Below are positions 1 to 64,000 of a stretch of DNA of 64,000 nt, in pieces. The notes under the pieces were generated by a model, which saw only the letters and a program-made list of their open reading frames with translations, was not told where the DNA came from and ran no database searches. The stretch spans positions 6,696,001 through 6,760,000 of the forward strand of contig OU612069.1 in the NCBI GenBank assembly GCA_914767715.1, written 5' to 3'. Origin of the DNA: Membranipora membranacea (lineage: Eukaryota > Bryozoa > Gymnolaemata > Cheilostomatida > Membraniporidae). The stretch's first letter is position 1. Each line of letters opens with the position of its first letter. The position numbers and the translations under genes were made by a program.

Positions 1-47
1 GTGTATATAACAGCTGGGTATTTCAATGCAGCTCAATAGTTACTTAC

Positions 48-244
48 AATCTGAAGAGCTCTTTTGCTTTCTTTTTATTACGTTCAAAGTAGTCTTGTGT
101 CACCTGCATCCAGGGTATATCTGCCATAAGTTCTACATTATAAAACCTTAAGTTTCTTAGATTCAAAAACTGTTGCTCTGAGAATAAAATCATTGTGGTA
201 TAACCACACAAAGCAGCAGATTTTTTCCTTCCCCTTCCACTCAT
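48..244 (-). CDS. First coding exon of an unknown gene, cut by the left window edge
   Basis: An ATG at 244 opens 65 codons plus two bases, ending in a good donor (ATT/GTAAGTA, donor bases 47-46). The peptide begins MSGRGRKK and is followed by a mixed hydrophobic/charged stretch that ends in a lysine-rich helix (residues about 50-64). I do not recognise a family. The basic N-terminus could be a localisation signal, but this is a guess. The rest of the gene lies to the left of the window. The support is one start, one open frame and one donor. Confidence 0.45.
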
Positions 245-641
245 GTTGAGGTCTCAGTGAACAATGACCACATCACACCCAAAAGTTCCCTCCAAATTTC
301 ATTTCATAGCCTGATTGGTGCAAATTCCCTCCCTTTATTCCTATCTATAGTAAAACCATTATAGAAGAGGTTTGTCCAAGGTTTTCTTATGCAAAACATG
401 TCATTAGTCATAAGTCATATCTAGAGTATTTGTCAAAGTTTTATAATGAGACAAAATCTCCCTGGTGCAGAGCAAAGCATTTGCAGCAAACCCCCTCCCC
501 CCTCCGCCACTCATGATGCAATTTTTACCAGTCGTGGGAACTTTTGGTCAAAAGGTTTATGCGGGGAGGGGGACTGATTCTGACATAGGGATGTTTGAAT
601 ATATTACAGCTCTTCAAGGTTTTATTCTTGTTATTTTGTAG

Positions 642-782
642 GTGATGAGTCCAGGAGATGCTGATAGCTTGAAGCAGCTCATTGTGAGGCACATAGTACT
701 GATAATCAGATATCAGATAAGACAACAGAGTCATTACTTATACAAGGCAACAAATCGGCAGCAAGATGATGTAGGATTTGAG
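642..782 (+). CDS. Internal coding exon of an unknown gene
   Basis: A polypyrimidine stretch and TTTTGTAG acceptor at 632-641 and a GAG/GTAAGC donor at 782/783 bracket exactly 47 open codons (141 nt, phase 0 at both ends). The peptide has a basic/hydrophobic centre (residues 10-30, rich in I, V, L, R and Q) and an acidic end, with no motif I can name. The minus-strand reading over the same bases has no splice support. Flanking exons were not identified; the candidate start exon at 1272 reads from its own ATG and is not obviously joined. Confidence 0.4.
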
Positions 783-1271
783 GTAAGCTTTCTGACCAGC
801 TGCTATCTCATAGAAAGCCCCATGTACAACGTGTTTGTATTTTCGTCTTTAATGCTTTATGCTAGCCAGGTGATACGGCGCTGCTGCCTAGTGAGCTGCG
901 AATAATTTATATAGCATTTTTGTTGTCTCAAAGTGTAATTGTTATAACAACAATGGCTACGGTCTCAAGTGATCTAAATTTCCTCCTCCTTCTACAAGAT
1001 GGTAATAGCTCGCATTAGAAAAGAAAACCTCAAGATTGCGCCATAAGAGTAGCATCAAATTATATTGTGATATGGAGTATCCCACAATGCAATTTTGTTT
1101 TAGTTGTCTTCACTTGTAAGATCTAAACAATAGCTATTTGTGATCATCCTAGGAATTCATTGTCAGAGTTATAAACATGATAATAATCAAGTAATTGGTT
1201 AGAGGTTTTAGATTTTTATAATACCATATCTTTGCCTGTTATCTACAGTGGTAGGAACAATATTTTAATGA

Positions 1272-1392
1272 ATGGCTCAACACATAGGAGATGGAGGTTC
1301 AAGTACATTTATTGACCAGACAGCAGAATATACAAGCACCACTCTATCAGTAGATGATTTGCAGCTGGAGAATGAACATGTGCGTTTAATTG
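1272..1392 (+). CDS. Candidate first coding exon, unknown protein
   Basis: An ATG at 1272 opens about 40 codons ending at a G/GTAACT donor (1392/1393). The peptide is polar, with many S, T, D and E residues, and looks disordered. The open frame is short and there is no family match, so this could be chance. No downstream exon was found before the MITE at 4.6 kb. Confidence 0.25.
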
Positions 1393-2491
1393 GTAACTTA
1401 GTGTTTTTTATCCATTTGAATTACATTGTTATTCCAGAAAAACCATAAACTTATGGCTCTCTTATACATTGAATCTATACTCATTGCTCAAGTAAATCTT
1501 TGGTAGGAGGAAGAGGTCCAACTCTGACCCCCTCAAATGATATAAAACTGCTATCAGCTTATATCATCAACAAACTTGTGAACCGTTACTCAGCAGTATT
1601 TTAAATTGAATTTTGAATATTTAGCAAGTCTTTTAGGATAGTCCTGTTGGGTACTCTTCCATACATACACCATCTAGTGCAGCTATATTTTTATGTTTGT
1701 TTTGCATAACCACAAATATGCTGTCCAACTGGCCATTATCTTAGGGTGTTGTTTTATTTTGTTTTATATGCAATATTTACCCAGGATTTTTCTACTTTTC
1801 CCTGGCTATAATATTCCTAATTTGTCTTAGAGCGTGAACTGTACAAGTAGAAGCAGTCTTTTACATTCTATAGTCCCGTCTTACTTGATATATCTTGTTG
1901 CATACATAATTCTTCAGTTTTTTTTACTGTAGACAAGGCTACGGGCGTGACTGTAAATCACAAGATGATATAGAGAAGACATATGGAAAGGCATTGTATA
2001 TAATGCAAACACTCATTGCTCGCCACCTACCATGACTACATCTGTATTGACCATGGGCATATATTATACATTTTTACAAACAAATCTACCCATCGCTCAT
2101 CAATGTAAAGTTCTCTGACTCATAAAACTATTCTATATTATATGAAACATATATGCTTCTCGCCTCGGTGATGTTTAATGTCAATGTTCACAGACAATAA
2201 ATATACAGTACAAACTATACATTTATTCATTGATCCTGGCATGCATTGTAACCAAATTGCATAGAGGGATATGATGTATGTGACTGCAAAAGGTCCATCT
2301 AATAGTAATAATTAGAACTCGCAGCAGCTGGGCAATTTGTGGCCTGCGGAAATCCTAAGCCTTCAAAATTGATAATCAGCAGGATGTAGCCCTGATTATT
2401 TTTGGTCAGGACCATTGCGTGTACAACGGGTTCAACAGTACCGACTCTACCCTTTCTCTATGGCCTGAGTATAAACTTGTTCTAATAAAGT

Positions 2492-2562
2492 TTTAGCTTG
2501 GATGCGAACCATCAACCTTGATGTTCATGACTTTCCTGCTAACCGCTACCACTGATCCATAA
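2492..2562 (-). repeat. tRNA-like segment (SINE head or tRNA pseudogene)
   Basis: Read on the minus strand, it has an A-box-like GATCAGTGGTAGCGGTTAGC and, about 35 nt later, a B-box-like GGTTCGCATCC, the spacing of an internal RNA polymerase III promoter. The arms do not form a clean cloverleaf by eye, so a tRNA-derived SINE head is more likely than a working tRNA. Confidence 0.45.
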
Positions 2563-3007
2563 TATCTAGATAAAACAACTGATAATTAATCAGAATTAAC
2601 TTGGCAACGGCTGTGCAAACTCTGTAGTAACGCCTTCCCATCTATAACATACTGCACCAATTCTAACTGCTTTGAGGCTGTATTAATCAAATTTTGACAT
2701 TTGTAAGTGGCTGAAACTTGAAAGTTGCAGTGTAACCACATTTTTTTATGAGCAGCAGCAATGCCATTGACTGTCTGAGTGTATCATTTTTATACCATAA
2801 GACTGCCGTGTAGACTACTCTGGTATAAGGTTTGAAGCAGTGAGGTCTCAAAACCGTTCTGATAGAATATAGGTGTGGGGCAGAAACGATGAATCAGGGC
2901 CCACAAGAAAAAATAGCACCACAGCTGTGTATTAATGGCATATCTGTTGTAATAATAGTTCTATTGACTTGGGACCTCTCATTACTATAAGCAGATCTTT
3001 TAAGTGC

Positions 3008-3064
3008 CCAAAGTGGGATTTGATCCAGCAACCTCTTTATCATCTGCCACTAACCACCAACCAA
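3008..3064 (-). repeat. Degenerate tRNA-like segment
   Basis: The minus strand carries GGTTAGTGGCAGATG followed by GGATCAAATCCCAC, resembling A and B boxes of a tRNA-derived repeat. It is degenerate and no SINE tail was recognised. Confidence 0.3.
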
Positions 3065-4600
3065 CCAATTACGATCATGCCAATCAAATCAAACATGCTC
3101 GATCAAGATCAAATTTAGCCTTAGCCTCTGCTCTTAGCAACCAATTATTGTCATAGGTAAGGTGGTTATCCAGTATAATGCCCTGAGGCTACATATTTCA
3201 CATTCTGCAGCATTGGCAGCTACGGGTGAGGGGGCTAAGTCCAATAGCTACAGTGGGGGGGGGGGGGTCCCAAAACAGCAAGCTGCAATGCGTGGAGTCA
3301 ATAATTTGTCTTTCGATTAGTAATAAACTTCATTGACTCTATTTACACTGAAAGTTTATTAAATTACATGAAAACTCAATGACACAGAGAAAGTAACATT
3401 TTTTTAATATCAAACTCATGGTTGCTTTCGAAGCATGTGCAAAAAAAGCTACAATACCTGATTATTTCAGATGCTGATTCTTAAAAATTATAAGATAAGA
3501 CTGATATAATATAAGTGTATAAATTCAATTCAGTGCTTACGTAAATATATTTATTAAACTTGATCTAGGTCTACATGAAAAAGCTAAGACAAACATAACT
3601 ATTGAGAGGAACTTGTTGTGACTCATAACGTCACTCTGGGACCAAAACATCAGCAGATTTTATATCTCTTAGCGAGCTATGAACAATAATTTACAAAAAA
3701 GAACCATTGAATATTATTTGCATTGTCATCTGCATTCATTTTCATGTGGCAGAAAATAAATAATAATATTCTATCGTGTTAAATGTTAACAGGGTATAGA
3801 TTATGTGTTGACAAGAATTCAAGGTTTTAAAACATCATCATTCTGGTGATTTTCAATTTATCAGCCCATGGTATCGAATGTGTCGAGGAAAGTTTTTGGT
3901 AACTTCTCAGTGACTTAAATGCATTTCCATTGACAATCTGAGATAGAAGTTGTCTTCCCGATGTGCACTTATTGGTTGTATTAGAAGTTGTCTTCCCGAA
4001 AATAGTGTTTTCTAAGACTGATATTTATTCCAAGTAGCACCAAATGTTACGGGGAGGTGACCATTTTTGCTAAGGTTTTGCCCAAGGTCAAGGTGAATTT
4101 GTAAAGCCGAATGAACAAGTTCTCTTTGAGGGAAACAATATTATTTGATAGAAAATAATTTATGATTTTACCTAAAAAAGTCATCATTTTCATGCTACTA
4201 CAACACCTGCTTGCTGGTAAAACTGAAAGACAAGAAAGGTATGCTATTAGAACTCAGTGAACTCATTCATCCTCTAATGCAATACTTCTACAGTAACATT
4301 TTATTTTTAAATGTAACTCAGCTGATCTGCAACTAAGTAAATAAATAGCTGTCAGCTGAGTTACAATATTCTTTGGAATTGATATGGATAAACAAAGATT
4401 GACAGGCAAGTTGAGTGCTAATTGGAAACAGGACAACCATTAAGTAGCCAAATCAAAGCCACTAAAATGGTTACTCAGACACATTAGTACATTAACAAAG
4501 TATGTTGTAGAGGATGACACATTGTTGATTGATCGGTGATAAATATTATTGTAGGCCTATCGAATGATATTGCAGAAAAAAGTCCAGTTGTGTATGGCCA

Positions 4601-4843
4601 GGGGGGTCTTTCAATCAAAATGAGCGATGCCTTACTAAAGCAAATTATCACATCACTCAAATTTGACGCTTACTTGGAGTTTCAACTAGACACAATCGTT
4701 CCCAGATCACTCACCCAGAGCGTCTATAGTTCCGTCCATCAATGAGTGAGTGATCTGAGAGCGAGACCCTTAGCAGGTGTCACTCACTCAGTAAGTGAGC
4801 AAACACATTGCAATTTTGGTTGTTTTTAATTGAAAGACCCCCC
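4601..4843. mobile_element. Foldback MITE with GGGGGGTCTTTCAAT termini
   Basis: The element starts GGGGGGTCTTTCAATCAAAA (4601-4620) and ends in the inverted TTTTAATTGAAAGACCCCCC. Its interior contains GAGTGAGTGATCTG and ACTCACTCA segments that also fold back. A second, degraded copy with the same interior lies at 32612-32841. I could not define a target duplication. The short open frame over this region is therefore repeat sequence, not a gene. Confidence 0.65.
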
Positions 4844-5679
4844 AGTCTTACAACAAAATCATAGTAGAGGGTTTGTTGGTGCAGCCTATGTTGTGTGGTA
4901 TGACGTATTTTGGGTAATTTGTCCAACAAATCTCGGGTGTTGTGACACATGCTCCATGATCTAGGCATCGACATGTCCCATATGGCACATACCACGTCTT
5001 ACAACACCGGTCACTAGCGACCGTTTTAGTGCCTGTACAGAACAGCATAACTTTGTGTAATTGAAACTTGCAGGCCTACAATGTGTGGATGCATTTAACA
5101 CTGCCTCAATCATACTTAGACAGGCCTTCTATAGTCACAAGTGTGGCCAATTATCATTTATATACATTGTACATTGTCAACTTAATGTCCATGGTTGGCC
5201 TAAGTATGACTCTGCAAGTTATTTGGCCAATGTTAGTGCTTTCCCATTATAGAGTAGTCTAGAGTGGCGAGTTATTGTATTTAATTATATCATAATTAGG
5301 GCTTCGACTGAATTAGACCAGGGTAAATCCACTCCATTGTCCCCGATGAGACCAATTTATTTCTTTTTCCTACCGATCAGGAGAATACTGGCCTAGAGTT
5401 TAACATTTTATGATAAACAGGGACTGCAAGCAATTTTATTTTTGATTGAGTAGTCATAATATAATGTAGGTCTACTGCTGCTTTGAATGACAAGACTTTG
5501 AGTGAGTACACCTATATCTTCTTTCTTTGACCAAGTAGTAGACCAGCAATAATTGGTATACGGGGACTGTCAGTAAGAGTATATCAATTAACATAGGAGG
5601 CCAGTCCAGCGGTCGTTTGGCCCAGTTGTTAAGCCCACCTAACTATTTGATACATGGATTGTATGTTGTATGTTGTATG

Positions 5680-5710
<31 letters not shown>

Positions 5711-7932
5711 GTATGTATGTATGTATGTATGTATGTATGTATGTATGTATGTATGTATGTATGTATGTATGTATGTATGTATGTATGTATGTTTGACTAA
5801 TAAAATTTTGAACGACTGTGACAACATCCTCTCCAATCATCTACTTAGACTACTGTTGCCACACAGGTGATCATGTGCTTATCAAATTCTGTATAGCTCA
5901 AAACTAACAAAATGAGACTACAATCATTAGGATTGTCATAAAAGGGTAAATAATTTGCACCGACTCATCTTCCAAGTCAGGATATGAAATTAATTTTCTA
6001 GCTGAATTAGTGACGTAGTTACCATCTTTCTAGTTCACCTAGTGCGTTACTTTTATGCCCTGATTTTGATTATCAGTTTGTGCGTTTTATTAGCTCATTC
6101 AGTGAAAGTTTTGGGATAAGAGCCTCATGTAGTTATCTTTGAGCTATACGGAATTCAATAAGCAAACATCTAGTGTTATGAAATCGCAATACTTAGTATA
6201 CAGAGAAGTCCCTCTCGTAGCTTACTTTTATGAGGGCAATGTATCATTGCTTCTGTGTACCACAGACGGTAGAATTTGAAACTTTCATACGAAATGTGAA
6301 AATCACAAGTATCCAACTCTTCCTTGTTTGACCTATCGGCAATGGCGACTAACCATAAAGATCAAACAACCAAACCATGATGCACGCACCACAACAGTCT
6401 TGTTTCGCTTGAGTATTTTGATTTGATGGTGATCACCTTAACAACTTATATCTGTTGGATCTAGTCTACTCAATTTACACCCTTTATTTCCAGACATAAA
6501 GTAGACAGTATGAAACAATGTATGAGCCTTCAGAAGGTTAGACAACACCGGAAGATAGTTCTTCAACCAGGTTTGTGTCCATTCCAGCTTTTTTCCCTCA
6601 AACACCATTTATCTACTGTTGTTACACTGATCTTTCCAGGTAGATACAACCAGGAAATAATATGCATATGACTAGGGAGTTTTCTGTACTCACAAAATTG
6701 AAGATCAGACAACTATGCTTTGTTTACATTTTGTATTGTTTTGGTCATATATGCATGAATCAGGCCGAGAAAACTCCTAATTTCCAATTCATTTGACCTA
6801 TGAGAGATTAAGTCGCCTTTTTTAACAAACCAAACATCCATAATAAGCACGGGTTGGAGATTCGATGCCCAAATTGAAATGGAAATCACATCAAAAATAA
6901 TCTGTGATGGGTTTCCCCTATGGGATAATGTTTGTTTTATGTTTTATTGTTGTTTTGTAGAAATCTAAGATGACCAAAGAGATTTCGCTAAACAGAAAGA
7001 TCAAGAAATATTTATAAAAGATAATTACACCGGAATTGTGGTATTATATATTACGATGTTGACAACCAATCAGCCACCATCCCTCAGGTATTCAAATATG
7101 AATCATCTCACAAAAAGATAAAGCTATTGCTTAGTCCGCTGATTAAAAGAGTCAAAGGAAAATTTCCTAGATGCAGAATCATACCTAAGCCCTTTCAAAC
7201 CTTTAAACATTTTGGAAGAAATTCACACCATACATACAGCAATATACATAAACTTTAAATAATAAACACATTGGCACATGATCTACACATCGATGTGTGT
7301 TCCGAAACCCTACAAACATGTCAGTACAAGCCGTAAAGTCTGTAGGGGGGGAGGCAGTTTTTTTTCTTCTTTACTAAAAAATGCCAGCAAGTGAGGCAGT
7401 GTAGGACCTGAAAACTTTCAGTCACAAATCTTGAGTCAATTCTCTAACTGCTGCGCCTTAAACTATACAAAAATCGATTACTGTTATAGGTGTAACAAGA
7501 TTCCTAGTTTGCAAGTGTTTTTACAAATTAAAAATGTAATCCTACCATTATCACCTCTGTTTGTACAGGATAGCACACAAGTCATGGATGAATGTTTAGT
7601 TAGAAAAAATATGTTTGAAATCATCAGTTGGGGCGTCATTTATGTTTCATGACCAAAAACTGAACAACCGTCCCCCTTCCCCCCGCCGGTGTTATTCTGC
7701 TGGTGCCCTGAGGACATCCTGTGTATCAAGGCTGTCGTAGTTTACCTTTGCATCTCCTGGTCATGTTTATTGTAAGAATTGGGTAGTGATTGGGAGACAT
7801 AGTCGATTACTTGTTAACCCTAACCTAAAGTTTTCAAATCCCTAGGGTTTGTTTTTGTTTGAGATGTTATTATCGCTCTTATTTTCTTTATAAGAATCTG
7901 GTTCTAAAAAACTGTTCGATTTCTGATTTCAG
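4844..7932. other. Gene-poor stretch
   Basis: Apart from the GTAT microsatellite, I see no supported gene. Short open frames near 5.07 kb and 7.43 kb lack splice or family support. Confidence 0.45.
5657..5790. repeat. GTAT tetranucleotide microsatellite
   Basis: About 33 nearly perfect copies of a 4-bp TATG unit run from just after TTGTATGTTG to 5790, with one interruption (GTAAGTA near 5709). The repeat is open in several frames on both strands and produces spurious Tyr-Ile-His-Thr or Tyr-Val-Cys-Met repeat peptides. Confidence 0.95.
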
Positions 7933-8060
7933 GTTATCAATTCTACAACAAGGACAGATGGTGTTACTGTAGCAAGCTGAATATGTGTCATACAAACCAG
8001 CAATATATATTATCTACCTATGATGATGCGGTTAATTCAACAGTCGTTCTTGAAGTGTGA
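7933..8060 (+). CDS. Candidate terminal exon, Cys/Tyr-rich
   Basis: A TTTCAG acceptor (7927-7932) is followed by two bases and 41 open codons to a TGA at 8058-8060. The peptide has WCYC and a further Cys and is Tyr/Asn-rich, which could be an extracellular fragment; I do not recognise it. An upstream partner exon was not found. Confidence 0.3.
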
Positions 8061-9648
8061 CTGCCATGATTAATTTGGAAAAGTTAGAATACGTTAACAG
8101 CAAAATGTGACTGGTATATGTAAGGCAAGTAAGATCCATGGACTAAATTGGTGTCGGACACTGTTGTTTGGAGTCTCTATCTGTTGCCACAATTTCCAAC
8201 CCTGTGTTTTACTAATACAACTGAATAAATTATTTGAACTATTATATTGTATAAATTTAATGGTTTTACAAGTCTTTCTGGCCACATAATGTAAGGGCCT
8301 CAGCTTTCTATGGGTAAAATCCTTTTTTTTCATGATCAACTTGCACTTAACATGTAAAACCTGCTGATAAATGTTATATCCCTCTTTGATCATAGGGGGT
8401 TGCCTAGATAATATATATAACGATATACCAAAATATTGACTTAATCTGGTTTAAATGTATATTGCTTCATTGCTGCTGCAACATACGCCAACATTCCATC
8501 ACCTGTACTAAGGCCACAAATAAAATAACAAAACAACAACAAACTTATGATACATAGGATATATCATGTATCCTGAATAAACTGGGCTTAATATTGACAC
8601 AGTCCTTTTTTTCGAAGAGTGATTAATTCTAAAAAATAGGTTGTAGCCATCACACCACACTACTATATTCCGCAGTGTGGCTTTTTTTGCATCAATTGGA
8701 TTTCTATGGAGAATAACCCACCTGCAATAACTTTGCAGTTGTTGTCCGATTTAGAAATTTGAACTACCATTTGTAAGGTTTTTCAATGGGCTATTGTACA
8801 TTATGTCTTTCATGAGGGTGGACCCAGCATTTTTGACTCTGCCTCTGTTTTCTTTGCTAGATGTTAGATAGCTGCTTGTTAAATTTAGTTCGATGTAAAT
8901 GTGCACACAAAACTTTCCACAAATAAATGCACTTTCACAACTTTGTTTGTTACCATGCCTTTCTTATTATATCAGTAATTTTCCAGTATATTCAATTTTG
9001 TATCCATATTCACTTACCTATCTTCTCCATATTCAGGAAATAAAAACAGTGTCATTTATCTGTGAATCTTAGCATCATTGTGTTGGACATCAAATTTTGT
9101 GTTAAAAGGAGGGATGGTGCTATGATGAATTGTCGTTTGTCACACAGTTAAGATCAAGCATGAGTTTTGGCCATGTTAATCTGACTAGATGATGTAGTGG
9201 GGGGGGGGGGGGCAGTGTTTGCGATATTTTATACTTCTGACTGCCACCAATTGTTTGCTGCTAGGCTGTCTGTTTCATTAAGGGACAAGGATGCAAATTA
9301 TCGCTAGGGAAGCGAAAGCATTCTTTTTCTTATTTGACCAAGAAGAGGGTAAGATGCTCAGTGGATGCCCATAAGTAATATCGTACCACATTTTGACCTG
9401 TGCTAGACAACAGAAACAATAGTGCATCTTTACTGGTCACAAAATATTATCAATGAGTAAGCCACACCCTGCTGTATTATGCTCTACCCATTGATATGAA
9501 TATAATATATCAATGGCTCTACCTATTAGTACTTGGATGGAGATCAACACTATGACATATGCTGTGTATTTGCTCACTGGTTATTGTAATTTGGAACCAT
9601 GCCAAAACAGTATATCTATTTTATTTCTTCCATGGAGATCCATCAGTT
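8061..9648. other. Gene-poor stretch
   Basis: No supported exon. It contains a G run near 9199-9211 and AT-rich DNA. A minus-strand open frame at 8094-8393 shows no splice or family signal and is treated as chance. Confidence 0.45.
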
Positions 9649-9649
9649 A

Positions 9650-9719
9650 GGTGTAGCTCAGTGGTAAAATGGTTGCTTGGGGAGCGAAATAATGCAGGTT
9701 CAAATCCCACGCATTGCTT
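9650..9719 (+). repeat. tRNA-like segment
   Basis: GTGTAGCTCAGTGGTAAAA (A-box type) is followed after about 30 nt by GGTTCAAATCCCAC (B-box type), and then a T run. This looks like a tRNA-derived SINE head or a tRNA pseudogene; a clean acceptor stem could not be paired by eye. Confidence 0.5.
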
Positions 9720-9904
9720 TTTGTAGTAGAGTTGTAGTTTTTGTAAGCTTCAAAAACACACATGTTGAAAACTTATCTCACTCTGGATCCTAATCTAGTC
9801 CTACACTGTGCATCACTTACCAGTACCACTGACCCCAGGTGCCTGAGTCAGGGGCGTATATTCTAAAAAATTTCACTCACTGACTTTTTAGATTTGAGCA
9901 TAAT

Positions 9905-9980
9905 GATCGGGCGCAGCCCGATCCACACGCCGTAAGCGTGGCGGGGAGGGTGTGGGAGGGGCGCTTAAGCGCCCTCCCAC
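9905..9980. repeat. Three consecutive GC-rich hairpins inside the hAT element
   Basis: GATCGGGC/GCCCGATC with a 3-nt loop (9905-9923), CACGC/GCGTG with a 5-nt loop (9926-9940) and a nearly perfect palindrome GTGGGAGGGGCGCTT/AAGCGCCCTCCCAC (9952-9980). Base composition is far from the AT-rich surroundings. Confidence 0.8.
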
Positions 9981-10130
9981 CACGGAAATTTTTGCATATC
10001 GGTAGCAAAATAGTGCAAGCAGAGAGGTGAGCACTGAGCTGTTGGGTACTTTCAGAAAACAACTCAATAGCAGTAGAAGATTATGGTAAAAATGCTCCCG
10101 TTATAAAGCACCCAATTGAAAAAAACTGAC

Positions 10131-10210
10131 CTTGATGGGATTCGAACCCACAAGAATTTTATAACCAGTGATTAATAGGCAGACGCTCTACACACTGAGC
10201 TATTCAGCCT
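10131..10210 (-). repeat. tRNA-like segment inside the hAT element
   Basis: The minus strand has GAATAGCTCAGTGTGTAGA (A-box type) and GGGTTCGAATCCC (B-box type, 10137-10149) about 40 nt apart. It lies wholly within the target-duplication-bounded element, so it moved with that element rather than inserting nearby. Confidence 0.6.
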
Positions 10211-10267
10211 TTCACGGAAACTGGGAGGGGGGGGCCGTGAGTGGAAATATACGCCACTGGCCTGAGT

Positions 10268-12272
10268 GGCTACATATGATAAATGGGAATTAAAAACAAC
10301 ACCATAAAACATTACCAATGACCCTTGCAAATCAACACATGTTATGTACTGAACTAGGGACTCCACTGAACTTAGTATCCTAATAATTAGGATTATTCCA
10401 TAGGAAATTGTTGGTTTTTGTATGCAGATAAAACAGCAGGAATAAAAGTCAGAAGTTCTGTTCGACGTTATTTTCTTTTTAGCACAAGTAAAGCTCATAA
10501 AGGCCTGATAGCACCACAACCGCTGGATTGCTTATCCTGGTAGGAATATTTTGTTAAAGGAAAACATTCTGCCAAAATGCTAGGGTCATTTGAAATGACG
10601 AACAGAACTATTGTAAAAAAACAGTAACATGATATGCACAGTGTAGCTAAGAAAGATCAAAACTGCCACAAAAGAGATTTGAACAAACTAACTCTTGCAT
10701 CGTAAGCACAAAGCATACCAATATCATCTAGATCCAAATAGAGGTTATAGACTGATTCATTCATTGTAGACTCCAAACATATTTGTAAGTTGTTCGTTTT
10801 TATCTCATGATCACACCACAAACAACAATCGATGATAGGTCTCAGACACAGTATTGTAGGGGTGGTCATGTAGGTTTGGACTTGAATACCTTTTATGATA
10901 TCTTACAAGACTGCTAGATCAAACCAAGGAGTTGAAGAGAGGAGTTTAAGTATTTAACTCCTTGATCAAACCATGATTCAATTTGCCTGCATTTAGGAGT
11001 CGGCGGGACTGCGGCTCACCAGAAAAATGGAATGACCGGAGTCCGGATTGCGGAAAATTGGATCAAACTCGTTCTTGGTGAACGCTCTCCTATCGGGCCC
11101 TGATACAAATTTTGATTGTCTTGATCAATGAACATCCTCATGATTCCCCCCCTCCCACCTTTTGCAGTAGTCCCTGCCACCTTGTAAAGAAAATGAATAA
11201 TAAATGAACAAAAATAGGCATGATTAACAGATATTGTGACCGGCACAATATCTTCTTGACTGTCTCAGAGCAGCGAAATTGGTTCCACTTCCATCCATAA
11301 AATGTGATCATAAAATATGGAAACAGGCATGAAACTGAGCTGTGGCGTAACTCTAAAATCTAAAAAACTAAAATAAATATATGAAGCAGAAGTCTTTGAG
11401 CACAGCCTGGAAACAAACAAATTTTTTGCCATTGTTGTACGCAAACAACATTTTGTCTTTAAATACTGAAAGCGATGTAACTTCATGCGTTGGGATTCGA
11501 TCCCGCGACCATGCGCTTATTAAGAATTGCTGGGGCAACTTCTGGAGCCTGTCAAAACTTATGTGACACCATTAAATAATATGGTACAGACTGTCAGAGT
11601 GTCAGTAGAATTTTGGCGGGAAAAGTAAGGAGGTCCAGTAGATTTTTTGGCAGATTTTTTGGCGGGAAAAGAACAGTAAGTTTTGGTGTCAATTCAGCAA
11701 GACGTACCGTCATTTTTTCAGACAGATGTCACTTATTTTACTGTAATACCCCTGCGGGACGCAACATTTGTTCTTCTTTGCACAATAACACTATATTCCT
11801 GCGGATTGTTTGTGAGGTCAGCACATGGGTGAAAATTTGGGTGATGATTTTGTTTACCCCTGGTGTCAAGATGTCAGATGTCTAGGGGCTTGTATAAAAG
11901 AGAGTGGTTTATCAGAGGTGAGTCCTTTTCATTTCAACTTCTCAATCGAGTAGAGTAGAGGTAAACCATTGTTCTACCTGAAATTTCTACCTTTGACTAC
12001 ACTTAAATCTGGGCGATGGGACGCCCACATAAACCCCTTTGCGGGTTTGGACAAACAATTCTCTACTACAATTGTGGAGAGTATACTGATTACAAAGCTA
12101 CTATGCGGAACTTCCCAAAGATGTTCAGTGATACCATAGAGAGAAGTTATGGGAAAATCTGGAAAAATCAGTACAGACATCTCAATACAGCGTAAGTGCT
12201 TAGATTATTGTTGTTCGAATATAGTTGCTCCTCTTAAAAATAGTTTCGAGCAGTCAATAGAAGCCTCACATA
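10268..12272. other. Gene-poor stretch with a small hairpin and paired E2F-like sites
   Basis: No supported exon. 10918-10972 holds a small inverted repeat (GATCAAACCAAGGAGTT / AACTCCTTGATCAAACC); similar mini-hairpins occur near 37090-37135, 37425-37455 and 29510. A degenerate minus-strand tRNA-like segment with B box GGGATCGAATCCC lies near 11488-11560. Confidence 0.45.
11611..11670. promoter_or_regulatory. Two E2F-consensus-like sites in a short duplication
   Basis: TTTTGGCGGGAAAA occurs at 11611-11624 and again at 11657-11670, matching the classical E2F site TTTGGCGGGAA. Both sit in a short tandem-like duplication beginning AGTAGA. No promoter or transcript start can be assigned. Confidence 0.35.
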
Positions 12273-12280
12273 GTCTAGAC

Positions 12281-13156
12281 CACGGGTGGGCAACATTTTC
12301 TTGAAAAAGGCGACATTTTACGCAGGTTCAACTCAAAAGGCCGCAACATATCCTTCAGGGATAAAATTAGAGCTGGAGTAACAATTTTGGCCCTTCCTAT
12401 TTTGTCAATACTAAAACAGATTGGGGTGAAGACTGCAGTATGTTGCAAGAACAATCAACTCAGCAGAAATATCGGTTTATTTAATCTTCTGGAGTTTTGT
12501 GACGTCATGATTTGATTTTGTATGTGTCCGTATCCCTGTGTTTCATGAGTATGAAAAAGGGCAGGGTGGGTGTGGAAGGGATGCCGTAGCGTCCTCTAGC
12601 GAAATATGTGAAAAGAGTTCATAACGGGACAGCTGTTATGTAAAAGAAAGTATTTTCGTGCAGCAAATTTCAAAAAAATCTTTTTTAGCATCCTGACTGA
12701 ATTTTCATTTTATAGCTTCCTCCTGCGAGGGGAATATTTTTTTATGATTTTTGCAAATGCTTGTAATTTGAAAGGCAATACGGATCATTTCAACCATAAT
12801 GAAGGAGCACTTCTAACAAAGTTATTTTTTGATACAAATCTGCCTTGCTTCCAAAATGATGGTTTTGCAAAAAATACTAATTACTATTACGTTAGAGAAC
12901 TTTGCAACTTTAACATCCAAAGGTCACCGTTTTGTGTTATTTTGAAAGAAAAACAACTTGAGAAAGTCCTTGGCACCAGTACCACAGTTATGATGATTAT
13001 GTGTAGATTGGTTAGAGCGCTATGCATACTTGGTTCTCCACATAACGAAAGAGGATTCAACTTTGATGTATAATAACTGATTTAGGCATAATGCCACAAT
13101 TAGGCCCGCAAAAGATTACCCATTATGCCGCACTAGCCGCAGGTTGCCCACAGCTG
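12281..13156. mobile_element. Non-autonomous hAT-type element with an 8-bp target duplication
   Basis: The left end is CACGGGTGGGCAAC (12281-12294) and the right end GTTGCCCACAGCTG (13143-13156). Identical GTCTAGAC flanks lie at 12273-12280 and 13157-13164. The GTGGGCAAC terminal motif and the 8-bp duplication fit hAT. Subterminal AAAGGC/GCCGCA motifs recur at both ends. The open frame at 12744-13073 has no family signal and is probably not a transposase. Element length 876 bp. Confidence 0.8.
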
Positions 13157-13214
13157 GTCTAGACTCTAGAGCTCAAGTTATCATTCCAAATTTCGAAAAT
13201 AAATAAACTTCTTT

Positions 13215-13490
13215 TTTTGACTGACATAAGCAATTATCAAGCTACACACCTAAGATTTGATTGTTTTGGAAGTAGAATAAATGCATACATAAGACGTCAG
13301 CAGGGCAGCAATTTACATAATTTTTTAACAACTTTCCAGCGATCCTTGTTTACTAAAAATACAACTATCATTTTCCTCAAGAGATGAGCAATCCAATGGT
13401 AAAAAAGTTTGATCTGTCAGGCCATTTGAAAATTACGCTTCTGCTCATAAGAAAATGTGCCTATACATGATTTTGCCGATTTCTGATACT
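13215..13490 (+). mobile_element. SINE body copy without a clear head
   Basis: The sequence starts GACTGACATAAGCAATTATC and follows the same consensus as the copies at 13700-13930 and 40.08-41.4 kb: an ACCT(A/C)AGATTT block, a GGGCAGCAATTTA block, then a tail with GAGCAATCCAATG. It is diverged and has no intact tRNA-like head. Confidence 0.65.
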
Positions 13491-13589
13491 TTCTTTTTCT
13501 GGGCACAAATATGCTGTTATCTGCTACATAACGTATATTCGTCCATAGTTAATTGTAAGATCTATATGATAACACAAGCATGATCTACC

Positions 13590-13930
13590 TCAGTAACTCA
13601 GTAGCTCAGTCATTAAATCCTTGCACATAGATTTATGGTTGCTGGGTTCGAGCCCTGCTCGTAACAGTATTCTTTTCTCGATCAAGATATTGATTATATA
13701 TGGTGTAAAGAAAAATCGTCTTCTATGACTGACATATGCATGTATCGAGCTACAGACCTCAGATTTGGAGGACACACTCAAAGTGTGCATTTCTTTGTCC
13801 GTCATCAAAGTGGAATGATTGCACACATAAGCCAGCAGCATGGCTGCAATTTATATCATTTCTCAATTGTTATCAGTAAAGCTTTCGAAATGTTGGCAGA
13901 TTGTTTACCAAAACAAACTCCTGTCTTTTT
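13590..13930 (+). mobile_element. tRNA-headed SINE fused to the start of the transposase-like gene
   Basis: A tRNA-like head (CAGTAGCTCAGTCATTAAA as A box, GGGTTCGAGCCC at 13644-13655 as B box) is followed by the shared SINE body from about 13725. The body is cut near 13930, where sequence of the transposase-like gene begins. The reading frame of that gene stays open back through the SINE to an ATG at 13725, so the first ~68 codons of that frame are SINE-derived. Confidence 0.65.
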
Positions 13931-14885
13931 TAGAACATCATACAGAGACAAAGATAGCTTTTTACGTTACTTTGGTCTTGGAAATTGGGGAAAGCTCACC
14001 CAGGAGGAACAGGCATTACACACATTCCAAGACTGCAATGTTTGTTCGACAGAGCACAGAAAAAGGTACATTAAGCTGTGGAGAAATGCCTTGGGACTTT
14101 TCAAGACTTTTGGAGACGAGGGCGATCAACCCACTGCCCCACCTCCAAAACCGATGTCAGATCAAGAAAAACAAGAGCTCATCCGCAGGACGATTGAGAA
14201 AATAGGGGACACATCTGTTGCAGCCACCAATAAAGCAGTGCTAGCCCATGATGTGAGCTACAGGAAGCTTCAAAATATACGAAGGGGGATAACTTTGGAG
14301 AGGGAAGAATGCGCTAGGCCAAAATACATACCAAAGTTGGACAAATATGTGTTTGATGTGGAATCAGTGTGCAACACCATTGCCGACTGCACTCAGAGAG
14401 GTACTAAGATAAACTGGGCTAGATTAGCAAGAGACAACCCGGTCTTTATATCTGACACGCAGAAAATGGCCCTAAACGGCAACCAGATACTGAAAGACTA
14501 TGCAGTAACCGAAGGGCTGATCGCTGAGGAGACAGTTACGAAGAGGGCAAGAAGAAGCAAGAGAAAGCTGGAGCTGGGCGGTGTGAAGTTCACAATATCA
14601 GACTCCCTGCCAACAGCAACGCAGCTGAAACAGGAAACAGTCGACAGAATTGCCAAAGGGGAGCTGGACATAGGAACACCCTTAGTACCCATCAACTTAG
14701 ATGTCCTGAAGATAGGAAAAGACGGAAATCTCAAAAAAGAAAATTGACGACCCGTGGAAGGGCGTACAGCCTCCAGAAGATTATGGACAGGCTATTGACT
14801 ACTCAAGAATCTGCCGGCTATCTCAGAGATGCATTCCCAGATGACGCAGACTTCAATGATACTCGGAAATATCTTGAAGACAAAG
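13931..14885 (+). pseudogene. Transposase-type repetitive gene, N-terminal exon, frame broken
   Basis: After the SINE junction an open frame runs to a TGA at 14745-14747. It includes a possible zinc cluster (CNVC, then EHRKRY, about 14037-14066), a proline-rich hinge, a basic RARRSKRK patch and a GGVKF segment. Immediately after the A-rich run 14734-14744, another frame continues with TTRGRAYSLQKIMDRLL and on to the donor AAAG/GTAAAA at 14885, in phase with the next exon. So one base has been lost, or two gained, in the A run. The start is unclear because the 5' end is SINE. The full-length protein resembles, from memory, large repetitive proteins of cnidarian and sponge genomes that look transposase-derived; I could not confirm that. 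Confidence 0.6.
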
Positions 14886-15022
14886 GTAAAATTTTCAAGT
14901 TTTAAGTTTAATGTTAAGACTGCGTAATCAAATTTATATAAAAATCAAAACCTTGTTTGGATGGACTTTCTCTTATATTTTAGAGAATATCAAAACATAT
15001 AATTATAATTATATAATTTCAG

Positions 15023-16622
15023 GTATATATACTACAGCTAAGTCAGTGGAGGAATTAAATTCGCAGATGGGACAACGCCTTTTCACAATCTGGCACGATC
15101 ACTCTACTGTCGCCGGCCGCAGTCACTTTCTAGTACTTGTCTCGATGATTTATGATCCTCTAGTATTTCTCACACCTGAAGAATACAATGAAAAACACAA
15201 TATCAGGTAAAACTAAAAAGTCTGAAATCATTTTAGGTCATTGGTGGAATACATGCCAAATCATTGCCCGTACTAGATATTCATCATGGTTCAAAAATTA
15301 AGTAACTCTACTGCATTAACTACATATATGCACCTTATACTTTCATATTTTTTTCCCTCAACAGGAATGGCAGTGCTATAATTAGCCGTATAGAGCGGCC
15401 AGAGGTATATATATTTGCTCGTTCGCAAAGTACAGTGAAGCACCAGATGCTATATACGCCATACAGGGCAAATGATCTGAAGGATCTCATTCCATCAGTA
15501 GCAGCTTCAGGCCGTATATACGAATCAGTCATGAGAATTGGGATAGGTATGTGTTGCTATATCCAATAATGTTTAGCATATCTTGCCTAGTGCTAGCCAT
15601 AAGATGGCTCAATAACATTCAGCTTACTAACTGTTCAAAGGAATGTAATGTCATGTGTTTCAATAAAATAATATCCTAGGATAGAAAAATAATCAGCCCA
15701 GTCAAGTCAAGCCTAGCCTAAAACACTGTTATCCTGCTTTTAGGAGATTCACCTGCTAGGGCATTTGAAGCCGGTAACCAGATAAATGGGCACTTTCCAA
15801 GCCACTGCGGAGTGGACATTAGAAGGATAAAGTCATACAACGCTTTGTCAACACCAAAGTACAAATCGAGCTCTGATCGGCTGGAGAAGATAAGAGAGTC
15901 TAGTCGATGGAACAACCGCATGGATGGAGACTTATCAGTCTATGACAATTTGGATGTCTGTACACGTTACCACCCCCAACCCCTCACTCCCCATGACTGC
16001 ACATTAATCAAGTTTTTAATTGAGATTACCCTATAGGAGTTTAGTTTTCGCGGCATTTAGGATTCGCTTTTCACGTTATTGCCTAAGTAGCGAAATTTAG
16101 TGTATCTTAAATTTATCTCCCTCACCATAGTTTCATAAACAATGTACAATCATACAGGATACACCTTACCTACACATGCAAGTTAGTGTGGTGTAGTGGT
16201 CTAAGTGTCTGCCTTGCAATCAGATGGAGGGTTATCCCAGCTTGGACATTTTTTTTTAATTTTCACTAATAAGCCTATTAGCGAAATTTAGTACTAGTGA
16301 AATTTAGTACCAGGTCCAGGTCCGAAATTAAACTCTAGCTAAATTAAACTCCTATAGGGTAACTTGTTTGAAGCATGTTTGTAACATTTGTTGTTGTTTG
16401 CCTTTCAGGTTAAAACACTACGTGAGGAACTTACCGCTCGAGGAATAGATATAGACGGAATGGATAGAGAGCAGTGTAAAAAAAGTCTTGACGATCATCT
16501 GTGTGGAGTAAAACGGCCATTGGCGTTGTTGTGCACCAACTGTCTTGAGTCCTTGCCCAGAGCCCACAGCCAGTACACAGTTGCTCATCTGGAAATACTA
16601 CATGATCTAAAATCAATAATAG
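15023..16622 (+). pseudogene. Transposase-type gene, central exons 2-5
   Basis: Four exons join without phase conflict: 15023-15206, 15365-15546, 15744-15955 and 16409-16622. Across them are an RSHFLVLVSMIYDPL strand, a GIGDSPARAFEAGNQ motif, then a SAP-like VKTLREELTARGID segment with a GVKRP turn, and EILHDLKSIIG. The two conserved acidic/His contexts (GDSPA and LHDLK) are candidates for two metal ligands of an RNase H-like transposase core. This is inference from motif style, not a verified alignment. Intron 4 (15956-16408) holds a 331-bp MITE. The exons themselves show no stop. Confidence 0.6.
16029..16359. mobile_element. MITE with CCCTATAGGAGTTTA termini, TA duplication
   Basis: TA (16027-16028), then CCCTATAGGAGTTTA, and at the right end TAAACTCCTATAGGG followed by TA (16360-16361). 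The inside carries GCGAAATTTAGT repeats and a tRNA-like block (TGGTGTAGTGGTCTAAG then GGGTTATCCC) at 16188-16245. It sits in an intron. A second copy lies in opposite orientation at 17600-17942. Confidence 0.8.
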
Positions 16623-16719
16623 GTAATAATATTTTAACAGGTGAAGTATTTACTATAGTAAGGATAGGTTGCCAATGAAAATAATATTGTACAAGTGATT
16701 TCGGAGAAAGCTCGTTTAA

Positions 16720-16822
16720 GCGCACAAACTGTGGCGGAATAGCTGGTAGAGGCATTTCATTATCAACCAAGTGGTTTCATAATGAAATGCCTCTACCAGC
16801 TATCCCGCCACAGTTTGAGCGC
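16720..16822. repeat. 44-bp inverted duplication of exon sequence
   Basis: 16720-16763 is the reverse complement of 16779-16822 with two mismatches, separated by a 15-nt loop. The right arm is coding (exon 6 of the transposase-type gene); the left arm has no coding role. The geometry fits template switching or hairpin-mediated repair. Confidence 0.9.
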
Positions 16823-16901
16823 TATATTGTGAAAGAGATGCCAAACATTTTTCCCCCTCAGCTAAAAGCAGATATGACAGCTGCCCTTCCAGGGATGCAG
16901 A
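16772..16901 (+). pseudogene. Transposase-type gene, exon 6, damaged acceptor side
   Basis: The frame reading NEMPLPAIPPQFERYIVK continues to a donor at 16901 (CAGA/GTATGT) in phase with exon 7. At the 5' side no acceptor gives the phase needed after exon 5, and the 44-bp segment just upstream (16720-16763) is an inverted copy of the exon's own start (16779-16822). The inverted copy has probably replaced the original intron end. Confidence 0.5.
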
Positions 16902-17212
16902 GTATGTAACATATTTCTGTTACAATTATTCCCTCATTGCTACTGAACGTCACCAATATACTTGCTGGTTACAAATTATGCGATTTGCCAGGCACCATCC
17001 TTTCCAGCATAACAATCAAAACTGAAGAGAAAAGTAAAGCAAGCCACACCATTTAAAATGTTTAGGGTTGAGTTGGTGTCGAGTTGTGGAAATAACTTGG
17101 AAGGTTAGTCAACTCAAGTTTGCTAGAAACTGCAACAATGTTACTGTTTTGTGAAAAATTGTGCAGTTATGTTTTTTTGAAAATTATTTCAACCCTCAAT
17201 CACATGTTGTAG

Positions 17213-17454
17213 ATCACCAACACGAAATCTCTGGCAGTAATGCAAGACTCACACTCTTACGTCTCTGGGTGTTTATTACGAAACAAAGAGAGAAGACAGG
17301 AAACGATACCGTGACAACCAGAAGAGTGCAAAGGTTACTGGGCAACCTTTGCCATATACAACATCTTGCCTATTCAATGGAAACAGAGAGAAATTCTAAA
17401 ACAATCCTGGCGATGCACAATCTTACCTATGTCTTCGCTCTAGACTACATGAAA
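17213..17454 (+). pseudogene. Transposase-type gene, exon 7
   Basis: Acceptor TTGTAG at 17207-17212 and donor AAA/GTAAGC at 17454; 242 nt that complete the single base left by exon 6. It codes a helical, basic segment (RLTLLRLWVFITKQRE ... RRVQRLLGNL) ending MHNLTYVFALDYMK. No stop inside. Confidence 0.6.
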
Positions 17455-17599
17455 GTAAGCTCCAACATCCACATTTAGCTTTAAATATCATTGTGTTGCC
17501 ATTGATGAAGCTTTCATAAGACAGTCAGGTATCATTGAGGAAAACAAATTATCAGCTGATTCTAATATTTACGGCCAGGCCTACTTTGTTTTCTTTATA

Positions 17600-17942
17600 C
17601 CCTATAGGAGTTTAATTTAGCTAAAGTTTAATTTCGCTACTATGGTGAGTGAGTGAAATCTAAGATACACTAAATTTCACTAGAAGGCTTACTAGCGAAA
17701 ATTTAAAAAAAATGTCCAAGCTGGTTTGCCCTCCATCTGATTGCAAGGCAGACACTTAGACCACTACACCACACTGCATTGCATGTACATGCAAGGAGTT
17801 TTCCTGTATAATTGTACGTTGTTTATGAAACTGAGTGAAGTTTATTGCTTAGGAAGTAATTTCCGCTATCATAAAATTTCGCTACTTAGGCAAAAACAGA
17901 AAAGCGAATCCTAAATGCCGCGAAAACTATACTCCTATAGGG
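17600..17942. mobile_element. MITE with CCCTATAGGAGTTTA termini, inverted second copy
   Basis: Flanked by TA at 17598-17599 and 17943-17944, with termini as in the 16029 copy but inserted in the opposite orientation, so its tRNA-like block (17735-17790) reads on the minus strand. It sits in the next-but-one intron of the same gene. The two copies are about 1.2 kb apart and could pair. Confidence 0.8.
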
Positions 17943-18089
17943 TAGTCTTCAACTGTGTTGTGTCAAAAATCTGTTCAAGTGATTCATGTTTGCTTACAGC
18001 TGTTTCCTGAGACCAAAACAGTAAAACCCAGAGCTATGTTTGGGATGCCTTTTCACTCCATAACATCTCACTTTGCTGAGTGGTACCGG

Positions 18090-21000
18090 TGTAGTATTGT
18101 AAACTGTCCCCCGCGCGAAAACAACCCCGGGACACTTTACAATATTGTAAACTGTCCCGGGGACACTTTACAATAAAAACCGGCCTATTGTAAACTGTCC
18201 CCCCCTATTGTAAACTGTCCCCCCCTATTGTAAACTGTCCCCCCCCTATTGTAAACTGTCCCCCCCCCCCTATTGTAAACTGTCCCCCCCCCTATTTGTG
18301 ACTGTCCATATCAAGGGTCCAGCTGTTAATCACCATTCTAAATTGGTCAGATCATCTAACTGGAGCATACCATGATGTTCTGGCTGCCACTATGATGGCC
18401 AAAGCTGTACCATGGGGATGGTGGGGGTATCTCATTGACATTATGAATGAGTGTATAAAGCCATTTTTTCATATGGTACTTTGTAGATCTATTTTTCGCA
18501 AACACTAGTCGTTATTTGAAGCTCCTATGATTTAGAGATGTCTGGTTTGCGAAGAAAGGTGCACTAAGCTAACAGTGGATAGATGTGTAGTTGCCACATC
18601 ACAGAACACACATACTTTCATTGCAGGTTCATGAGCCGCGCGAAAACAACCACCCCATTCGTTCATCATAAAATCTAGCTCCGTCAAGCATTTGCCTGGG
18701 AGTGATGGCAGTCAGTCACAAGTGTGAGCGGGAGAAATAATTACTTTTGAGCTTTTCATATTGTGAGGCCTGGTATTGCACTGTAAAATATTGCTTATAC
18801 TGAGCGAAAACAACCACCCTCAAGCTGTCTTATAAAGATATCTGTTAAAAAGTCTCAAACATAATGAGCCGTGATTTTGCAGCCATAATTTGATTGTCAT
18901 GAGGTGACCGTCTACCAAATTTTAGATTGAAAGGTTAGAACTTAATTACACAACGGATAGTATGTCATTCTTTGCAAATTCATGAGCCGCGCGAAAACAA
19001 CCACCCCATTCATTCATCTTGAAATCTACCTCAATCAAGCATTTGCCTGTGAGTGATGAAAGTCAGTCACAAGTGAGACCTGGAGAAATAGCCACTTTTG
19101 AGTTTTTCATATTGTGCAGGCTGGTATTGGACTGTAAAATATTGCTTAAGCCGCGCGAAAACAACCACCCCCAAACTGTCTTATAAAGATTATCTGTCAA
19201 AAAGTCTCAATCATAATGAACCATGATTTGGCAGCCATAATTTGATTGTCATAAGGTGACTGTGTACTAAATTTCAGATTAGTAGGTCAGAACTTAATGA
19301 CACAACGGATGATATGTCGTTCTTTGCAAGTTAATGAGCTTCCTGAAAACAACCACCCCATTCATTCATCTTGAAATCTACCTCAATCAAGGATTTGCCT
19401 GTGAGTGATGACAGTCAGTCACAAGTGTGGCTGGGAGAAATAACCTCTTTGAGCTTTTCAAATTGTGCGGCCTGGTATTGCACTGTAAAACATTGCTTAA
19501 GCTGCGCGAAAACAACCACCCCCCAAGCTGTCTTATAAAAATTATCTGTCAAAAAGTCTCAAACGAAATGAACCATGATTTTCTAGCAATAATGTGATTG
19601 TCATGAGGTGACTGTGTCCCTAATTTTGGATTAAAAGGTTAGAAATTAATGACACAACAGATGATATGTCATTCTTTGCAAGTTCATGAGCCGCGCGAAA
19701 ACAACCACCCCATTCATTCATCATAAAATCTGCCTCAATCAAGTATTTGCCTGTGAGTGATGAAAGTCAGTCACAAGTGAGACCTGGAGAACTAACCACT
19801 TTTGAGTTTTTCATATTGTGCGGCCTGGTATTGGACTGTAAAATATTGCTTAAGCCGCGCGAAAACAACCACCATTCTTGATTGAGGTAGATTTCAAGAT
19901 GAATGAATGAGGTGGTTGTTTTCGCGCGGCTCATGAACTTGAAAAGAACAACATATCATCCGTTGTGTCATTAAGTTCTGACCTACTAATCTGAAATTTG
20001 GTACAGAGTCACCTTATGACAATCACATTATGGCTGCCAAATCATGGGTCATTATGATTGACACTTTTTGACAGATAATCTTTATAAGACAGCTTGGGGG
20101 GTGGTTGTTTTCGCGCGGCTTAAGCTATATTTTACAGTCCAATACCAGGCCGCACAATATGAAAACCTCAAAAGTGGTTATTTCTCCAGGTCTCACTTGC
20201 GACTGATTTTCATCACTCACAGGCAAATGATTGAGGTATCTTTCAAGATGAATGGGGTGGTTGTTTTCGCGCGACTCATGAACTTGCAAAGAACGACATA
20301 TCATCCGTTATGTAATTAAGTTCTGACCTACTAATCTGAAATTTGGTAGACGGTCACCTCATGACAATCACATTATGGATGCAAAATCACGGTTCACTAT
20401 GTTTGAGACTTTTTAACAGATATCTTTATAAGACAGTTTGGGGGGTGGTTGTTTTCGCGCGGCTTAAGCAATATTTTACAGCGCAATACCAGGCCTCACA
20501 TATTGAAAAGCTCAAAAGTAATTATTTCTCCCGCTCACACTTGTGACTGACTGCCATCACTCCCAGGCAAATGCTTGACGGAGGTAGATTTTATGATGAA
20601 TGAATGGGGTGGTTGTTTTCGCGCGGCTCATGAACCTGCAATGAAAGTATGTGTGTTCTGTGATGTGGCAACTACACATCTATCCACTGTTGGCTTAGTG
20701 CACGTTTCTTCGCAAACCAGACATCTCTAAATCATAGGAGCTTCAAATAACTAGTGTTTGCGAAAAATAGATCTACAAAGTACCATATGAAAAAGAGGCT
20801 TTATACACTCATTCATAATGTCAATGAGACACCACCACCATCCCCATGGTACAGCTTTGGCCATCATAGTGGCAGCCAGAACATCATGGTATGCTCCAGT
20901 TAGATGATCTGACCAATTTAGAATGGTGATAAACAGCTGGGCCCTTGGTATGGACAGTCACAAATAGGGGGGACAGTTTACAATAGGGGGGGACAGTTTA

Positions 21001-21161
21001 CAATAGGGGGGGACAGTTTACAATAGGGGGGGACAGTTTACAATAGGGGGGGACAGTTTACAATAGGCCTGTTTTTATTGTAAAGTGTCCCCGGGACAGT
21101 TTACAATATTGTAAAGTGTACCGGGGTTGTTTTCGCGCGGGGGACAGTTTACAATACTACA
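18090..21161. mobile_element. 3.07-kb giant foldback element, CCGG target duplication (copy 1)
   Basis: Termini TGTAGTATTGTAAACTGTCC and its exact inverse, flanked by CCGG at 18086-18089 and 21162-21165. Left (18090 to about 19873) and right (about 19874-21161) halves are near reverse complements, so almost the whole element can fold into one hairpin. From the ends inward: a GC-rich terminal block, a short tandem array of TATTGTAAACTGTCCCCCC units (18181-18297 and its inverse 20965-21066), a unique segment, then roughly 350-bp tandem units each with two copies of a GCGCGAAAACAACCACCCC motif. No protein of note is encoded. It interrupts an exon. Confidence 0.9.
18181..18297. repeat. Short tandem array near the left element end
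   Basis: Five to six units of TATTGTAAACTGTCCCCCC with variable C-run length. The inverse array is at 20965-21066, and equivalents in copy 2 are at 52261-52350 and 55545-55628. The terminal 20 bp of the element is itself one unit, so the array repeats the terminus. Confidence 0.85.
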
Positions 21162-21689
21162 CCGGCTGATTGCTCTGAGATCAATGGCTGCTGAGAATCA
21201 GGAAAGGTTCTTCAAGACGATAAAAGAAACGACAAAGTCGACAAACTACACTGATGACCATCTTGTGACCAACGCTCTGATTCGGATTCAGTCAAAGATT
21301 GAGGAGGAGCTAGTCGGAAAAGCTTGGAGGGTCCAAGAAACTGAAATCAGCAAAGAATCGAAGCAGCTTCCAGCCAGACACCAGACTATCATCACTAAGC
21401 AGATGATTGATGAAAACCCTACTCTCTTCGCTGCTCATAAGAAGCGGATAGCAGATTACCTTCTGGACGGGTTATGGCACGAGGAGCAGGATGGGAACTG
21501 GATTTTCTCGGATAGCGAGGCTGATGGAATCCCTGCCACAACTTCTGTGAAGCCGATGCACATGAGGTAATGTAGAAAAACATATCATCCCCCCCCCCTT
21601 ATACTCCGACGCAACTTTAACCAAAACATTCATAAGTTTAACATCCAGGGTATTATTATTTTTCTGAGTTTTCTAAGTTGTTTGGAACA

Positions 21690-23096
21690 TGCTTGAGGAG
21701 AAGTTTGAGCGGTACAAGATGACAAAATTAACGGGGAGCGACTCAGACAGCTACTTACATAATGATACAGATGCAATCTATGAAAAAGATGATGATGAGA
21801 ATGATGATCACAGCCAGGCTGATGAAATTGTCAGTTATGGTAAGTGCTAAGAATTTAGCTCTACCTTCCACCTTTAACCCTAAACCAAGACACAATAAAA
21901 GACTTTGACCAACACAAGAAGACAAGAAGCCATGTATTGACATCCAACACTGATAAATTACCTCTAGAACTTGGGCAATGCAGTATGATTCCATATTTAA
22001 TACAAAAAAGGTTATATTTATACAGGACTAGCTGTGACAACAGGTGTGTTTGACACAGCTGAAACACCAAGGGAGTCAGAAATGATAGAAGAGTCAACTG
22101 TTACTGACAGTACTTCAACATGTACAACTACTCCGACAGCAGACAATACCATGAACCACATAACAGGTATTGTTGTGATTTAATTTTCTTTTAGAGGTAA
22201 ACTAACCTGTATTTGCCTGAGTCATGATCACCTCGGATAAAGTAGTCCTTCTAAATATGTCGTCTAAAAAACCAAGACATAAATTAGCATTCATAATTTT
22301 AAGCACTGCATAACATTTTGTGTGTAAGCTTCCTATTTTAACCTCATTGTTATAGGTTCATCTACCGGCGAAAGCAGAGATTTGGACGGAGCCCTCTCTT
22401 CGCCCAGGATTCGAACGTGTCCAAGAGATGAAACTACAAATGGTATTATATTTTATGGAAAGCATTTCATTAGTATGGATAAGTTGACTTTTGTGACAGC
22501 TAACAAAATTATTATTTGAAAAAGCTTTTTTAATACTTAAGGTATTTTGTTCAATTGCAGGCTATCCAAAACTGTGCAGCAAATTCATTTTAGGCATGAT
22601 TGATGATTCCAGCTGGCAAGTGCAGAATTTGCAGAATATAAGTTGTTTGAATTTCGGAGATCCATTTTAAACTGAGAATTGTTTTTGTAGAAACGTTGAG
22701 CATAGGGAAGTTGACACCCAGTAGAAGTTTCTGCCAGGCAACACCACTCAAGGAAGCCTCAACATCCAAAGTTACAACTCTCATGACAGACACTTCAGGT
22801 ATGTGATATCAGTACAGATTCGACAGCAAATAATATAGCCTCCAACAAATGTCATAGCTCATATTGTTTAGTGTGAGCAATACTAAAAACTATCCTATGT
22901 GTCAATTATATCCATATATATATTATAGATATTTATATATTATATATATTATATTGTTTTATTGTAGCGCAACCTTTCAGGACTCCGAAGAGACCATGTC
23001 TAGGGTCAGGAAAGGGACCCCTACATACTTGCACCCCTATATCGACCCCAGGCTCAAGCAAAAAGGCTTCACATCACAAAAGCACACCTAAAGAAG
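21690..23096 (+). pseudogene. Transposase-type gene, C-terminal acidic and Ser/Thr/Pro-rich exons 9-13
   Basis: Exons about 21680-21839, 22026-22166, 22356-22442, 22691-22798 and 22968-23096 join in one phase. They code LEEKFERYKMTKL, an acidic run (EKDDDENDDHSQADE), then a Thr/Ser-rich stretch and a basic Ser/Pro tail (TPKRPCLGSGK ... SSKKASHHKS), probably disordered. The link to exon 8 is one base out of phase with either nearby acceptor, so this is a further frame break or a separate gene starting at the ATG at 21690. The last donor (23096) leaves one base and no following exon is seen nearby; the terminal exon at 41546 has the matching phase. Confidence 0.55.
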
Positions 23097-23368
23097 GTAA
23101 TATATGTGAACCTGTCATTGATTCCAAACCTCCATTTAATGATTTATCATACTCCAGGGTAATAAGGTAACTGGTTCGGAATTGCCCTCTCACGTCAAAA
23201 CCTTCAAAAATGAAGAGTTGCCCTCTCTCTTCGAATTTTCACAGGCTTTGATATGATTGGCCCATTACATCTTACTTTTTTCTTATTGGCCTGTTCAATA
23301 ACTTCATACTGATTACAATATCTGTGTTGGGGAACACTGAGTTAGTTATCGATATTGCTAGTAGTTAA

Positions 23369-23570
23369 AGATTATCTAGCAGGATAATCTTGGGGGCTAA
23401 CCAATAAAAACACCTTGTGCAGAAGAGTCTTTTACATACCCCTGTGGATTTTCATAGCTTTCAGTGCACTTGGGGGCCCATGGCATGTTCTCAAGCACAA
23501 CCATGTCTAGCAGCACTCACAAAAACATTCACCAGCTGTGCATAGAAAGCTCTGACGTATGTTATTTCCT
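23369..23570 (+). repeat. Left terminal inverted repeat (202 bp)
   Basis: Pairs with 28885-29086. Includes an internal self-complementary start (GATTATC...GATAATC) that could form a small terminal hairpin. Confidence 0.85.
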
Positions 23571-24256
23571 GTTTACATTCCAATATAAGGAATGTGATCA
23601 CGTGATATAATGATTTACAATGTTTACAACGGCTGATTATTAACATGAATAACTGGTTAAATTCATGCTGTGGAATGTGTTGGAGTGATGGGGGCTGTAG
23701 TTAAAGCCCATCTTTATAATCTTAGCTCAATAGATTAATCAATACAGGCTCAGTTTTCTCATTCTGCGCATGCTCAGCTCTGGGCATGAGCTGATCTCTG
23801 CAAAATTGAGCCTCGGAATTCCGAAGCCATCTGATTGGCTACCTGCTCTGGTGGTATGCTCTTCAATGCGTGCGGAATTGATATTGATAGTTATTCTCTC
23901 TTGTCACTATTAGCTGATTTTGATTGGCAGTTCATGCAGGGGCTATCCCATTCTCCCTGACCGAATTTTCTCTCAGAACCTAGACTAAACTCATTGTTCT
24001 TGCACATGCGCAATTTAAAGTCACGCATGATTTATACTTAGCCTTACGACATCTACTTTGTGGTAACTACAGCCTAGTTTATCAGTGATCTACATGCCCA
24101 GTCAGATCACGAGAGTCAGTATGCAGTTTTCTCACATATCCTCTTCAAAATATTATACCTGCACTCTAAACTTTCGCGCCATATTGGGAATTCTGGTTAT
24201 ATAGGTCAACTCTTTGAAGTTTGAGGCACAATAATAGTAATCTTGACAAAAGAAAA
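23571..24256. other. Leader region of the THAP gene
   Basis: No coding exon seen. It includes a palindromic GATCACGTGAT (E-box core CACGTG) at 23596-23606, followed by ATATA; the same 15 bases occur at 28182-28196 upstream of the opposing gene. Confidence 0.4.
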
Positions 24257-25934
24257 ATGCCTAGCAAGAGGAAATGTGTAGCTAATTTGTGTCACAGTGT
24301 ACTGCACTTATATGCCTGGCCAGATGCCTCCAAATACCCTACCCTGCATAGGAAGTGGTCCAACTGGGTGAAGGCAGATAACAATGACTTTCATTACAGC
24401 AAAAACACAAGCTTTTTGTGCTGTAAACATTTCACTGATGAGGATTTTACCAACTCTTTCAGATATGCTTCAGGTGTTGATTCAAAGTAAGTACTAAAGA
24501 CTTCTACATGCCAATGATTTCATTTCATTCTGACATGCCACTTCATAACCATAAAGAGTGTGAGTCACACAGGTTGGCCATAAAGGGTATAGGAGAGGCA
24601 GAATTCAGCAGGGTGAATTTTTCACTAAAAGTAGCAAAGTAGTCCTTTGTATATAAATAGATGGAAATTGTTGGATGGTACAACAGGTCTACTCCAAAAC
24701 CCAGGGTATTTAGAGTAGACCTGTGGATGGTACAAATAAATAATAAAAGTGTAAAATAGATTGATAGGGACAAAAACACAGTCTGATCCTGACAATTTGG
24801 CAGCTCAACTGACAGGTAACAGAAAGATAGCTAACCATGATAAATATGAAAGCGAATACAGCCCACATCTGAAGGAGGTTGTGGGAGATGATTCAATGTA
24901 TAATATGTTGGCCATGTATATGTATTCAACTATCATCTTCTAGCCTATGAAATTTGAATTTAGTCTTGGCGATTAAGTCTTGCAAAAGAAATAGTTGTTG
25001 ACTTTATTCTGTTGACTCATAATCATGGTTATTTCTTTTTAGACTTAATATTGACAAAGAGAAGGCGGCCCCGTCAGTACGATTCATTACACAAGAAGAC
25101 GCCGACAATTACATGACGCCGAGAAAGGCAAAGGCAACTCCTACCTCCCTCAATTCCAGGATGAGGAGGCATCTTGTCAGGGATGCAATATCAGTAACAA
25201 ATCCACAGTAAGTGAAATTGCAGTAAACAAATCTAACAACGGGAGACACTAAGTTCTCTTGATACGCCTCCGTCATGGAGCTATACACTTATGACCTAGA
25301 TGAAAAGCAATAATTCGACTTCATGAAATTGTGTTGACTGCAGGCCTGCATAAGATTTTTCGTGTACCTCAGTTATCTACTTAATTTATCTGTGGCCATC
25401 CGTGTATTCTGTAATTAGTGTACCATATTTTTCTAGACATAAACAGGTTGAGAAACTTATCCAGGAGCAGAGAGCGATAAGAATGCTCAATACGTGAGGA
25501 ACAAAGACAACAAATACCGGTATAAGATTGGGAGACATAAAGACACCAAACTGGTCCCGACAGCTAATCTGGTCAAAGTGGAACCAACATACGGTAAATT
25601 ATAAAATTGTTGCATTTTAGCCAGATTCCGATACCTTTTACAGACACTGTTTGTCATATTAATTGATTGATTCAAATGGAAGTAAACTCGATCATGTAGG
25701 AAGGTAACTTAAGTCCATGTCACAACAAACACATCATTGATTTTCCACATAATTGCAGGGTATGTAGCAGAGCTCATGGAGCTACTAGAAGACTATCTTG
25801 CTGGAAACAAGAAACCAATTTTCCAACCCAAGCAGCCGCCTACACTGTACAGCAAAGCCCCTCAAGAGGCTAGGGAAACGACAACCGCAAAATGCATGGA
25901 AAGCTCAGAGGATTCAGTAGGAAAAGAAAATTAG
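24257..25934 (+). pseudogene. THAP-domain protein gene inside the TTAA element, frame broken in exon 3
   Basis: Exon 1 (24257-24486) codes a THAP-type zinc finger: C7 and C12, a HRKWSNWVK segment, then CCKH with C55 and H58 completing C-x4-C / C-x2-H; the usual AVPTYM-like end is not obvious. Exon 2 (25043-25207) and exon 3 (25437-25593) follow in phase. Exon 3 begins HKQVEKLIQEQ and then hits a TGA at 25496-25498, whereas another frame from the same place (SDKNAQYVRNKDNKYRYK) stays open through the donor at 25593 into exon 4 (25759-25934), which ends KEN-stop. The shift falls in the AGAG dinucleotide run at 25468-25475; a 2-base gain there would explain it. THAP fingers bind DNA and are common in transposases; here it could bind the element ends (inference). 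Confidence 0.65.
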
Positions 25935-26549
25935 ACGGATAATGTTTATTTTTTGAATATCTTTCAGTATATTGTATGTTTTGAAGATGGATTAATGGAT
26001 TATCGAATTCCTTATCCTGTTATCCGAGTCGATAAAAGTATAAAATATGTGACATTACAACAATACCATATCTGGATTGTCAAACATGATGATAATTGGC
26101 TAATGTTGTGTGTTACATAACAAAAGGTAACATCCAAAGACGGTAGTTGGCAGTGAGTCTAAGAGAAAAATATAAATTCAATGAAAATAACCTGCCTGTA
26201 GGGATGGAATCTCCCTTAGGACATATTAAAAACGTAAAAGACCAATGTGTGTGTTGCTAAGAAAATGATGCACAGTTTAGGCTACATGGAGGAGGGCAGG
26301 TAGGTATTAGGTTTATTTTACATCCTCTATCACAATTATGCGACAAAACTGAATGCTTTGAGAGCTGTTTGGCATTTAAAAATTATTGTAAATAGATGAA
26401 ACTGTTGTTCCGAAACATCATAAAGTAATTGATAAAAACTATGGCACCATCCGCAGATACAGAAGAGAGAGAGGAACATAATATTGCCTAACAACAGACT
26501 TACATGGAAGAAAGTTAACTTCTAGTGTACATTATTAACTAGAAGAGTG

Positions 26550-28095
26550 TCATAAATTTTCGGCATCACCGTAACAAAAACCCTTGAACTGATAGTCCGC
26601 ATATACTTCTTCATCCTCTGATGGTGGTATTTTATTGCGAATGAAATTCACAAGGCAGGAAGGCAGCGGTTTCCTCTCTCCCTTCTGTATTGCTTGAAAA
26701 ATCCAGAATGTCATATTTCTGTAAGCACATAAATGTTTACGAGCATTCCCAGCCGGTTCCTCATCAGGAAATAGATTTTCTGAAATAAGAAGTATGAATA
26801 CTCATAATACAATATCATTCTTAAAATTTTTTTAAAGATATGAACAACAGAGCCTTTTGACCTTTAAGCGTCGTGTCTGCAGTTTCTTATTTAACTCATA
26901 AACTACCATTATTGCTACTGTTTGTAGACCAAAGTTGAGATGTTCAGTAAACAAATGCATGCATGGTAAATTTTTGTGAGTTGAAGACTACTTTTCTGCA
27001 GCCATGCGGGGATCATCGTATATAAATGACATCAAACAAACAAGACAAAATGGCAAAAAATATACTGATTAAATCAGCTAGTAGAAATAAGAGCTGATTC
27101 GATAATTTGAACTTGTCGTATCATACTCATCAAGCAATAACAACATATGGCCACGCTCCCTGGGATACAGCCTAGTCCTAAATTAATACTCACCATGATT
27201 AATTATTCCAAGCAAGTTCCAAGGGAGCATCTGCCAGTAGCTCGTCTACACCAGGGTGCTGGTGAATGCATTGCAGCTCCTGCCCTCTTTCTTGTAGCCT
27301 AAACTGGGCATCATGGTTATGGCAACACACGCATTGGTCTCGAAACTCCTCATTCTGGCAATACCCACAAGTACAAAACTCTTCTGTTGGAATACCAGCT
27401 GCTCGCATCTGTAATGAATGTAATGGTGGAATTAATGTTGGCTAACTCTCAATCACACGGAGTTTGTGCAAGGATGTGCAGGCTCATACCTTTACATAGC
27501 TTCCTGTAGACAACTGGACTAAAAACAATAGTGTAAATTACAGAAATGATATTAATTGTTACTTTTTAGTGATCAAACTTAATTTTACAACTATATATAT
27601 GCTGCAAGCTATGCAATGCATCATTACCAGTGTCTATCTAATACAATCAATGATTTAATAATATCCCAGTATCAAAAAGAAATGTACCATGTATGTATAT
27701 ATTTATATGGTATCCACAAATCAAATACTGCTTTTCTCAAATCTCAGAGTTTGGTTACTCAATCATTGAAACAATGGTAGCCTACCAACCTAGCTTTTGC
27801 AAGCAAACAATGAAATTTTCACTTCATATGGGGACCGGATAGATAGGTATAAACCAAAAATATACCCAGGTAAATGTGTATAACCTAATAGAAGTAAAAA
27901 TATAAACCAAACCACTGATGAACTGAAAAAAGATAAGGTACTTACTTGCTCTGGTGGTTGGGGATTAAAAACATCATCAGCATTTTCATCATCATCTGAT
28001 GGCTCAAACCTGAAAGGCCTGACAGCCTGTAGGTTATTAGGGATGCTGCAGCTGCTAACTGAACTTTGACTATCACTCTCACTTTCAGATGACAT
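26550..28095 (-). pseudogene. P2X7-type intracellular-domain protein gene inside the TTAA element, one frame break
   Basis: Exon 1 (28095-27946, 50 codons) is Ser/Glu/Asp-rich. A 24-nt micro-exon (27513-27490) and exon 3 (27408-27194) follow in phase; exon 3 carries CTCGYC, CVCC and CIHQHPG, the Cys/His ligand pattern of the zinc-binding C-terminal ballast domain of P2X7 receptors (P2RX7_C-like). Exon 4 (26779-26550) codes YRNMTFWIFQAI and PSCLVNFIRNKIP, matching the end of that domain, then stops. Exon 3's frame hits TAA at 27199-27201, while the frame that joins exon 4 (PWNLLGIINH) is offset; the shift lies between about 27222 and 27250. There is no receptor channel part; such stand-alone domains are frequent in repetitive gene families of invertebrates (from memory). 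Confidence 0.7.
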
Positions 28096-28181
28096 ATTTT
28101 TCACAGATAGCAGTGGAGTAGAGTAGGCAATGAATGAGAATTGAACAAGTAAATTGAACAAGTTGAGTTGAACAAGCACAC

Positions 28182-28610
28182 TGATCACGTGATATACTAT
28201 TGCATGTATATCTCTGATCGATAGAGAGTGAATTAATTCACTTAGCTTGAGTGCAGCTGAAATTCAGTATTTAGGAGACGTATGGATGATTACCCAAACT
28301 TTTGGATATACACTTATCATTCTCTCATTCTTTGTTAAAATATTCTAATTTATATTCAGAAAATCTGATATCACCTTCTAACAGTTTTAGAAGAGCATTT
28401 AACACTTGTTTTTGACAAGAAAAGTGACATCGAAACTGTGTGTTGCTAGCCTAAGCTCAGAAGAGAGAACTAATAATGCAGAGCTAGGAAATCTGTTTCG
28501 ATCATGTCTGTTTGATAAAATTAAAGTTGTCCTCTTTTTTAGCCAAATGTAGGTGCTCAATATTTGCGACAGAAGCTCTATCGATCAGAGATACACATAC
28601 TAATAGTGTA
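28182..28610. repeat. Nested inverted repeat of about 33 bp
   Basis: ATCTCTGATCGATAGAG near 28210-28227 recurs inverted (CTCTATCGATCAGAGAT) near 28576-28592, with outward similarity (ACTATT / AATAGT). GAACAAGTAAATTGA occurs at both outer sides (28143 and 28630). It may be a small MITE nested in the larger element. Confidence 0.4.
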
Positions 28611-28884
28611 ATCTCGAAATCATTGTGTTGAACAAGTAAATTGAGGCAATGGACAGACAGACAGAGAATAGACAAAATCTACCAGCAATACCATGAAATT
28701 AACGACTGCTATCAGTATTACCCGATAATTATAGCCCTTGGGAGTGATGAATCATAGGCTAATCAAGTAGCAATCTGGGGAACTTGACCTATAAAAAAAG
28801 GGTGTTTCCTGCAGAATAATATGGCCAATCAAATAACATCATAAGATGTAAACAAAAACGCACATGTTGTAAGCAAGCTCATAT

Positions 28885-29086
28885 AGGAAACAACACACGT
28901 CAGAGCTTTCTATGCACAGCTGGTGAATGTTTTTGTGAGTGCTGCTAGACATGGTTGTGCTTGAGAACATGCCATGGGCCCCCAAGTGCACTGAAAGCTA
29001 TGAAAATCCACCGGGGTATGTAAAAGACTCTTCTGCACAAGGTGTTTCTATAAGTTAGCCCCCTAGATTATCCTGCTAGATGATCT
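28885..29086 (-). repeat. Right terminal inverted repeat (202 bp)
   Basis: Reverse complement of the left repeat at about 96% by eye count. Ends ...GATGATCT followed by TTAA. Confidence 0.85.
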
Positions 29087-29090
29087 TTAA

Positions 29091-30651
29091 CTTTCTGAAC
29101 AGCAGTCAGACTCAGTGGCACCAATCAGTTACTTCACAGACACATAAGACTACGATGAAGAGATTATGAGCCAACTCAGCTTCACAAGAAGAATGAAATT
29201 AGAACAGCTGTGAATGGACTTGATTGAATCAATTTGTTGTAGCTCTCAGGTAAATAAATGTTATTTATTTAGTATTTATTTGGTACACTACACTACTATT
29301 CTACTACTCAGTTGTGAGTGAAAAATGAGTAGACTAACTAAGAAGTCTAGCTATTAACTGTTAGTTACTATCACTACTAGTAGCTTTCTGTAGTTTGCCA
29401 ATGGTACCAGTCCAATGTACATGTGCAGTGTAATATCAAGCAAGGAGAAGGACTCCTAAGAGTTGTAAGAGGGGGGGGGGGGGAAGGCTCATACAAGTCC
29501 AAGGAGTTAACTCCTTACTCCTCGCTTTGTTGTTTGTTGGTGGTGGCATGTTTAGGTGGGCAACTCTCGTGCAACTAATTGTCTAGAACTGTTATTGCTA
29601 ATCTACTATGGCTACATGTAGGCCTACATACTTTACAAATTGTAAGGACATGCCCCCTCTCTTTACTACAACTACAGCCTATGTAGGCTGGGTCTTGTAT
29701 TTGTATAAAGTGTGTGCATAGGCTTTGCCTCGGCGCAACTGACGGATCATTATTGCTTTATGTCAACCATTCCCAACTGTCTGAGACTGGTGGGGTCACC
29801 CTTAAATACAAACAGCAAAACTATATACATATTAGTATACACTTTATTCACTGATCAAGCATGCGCATGTAAGACCAAGTGGTACATCATCATCTAGCTT
29901 AGTAGGCGAGACCTGCTTTTAGCTTCGTTCGAGATTTGGCCACTAATCAATTGAACTATGCTCACTCTTGTGTGAACTATTTGCGAACAAATTTATCTAA
30001 GGAGCGAGGATATTGAGCATTTTAGTTGTAATGATCTTTTGGTTTACAAAGCACAGCTCATGCTAATTGAAATATTCCCTGGTCTATAATGTAATAAAGA
30101 ATATACCAACCCCGATCACCAGAGGAAGGAAGCCAGTGCAGACCTTGCCTTTTGCCAATGGTATTGAATTCAAATGATTTGTTGGCTGTACAGAGTCTCA
30201 ACTGCGTCACAGTGGTCATTTCATTATAATAAGCAGTGATCGGGGAGGGGGGCGGATTGCATATAATATTACATGTGTGGGCTCTTTGAGTTGCAAGCAT
30301 GTACTTCGCCTTAATTCAGGGTCAACCACTGACAACCATTGGTTATAGTGGTCTGTAGTTGGAGAGTAGAGAAATTGGTTACTGAGAGAAACTAGACCAT
30401 TGCCAGCTTGCACACAATTGCAAAAGTTTCCCAAATGTAAATCTTCATCAATAGAATGGTGTATTCAAGTGTTGTAGAGGTACTAGCTCTCTAGAGTATA
30501 ACGCTGGTTTCATTATTCGTCTTGTTAATTTGGGAAAAAAGTAGATAGGCCTAGATACAAGAAATGACTCCTTTTGATTGCAGATTTTTTTTGTATTTTA
30601 GTCTACATTGTAAAGCAACACAGACCGTAGAATAGTACTGAGAACAGTACA
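29091..30651. other. Intergenic DNA with a repeat shared with 32.5 kb
   Basis: No supported exon. 29300-29403 (GAGTAGACTAACTAAGAAGT ... TTTGCCAAT) is nearly identical to 32530-32609. A 14-nt G run lies near 29471. Confidence 0.45.
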
Positions 30652-30738
30652 ATGAAGAAGAGAGTGTTTGGGTGGTTTATAGCAGATGTGATACAACTCG
30701 TAGTATCAATAGTCGTTCAGCTTACTCAATTCAAACAG
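30652..30738 (+). CDS. Candidate start exon with a hydrophobic helix
   Basis: An ATG at 30652 opens 29 codons ending at CAG/GTAAGC (30738/30739), phase 0. MKKRVFGWFIADVIQLVVSI is followed by VVQLTQFKQ, which looks like a signal anchor or short transmembrane helix with positive residues first. A possible next exon (about 31534-31630; NTGERLIQYGMIMAELR) joins in phase 0 and ends at a GTGAGT donor, and a stop would follow in a short exon near 32332. A protein of about 65 residues results. No family recognised. Confidence 0.3.
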
Positions 30739-31809
30739 GTAAGCAGACAATCAAATTTTCAATTTCGGTTGTAAAATTTTATTAAGTTGCAGCAGGGAAC
30801 TGACCCAGAAAGGCTTGAGATGGCTGGGGTTATACGCATCGATATCTCCACTGTTACACTTGCATCGAGCATCGTTAGTAATATGATGATATAAATGTCA
30901 GGTGATATGTGTAGGCTAACTGATGATAATTGCGTCGGTGTAATCGTTGAAGTATCATGGCATAAATTTGGTAAAACTGCTTGAACACTGGCAGGCCTCA
31001 GCAAGAATTTTTCATTGAAGCCGGCCAGTTAGTGTAATTAGGAGTTCAGTGACTATCGGAGTTGTGCTCTTTTTTTCATGGAGGGAACAACTCATTCCAT
31101 CTCGCAACATCAAGTCACCTCTTCCCTATATTCCACCCTCCTTGCCACAGCTCATTATCTTAAACGATCATTTTAGTTACAAATTTGCTGGCGTTATGTG
31201 CTGATCAAACCTATAGATCGAGTGTTTCCATTCCAAGACACCAGATATAAAACTTCACAAACTTCTTCACCAACTGTTGACAAATCTGTTTCCATCATAG
31301 GGATTGTAGATTTAACCAGGTCTTTAAATGTTGTGTTATTTGTTATTTGGCAACATGCTAGAATCAGGCTCTCAATGCAGAGAAAATTGAAGGGTCCAGG
31401 GATGAACCTTGTAGCAGCATAGCCTTGTTATAAGACTGCAAATAATTTGAATGCAAATAATGTACTTAGGACATTGGAATGTATTATACTCATACTTTAT
31501 CACATCATCAACTAAATATTTGTTGCAGAGAATACAGGAGAAAGACTGATTCAGTATGGCATGATAATGGCAGAGTTACGCATCAGAACCTTTGGTTGTC
31601 TGAATTCTGTCCTGAGCAATCTTGATGTACCGAGTGAGTGTCTGAGTGTCAAATAGTTACATTATTATGATTCATGATGGGTCATGTCATACTCTTCGCT
31701 ACCCTGACGCAGTGATCATTTGTATTTGATTGTCCAAATCAAGGATACCATCGGTAGCCTAACTGGTAACCATATCTCATACTCATTGAAAGACCCCCCT
31801 CCCTCCCTC

Positions 31810-31886
31810 CCTTCACCTGCTATCTACCTTATCAACCTAATTAGTGGTTAACTAATTAGATTGATAAGGTAGATTGCAGGTGAAGG
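31810..31886. repeat. Hairpin with 35-bp arms
   Basis: 31810-31844 and 31852-31886 are inverted repeats with two mismatches and a 7-nt loop; outside them a C-rich run (from 31793) faces a G-rich run (to about 31899), extending the stem. The left flank ATTGAAAGACCCCCC resembles the terminus of the MITE at 4601. Confidence 0.85.
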
Positions 31887-32471
31887 AAGAGGGGGGGGGT
31901 GAATGAAATCTGTCTCTTAAAGTATTGTCAATTGTTCGATTGTGGTTATCATGGGGCATTTAACTTCCCAACGTATGTTGGTGTGTGGGTAATTCTAGGT
32001 AACAGGCCCTAAAAAAAATAAACAGCATAAAACTTGTTTCTAATTTATAGTCAACTAATCGTATAGCCTTGGGAGTAAGTATTAGCTAAAGTTTAGTTTA
32101 GCTAGTCTTGAGATGACTTAATGTAAGCTAGCATTAAATTTTGGCTAGTGAAGGTTGAAGTCCATAAAAAGAAAAAAAGGGTGGGTGTATGTTTGCTACT
32201 CTTGAAGTAAGCTTTTTCAAGCCTGCGCAAAATGAAGAAAATTTCCTCCTATGAATACTTTACTCCTCTATGGAACTTTTTATGAACATTATATCTGCTT
32301 GATTTTGATAACTGTACCTTACATTTTAGAACGTACCTGAGGCATTGGATTAGCAGGATGTTTGCATCTATTGACATTTGACTACCGCATCAAACAACTT
32401 GAAGGCAGTTAGTGTAGGAAGAACAAGTATTCATCAGATAAAGTGGTAAGCTACTCTCACACTACTCTGTA

Positions 32472-32542
32472 AGTCTACTCATTCTTCACGACTGAGTAGT
32501 AGAGTAGTACTCTACTACTCAGTCGTGAAGAATGAGTAGACT
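32472..32542. repeat. Perfect 71-bp palindrome
   Basis: 35-bp arms 32472-32506 and 32508-32542 are exact reverse complements around a single central G at 32507. The related copy at 29.3 kb has only one arm, so the palindrome arose by inverted duplication of the segment ending GAATGAGTAGACT. Confidence 0.95.
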
Positions 32543-32611
32543 AACTAAGAAGTCTAGCTAGTAACTGTTAGTTATTATCACTACTAGTAGCCTTCTGTAG
32601 TTTGCCAATCA

Positions 32612-32841
32612 GGGGTGTCTTTCAATTAGAAAGAGCGATACTTTACTAAAGCAAATTATCACTATCGCATCACTCGAAATTATTGCCCACTTGGTCTTTC
32701 AATTAGACAACATCACTCCCAAATCGCTCACTCAGAATGTATATAGTTCAATCATTGACTGAACGATTTGAAAGTGAGAACCCTAGCAGGTATTGCTCAC
32801 TCACCTGGTGAGCGATCAGATTGTGATTTTGGTTTTTAAGT
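32612..32841. mobile_element. Degraded copy of the 4601 MITE
   Basis: Begins GGGGTGTCTTTCAATTAGAA and shares interior blocks ACTTTACTAAAGCAAATTAT, CTAGCAGGT and TGAGCGAT with 4601-4843; the right terminus is lost. Confidence 0.65.
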
Positions 32842-34900
32842 GTTGTGTTATTTGTAATTTGTTAAAATGTTAGAATCCGGCTCCAAATGCAATGATCTCA
32901 GTGCCCTAACTTCATATCTAGATAGGGTGAAATAAAGAGGGCTTACACGGTTTTCATCAGTAATAATACATCTGGTAAAAAAATCCAAAACTAAGAATTG
33001 CGAAAAAAATTCATCCTCAGCCATTCATATTTGTTGAGCCGACCTCAGCTGTTTCAGGGGAAACAAATTTGGTCCATAGTCAATATATTATATAATATGT
33101 GCCGAAATGTGAGTTGCTGGCAGTCAATGTAACATTGTGTATACCCTAAGAGAGTTAAGTATTTGCAGCAGGGAAAATTCACAAATAGCTACATTTAAAG
33201 CAAGCTAACATTTGCTCTCATTTCTTCATATAGACTCCCACCTCCGCTAGAGGAGTAATTTACTGCAAATCATCTTTAGACAACTATCCTGAATATTATG
33301 TAATATCAAGTTTATCGTCCTATTGTATTTAGAGTGATATATGAATATCTCAAAAAACTCAATATTCACACCCGTATATATATATATAATATGTGGTTTT
33401 AGATCAGAAGATGATTTGATGGTATTCAGTAGCTAATAAACCATGGCTTCCCGCCAGAAATTGCCAGAAGATTAAACCGTGAGTTACTTCAATACCATTG
33501 GACCCCACTTACATGATGGGGCTACTCTAGTGGAGTAATGTTAGTTCAATAGGAAAAGTTTGCATTTCGAGAAAATGGCTTGAAGTAATGAAATTATGGC
33601 TAGCCAACATTTTCTCAACTCCGTCACTTGACATTAACTTCCAGTGGGTGACCTCACGTTCAAAGTTTTAAGATACTTGGGTTTTAATGAGCTCATTGGA
33701 TGGTTGTGACAGGGTTGTCACATCCAATTCTTGAGAAAGGCACCCAAGTGCCTTCGGAGTTCTCCTCTATTACACAAACTAAGTGCAGACAACCATTGCA
33801 GTACTAACAGTCTGCTGAATAACAATAACAAAAGCATGGCTGTAAATGCTGTTGGCAAATTCCCACATGATTATAATATAAGTTGTATGTCAATTAAAAT
33901 ATTTTCACCCCTGCATTTCCGGTTGCTCCAATCCTAGTAAAATCCAAGTAAAACGATGTTGTCTTGTGTTGATGGCTGGAGGGGGAGCAGCTCCAAATAT
34001 ATGCAAATTAGATTAAAATTTTTCTTGAGGTAGAGAATGTTTTACTTTTTGTCACCATGCTCAGTAAATAACCTAACAAAGAGTCAAGTAGATGTCGAGC
34101 ACATAGTGCTTGCTTTCCAATCTAGTCAATGCAATGTCACAGTGTATGTTATGTCATTATCCCTATCGTTTTATCCAATTTTTCTGCATTTGGATTCGCT
34201 TCTGGTGTCACCAGTAAAATGGGAGGAACTTGAAATGTAGGCATTTATCACAGAACTTGTAATGGTTTTGGATCAAAGAAAGAAGAAATATGTCTTCATC
34301 CAACCAACTTAACATTATTGATGGCCAACCACCCAACCAACGCTACTCCATATTGAAAAGTTTCCCCATTCCTGATTGCTAAAATGAATTATTCTGAGCC
34401 ATGATTTTTGCGTCATATTGTGTACTCTGATCTAAACTTCAACAGTGCCCCTGTTAGAAGGGAATTAGGGGGGGGGGGTTATTGTATGACACCTGAAGCT
34501 TTTGAACAAACCATCGGAGTGAGCATTTGCTAATGTTGTTTCACCTTGGGCCTGACACTGAGCTTATATATATTATATCTGCTTTCGCTTTGCATACTTT
34601 TCTCTTTTGTGATAGTATGGTACTTCAAAAAGTGCTGTTTTGATGTGGCCGTGTGGGCCTACATACATCTCAATTCGGAGTTTAGTGGACAGTCATAGCT
34701 TCATCATATTCTATAGACGGCATACAATAGATAGCTCTCAGGAGGTCATTTCTCACAGATATACTCATATATGGTGTCCCAAACTCCGCACATAATTGTT
34801 TCTACAACAATCTTATCGTTGTTTTGACTTCACATCATGAAATTTCTACATACAAGATTATTTTTTACAGTTTTACTATTTGGAGGAGTGAACGTAGAAT
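32842..34900. other. Gene-poor stretch
   Basis: I see no supported gene. AT-rich, with a TA run near 33377-33390 and a G run near 34469-34478. Confidence 0.4.
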
Positions 34901-34959
34901 GGGGACAGTGACTCAGAAGATATACGACAGAGCATCATACTCAGCAGATTTCTCACACC

Positions 34960-35531
34960 TTGTCACCCACCACCAATAACTCCAGCTTCAAAGAAGCACA
35001 CTCTGCTGATGCTCTCTTTGTTACACTTGGAACTGAAGTTCTGAAGACACCAGGGACAAATACCCCCCCCCCCCCACCCAAGGTATGTATGGGCTTGAAT
35101 GATCACCAATGCTTATCTATCAATATTTTGGGAGTCACCAGCAAAATTATTATGTCAAACAATGTAATCCTCTGATTCATGATTGTTGCTACATCACTTA
35201 GACGGTATTATATATAGTTTTTTTTGGTGATGGGTTGCGGTAAATATCGAATATACCAAGTATATCAAATTGAGGATACTTTAGCCAGCGACACGTTGAC
35301 ACCCTCCCCCTAATTTAGCCACAATCGCTCTGAAAGTATGACACGGTGATTGATATACATTTTTCTTCTTTTCAGACTATAATTGAGACTCATGCTGGTA
35401 TAGAGCGGACACCAGTCATGACACATCAAATATGCACCATGAGCACCTCCTCCGATAGTGAACTGTCACAAAAGTCACACTCTTATATCTGCGCAGCACT
35501 ATGTTGTCACTACACACTGTTGAATCGATAG
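34960..35531 (+). CDS. Candidate pair of exons with a Pro run, unknown
   Basis: An open frame through about 34946-35080 codes a Ser/Thr/His-rich stretch, LFVTLGTEVLKTPGTN and a proline run encoded by a 13-base C tract, ending at AAG/GTATGT. The next TTTTCAG acceptor (35374) opens TIIETHAGIERTPVM in the same phase and runs to a TAG at 35529-35531. The 5' end is not defined. The C tract may be unstable or mis-sequenced. Confidence 0.3.
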
Positions 35532-38500
35532 ATCAAAAAGTAGTGCCACATAAACTTTCCCCATATGATAATTGATAGGGATGGGCACATGCTCTCATTT
35601 TATCAAAGTTTCAAGCTGTTCAGTGTTCACATTTGTATTGATATATCAATTGACTTTAGGGCATTTCTTGCGCCTACTGGTATATTATTATCATGTTGAC
35701 AATCGCAGGAGGCCTTCTAGGGTTGTTGATTGTGAATGCCAATGTTTTGTGGGTTAACATATGCAAGAATAACATCTAACATCTAAACTTTTTAGTATTT
35801 TCTACTGATTCAATTTTTTTTTGGACAGTTTATTGTTCTCACCTCGTCGATTATTCATAATTATTCATTCCAATGCTTTGCATCCTATTCAGGTATCAGT
35901 GAACTTTTGTTCAATGCAGGTATTCCTACTGTGGATTAACGTGTATATCAGTTATATTTAAGAGTACAATGAGTACGACTTGTTTTTTAAAATAAACAGC
36001 TTTCAATTCATTTCCAAAACATGATCAAAAGGTTTATCACTCGACAAATAGGCTGAGCACTAGGTTCATGTTGATGCACTGATCTTACATCTTGTCATAT
36101 ATCATTAGATGATACATTTGGTTGTCGGTTGCCACTGAACTGTGTGGGTGAGTCCGGTTGAGGTTGGTGAGAGGGTCGGTCTACCTCTGTATGTCCGAAA
36201 CAAGAAGTGTCATTTGTATAGCGCACACATACATATTGAGGTTTGATCACAGCAATGAACTCTCTCTTCATTGATCACAGAATGGTTTCTCAGGCATTGT
36301 GTTTAGCAATGGCAGGCAAATTTACAAGTTGGTTTATCCCTGTGTTAAGCTTCTTATGGCTCATAGAGGGTTGCAGTTAGGTGGGAATCGGTGCTGCTAG
36401 TACACACTTTTTGGTTAGTGAGGTCCAAGACTACTATCCTGGTTAGTAGTTTGTACAAGGCAGTTCAATAATTTTTAGAAATTAGTACAAAGCAGCTTAC
36501 CAATTGATAGAGGATTATAGTACGATGGCACTGCTTGCATAAACTTTGCTAATATTGAACCCTCCTTGCTATAATCATCACCATGGTAGTATCATTGCTC
36601 GTAAAGAGTTAGTTATTTTTTTATTTCTCATCTAAACAAAACTCCCTGTCCAGTGGTACAAATTATGACTCTGTAAGACCTGTGAGAGTATTTGTGTTCA
36701 GATATATACAAAATAAGTCTAGTTGTACACTTTTTTGTGTGTTTCAATACCTCATCAATCATTTCTGTTATTGCTGGGTGGTTAAAAGTGATATAGATAG
36801 ATCAGGAATCTTGTTTAGAAGAAGTTTATTTAAACTTTCCTTCTACACCCTTTAGATTTTAAGATAATTTGATATCAATTTTTACAACCCCTTATCATTT
36901 TTAGGAATTTCAACAAGAATAGCTAACCAGAGGGATTATATAGATGACACACTAAGGGTTAATCTACGCTCCTTGGGATTTTTTAGCGTGGATGGCTTTC
37001 ATTAGCTGTTTGTTGGCTGAAGATGTTCTGGGCATGGAGCGCAAGCTCTGTATTTTATGGAATGTGGGTAGAGAGAGGCAAGGGTAAATCAAACCAAGGA
37101 GTAACCGCTTCCCCTGTTACTTCTTGATCAAACAGACCTATAGTTCAATGACACAATAGAACTCGTTTGTACGCAATGTCTGATGGTCACTGTAAATTCT
37201 AAATATATCAATGCAGGCGATAATATTAAGCTGATAGCTTTGAAAGATTATCTGCTACAAGACTGTCCAGGCAATTATTTATCGCTCTAAATCTTAACTG
37301 ATGTAATGGCCCTACAAGCCCCTAATCTGGCAACCCAGCCGCCTGTCTAAGCTACCGGTCTCATATATAACAGAATAAATATCAGTGTGGGTATTCCTTT
37401 GGCAGGAATTTGTTGAAATGATTGGAACAAGGAGTAAAAGTACTCCTTGATTGGAACTCCAGACTATAGCTGCATTGTGGAAAATTCTAGGAAATGTATT
37501 TGGTAGACCACATGGAACTGATGCATCGATGTTGTTTTGCCCGTTACTAGCCACATCACTCAATTACATGCAATTGATTTGAAATTAAATGTTAAAAAAA
37601 TTAAACCTTTTTAGTTGAAAATTGTATTAATCTGGAGTAGGTTGGTGAAATCAGTCTTGATATTCATTGATAAACCTTTAGGTTGAAAGAACTTTCAACA
37701 CACCAAACTTTTCAATGCATGCATTCAATGGCTACAATGTAAAGTTCAATCTGCCTGATCACTTTCAATGGGATTAGCTTATTGAATTGAACAAGATTCT
37801 CAGTGTCTATTTGCCAATTGTTTACCTTTTACTTGACATCAACATCTTAGCCAAGCATCTGAGTTCAAGCATAATTGGATGGATTGTTGTTATCCAAGTT
37901 GTTTACCCATGAAGTCATAATCAAGATAAGCCAGTCAGAATGTTAATTTTGTTGACATTGGCATTTGATGTAACTGAAAAGATGTCTTTTGTTTGATGGT
38001 ATAGTTACATCTTTGTTGTCTCTGATAATGTCCTGTATTTATGCTGCGTGTAATGATTTAGTGTTGTGTCTCGATGGTGAGTTATATTGGGAGAATTCTT
38101 ATGAGTTGGATAGTGTGAGATGTTAATAAGGAAAGAGTGAGCTGATAGAATTGCTACTTTTATTCTCGATCCCAATATCACAACTGACGATAGTTAGGGG
38201 AACATTACATTATATATGATACAAATTAGTGATGCACAGCATTAAAAGGAAACATTATTAACATACCAGGGAGATTAATTGCTCATTATTTTTAATTAAC
38301 ACAATCTACTTATAAATGAATCATGAGGGTCCGGACATTCCTCTGGTAATGAAACCTTAATCAAAATGTCAATATCCAGATATAACACATTCATAGGCAA
38401 CCTGCACAGAACTTAAAAGGTACCAGTAGATTTAAAAATGGTTAACCCTTTGGGTAAACACACAGATTATCGTAATGAGCTAGCAGCAGTTTATCAAGAG

Positions 38501-40080
38501 CTGAGCCAGATACAACCACTGTATGTTGTGTCTGGCTCAGCTCTTGTAGTTGACCAAGTAGCAGAGGAAAATCAATGAAACATGGTTGCAAATACCGGAT
38601 AATAAGGGCGCAAGAGATTTTTTTGCAAAGCAATCTCATTTTTGGCATAGTTACTCTGTACTATGATAAGCTTGGAAGCAGAGTTTGGTGAAATAATTTG
38701 ATGAAAATATACAAATGGAATTTGGTCAACCATCTAGTATTTTTCATAAAAGGTTAAAACTTCCCGCCCCCTCACTCTTCTGTCAAAGAATGATCATGAT
38801 TGTACTTTCACCAAAACAACCATCATTGTAAACATGTACATTCGCAAAATTTAAAACTCATCGCATTCATTATCAGCAGCAAAAGACAGGAAGTTAGGTC
38901 AGCTTACGATGACATCCTGTCTCTCTAATTCCACAAGTGTGTCATGATGACTTGTTACAAGTGCAATGGAATGTGTGTGTAGGATTAACTACCAGCGACA
39001 ATTAATTCGATAATTAAAAATTTTGACAAGGAATATTGAGGTAATTAAGTCATTATGCCTGTTAAAGGCTAACCTCCCTGCTTGTGGCACACAAGCTGAC
39101 AGCTTAAAATGTATTACTGTAAACGTTAGTGTCTTGTCACTAGCCTAACATTTAAATACTATCTGTACTAGTGCCAACACCTGCTAGGGAACTACCATCC
39201 AAGAGTGAGAGAGAAAAATGCCACAATTGCTTCCTGTACACCATATAACTGAGATGGCTGGGAATGATAAAGTTTAACATCAAGAGCTCCTTTGTAGACA
39301 GGTAATGAATGTATACCAGGTTTACAATAGATTTACTTTTGCCTCTCTCTACCCACATACCATAGCATTCAGAGCTAAATCCTTGCTCAGAGCCATTCAA
39401 TCTCAAAAATCCCAAGGAGCGTAGATTAAGACTATGCCAATAATCAGTATTAATACTGCATGCTTTGACACCAAGTATGTTTTCTAGCATCAGTCAGCAT
39501 ATTTTCGGTAGTTCTGTGGAGAATATGGCCTCATTCGCATATCACTTTTCTCCACTTAGGCATGTAGGGCGATTAATACAAAGTAGATCCTCGCTCAACT
39601 GGTGAGCGATGTTGTACTTTTTTATTAGTAGCAAAGTTTTTTTGTGATAATTCTGCTAGCATAATTTAGCTGATGTATTCTATTTATGCAGTTGCTGCCT
39701 ACCTTCTCAGATTGCACAAGATATAGCTTAGGGTAGGCCTACAGTACAACACAGAAGAGTTGAACATAGGTATTTTGTCGGCTCATCATACTCAATACTA
39801 AGAGTTTTCTGTGCTTAAAAAAATTGTGAGGAGGACAATTCGAATGGAATGCTTTCATTGTAGCAGCTAACTTGCCTGGTCATCTAAATACAAACTCATT
39901 GAATACAATGTCAATCCAATTATATAATATTGACTAGAACTGGGCTAGAACTGTAAAGGATTATACTATAACAATACAATAGCAATAAAGAATGTAGTTT
40001 ATTTGGCAGGCAGGGTTAATTATACAATAATGTTGCTGGTCGGGTAATGATATATGGGGCATGAAACTCAGTGTATGTCC
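35532..40080. other. Gene-poor stretch with a dispersed inverted repeat
   Basis: No supported exon. 36955-37090 and 39340-39430 are inverted relatives (TAATCTACGCTCCTTGGGAT ... GTGGGTAGAGAGAGGCAA). Mini-hairpins built on CCAAGGAGTA/TACTCCTTG occur at about 37090 and 37425. Confidence 0.45.
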
Positions 40081-40945
40081 TGAAAATCTGAGGTCTGTAG
40101 CTCAATAATTGCTTATTATGCCAGCTACAAAAGAAGCTTTCTCTAAAGCATCACAAATCAGTAAAATAATGTGTAGGCACATTTTATTTTTAGCAGCAAC
40201 ATGGCTTCGAATGGTCTGACACCACAAATTTGTATATCATTGGATTGCTCATCTTCTGAGGAACACAGTGGTTACTTTCTTTAGTAAACAAGGAAAATAT
40301 CTATTAACATATCGAAAGCTTTATGGAAAACAGTTAAAATATGATATAAATTGCTGCCCTGCTGCCGGCTTATGTATGCAATTATTCCATTTTCATGGGG
40401 GCAAAGAAATTCACAGTTTGTGAGTGTGTCCTGAAAATCTGAGGTCTGTAGCTCAATATTTTCTTATGCCAGCTACAATAGAAGCTTTTTCTAAAGCATC
40501 ACAAATCAGTAAACAATGTGTAGCCAAATTATCTTTTGAGCAGCAGCATAACTTCTAGAGGTCTGACAGCACAAATTTTTATATCATTGGATTCCTCATC
40601 TCCCGAGGAACATGTGTTAATTTTTTTAGTAAAACAGGAAAACATCTTCCAACATTTTGAGAGCTTTAGTGAAAACAGTTTGAAAATGATAAAATTGCTG
40701 CCCTGCTGCCGGCATATGTATGCAACTACTCCATTTTCATGGCGGGCATTTTTTGAGTATGATCTGAAAATTTGAGGTCTGTAGCTCGACAACTTATTTT
40801 GTTTGCAACAAAAAAGGATTCCTCTTCACAATCATTATGATTTATAGCCATATTGAGAGTTTAAAAAATTTGGCACCAACTCGAACCCAGAGCTCTGCGT
40901 TGACGAAATAGAGAATTATCCACTGAGCTACACAGACATGTTGTA
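40081..40945 (-). mobile_element. Tandem SINE array with tRNA-like head
   Basis: The block TGAAAATCTGAGGTCTGTAG recurs at 40081, 40432 and 40764, giving body units of 351 and 332 bp, then a minus-strand tRNA-like head (40868-40945: GTGTAGCTCAGTGGATAAT as A box, GGGTTCGAG as B box). The same family lies on plus at 13215-13930. The short open frames across the body are not genes. Confidence 0.75.
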
Positions 40946-41024
40946 TCAAAATAAGAGTGTCTGCCTTGAATTTAGTGGAGCATGAATTCTGTATTACAAT
41001 AATTACATTACATTACATTATTTG

Positions 41025-41375
41025 TGCACAGCTAAATCATCGCAAATCAATAAAATAATGTAGAAGCGCATTTTCTTTTGAGCAGCAGCATGGCTTCAAA
41101 TGGTCTGACACCACAAATTTTTATATCATTGGATTGCTCATCTTCTGAGGAACATAGTGGTTATTTTCTTTAGTAAACAAGGAAAATATCTACCAACATA
41201 TCGAAAGCTTTACGGAAAACAGTTAAAAAATGATATAAATTGCTGCCCTGCTGCCGGCTTATGTATGCAATTATTCCACTTTCATGGGGGGCAAAGAAAT
41301 ACGCAGTTTGTGAGTGTGTCCTGAAAATTTGAGGTCTGTAGCTTGATAACTTTTTATGCCAGCCACAAAAGAAGT
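41025..41375 (-). mobile_element. Additional SINE body copy
   Basis: Follows the same consensus as the array at 40081 and ends with TGAAAATTTGAGGTCTGTAG at 41332. A short CATTA-type repeat (about 41002-41021) separates it from the array. Confidence 0.7.
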
Positions 41376-41545
41376 TTTTCGCTTTATAATTTATATGAAT
41401 TTTGGCCTTTTCGAGATGTGGAGATAACTCGGATTCACAAAATTACCTTATATGCCCTGAGTACCTTGCCACTACAAAGGATTTAGATGCGTCTAGTGAT
41501 GCTGTAAATTAAAATCATAACACCCTTACCCGTTTGTTTTCACAG

Positions 41546-41841
41546 AAAAAGTCCTCAGGAATTATGTACGGAGCAGTTTGGTGGATGATTTCCTGCGCAT
41601 TCGGCGATTACTGAAGAAATCCCCATCCTCTATCGCGCTACGAGCTGCCTACAAAGACATAAAGAAAAAAATATCACCACACATTATAAGTGCTAAACAG
41701 GGGTTATTGAGTAAGATAGAGAAAATAGAACAAGCCAATATCCAATCTATCGGATTCACCATTGGCTTGCCTCAGGAAGACAAGCAGGTTGTGGCTCACA
41801 AAGATGATATCGCTTTATTGAATCATTATGTTTTATCATAG
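41546..41841 (+). CDS. Terminal exon, charged helical domain, possibly of the transposase-type gene
   Basis: TTTTCACAG acceptor, two bases, then VLRNYVRSSLVDDFLRIRRL and on to a TAG at 41839-41841 (97 codons). The peptide is strongly helical and basic (LRRLLKKSPSSIALRAAYKD-like, then SAKQGLLSKIEKIEQ). The entry phase needs one base from the previous exon, as left by the donor at 23096, so it may be the 3' end of the gene starting at 14 kb, with the TTAA element and SINEs inside an 18-kb intron. That link is inference. Coding status itself is well supported by frame and acceptor. Confidence 0.55.
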
Positions 41842-44524
41842 TTATCAAGCTATATAGCATATCAGCTAGCAAGAATCAACTCTCTTTGGTATTCTTTGGT
41901 GTTTATGACAGCGCCTATCGCACATTATCTTGTGCGCGACATGATTTTTATTTTACATAATGAAAACCAGGAGCATTATTGTCTCAGTATCAGTATCAGT
42001 TTGCCTTTTTGTCACCGTTACCATCCCTATGATAATATCATGGTGTAAACTTACATACCTGTCGATTTTTCGCAATTAGAATTGGGAATTCATGTCCATA
42101 ACTTCTTACTCTCTCATAAAGACTTACAATCAACTAGATTCAGTGTCTTCTCCATGCCATTTCCTACAGTATATTTATAGTATGTGATTATAAGTAGAGT
42201 TGAAAAACAATATATGGGCTACTGCCAATCACAGAGTCACACATGATCAGACTTTCAATCAACTACATTTAGCCTTACTCACTGGATCGATGCCCATGCC
42301 ATTTACTTGATACATATTTAGATGTAGTTTTTTATTATCATGATCTAGAGCACAGAGAATGGAATTTGATTCCATCTCCCTGTCGATAGAGTTGGGCAAA
42401 CACTATTTTTGGCTACCGCCGCCAGACAGATTCAAGTTTTGTCTACAAGTACAACTGCCAACTTTCTTTATCGATTGCTTTGCTGTTAGATACCAATCAT
42501 AGCTGTAAATAGTTTGTCACTTCTCTGATACCACATACAAGAATAGAAATAAAAATTTAGTACTACCTACCAGCCGTGTGCTCCAGAACTGAACTCTTCT
42601 TCTAGTTGAATGATAAAATTACAGCATACAAAGAAAGAACTCCATGCTGATGAGTGATGATGTTTGCAGCTGATAGAGTATCTATAACACGATTATTGTC
42701 ATCTGATTGTCCATATATTACCTAAATTATTACTGCAGCACTTTGGCTGCTGCACTGAGCCTCAAATTATAATGTTATCTAAGGTCTTTATCCTAACAGC
42801 CATTTATTTTAGCTGGAGCATTACTTGCTGCTGGCAACTAACAAGGTCATCTCCTTGACTGTACACTGTGACTGCGCAATGTACTTATAATGTAACTTAT
42901 AATGTGATTGACATCAAGTCGATGGACTAACATTCAGTGCAGCCAAGTATAGGCTCGGCAGTTTGACCAATGAGATTTGGATGTTATAATAGACTGCAGT
43001 TTTGTATTAGATAATTTTTTCAACTTGAACCAGTTAGCTGAAATGGCTTAGCGGTAGAGCGCAGGACACCTCCAATCTTACTCAAGCAGACATGGGTTCG
43101 AACACGGGCCATGACAAAATTTTTCCTCATGTTGTGCAATAAAACACAAGGGTGCACAACTCATGTATGTTCAGTGTATTAATCATTTTACTAAAAAGCA
43201 ACACAAGTGCCAGCCTGCCTTGACTAACCCATATATTTGAATTTTAGAAAATGTCAATAGAACAAACCTTGTGGATGAAAATTGATACCATCTAAATGTT
43301 TCCTCTAAGAGTGAGGTGACAATTTCCCCGACCCTCTGAAAAGACATTTATATTGCTTGATGCAGCCCTTGTTATAAAAAAAACCCCAGCATGCTCCTCA
43401 TAAACCACAATTGTGTATTTTGTTCATTTGGTGACTTTTGATCATAATCTTCATCATAATACTGAACTACCCTTGTTTATGATAGGAAATCCTTTGTGAC
43501 TTAAGAAATGGAAATACCTCCCCGGGAATCCCCAATATGGAATTCCCCTGGATTTCCCATATGCTGGAGGCCTGTTTTAATTTATATATAATATCATTTT
43601 ATTCCGTCGTGTGTTGTGTGAACCAACCAGCAAGGCGATCCCAAACTGTATGATAATATTACAAACAACATAAAGAAGATTACAAACACTTGAGTGCACT
43701 CACTTTTGAATTTTTGGAAAGAAAGCAGATTCTTGCGGATTGCATTGCGTAATACGTGAGCGCTAATTACTTGGGAGACAAACATTATATGCCAGTCGAA
43801 GGTTGCAAATGTAAATTGTGTGCTGGGCTAAACTTGGCAGTTGAGAATGTGTTTGCCTTGGATCTGCATGATATATAGATTTTGCTAAGTATGAGTAAGG
43901 AGGGCATAATTCCAGATGTTTTAATTCACTGAGTGGGTATCTATTTTGGGTTGTTGATCGAATCCCCAACCATTATTCTTAACTGACACTGTCCTTCTCT
44001 TCTACGGTTTCAAGCCAAAAACTGCATTAAGGTGAACTGATAACTCTAACAAAACCTTTGCCTGTCACAGAGAATATCGTATCTACTGTTGAAGTCACAA
44101 TAACAGTGAGCTTCCCAAAGTAAATAATCCGTCATTTCTGCATATGGTTTGCCTCACATTGGGTCCTCATCCAGTGAACCAAAGGGACCTACTTGAGATA
44201 AAAAGAAATGCATAAAAGATTATTTTGCCTCTGGTGCCAGAATATAGAAATTGCCCCTCATGGGTGCTTCAGAGATGCTTTTTAAACATTATTCAGTTAT
44301 TCCTCCTAAAAAATCCTCCTCAAAGACGATTATCCCTTTTAACAAAATAACACAACGCCATGACATGACGTCACGCTGAAACAATAATTTTCAGAATCAG
44401 TGTTTGATCAAATTTCCAATGATATATAAAATGTTCAAATCGGTTCACATTGGAATCATATCCTTAACGCCACCGTGCTCTGCTCAAGTTATCCTCTAAC
44501 TCTTACTTGAAACTACTGTCAGTA
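41842..44524. other. Gene-poor stretch with a tRNA-like segment
   Basis: No supported exon. Holds a plus-strand tRNA-like segment at about 43030-43112 (TGGCTTAGCGGTAGAGCGC and GGGTTCGAACACG), which includes a long variable-arm-like insert and a T run after it; it may be a SINE head. Confidence 0.45.
43030..43112 (+). repeat. tRNA-like segment
   Basis: A-box-type TGGCTTAGCGGTAGAGCGC and B-box-type GGGTTCGAACAC about 40 nt apart, followed by CAAAATTTTT. Stems do not pair well enough to call a tRNA gene. Confidence 0.45.
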
Positions 44525-44699
44525 CAGTTCACTTAATTCAAATTTCTGGAGACCACAAAAATTTGTTCTAATTAAGCAGAGTTTGAAATAAGTGACATGA
44601 GAATGCATTAAGTTGAGATCTGACTATAGGGACCAATTTTCCTTGTCTGAATTACCAGGAATTTTGAATTACAAAGTTTGAATTAACCAGCTTACACTG
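44525..44699. mobile_element. Pogo/Tc1-like MITE
   Basis: Ends CAGTTCACTTAATTCAAA and the inverted AATTAACCAGCTTACACTG, both bounded by TA (44523-44524, 44700-44701). The CAGT terminus, TA duplication and AATTCAAA subterminal motif suit a Tc1/mariner (pogo) derivative. 175 bp, non-coding. Confidence 0.5.
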
Positions 44700-44701
44700 T
44701 A

Positions 44702-45137
44702 ATTTCTTTTTTTCTGACTCCTTGATAGGTTTACAAAAATGACACTCTAACGAAGTCCTTCCCTGACCATTGAATGTGTTGCAGGTAATATCCAGACTAA
44801 AGAATAATACTACAGAGACAAATTAACCCTGCCACCATTTATTTTGCATAATCTAGCTAGAGAAAAAGAAGAAAACTTAGAAATCGGAAAACATCATGTT
44901 TTAAAAAGAATCTAACTATTGTATATGGTTAATAAAAATATTAAAAAGTTTGAATACATATCTGACTTCTGTCTATTAAACAAAGCATTCAAAACAACTA
45001 GAGAAAGGAACCCATCATAGAACTCTCTTTATCAAGTTAATGATAATAGTAATGTGTAGTTAGTAAAAACATAGTTGTTTGTAGAATGTCATGACAAAGT
45101 TGTCATAGGGATGTCAGTCAATCCTTGAGCATCCTAT
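44702..45137. other. 3' flank of the ROCO-caspase gene
   Basis: AT-rich, with no exon or repeat recognised. A minus-strand AATAAA-type polyadenylation signal would be expected here; TTTATT occurs but cannot be assigned. Confidence 0.3.
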
Positions 45138-45163
45138 TCAAAATAAATGCAAGTTTGTGTTAC
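45138..45163 (-). CDS. Possible terminal mini-exon of the ROCO-caspase gene
   Basis: After the donor at 45909 (one base left), the acceptor CCGCAG at 45169-45164 opens GT AAC ... and reaches TGA at 45140-45138, in the correct phase, giving a nine-codon tail. Such short exons can occur by chance. Confidence 0.35.
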
Positions 45164-48100
45164 CTGCGGATGTATAAATATAAATCAAGACAATAACTCA
45201 AAGTATCCAATATCTGATAGGGAAATAATCTAACCTTGTAAAATAATCTTAATCAAACTGAAGCATGATACACATGGGATTGTAGTGTAATATAGGAATG
45301 AAGCTCTACTGTCTACCCTAAGCATTATGTTGATAATAAAGTTAAGTATGAATAGAAAATGTAAGGAGCAAAAAAAACGTGTAGACATTTTCTATATTAG
45401 TCATTACACCAACTTGCTCCCTGAACTGATAGCAGATTACTATAAAAATGGTAGAAAATATGTATGGGTGCCTTTTACGGTATAATGTTAGCCCATTGTA
45501 AGAATGTGATTGAATATGATGATGGTGCGCTATTACATTCACCAAGTACCCTTGTCTTGTTGTATGAGTGCAACCACTGTGAGCGGATGGTAGTTATGTA
45601 TGTGTGACAGTCCACTTATAATACTCAGCAGACTGGACTACACGCCCCCCTCGTTTTATCACTCTGACTTCTTTCTCTACAAGTAGAAAAAAATCTGATA
45701 ACAACAGATAGAGATTATTAAATTAGCAGATCAATTCTACTGACAGCATTCAGGATTATTTTGGATATAATTATATACATTATGAAGTTATCGTCAGATG
45801 CCCTGCTCATCCATAATAATATCTTTAACTTGCCTCATTTATAGTACTAGTACATGGGTAAAAAAATACAGTATCATATAAGCATCCAAATAAGAGGAGT
45901 GAGCTTACCTAGAAGTGGTTCAATCCTTGTAACCACCTGGTTTGGCACATTCGCAAACATCTCAGGTGAGTTCTGAATTTGGACTCCAGGTAGCAGATAC
46001 AGTTTTCTCAGATTAGTGAATGTGCAGACAGTTTTAGGCATCTGAGAGACATAAGAGGCAGCAGTGGGAGCTGCAGCAGCACCTCTGTTCAGGTTCTGAT
46101 CTGTTCTCTCCACTCCATATCTTGTCACTGATTCTCTTACCTGCAATTTTGATGGTTGAAAATGGTAATGCATCATCTGTAAGAGTTTGAATGACTTCAT
46201 GATTGGTTAAATGATTTCAGAGAGTGTAAGGTTGAATTATATTTATGGAATATTAGAGGTGAGAATGACTCCGATCAAGAGATTTACTTCAATTGATGCA
46301 TCAGTAGTTTAGAGTAAGTTGGGTTAGTCAGTTGCATTTATAGGCACTTAACCGTTTGTGTCCATGAAGAAATATCTCAATATAACAAGGAACTTATGCA
46401 AGACTTACTATTTCAGCCAGAGATACAACATCATGCCTATGTCCCAGGGTGTATAAGGTCGCCACCAAAGCCCTGATGAAGGGTGATCCAACGCCAGGGT
46501 TCCTTGGTGCAGCAAAAGCTACAATAGAAATTACTCTATGATACATAACAAATCCATTGACCCATTAATACCTAAGGTGGCTGTAGTTCTGCTGTAATTT
46601 TATTATGGAAGAATTCTTGAAATAATCTTCAAATGATAATACGAGGGATAGTCCCCTCTAGTGCGATGGAATCATGACTGTACTGTACTGACTGTACTGT
46701 ACAACCCCAAACAACTGCCACTTCTAAACTTATATTGCTGTTTAAGCTGAATTTTTCTGCTGTTGAATACTCACAATCAAAGCTGGACTGCATAATGATC
46801 ATATCTGATACAGATATGTCTTGTGTATCATTGTCCACTTCAAAGTCATTAGAACTCGGCATTGTCAAAACTTGAGTGCTGCTATCAGTTTGGGGAGCTC
46901 TAACAGCTGCTGTTCCAGTAGTGAGGTCGTCTCTCAACATTTCCCGATTACCTTTTTGAAAAAACGCGGATATGATCATCAGCTGCAAGACTTAGTAGAT
47001 ATGCTATAAGCCTGTACTGTATTGTATCAATTTCTTGATTTTATAAGCTAACTGTCTTGTTGTTTATGTCCTTTCAGTTTCAACTTCAGACCTAATGTTA
47101 TAAGCTACATTCTACTTAAAAACAAAATCTGGTGCTGCTGCCTGATATTATTTCTCATTCAAATTTAACAATACTTACTGCCAGCACATGCTTGTATGAT
47201 CACAATCTTTGGTCGGCCTCTCATCACCGAGAAGTTCTTAGGAGAGAGTAGATTGTAAATATCCGTTAGTCTGATGAAGACTCTGTCAGAGCCAATAATA
47301 CAGCCCTCGTCTCCATGACTGGTCAGAACGAGTACAAACGCCCCCATATGCTTGTGTACTGATTGACCGACTTGATCTGTTAACTGTGTCTCGCAGTGTA
47401 TGGCTTCGATGATTTCCTAGTAAAAAAAAACTTACGTAAGTCCTCCATAAAAGGTTTAGTTTCTCAAATTATTGACTGAGATAGTTTACTGCATTGATGT
47501 CATAGAGCAGTTACCCTGGAGCGTGGTCTGATATTGTCAAGGAGGGATGATTCTAAAGCCTGGTCATTCGTCACAATCAATCGTACATGTAAACAATTCA
47601 CAGATTGTAAATGTTCAGCTTACCCTTGCAGTGTAGGTTTTGTGTTCACCTACAGTAACAAACCCTAGTTTGTCAAGCATACACTTGATATTCTGATAGT
47701 CATGTTCAGAACCACTCCTTGTCTGGTTGTAGTCGTTAGAGACAATCAGAGCACGTCCTCGGCATTCTGTCATCTGGTAAACAGTCTGAAAATAATCAGA
47801 AAACGAAGCCTTGATGATATTTGAACTATTTTGTTGCCTCATAAGCTTTAAGATCTGAGAATTGTACCAAGGAACTTCCGAACCACAGCTGTAATTATTC
47901 ACTTCATAGACACAGCCTTCTAAGTTTGTGTGAAGACATGAAAATATCGATCAAAATCATAACAAAGTAGCAGCTTTATAAACCTGGCTTTCAGGGATTA
48001 AACTCTGATCTGCTTGTTGTGGTTCCATATCTATCTGGGGTTGCCTTCTTTTCATGATCTCCACTACATCCTGAACTTCGGACATCTGGATCTCTGGTAT

Positions 48101-50403
48101 GCTCTGGCCAGGATCATCTGCTGTGAGAACAGGAGGAGGGTCAGGTTTCACATAGTGCTTATTAGAATTTGAATTTTCTCTGCCTGTTTTCTTTTTACCG
48201 TAGAAACCAAGTTTCGTATGATTAATTCAGTAAAAGAGAGCTGTTGACTGACCTGATCCCGCAGTTGTCTCCTCCCTTCTTATGTAGTCATCAAGAATTC
48301 TGACTCCCTCCTCACTGATCTTAAGACCTGTTTGAAACAACAGCAAAAATGGCAAGGTTAGCACCCCTATTGAAACAATCACTTGGTTAACATGCAATCC
48401 CGAAAATTAATGCTACAAATGGTAACAAATGAATTAATCGGATCTGCTGAGGCAGATAATGATATTTTTCCATGAACTTACATGGATATCTGAGAGGTAG
48501 CGGGACACGCCTCCTCTCATCGTTGGTGTCACATGGACAAGTCTCCTCTCCAGTGTAGGTGGTATGACGGGGCTCTGGCAGTTTGTATCTGACACGCCTG
48601 TTGAACCACTCAGGATTGACAAATGTTGCTGGTGATGACTGTTTGGTCAGTAGGCAATGAGAGCAGTAGAAGACATGGTCATATCGAACTCCTTTCCACA
48701 CAGAATCCAATTCAGATGTAAGCCGCTTCATTGTTTCTAGTTGGGTCTTCCAAGCATCGCTGATAAGCCTGGCCGGTGTTTGCGTGATGAGTGTCACTTG
48801 TTTTTCTTTCTCATTATGCAATAGATACCGCAAGACTCCGTTCATCTCTTGCACACTCGCTCCATTTATACCAGCTTCAGGTGTGTTGAATGGATTGACG
48901 CATATGTCTAGAAATCTTGCAGTGATTACATGATATACATATTGCGGAACGTTGAGGCCGTTCAGATACAGATCGACTCTCAGCTGAAGGTGATTTGTGC
49001 CTTCTGTTGGGTTTGGTATGTTCTTAGTGCTGAAGTAGGGAACGATGAACTTCTCACTGCCATCACTTTCTATAGGTCCACAGATCAGGTGAAATGTTTT
49101 CAGCAGCGTGATACCAACATCAACAGGTAGTTCCGATTCATTGCTGAGCAGATTGTGAAGTAATGCAGCTCTTATGATTCCTGTGGCTTTGAAATCATTG
49201 ACCATGCTGACATACTCTCTTCTGTCCACAGGTCTTTCCTTATATCTGTAGGGTCTAAATTTGGTTATGCGATATTCCCATGCTTGAGCATCTGCATGAT
49301 CGTAAAGTGTCCTTATGACATCAGCAAGAACTGAAGGGCGATGGAATAAATAGTCACTCAGCTTCTCAACGTCCTGAAACCACATTATTCTTCCTGCTTC
49401 TTTGACGTACTGCAAAGCATGCTCACTGTGCTTACTGAAACCTTGTATGAAGTCAGTAACAGAAACATAAGGCTTTTGCTCTTCAGCAGTAAGCTTATTC
49501 AGCACTTCATACCAACTACCGGGTATATCAGTGATCAGCTTAGCCCCTGCTTCCTTCAGTGCACTCTTTAGTGATTTGATATCCATCTTGCTCGATGAAG
49601 CCGAGAGCTCTTGTATTGTTGTGATCAGGGGCTGTGCTCTGTCGATGAAACATGTCATAGAGAAAAATGAGCTGTCAGGCATAGCAACACCCTCTTCTGA
49701 TTGAATTACATCTAAACGCAGCTTCTCTGTTGCTGATAAAAGCTGTTTCTTCCTCAGTTTGAGGGTCTCGTTGCTAAGCAAATCACCATGAGTCAGTACG
49801 AGCACTGGTCTTCCTAGGTTTGGTTGTGATGTATATAGGTGCGCTATCCACTGGAAGCATACATCCTGAGCTGCAGCCTCTACTCCATGCGCATGTACTA
49901 AACTGTCAAACTCTGCTATATCTACCACTAGAAGTGGTACAGATTGTACTTTGGCGTTCACTTGATAGGCAAGGTGATACACCTCATGCCCTCCCAAATC
50001 AGTGAATACCAACTTCAATTTCTCATCAATGTCAGCCTCGCATACATTGAAGACACGTGTTGCCTCATCAAGCTTGATGTCGATATCGGAACGGGTTGTC
50101 AGCACACGCTGATCCTTCTGTACGCTCCTCACAATGCTTGTCTTTCCTGCTTTAGTCTTGCCTATGACTGTTACCGGAATGAGTCTGAAAATGTTGTCTT
50201 TTTCAGCATGAAGATCCTGCAGATACTTCCTTACAGCTTCTATACCCTGTATGCAGACAGCATAGGGAGGAGATACTAGTGCTTCGCATCGGTTACATTT
50301 GAAGGCCTTTAGCGTGCTGATATTGAAGATACTTTCAGGTATAGAGGGGAGTGACCCGTTTCTTCTAATATCAAGTACTTCCAGTTTGGTGAGTTGCCCC
50401 AGG
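45138..50403 (-). CDS. ROCO-caspase fusion: LRR (partial)-Roc-COR-linker-caspase
   Basis: Eight exons join in perfect phase: 50403-48482, 48327-48253, 48183-47984, 47854-47624, 47416-47179, 46951-46775, 46518-46409 and 46140-45909; a ninth (45163-45138) would add a short tail ending HLF-stop. The product is a leucine-rich end, a Ras-of-complex GTPase, a COR domain, a disordered linker and a caspase-type domain, about 1,080 visible residues. No frame break is present, unlike the neighbouring genes. By family knowledge, Roc-COR units are GTP-dependent dimerising switches and caspases are activated by proximity, so the expected role is a GTP-controlled protease in death or immune signalling (inference). 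The 5' LRR exons are not identified; they may lie beyond 50.4 kb, where a foldback element now sits. Confidence 0.85.
45909..47854 (-). CDS. Caspase-type protease domain (p20 and p10)
   Basis: p20: CRGRALIVSNDYNQTRSGSE (Arg equivalent to caspase-3 Arg64 kept), YQNIKCMLDKLGF, LTSHGDEGCII with the catalytic His, and KIVIIQACAGS with the catalytic Cys; the family pentapeptide is usually QACRG, here QACAG. A linker with several Asp residues (SNDFEVDNDTQDISVSD) separates p20 from p10 and could hold processing sites. p10: SFAAPRNPGVGSPFIRALVA in place of the usual SWR...SWFI; the Arg of the SWR motif (caspase-3 Arg207), which holds the substrate Asp, is Ala here. Substrate preference may thus differ from Asp, or the enzyme may be weak. 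Confidence 0.83.
47984..48327 (-). CDS. Linker exons between COR and caspase domain
   Basis: Exons 48327-48253 and 48183-47984. They code a helical KISEEGVRILDDYIRREE segment and a Pro/Gln/Asp-rich linker (PDPPPVL ... QQADQSLIPESQ). Both junctions keep phase; the caspase exon starts at ILKLMRQQ after a TTCTCAG acceptor. An alternative 5'-shifted acceptor at 47920 would break the phase. Confidence 0.7.
48482..50403 (-). CDS. LRR end, Roc GTPase and COR domain exon
   Basis: One 1,922-nt exon. It opens with a leucine-rich repeat (LTKLEVLDIRRN ... IPESIFNISTLKAF) and the ROCO-typical SPPYAVCIQGIEAVRKYL junction. The Roc part shows a P-loop GKTKAGKTSIV (about 50163-50131), a switch II DLGGHEVYHLAYQ, a strand VPLLVVDIAEF and THGD at the base-recognition position (NKxD in Ras; THxD is usual in ROCO). 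COR features follow: FIQGF, GRIMWF, LFHRPSVLADVIRTLYDH, and a winged-helix-like C-terminal part. The end has CSHC and CPC clusters that could bind a metal. Donor at 48482 leaves one base. Confidence 0.88.
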
Positions 50404-52161
50404 CTGTTTAAAAGATAAAAATATATTTACTTTCAATCATAATGAGCGTTGCCGACATGGGGATGAACTTTTAGTCATGACTAGACAAGTGCAAGGTACC
50501 GTGAGTGGTATGGTGGGTTGGCCAAGGTTGCACAAGAAGATACAAATGTGTTGAAATTTGGGGAAAATGGCGCAGTCATTGCAGCCTCGCCCTCAAGGCA
50601 CACACTATTTCGCCGCCACGGTGTGGTGAGTGACTAACCCTTGTGATTTTAACCAACATTTTTAAAGCCAACTAATGACTTACTACTAAATTGTGAGTTT
50701 GTTACTTGCAACAGGGCCAAATGATATCCAGCATCACAACGCCCGCTATCCCAGCAAATTAAAAAAAAAGTTTACTTTTATTTATTTTTCAATGTAATGC
50801 AATGTAATGTAGAATAATAAGTCATTCTTTCGTTTGTTATTTATCACTTCTGTTGTGACAGCTCATCCCCACCCTATTAATTTGATCAAAATTGTAGCGC
50901 TGATTGTTTTTCATCCTTTTGCTAATATGCTAATCAATTTCAACCTAAGACCACCTCCAGTATGCAGTAAATTTATTACTTTGTGAGGCCTTACGTTGCA
51001 TTCTAGGCTTTTGGGGTCGGGGTTACTCCCTGAACCCTGAATCGGGGGTGTGGATGGGGGGGGGGGGGGTTACAGCGCTTCTCCCAAAGCTGAGATTAAT
51101 TGATATTACTGTGCTGCACAGGATAGTCTACGATGGTGGCAGGTTCACATTCAAAAGCTAGAAGTCACTCCTGTTTAGGGAGCCTTGATCTGAGCAACCC
51201 TGATTGTCACAATAAACAACATGGAAAATGAATTATGGTGATCTATTGACAATATTAGTAAAATTAGTAATTCAAAGATCCTTGAACTGAGGAAATTTTA
51301 AATTTGATAGGCCACATAATCATAATAACAGCGTTATTTCGCTCTTTTTTTCAGTGACAAAGTTCTCTTATTCACTTGTAATCGGCTACATTTAGTTATT
51401 TTTACAGGATAATACACACTTGGCATCGTAACTTTCAACATAATCTTACTTGATAGAGTTGAAAGTCTCAGATTCTCACTATCAAAGAACTTGTCTTATT
51501 GACTTACTGTACAAATTATTTTTATTTTAAATTGGTACACAGTTGATTTATTATTACATGAGGTGATGAGGACTAACTAATTTGCTAAATATAGTCTCAT
51601 CAAACTGCATTTTTGTTCTGGTCGATTTTCTTGCTAATTGCCAAAAAGAGATATAATTAATCAAATTAATATTATGCCTTATTGATAACTTCCCTCATAC
51701 TAGGAAAGGTTGCTCCAACACAATAAAATGATAATAATAATAATGAAAATTTCGCTAGTTATAATAATGATATATGTTTGTATTATGCACATGTATTATT
51801 GGATTAATAAGTATTGCCCCTCATGTGAATGGAAGGAGACAACTCAATAGAGCGATCAAGATTGATACAATATCTGATAGTTATTTTGTATCAAGTTTGC
51901 CCTGTAAACTTAACAAATTTAGAAAAGGTTACAGTCCAGTAGACCTAGGATAGGTAAGATGTACTCCATCCCATAGAAAGCTAAGTAAAGTAGATATTTC
52001 ATGTCAGCTAGGAAAAGCTCCTTTGGGGTATGTACTGAAATGCCGATAAACTGAAAACCCAACATGAGAAGCATAGGGCACCATTGAAAAGTGCTGCTTT
52101 GCACCCTCAAGGATTATTACTTTCCCTAGATTTTTTATAGATCAGTTTTTGAGAATTGGCA
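50404..52161. other. Intron or upstream region with a diverged repeat
   Basis: No further LRR exon was recognised on the minus strand. 50660-51500 is a diverged copy of 63120-63960 in the same orientation. A G run lies at about 51057-51070. Confidence 0.45.
50660..51500 (+). repeat. Dispersed ~0.8-kb repeat, copy A
   Basis: Shares ordered blocks with 63120-63960: AAATTGTGAGTT...ACTTGCAACAGGGCCAA, TTGTGACAGCTCAT, CACAGGATAGT, TGAGCAACCCTGATT, CGGCTACATTT and ACAGGATAATACAC. No coding frame. Class unknown. Confidence 0.75.
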
Positions 52162-52165
52162 CCGG

Positions 52166-55100
52166 TGTAGTATTGTAAACTGTCCCCCGCGCGAAAACAA
52201 CCCCGGGACACTTTACAATATTGTAAACTGTCCCGGGGACACTTTACAATAAAAACAGGCCTATTGTAAACTGTCCCCCCCTATTGTAAACTGTCCCCCC
52301 CTATTGTAAACCGTCCCCCCCTATTGTAAACTGTCCCCCCTATTTGTGACTGTCCATATCGAGAGCCCAGCTGTTTATCACCATTCTGAATGGGTCAGAT
52401 CATCTAAGTTGAGCATACCATGATGTTCTGGCTGCCACTATGATGGCCAAAGTTGTACCATGGGGATGGTGGAGGTATCTCATTGAATGAGTGTATAAAG
52501 CCTCTTTTTCATATGTTACTTTGGGGATCTATTTTTCGCAAACACTAGTTATTTGAAGCTCCTATGATTTAGAGATGTCTGGTTTGCGAAGAAAGGTGCA
52601 CTAAGCCAACAGTGGATAGATGTGTAGTTGCCACATCACAGAACACACATACTTTTATTGCAGGTTCATGAGCCGCGCGAAACAACCACCCCATTCATTC
52701 ATCATAAAATCTACCTCCGTCAAGCATTTGCCTAGGAGTGATGGCAGTCAGTCACAAGTGTGAGCGGGAGAAATAATTACTTTTGAGCTTTTCATATTGT
52801 GAGGAAGGGTATTGCACTGTAAAATATTGCTTAAGCCGCGCGAAAACAACCACCCCCCAAGCTGTCTTATAAAGATATCTGTTAAAAAGTCTCAAACATA
52901 ATGAACCGTGATTTTGCATCCATAATGCAATTATCATAAGGTGACTGTGTACCAAATTTCAGATTAGTAGGTCAGAACTTAATGACACAACGGATGATAT
53001 GTCGTTCTTTGCAAGTTCATGAGCCGCGCGAAAATAACCACCCCATTCAGTCATCTTGAAGTCTACCTCAATCAAGCATTTGCCTGCGAGTGATGAAAGT
53101 CAGTCACATGTGAGACCTGGAGAAATAACGACTTTTGAGTTTTTCATATTGTGCCGCCTGGTATTGGACTGTAAAATATTGCTTAAGCCGCGCGAAAACA
53201 ACCACCCCCCAAAGTGTCTTATAAAGATTATCTGTCAAAAAGTCTCAATCATAATGAACCATGATTTGGCAGCCATAATTCGATTGTCATAAGGTGACTG
53301 TGTACCAAATTTCAGATTAGTAGGTCAGAAGTTAATGACACAACGGATGATATGTCGTTCTTTGCAAGTTCATGAGCCGCGCGAAAACAACCACCCCATT
53401 CATTCATCTTGAAATCTACCTCAATCAAGAATTTGCCTGTGAGTGATGACAGTCAGTCACAAGTGAGAGTGGGAAAAATAACCGCTTTCGAGCTTTTCAT
53501 ATTGTGCGGCCTGGTATTGCCCTGTAAAACATTTCTTTAGCCGCGCAAAAACAACCACCCCCCAAAGTGTCTTATAAAGATAATCCGTCAAAAAGTTTCA
53601 ATTATAATGGACCATGATTTGGCAGCCATAATGTGATTGTCATAAGGTGACTGTGTACCAAATTTCAGATTAGTAGGTTAGAAATTAATGACACAACGGA
53701 TGATATGTCGTTCTTTGCAAGTTCATGAGCCGCGCGAAATCAACCACCCCATTCAGTCATCTTGAAATCTACCTCAATCAAGAATTTGCCTGTGATTTAT
53801 GAAAGTCAGTCACATGTGAGACCTGGAGAAATAACGACTTGTGTCATTAAGTTCTGACCTACTAATCTGAAATTTGGTACACAGTCACCTTATGACAATC
53901 ACATTATGGCTGCCAAATCATGGTCAATTATGATTGAGACTTTTTGACAGATTATCTTTATAAGACACTTTGGGGGGTGGTTGTTTTTTGCGCGGCTTAA
54001 GCAAAGTTTTACAGGGCAATATCAGGCTGACAATATGAAAAGCTCGAAAGCGGTTATTTCTCCCAGTCTCACTTGTGACTGACTGTCATCACTCACAGGC
54101 AAATTCTTGATTGAGGTAGATTTTAAGATGAATGAATGGGGTGGTTGTTTTCGCGCGGCTCATGAACTTGCAAAGAACGACATATCATCCATTGTGTCAT
54201 TAACTTCTGACCTACTAATCTGAAATTTGGTACACAGTCACCTTATGACAATCGAATTATTGCTGCCAAATCATGGTTCATTATGATTGAGACTTTTTGA
54301 CAGATAATCTTTATAAGACACTTTGGGGGGTGGTTGTTTTCGCGCGGCTTAAGCAATATATTACAGTCCAATACCAGGCGGCACAATATGAAAAACTCAA
54401 AAGTCGTTATTTCTCCAGGTCTCACATGTGACTGACTTTCATCACTTACAGGCAAATGCTTGATTGAGGTAGATTTCAACATGACTGAATGGGGTGGTTG
54501 TTTTCGCGCGGCTCATGAACTTGCAAAGAGCGACATATCATCCGTTGTGTCATTAATTTCTAACCTTTTAATCCAAAATTAGGTACACAGTCACTTCATG
54601 ACAATCACATTATTACTAGAAAATCATGGTTAATTTCGTTTGAGACTTTTTGACAGATAATCTTTATAAGACAGCTTGGAGGGTGGTTGTTTTCGCGCGG
54701 CTTAAGCAATATTTTACAGTCCAATACCAGGCGGTACAATATGAAAAACTCAAAAGTCGTTATTTCTCCAGGTCTCACATGTGACTGACTTTCATCACTC
54801 ACAGGCAAATGCTTGATTGAGGTAGACTTCAAGATGACTGAATGGGGTGGTTATTTTCGCGCGGCTCATGAACTTGCAAAGAACGACATATCATCCGTTG
54901 TGTCATTAAGTTCTGACCTACTAATCTGAAATTTGGTACACAGTCACCTTAAGATAATTGCATTATGGATGCAAAATCACGGTTCATTATGTTTGAGACT
55001 TTTTAACAGATATCTTTATAAGACAGCTTGGGGGGTGGTTGTTTTCGCGCGGCTTAAGCAATATTTTACAGTGCAATACCCATCCTCACAATATGAAAAG

Positions 55101-55723
55101 CTCAAAAGTAATTATTTCTCCCGCTCACACTTGTGACTGACTGCCATCACTCCTAGGCAAATGCTTGACGGAGGTAGATTTTATGATGAATGAATGGGGT
55201 GGTTGTTTTCGCGCGGCTCATGAACCTGCAATGAAAGTATGTGTGTTCTGTGATGTGGCAACTACACATCTATCCACTGTTGGCTTAGTGCACCTTTCTT
55301 CGCAAACCAGACATCTCTAAATCATAGGAGCTTCAAATAACTAGTGTTTGCGAAAAATAGATCCCCAAAGTACCATATGAAAAAGAGGCTTTATACACTC
55401 ATTCAATGAGATACCTCCACCATCCCCATGGTACAACTTTGGCCATCATAGTGGCAGCCAGAACATCATGGTATGCTCCACTTAGATGATCTGACCCATT
55501 CAGAATGGTGATAAACAGCTGGGCTCTCGATATGGACAGTCACAAATAGGGGGGACAGTTTACAATAGGGGGGGACGGTTTACAATAGGGGGGGACAGTT
55601 TACAATAGGGGGGGACAGTTTACAATAGGCCTGTTTTTATTGTACAGTGTCCCCGGGACAGTTTACAATATTGTAAAGTGTCCCGGGGTTGTTTTCGCGC
55701 GGGGGACAGTTTACAATACTACA
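52166..55723. mobile_element. 3.56-kb giant foldback element, CCGG target duplication (copy 2)
   Basis: Same termini as copy 1 (TGTAGTATTGTAAACTGTCC and inverse), bounded by CCGG at 52162-52165 and 55724-55727. The hairpin centre lies near 53835. Each arm holds the terminal C-run array, a segment with TCTGGTTTGCGAAG, and alternating units carrying GCGCGAAAACAACC. The repeated short open frames in the arms are repeats read in frame, not genes. It lies upstream of the visible ROCO exon and may sit in an intron of that gene. Confidence 0.9.
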
Positions 55724-55727
55724 CCGG

Positions 55728-58700
55728 TATTGTGATATTTCAGACAGTTTAAATGACACATAATATTATATCAAACCTAATTTCAATTCGGTAAATTGCA
55801 ATTCAAATCTGTATGCAGCATTAATTTGAAGAGTTTTAAGATATAACATCCTTTGCTGGCGTCTTACTGAACATTGTTCCAGTTATGCATCTTCCAAAAT
55901 ACTATTTCCAAGGTGGTATAGAAACATTGCGGCAGCAGAAATCATATCCCATTACACTCATGCTATTTGTTGAGAGGACAATCCAATGCTCTAATATTAT
56001 TGGAATGAAAAGTATCACCATTATGATGAGAAAAAGCACTGAACGTTGTGACAGTTTTATGAAAAAACATTACCACAATGCATCTCATTTTGAACATTAT
56101 CAGTGGCTATGAGGTGGTTGCCACAGCATTATAAAACAAACTTCATGAGATGATCATAAAATAATGCTGTAGTGATGGAAGAACTGTGATGCTATAACAT
56201 TGTTAAAATTGAATACTTTTTGATAGCATGATCATAACATCATGAAAGTGCTAATTATAAGCTGTATTCTCACATTTAACAGTGATGTATCATCATGTCA
56301 TAAATAATTTTTGACTAATACTAAGAAGCAAAGATTCTGCTATAACTGAATCTGAACATTGTGATTACCATTCTGTATCCTATTAGACAATAACCCAATC
56401 CTATCATTTACACACCATGTAATACTTGAAAAATTTGTATGCGACACGATGTTACAATGTTCACCGTTTGCTTGGTTTTTGACCTTCATTTTTTAACAAG
56501 AAGTCAAACAGTTTTTAGGTTATGGAATATAGGGATCACACAAATTCTCAGGGATCAATATTTTTATTAGCATTTATAAACTTGGATTGTCAGCATTGCG
56601 ATAGGTAAACAATAAAAAAATCTTTTTCTTTTATATCTACTGGTAGGTACATATAACAATCGCCTTAAACAAACTGCTCACATGGATTTGTAAACAAAAG
56701 GCAATATCTCCTTGTCTAGCATACTCAGCAAGTCATCATGGAAAAGGTAATAAAACTGCCAACACAGGTCTCCAAAATTTAAATTCACACTTCCGCTTTT
56801 GAATTTTACTAATCGCAGTCATGTAGATATGTTGGTGGTTGGTTGTTTGACTGATCTAAATACAACAGCTTTATTTTCAGTTTTAACGCTTTGTATATTT
56901 GGTATTTATTACAAGCCATTGCCATCATCTTAAGGGCAAATCCTCCAACTGTACTATTTAAATATTTACAAACATATCCAACTGTCAACAAACAGTCCAT
57001 TGAAATAATGAAAGTGAAAGATTTGAAAGAGTTCCAAAAAAGTCGCCACCTCCATAAATGGGGTGCAATCATAGACTTGATTATAAACCTAGACATGACA
57101 CTATATGGATAGTGAGGCACTAAGCGACTTAATTGTGGGCAACAAACGTCATTGGAAGGTGTAGAAGCAATGATGCTATCATTGATTTTCCGTCCACAAT
57201 CCAGGTTTTTTAATTATAACTAGATCAATTTCGATCGGATTTTGAGTTTGAAAATTACAATAGATTTAGCAGCTTATCTCATTTACTGCAAAACAGATTT
57301 GGAAGTCAGTGACCTGTTACCCCACAAACTTGCTATACATATAGAAAGTCTTTTGTTCTGCTACACAAAATCCACAAGAAATTTAGAAGAATAGAAACAA
57401 AAGACAGTGGATATTCTAGTTTGTATCAACTGTTGTGTCATTTGATTGAAAGCCCAGCAATTTTGAATTCGGCACCCTTTACTAGAATTGAATGTAAATG
57501 CTAATTTCATGTATTTAATTTGGCCCTCAAATCGATTCCACACCAAAATATGGAAACATAGTGATTTTGAAAAATAATTTCGATGGGCAAAAAATGTTGC
57601 TAAACTGAACTAATACTAAGCGAAAGTAAGGGCTTAAATTTCATGCAGCCGCAGTGAATTTTGGTCAATTGTAACTTTAATAACATCCAAAAATTAACAA
57701 TTAAATTTGATTTTGATTCTGCAAGGTTATTGGTAGCTTTGGTCTTAGCCTTGTATGATATTTTCAAATATGCCTATCGTATACCATGCTCACTGAGCTA
57801 GAACTTTATCGACAGAGCGGCAGCATTTCACTCAGGATGGCAGCATTAGAGCTGCAACAATTTAGTATCCAACAGTTTCCTCTATTCTTATTTCTCCATG
57901 ATACTTTTGAATTTCTTGCCACAAGCTGGTATTGCTGGTATGTCGGGTAGATTCAGTAGTGAATTCGCCATAAGTGCTAGGGGACTTGACCCTACCAATT
58001 TTCAGCGTGTCAATTTTGAAAAACCTCTTGTTTTTAATTACCAGATGTCCAGAAGGCCTCATTGTGAGATTGGTTGGAATTATGAATGGATTACGCTGGT
58101 TTACTTGGTGCAATAGCCAATTACAATAATTTTCCCCTTTGACTGCCCTTAAAAGAGGATTGCATCATGATATTCCTGTGACGTAGAATAGGTAATGTAT
58201 TTCCTATGTTTTTGCCTACAATCTGAGCAATTGACTATAGCCAACGTCACTAGGCACTGATTTTCTTCATCCTTGATTTGGGTACACCAATCTACACATA
58301 TTTAAAATTAAGACCAATAAGACGATGGTCTTTTATAAAAGACTCCATAATTGCAAACAATATGATATGGTCTACTACTCTATAGCTCATCTGCAGGAGT
58401 GAACTCTCATTGCAGGAGCCATCGAATATTCTCAGGGTTGAGAATAGCAGGATAGTCTCATTTATTGAACCCACCATACACAGACCATTTATAAGAGATT
58501 TTATAAAGGACCATTACACAGGACACTTTTTTGTGTAAATACCTGAGATGTTAATCAGCCTTCACTCTATTGTTTCTTTGGGATTAGGCATCACATCCAT
58601 TGTAAATTTAATATAAATGAAATTATGCTAAGAAGACAGGAAAAACCTATACTTGTTTAGGTGAACAAACTCAGAGTAGTTCTCAAAAGATAATGTCTCA

Positions 58701-61700
58701 ATAACAATAACAAATCCAGGTGAAATCACCAAGCAGGGTTCATGGTCATGGTTATTCTATCACATTGGGCCTATTTTAAAACTGGCAATACACAGTATAC
58801 AAAACATGTATAAAATTTGTATTTAAGTGTTAACAGCTGAGAAGAAATGTGTTTCCCTGATCTGACAAAACACTAGAGTCTAGAAGTTATGAAATATTCC
58901 AGCGTAACGCAGTGGAATTGCTGTGTGTGCCCCTGCGCGATGTTAGATGGTTGAGATACAATGCTTGGATGCTGCTTGAATTTGCTACTTTGTGACAGGG
59001 ATTTGCGAGATCTTGTTTCTATTATCCGTGCTCATAGTGTTGCCTGATGTGTAAATTTGCTGTAAGGTTATGATCTTGGCAAGATACTGAAACTTAGTGG
59101 CCTGAAGTTAGAAGAGGCAAGCTCATAAGACTTGACAAGAGTGTTCTGTGATCACATTAACCCCTTCATGTGTACTGAAATGACTTAGGTAAAATAATGA
59201 ATAAATCAGCCGGTCCTTGTTTTAGAATCCCAATATTTCTCTGACATGTTGAGGTTTCTAAAATTACTGATCCTTCTATCATACCTAGGTACTATTTATA
59301 TTCTGCATTCACAATTAAATATTGGGTTCCATTTTCATGTTAGGAACAATAATCTAAGTCGGCATTCAATACTCATAATCTGATATTATTTTAAGTGATG
59401 TCATGTTAGAAGACAAGACTACAGGTTCACATCAAATCTTCATTGTGATATTAATATTGTATCATTGTATTATGCTGAGTGTGAGGCCTCTATACAATTC
59501 AATTCTTTTCATTGTTTCAACTCTTTGTAAACAAAAGAATCCTTTATATGCTGTGCCTGATTCGTTTCAATAGAGGATAAATGTAGCATGTCAGCTTGCA
59601 TCCAAAGTTTATATGAGAAAACTGAGAATAAATGTTAAGAATTGCTGCATTAAATGAAGGGAAAATACGATAGAGTGACCCTAAATGATTTATCTATTCG
59701 CAATGTCACAACGAAGGCAGACAAAAAAGTTGACGCTTCTAGCATGTTTAGAAGTGCATTTTAATTGAGTCATCTGGTTAATAAAAGATAATGTTTTGCC
59801 AACATTTCATCATGTTTTATGAAATTCATGATTTTTTGCATTCATTTCGTGGATTAAATAGTAATTAAACCACCAAGCGTTAACAATAACTTTCAATCAT
59901 TTTGTGATGGTGTCTGCATCAAATTTAAAAAAATGTAGGGGGAGATAAAGAGGAAACCATATAAGTCACTGAGAAGCCGATATAACATCAAGTTGATAAC
60001 AAGATGCTGCTGTTTGTTAAGCAATTTTGAAACTCGAAATCCGATCAAAATTGATTGGGTTTATAATTAAGTATGTGGGTGCAATTGATTGTGTTACAGA
60101 AAATAATAAAACAATGTTATCATTATTTCAATTAAGGTGCAATGATCTAGTATTTACCCTAAAATATACAGCCTATATCTTGCTCATAGAACTGGTCACA
60201 GCATTAGAGTGACACTATACACACATTAGTAATATTTACTTCTAAACTTATATGTGATAATTTATAATCATTTAGATGAGGGACAAAAAATCATGCTGCT
60301 AGATATTTTGTTATCACTTGCGCATACAAATCTTCTGTAAATAAGAGTAGGTATACTCTTAATCTTTACCAGTAGGGGATGTTCTAATGAAGTCATTTGC
60401 CAAACAATCAGGTAGGCCTATTGAGATTTCCAATCTTGGTATATTTTTCCGTAAAGTAATTGTTATTATTATAATTACCTAACTATGGATTTAATTACTT
60501 CTTTTTATAAGAATAATACAGAATCTTCAAGTGGGAGATGTGGGATGGAAGTCCACAAAAGTATTTTGATATAGAAAAACAAATTATTGTGATATGGTTA
60601 TTAAACTATTTTGAGCAATAGTAGGGCTTTCGGTTAGAAGATGTGTCTTTGCCCATTTAAGCCTGCATTACAAGACTAAAATCCAATTTTTGCAGCACAA
60701 TTGGAGCAATTGAATTTGTAAGAAGTTAATTCCTAATTAAGCAATATGTTGGTGTAGACTTGTGAAACAGATAGGTGTGTGAACCTGATCTGTGCCGCCA
60801 AAAAAAATGAATTTCCAATGGTATTCATCGTATATATGTAGCAAATCGGTACATATTGAACTTAATTATTTTCAACAACTTGGACTATGAGCATGTCTGC
60901 CAACATGTCTGGCAAACAACAAAACCGTGGTAACAACAGTAATTATTTTGTCTTTTTGTCCTGTGACAGTAATTATTTTCTATTTTTGTTTTTGTAAATA
61001 CTTTTTAGAGAGAAATTGCTGTAGTTGATATAATTAAGAAGGTGTAGCGGAACATCTGGCAGTTCAATGATTCAATGAAAAATCAAGCTGTGTTGATACC
61101 TTGAGTCGGTGTTGATTTTTATTTTTAAGCACTCACCACCAGGTAAGTGGCTGACAGGATACCCGATCGTCAGCCTCTGTACATGCGGACACAGTTGGGG
61201 GGGACAACCTGTACTGGTACAGACGGAAGGGCAACTTGTTTTAATGAACAGACCAATTTTGCTGAACAGGCGGATAGTCAAAACGGAATGCCCAACTACT
61301 TCAGCTTGATCTGAAGCCTTTACCGACTGGCCCCTAGTGCAATTATATTATTGCTCGCATGGTGCCTAGTTGACATTATGCTGAGAACAGCTTGAATTAA
61401 GAGATTGTATGTCCCCGTCAAAAGTCTTCACCCACAAGAAGAGATGTTAGTGCCCGTGTAAAATTTACACAAATTTCGAGCAGTCCAGTGCTCTAAATAG
61501 CAAGATTGCTCTTGTATGATGACTGTAACGACTAAATACTTTAAAACACCACCTGTATTACTGACCCTTATATGAGCAGTCCTAAATAGACCTAGATGAG
61601 CATGCATGCAATGACTGGTTCATGTTCTAGCTTGAATTTAAAAAACCAAGCATAGCAAGCAAGCATTTGCACATTTACTACACGGCGCTTAGACGTACTT

Positions 61701-63119
61701 CTTGTGTTACACTTGTTTAGACAAAGAGGGGAATAAGTGACAATAAAAGCAGGTAATCCCATTATTATCTCATAAGACTGATCGGTGTAAACATCCCTCA
61801 ATCTCTAGCCCACATTTGGTGATGCTCACTTCCTTTTACCATTATTGATCTAAGCCAAGATCTTGCCAATTTGATGCTCATCGAATTAAGTCACAATATA
61901 TCGAAACAGTCTTTTAGAAACCAATCTGATCAAACACCTGTTTTCTCTTGACATACTCATTTGAGAACCAACTACTGCAGCCCGTCTAGCATTCCTGTTT
62001 AAGGAGAGCGAGCTGTGAAACTGCATAAAAATGACAAAAAGCGGAGGCAATCTTACTTGGAAAATATCCAGTCTTGTCTTTTCTTTTTACATGAGAGCTC
62101 CAATTTAGAATCTAATAATCAAACTTAATGTAGACGATCAATTGAAATGTGTGCATGATGAATATCTGTAGAGTTTCCAAAAAAATATATATTCGCAAAA
62201 GGAAGTTATTAAATATTAAATCAAAATCAGGATTCCCAATTTTAGGTTTTTATTCAAAAGACAGTCAGTCAAATTTATCCCTGTTGTCAGGGGAACACCA
62301 CGGCAACTGAGATTCAATAAAAAATTGAAAAGCGATAAATCTATTACAAAATAGGTGCTCAATTAGTCTGTGTCCAAATCTCTTACAACTAAGATATTTC
62401 TGTCCAGTGACCAGCAATGCATTATAAGTAACACCAAACAAAACTTAATAACTCTGCCAATGTGTAGGCCTATTACGATACAATGCAATTAATTAAATAT
62501 GTGTGTGGTACCCAGTCATTACGAATTGCAGTGAAGTGAAAAGGTTACGTTTGTCATCTAACATGCCAGGTCTTTGTTATTTTTTATGCAGTATATGCTT
62601 GAATTGCTTAGAATCTTACTCTGAATAGTGTAAGAAAACATGACTGTGTATACAGAAGCTTACTGTATTAGCCGAATGAATACTGAAAAAAAGCGAAGGC
62701 TCTCAAAAATTATTGATCCTACTAATCTGTGACTTTCCCTTGTACAGAGACAGCTAGAGCTTGATAGTTACATCATCACAAAATGCTGCGGTGTTTCTTA
62801 GATCAACAAATCATCGATATACAGGCAACTGAATAGAGTGTTATATTGTGGATTTAAGGTTGATTGTATGATGAGATAGATCTTGACGAGTAACTTCCTG
62901 AGAAATTTATCCCCCATATTTTACAAAATTGAGCCAATATTCTACCTCAACTACCCCTTTAATTAATCCTTATTAATAAATGTTTTGTTGGGCTTCGTGA
63001 AATATTAAGAGAATGAAAAGAGAATTAACATGGAATTACTGGTTGCCAGGAAATTCAGATAAGAAGTTTGTTCATGCGAAAGTGTACAAGATCACTTCGC
63101 AGTGAAAGTAGGCCAACGA
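55728..63119. other. 7.4-kb AT-rich region without recognised genes
   Basis: Read on both strands, I found no exon with both splice support and a family signal. Open frames at 55885, 56891, 57898 and 61109 are short and unsupported. It may be upstream regulatory or intronic DNA of the ROCO gene or of a gene beyond the window. Confidence 0.4.
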
Positions 63120-63960
63120 TAAGCTGAGTAGGCTTACTAAATTGTGAGTTCAATACTTGCAACAGGGCCAACTGATACCAAGTGTCACTATAGCTGCTAT
63201 CCCTACAAATTCAAGACAAATTTAGCTTGAGATGATTTTTTTCAGGAATGATCTCATCTTGGCCGACAACTGAAATTTAAAATGATAATATCATTTTACA
63301 TATCAGTTGTCGGCCAAGATGTTATTCTTTTTTTCAGTTATCGCTTTTGTTGTGACAGCTCATGCCAGCCCAATTAATTGTTGATTGTTTTATTCATTTG
63401 ATAATTTTCTAATCAATTTTTACCTAAAGACCCAGTTAATTTATTAATTTGTAAGGCCCCGTTGGAGGGGAGGGGGCGGGGGGCCTACAGTGCCTCGGTC
63501 AAACCATAAAAGCTTTACCTCTTTAACCCAAGAGGGTATGTGGTGATCCACTGCGCTGCACAGGATAGTGAATGATGACTGGATCACATATGAAAGCTGA
63601 AAATCCCTCCTGATTAGGAAGCCCTAACCTGAGCAACCCTGATTATCACCATAAACATCATTTTAAATGATTTAGAGTTAGATATGTTTATAATCTTAGC
63701 AATCTTAGAAGTTGGGCCCATATTCTCTTAAAAATTAGCAATTGATAGATCATTGAACTTAGAAAGTTCTAAGTTGAGTTCCTTGTTGAAAAGGATGTCA
63801 AATAACTCTATTTCAGTAAAAAAGGTTTTCGTACATGGTAGCAATCGGCTACATTTTGGTAATTGCTACAGGATAATACACCCTAGGCATCGTACTTTTG
63901 AACTTAATATAACTTTATGGTATTGGAAATCTCAGATTATCTTAATCTTTACCAGAAAGT
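63120..63960 (+). repeat. Dispersed ~0.8-kb repeat, copy B
   Basis: Same order of blocks as 50660-51500; it also carries a private hairpin at 63255-63321. Confidence 0.75.
63255..63321. repeat. Hairpin with 19-bp perfect arms
   Basis: CATCTTGGCCGACAACTGA (63255-63273) and its exact inverse (63303-63321); the loop contains another palindrome, AAAATGATAATATCATTTT. The corresponding place in copy A has unrelated sequence. Confidence 0.9.
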
Positions 63961-64000
63961 GATGATGTAATGGAGTCATTTGCACAATAATCATGTTATT

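What the first reader, a model, noticed from the sequence alone, without database searches (positions are those of the whole stretch)
45138..50403. ROCO GTPase fused to a caspase domain in one phase-consistent gene
Seen: eight exons join with no phase error and code LRR, a P-loop GKTKAGKTS, DLGGHE and COR motifs, then a p20/p10 caspase with SHG and QACAG. Known: Roc-COR proteins (LRRK2 type) usually carry kinases or death domains; caspases usually use CARD or DED prodomains. I know of no described LRR-Roc-COR-caspase protein. Inference: a GTP- and ligand-controlled protease that needs no adaptor, a candidate new death or defence switch.
Basis: partly seen in the sequence, partly recalled or inferred. 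Interest (0 to 1): 0.92.

Follow-up and report, generated by a model that had tools for sequence, protein, structure and literature searches.

The report
Animal LRR-ROCO-caspase receptor gene family
One gene in what looks like an animal genome joins a sensor-like LRR part, a GTP-driven switch (Roc-COR) and a death protease (caspase) in a single protein, and the same genome carries dozens to probably hundreds of relatives, so it looks like an immune-receptor repertoire wired directly to cell death.

Summary
On the minus strand, one Roc-COR exon (50403-48482) and seven further exons down to 45909 join in phase into Roc-COR plus a complete p20/p10 caspase; a ninth, 26-nt exon is weak. It reads as one gene, not two. 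In 7 of 7 paralogs first fetched, caspase exons follow Roc-COR in the same order and strand. Exon borders chosen without regard to phase match the window's phase at 92 of 95 sites in nine paralogs. Against paralog L035, dN/dS is 0.23 for Roc-COR and 0.13 for the caspase exons. The LRR part is thin inside the window; two LRR exons lie beyond its end. Bacterial LRR-Roc-COR-caspase proteins are already described (PMC8195603), so the layout is not new to life; nine open-access searches showed no animal family of this kind. Most likely function: adaptor-free intracellular receptors that trigger cell death by Roc-COR-controlled caspase proximity (inferred).

The parts
48482..50403 (-). Exon 1: last LRR repeats, Roc GTPase, COR, Cys-rich end (YCSHC...C); 1922 nt
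   Evidence: acceptor cag and donor gtaagt kept in 3 near-identical copies
49899..50174 (-). Roc GTPase as matched by Pfam (P-loop GKTKAGKTS at 50162-50136, DLGG); the G4-like LTHGD follows downstream of this match
   Evidence: residues 77-168; invariant columns
49296..49523 (-). COR-A as matched by Pfam (below cut-off here)
   Evidence: residues 294-369; profile-profile match to prokaryotic Roc-COR 99.6%
48253..48327 (-). Exon 2, linker
   Evidence: equivalent exon modelled in 5 of 7 paralogs
47984..48183 (-). Exon 3, linker between COR and caspase
   Evidence: splice sites kept in 3 copies; not modelled in the 7 paralogs
47624..47785 (-). Exon 4, start of caspase p20 (RGRALIVSN, TRSGSEHD)
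47179..47416 (-). Exon 5, p20 catalytic core: SHG (His 47317-47315) and QACAG (Cys 47188-47186)
46775..46951 (-). Exon 6, p20-p10 linker with candidate self-cleavage site FEVD and start of p10
46409..46518 (-). Exon 7, p10 (PRNPGVGSPFIRAL)
45909..46140 (-). Exon 8, end of p10 (VSQMPKTVCTFTNLRKLYL)
   Evidence: 88% aa identity to L035
45138..45163 (-). Tentative last exon, 8 aa and stop
   Evidence: 11 gap columns against 2 of 3 copies, so doubtful
52161..55728 (.). 3.57-kb foldback element inside the intron upstream of exon 1 (not part of the protein)
   Evidence: outer arms 522 nt 99% complementary, inner arms 1161 nt 94%

Best explanation
It is one member of a large animal family of cytosolic receptors with the layout LRR - Roc GTPase - COR - caspase. 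Shown by sequence: the fused gene model, its exon structure, conserved nucleotide-binding and catalytic motifs, purifying selection on both halves, the multigene family, two-LRR exons, two caspase types and one dead caspase. Inferred: the LRRs sense a microbial or self-danger ligand; ligand binding shifts the GTP-dependent monomer/dimer state of Roc-COR; this brings two caspase domains together, which self-process at an Asp in the p20-p10 linker (FEVD here) and cleave substrates, leading to cell death or inflammation without a separate adaptor or a CARD/DED platform.
For: Gene model and domains. The caspase part matches CED-3 best (2.8e-13), then caspase-1, -2, -3 and -8, and keeps the His/Cys pair plus the Arg, Gln, Arg, Ser that line the Asp pocket by alignment (pocket roles recalled). 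Roc-COR matches prokaryotic Roco structures (4wnr 7e-18 by profile) and prokaryotic Roc-COR by hhalign at 99.6%, E 1.6e-23. Linkage: 7 of 7 first paralogs. 62 of 69 Roc-COR exons have a caspase exon within 8 kb downstream on the same strand (18 type A, 44 type B), against 1 of 69 on the wrong side or strand (type B by the best 57 of 150 rows). One of the other 7 was read and has a divergent type A. Four of 4 upstream stretches chosen from the caspase list carry Roc-COR. Phase agreement 92 of 95 borders. dN/dS 0.23 and 0.13. Catalytic pair kept in 27 of 28 type-A exons read besides the window.
Against: No transcript, protein or activity data. The N-terminus is unseen, so a death-fold prodomain is not excluded. 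COR-A is below Pfam's cut-off in the window gene, and COR-B was matched in only 1 of 8 members. The Trp that lines S2/S4 in caspases (WRNP, recalled role) is Pro here, so substrate preference may differ. Among three C5 near-copies the whole-gene dN/dS is 0.94, 0.48 and 0.51 on few changes, so very recent copies show little constraint. Three of 95 borders disagree in phase (L016 E8 start, L017 E1 start, L026 E8 end), and 6 of 54 exon searches found no match. Repertoire size alone does not prove an immune role. 122 of the 150 type-A exons were not checked for a Roc-COR partner.
Confidence: 0.62

Rival explanations
1. Two neighbouring genes: an LRR-Roc-COR gene ending near 48.39 kb (intron retention gives a stop) and a separate caspase gene.
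For: Exon 1 is open to 48390 and would end there if unspliced.
Against: Introns of 154, 69 and 198 nt leave little room for a promoter. Linker exon 2 was modelled in 5 of 7 paralogs. Same order and strand in 7 of 7 paralogs and in 62 of 69 by coordinates. The donor after COR has the same phase in 9 of 9 paralogs.
Confidence: 0.04
2. A real fusion, but the family serves self/non-self recognition between individuals (allorecognition) or developmental cell death rather than microbial defence.
For: High copy number and LRR exons fit any system that needs diversity; PMC8195603 (passages) lists allo-incompatibility in colonial animals among uses of cell death.
Against: No positive evidence either way here; nothing tested distinguishes ligand classes.
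Confidence: 0.2
3. The Roc-COR part is a scaffold only, and the caspase is a regulatory or decoy module with little proteolysis in most members.
For: L016 has lost both catalytic residues and also the [VIL]D linker site.
Against: 27 of 28 type-A exons read keep His and Cys (these were mostly picked from the better-scoring rows); purifying selection on the caspase exons.
Confidence: 0.1
4. Copy number is inflated by assembly artefacts such as haplotype duplicates or re-expanded repeats.
For: 13 C5 copies are 94-100% identical in Roc-COR, and exons and introns are nearly identical in the 3 read.
Against: Members read or scored on C1, C3, C4, C9, C10 and C11 are 27-59% identical to the window's Roc-COR, so the family is old and large even if the C5 set is discounted; 13 copies exceed two haplotypes.
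Confidence: 0.04

Closest known systems
Bacterial LRR-AP-GTPase(Roc)-COR proteins with C-terminal caspase (Kaur et al. 2021, PMC8195603; passages and section 15 read)
   Same: LRR - Roc - COR - effector order; caspase among exchangeable effectors; several paralogs per genome; proposed counter-invader role
   Different: Here an intron-containing genome, a caspase that matches CED-3 and animal caspases, and a far larger family. No caspase motif was seen in the 65 of 79 fetched archaeal/bacterial Roco loci whose frame reached past Roc+400 aa, so the bacterial case rests on the paper
Sea-anemone LRR-Roc-(COR)-TIR gene NG1 and kinase/Roc-COR/death/TIR gene NG3 (PMC5094078, passages)
   Same: Animal Roc-COR with a death/immunity effector
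   Different: Effector is TIR or death/kinase, not caspase, in the passages seen
Amphioxus LRR-caspase and TNFR-caspase hybrids (PMC2575513, passages)
   Same: Receptor part joined directly to a caspase domain, proposed as a pathway shortcut
   Different: That paper's main text had no hit for Roc, COR or GTPase as whole words: no GTPase switch reported there
Brown-algal LRR-ROCO candidate immune receptors (PMC11378527, passages)
   Same: LRR-ROC-COR multigene family with LRR units on phase-2 exons
   Different: LRR-ROC-COR without a caspase (0 hits for the word); 72-bp one-repeat exons there, 141-bp two-repeat exons here
Animal NLR repertoires, e.g. Dysidea avara (PMC12909245, passages)
   Same: LRR + NTPase + death-related domain, large expansion; a figure legend lists CASc and COR among the domains drawn
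   Different: NLRs use NACHT; here the NTPase is Roc-COR
LRRK, DAPK, MFHAS1 and Trichoplax ROCO genes (PMC4104024, passages)
   Same: Roc-COR core
   Different: Other partners (kinase recalled; CARD, death, TIR and others in Trichoplax); no caspase domain named in the passages seen

Membership tests
Roco (Roc-COR) proteins | Roc GTPase motifs: P-loop, DxGG, THxD (motif names recalled) | tested here: met
   Pfam Roc over cut-off; invariant AGK[ST]S, DxGG and LTHxD in 8 of 8
Roco (Roc-COR) proteins | COR domain directly after Roc | tested here: met
   COR-A matched in 8 of 8 members at E <= 0.01, below the cut-off in the window gene; hhalign 99.6% to prokaryotic Roc-COR over profile columns 47-467 of 646, i.e. 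Roc and the first part of COR; COR-B in only 1 of 8
Caspases (C14A) | p20 and p10 with His/Cys pair and QACxG | tested here: met
   His and Cys codons read
Caspases (C14A) | Asp-directed proteolysis after dimerisation | not testable with these tools
   sequence only; pocket residues conserved by alignment
Initiator caspases | CARD or DED prodomain | tested here: inconclusive
   none in the two pieces scanned (exon 1, and exon 3 to exon 8), but the N-terminus is outside the sequence read
LRRK-type Roco kinases | kinase domain after COR | tested here: not met
   no kinase family at E <= 1
NLR receptors | NACHT or NB-ARC NTPase | tested here: not met
   Roc and other GTPase families, no NACHT or NB-ARC at E <= 1
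Bacterial AP-GTPase conflict systems | LRR-Roc-COR with exchangeable C-terminal effector | tested here: met
   types A and B caspase on related Roc-CORs; LRR exons upstream
Bacterial AP-GTPase conflict systems | prokaryotic gene with prokaryotic caspase type | tested here: not met
   spliced gene, PDB matches are animal caspases; bacterial caspases were not compared directly

The most novel reading that the evidence does not exclude
This animal runs a second intracellular receptor system, parallel to NLRs, in which a Roc-COR GTPase replaces NACHT and the death protease is built into every receptor. It comprises about 200 or more genes, with modular LRR exons, two exchangeable caspase effectors, and tandem or dead caspases acting as built-in brakes.
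Probability: 0.5. Interest if true: 0.9.

Novelty: new variant of a known kind. Interest (0 to 1): 0.8.

Why it matters
Textbook animal death receptors and inflammasomes need adaptors to recruit caspases. A family that joins sensor, GTP switch and caspase in one chain would be a compact, testable case of receptor-to-protease control. It would show what GTP cycling of Roc-COR (the domain mutated in LRRK2 Parkinson disease) does to an attached effector, using proteolysis as readout. It would also show that an animal, like bacteria, built a large LRR-ROCO effector repertoire, which bears on how animal cell-death immunity arose.

Tried and rejected
Two-gene reading: rejected on intron sizes and recurrence. 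The first phase comparison allowed only borders in the window's phase, so it is no test of phase, and it stopped with an error before L026 and L035; the open test is. LRR exons between 50.4 and 64 kb on the minus strand: none clear by motif scan, none at E < 0.01 by a small home-made LRR HMM. Death-fold or kinase domain: none. Relatives in viral contigs: 9 pattern matches, none a relative. In genome contigs with alignment A1: 40 matches, none a relative. With an archaeal Roc fragment: 79 loci; the 65 whose frame runs past Roc+400 aa show no caspase-like motif by regular expression, 14 could not be judged, so the bacterial precedent is the paper's, not mine. Single-sequence structure of the Roc-COR exon: mean pLDDT 33, not used. 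The protein database search could not be made (switched off). Genome searches with PF08477, PF00656, PF05729, a Roc segment and the L013 Roc-COR did not complete. The first tree lost 7 of 15 intended rows by a faulty pattern and was redone, where L055 was still missed. No RNA data are available.

Full report
What is there. The minus strand of 50403-45909 holds eight exons that join without a phase error, with a doubtful ninth at 45163-45138; the joined frame is 1046 aa. The first exon, 1922 nt, carries the end of an LRR region, a Roc GTPase and COR. Exons 2-3 are a linker. Exons 4-8 are a complete caspase. Pfam gives Roc 28.6 bits (cut-off 27), COR-A 24.2 bits (cut-off 35.3, so below it) and Peptidase_C14 101.4 bits over nearly the whole profile. 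The caspase part aligns best with CED-3 (E 2.8e-13); 164 PDB sequences match at E <= 0.001, and the 60 shown are CED-3 and other animal caspases, among them ancestral reconstructions and engineered forms. His, Cys and the Gln of QACAG align, as do the Arg of TRSG, the Arg of PRNP and the Ser of GSPF; their role in Asp recognition is recalled. The Trp of the usual WRNP is Pro here. Among GTPases in the PDB the Roc part matches only prokaryotic Roco structures, alone (4wnr 2.3e-6) and as a profile of eight paralogs (7e-18). A profile of twelve archaeal/bacterial Roc-CORs aligns with it at 99.6% (E 1.6e-23) over Roc and the first part of COR, columns 47-467 of 646.

The window is C5:6696001-6760000 of a 339-Mb, 18-contig assembly whose organism no tool named. 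A six-frame search with the Roc-COR exon scored 69 matches out of 322 candidates, each over nearly the full 640 aa, 68 of 69 without a stop. Thirteen of them, the window included, lie on C5 between 4.1 and 7.6 Mb at 94-100% identity; 47 lie on C3. A search with caspase exon 5 scored 150 of 198 candidates, on C1-C5 and C7-C11. A search with an exon of the other caspase type scored 150 of 258. By the tool's own statement such counts are lower bounds.

One gene or two. I fetched seven paralogous Roc-COR loci found by COR-A: 7 of 7 have caspase exons behind Roc-COR, same strand, same order, with 27-42% Roc-COR identity. A first exon model of these loci imposed the window's phases and so tests nothing about phase; it modelled exon 2 in 5 of 7 and exon 3 in none. 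In an open test, borders were picked by splice-site look and nearness to the expected border only. They agree with the window's phase at 92 of 95 borders in nine paralogs (L011-L017, L026, L035); L016 E8 start, L017 E1 start and L026 E8 end differ, and 6 of 54 exon searches found no match. L013-L015 are near-copies of each other, so these sites are not all independent. By coordinates, 18 of 69 Roc-COR exons have a type-A exon within 8 kb downstream on the same strand and 44 more have a type-B exon (all but two within 2.4 kb); the wrong side or strand gave 1 of 69 (only the best 57 of the 150 type-B rows were used). The seven without a hit all lie in C3:23.07-23.62 Mb; one of them was read (L026) and has a divergent type-A caspase. 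In the other direction I read upstream of four type-A exons on C1 (two), C9 and C11, and 4 of 4 carry Roc-COR. That makes 74 loci with both parts: 62 by coordinates, plus L026, L011-L017 and L052-L055 by reading. Of the 150 type-A exons, 28 are tied to a Roc-COR exon (18 by coordinates, L011-L016, L052-L055); the other 122 were not examined.

Selection. Against the C3 paralog L035 (59% Roc-COR identity), dN/dS is 0.23 over 639 Roc-COR codons and 0.13 over 301 caspase codons, with dS 1.3 and 1.0. Three C5 near-copies keep the splice sites and show no stops. Their introns are about as similar to the window as their exons, and whole-gene dN/dS is 0.94, 0.48 and 0.51 on few changes. They are very recent copies that say little about constraint.

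LRR part. Inside the window only the last repeats are present, in exon 1. Two exons of 141 bp, each with two LRRs, lie at C5:6762515-6762655 and 6767773-6767913; they begin and end in phase 2 and would join AG|C to exon 1. Similar two-LRR exons occur upstream of L011 (L022), L012 (L018), L015 (L024) and L017 (L023); their phase was not checked. None was found in the 9.9 kb upstream of L013, L014 and L016 (L019-L021). One C11 member (L025) has an open frame of 2462 aa, of which 2275 aa lie in the fetched locus, most of it 23-aa LRRs that lead straight into Roc-COR. The N-terminus of the window gene was not found.

Two effectors and a dead one. Type A is the window's caspase. Type B scores 57 bits for Peptidase_C14 and is nearest to caspase-8 in the PDB. 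In the Roc-COR tree the one pure type-B member included (L025) falls beside the window and L035, inside the type-A members, with support 93/98 that the program does not star, and with a long-branch warning for L011; L055 was not included. L016 and L013 have almost the same Roc-COR (end branches of 0.04), yet L016 carries an extra type-B-like unit (also a row) and then a type-A caspase that has lost both His and Cys. So effectors appear to have been exchanged or added behind closely related switches. Of 28 type-A exons read besides the window, 27 keep His and Cys; most were picked from the better-scoring rows. A [VIL]D site in the p20-p10 linker is present in 6 of 6 intact members looked at and absent in L016; with so short a motif this is only suggestive.

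How it most likely works (inferred). Roco proteins are proposed to cycle between monomer and dimer states with their nucleotide (PMC6337361, passages), and initiator caspases are activated by proximity (recalled). An LRR-sensed ligand that shifts Roc-COR would bring two caspase domains together, and self-cleavage in the linker would fix the active protease. No adaptor would be needed. A tandem active/dead pair as in L016 could act as a brake or as a built-in heterodimer, in the manner of caspase-8 with cFLIP (recalled analogy).

Known or new. PMC8195603 (passages and section 15) describes bacterial LRR-AP-GTPase-COR proteins with at least 24 C-terminal domains, caspase among them. Sea anemones have LRR-Roc-COR-TIR (PMC5094078, passages). 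Amphioxus has LRR-caspase hybrids (PMC2575513, passages). [quoted passage not shown] Brown algae have LRR-ROCO repertoires with phase-2 LRR exons (PMC11378527, passages). The Dysidea avara NLR paper lists CASc and COR in a figure legend (PMC12909245, passages); figures are not held, so overlap cannot be excluded. Nine searches of open-access papers (listings plus passages of nine papers) showed no animal LRR-Roc-COR-caspase family. Subscription papers and preprint servers were not searched. I rate it a new variant of a known kind.

Noticed in passing
window 52161-55728 and 18085-21165: A 3.57-kb foldback element (outer inverted arms 522 nt, 99% complementary; 353-nt internal tandem units) sits in the intron upstream of exon 1; a relative lies at 18085-21165.
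   Followed up: partly
L016 (G000:C10:22185100-22195000): Roc-COR almost identical to its neighbour L013, but followed by an extra type-B-like caspase unit and then a type-A caspase lacking both catalytic residues.
   Followed up: partly
G000:C5:4.1-7.6 Mb: 13 near-identical type-A genes are interspersed with 6 type-B genes (47% Roc-COR identity to the window), as if a block holding both had been amplified.
   Followed up: no
L025 (G000:C11:3044000-3053990): One long open frame, mostly very similar 23-aa LRRs, running into Roc-COR; possibly a recently expanded repeat array.
   Followed up: no
window 13665-14744 (+): 360-aa open frame without a Pfam match at E <= 0.1, possibly a mobile-element gene.
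   Followed up: partly
window 48665-48531 (-), end of exon 1: Conserved Cys/His cluster (YCSHC ... C) after COR, invariant in the eight aligned members (C580, H582, C583, C624), perhaps a small zinc-binding unit.
   Followed up: no
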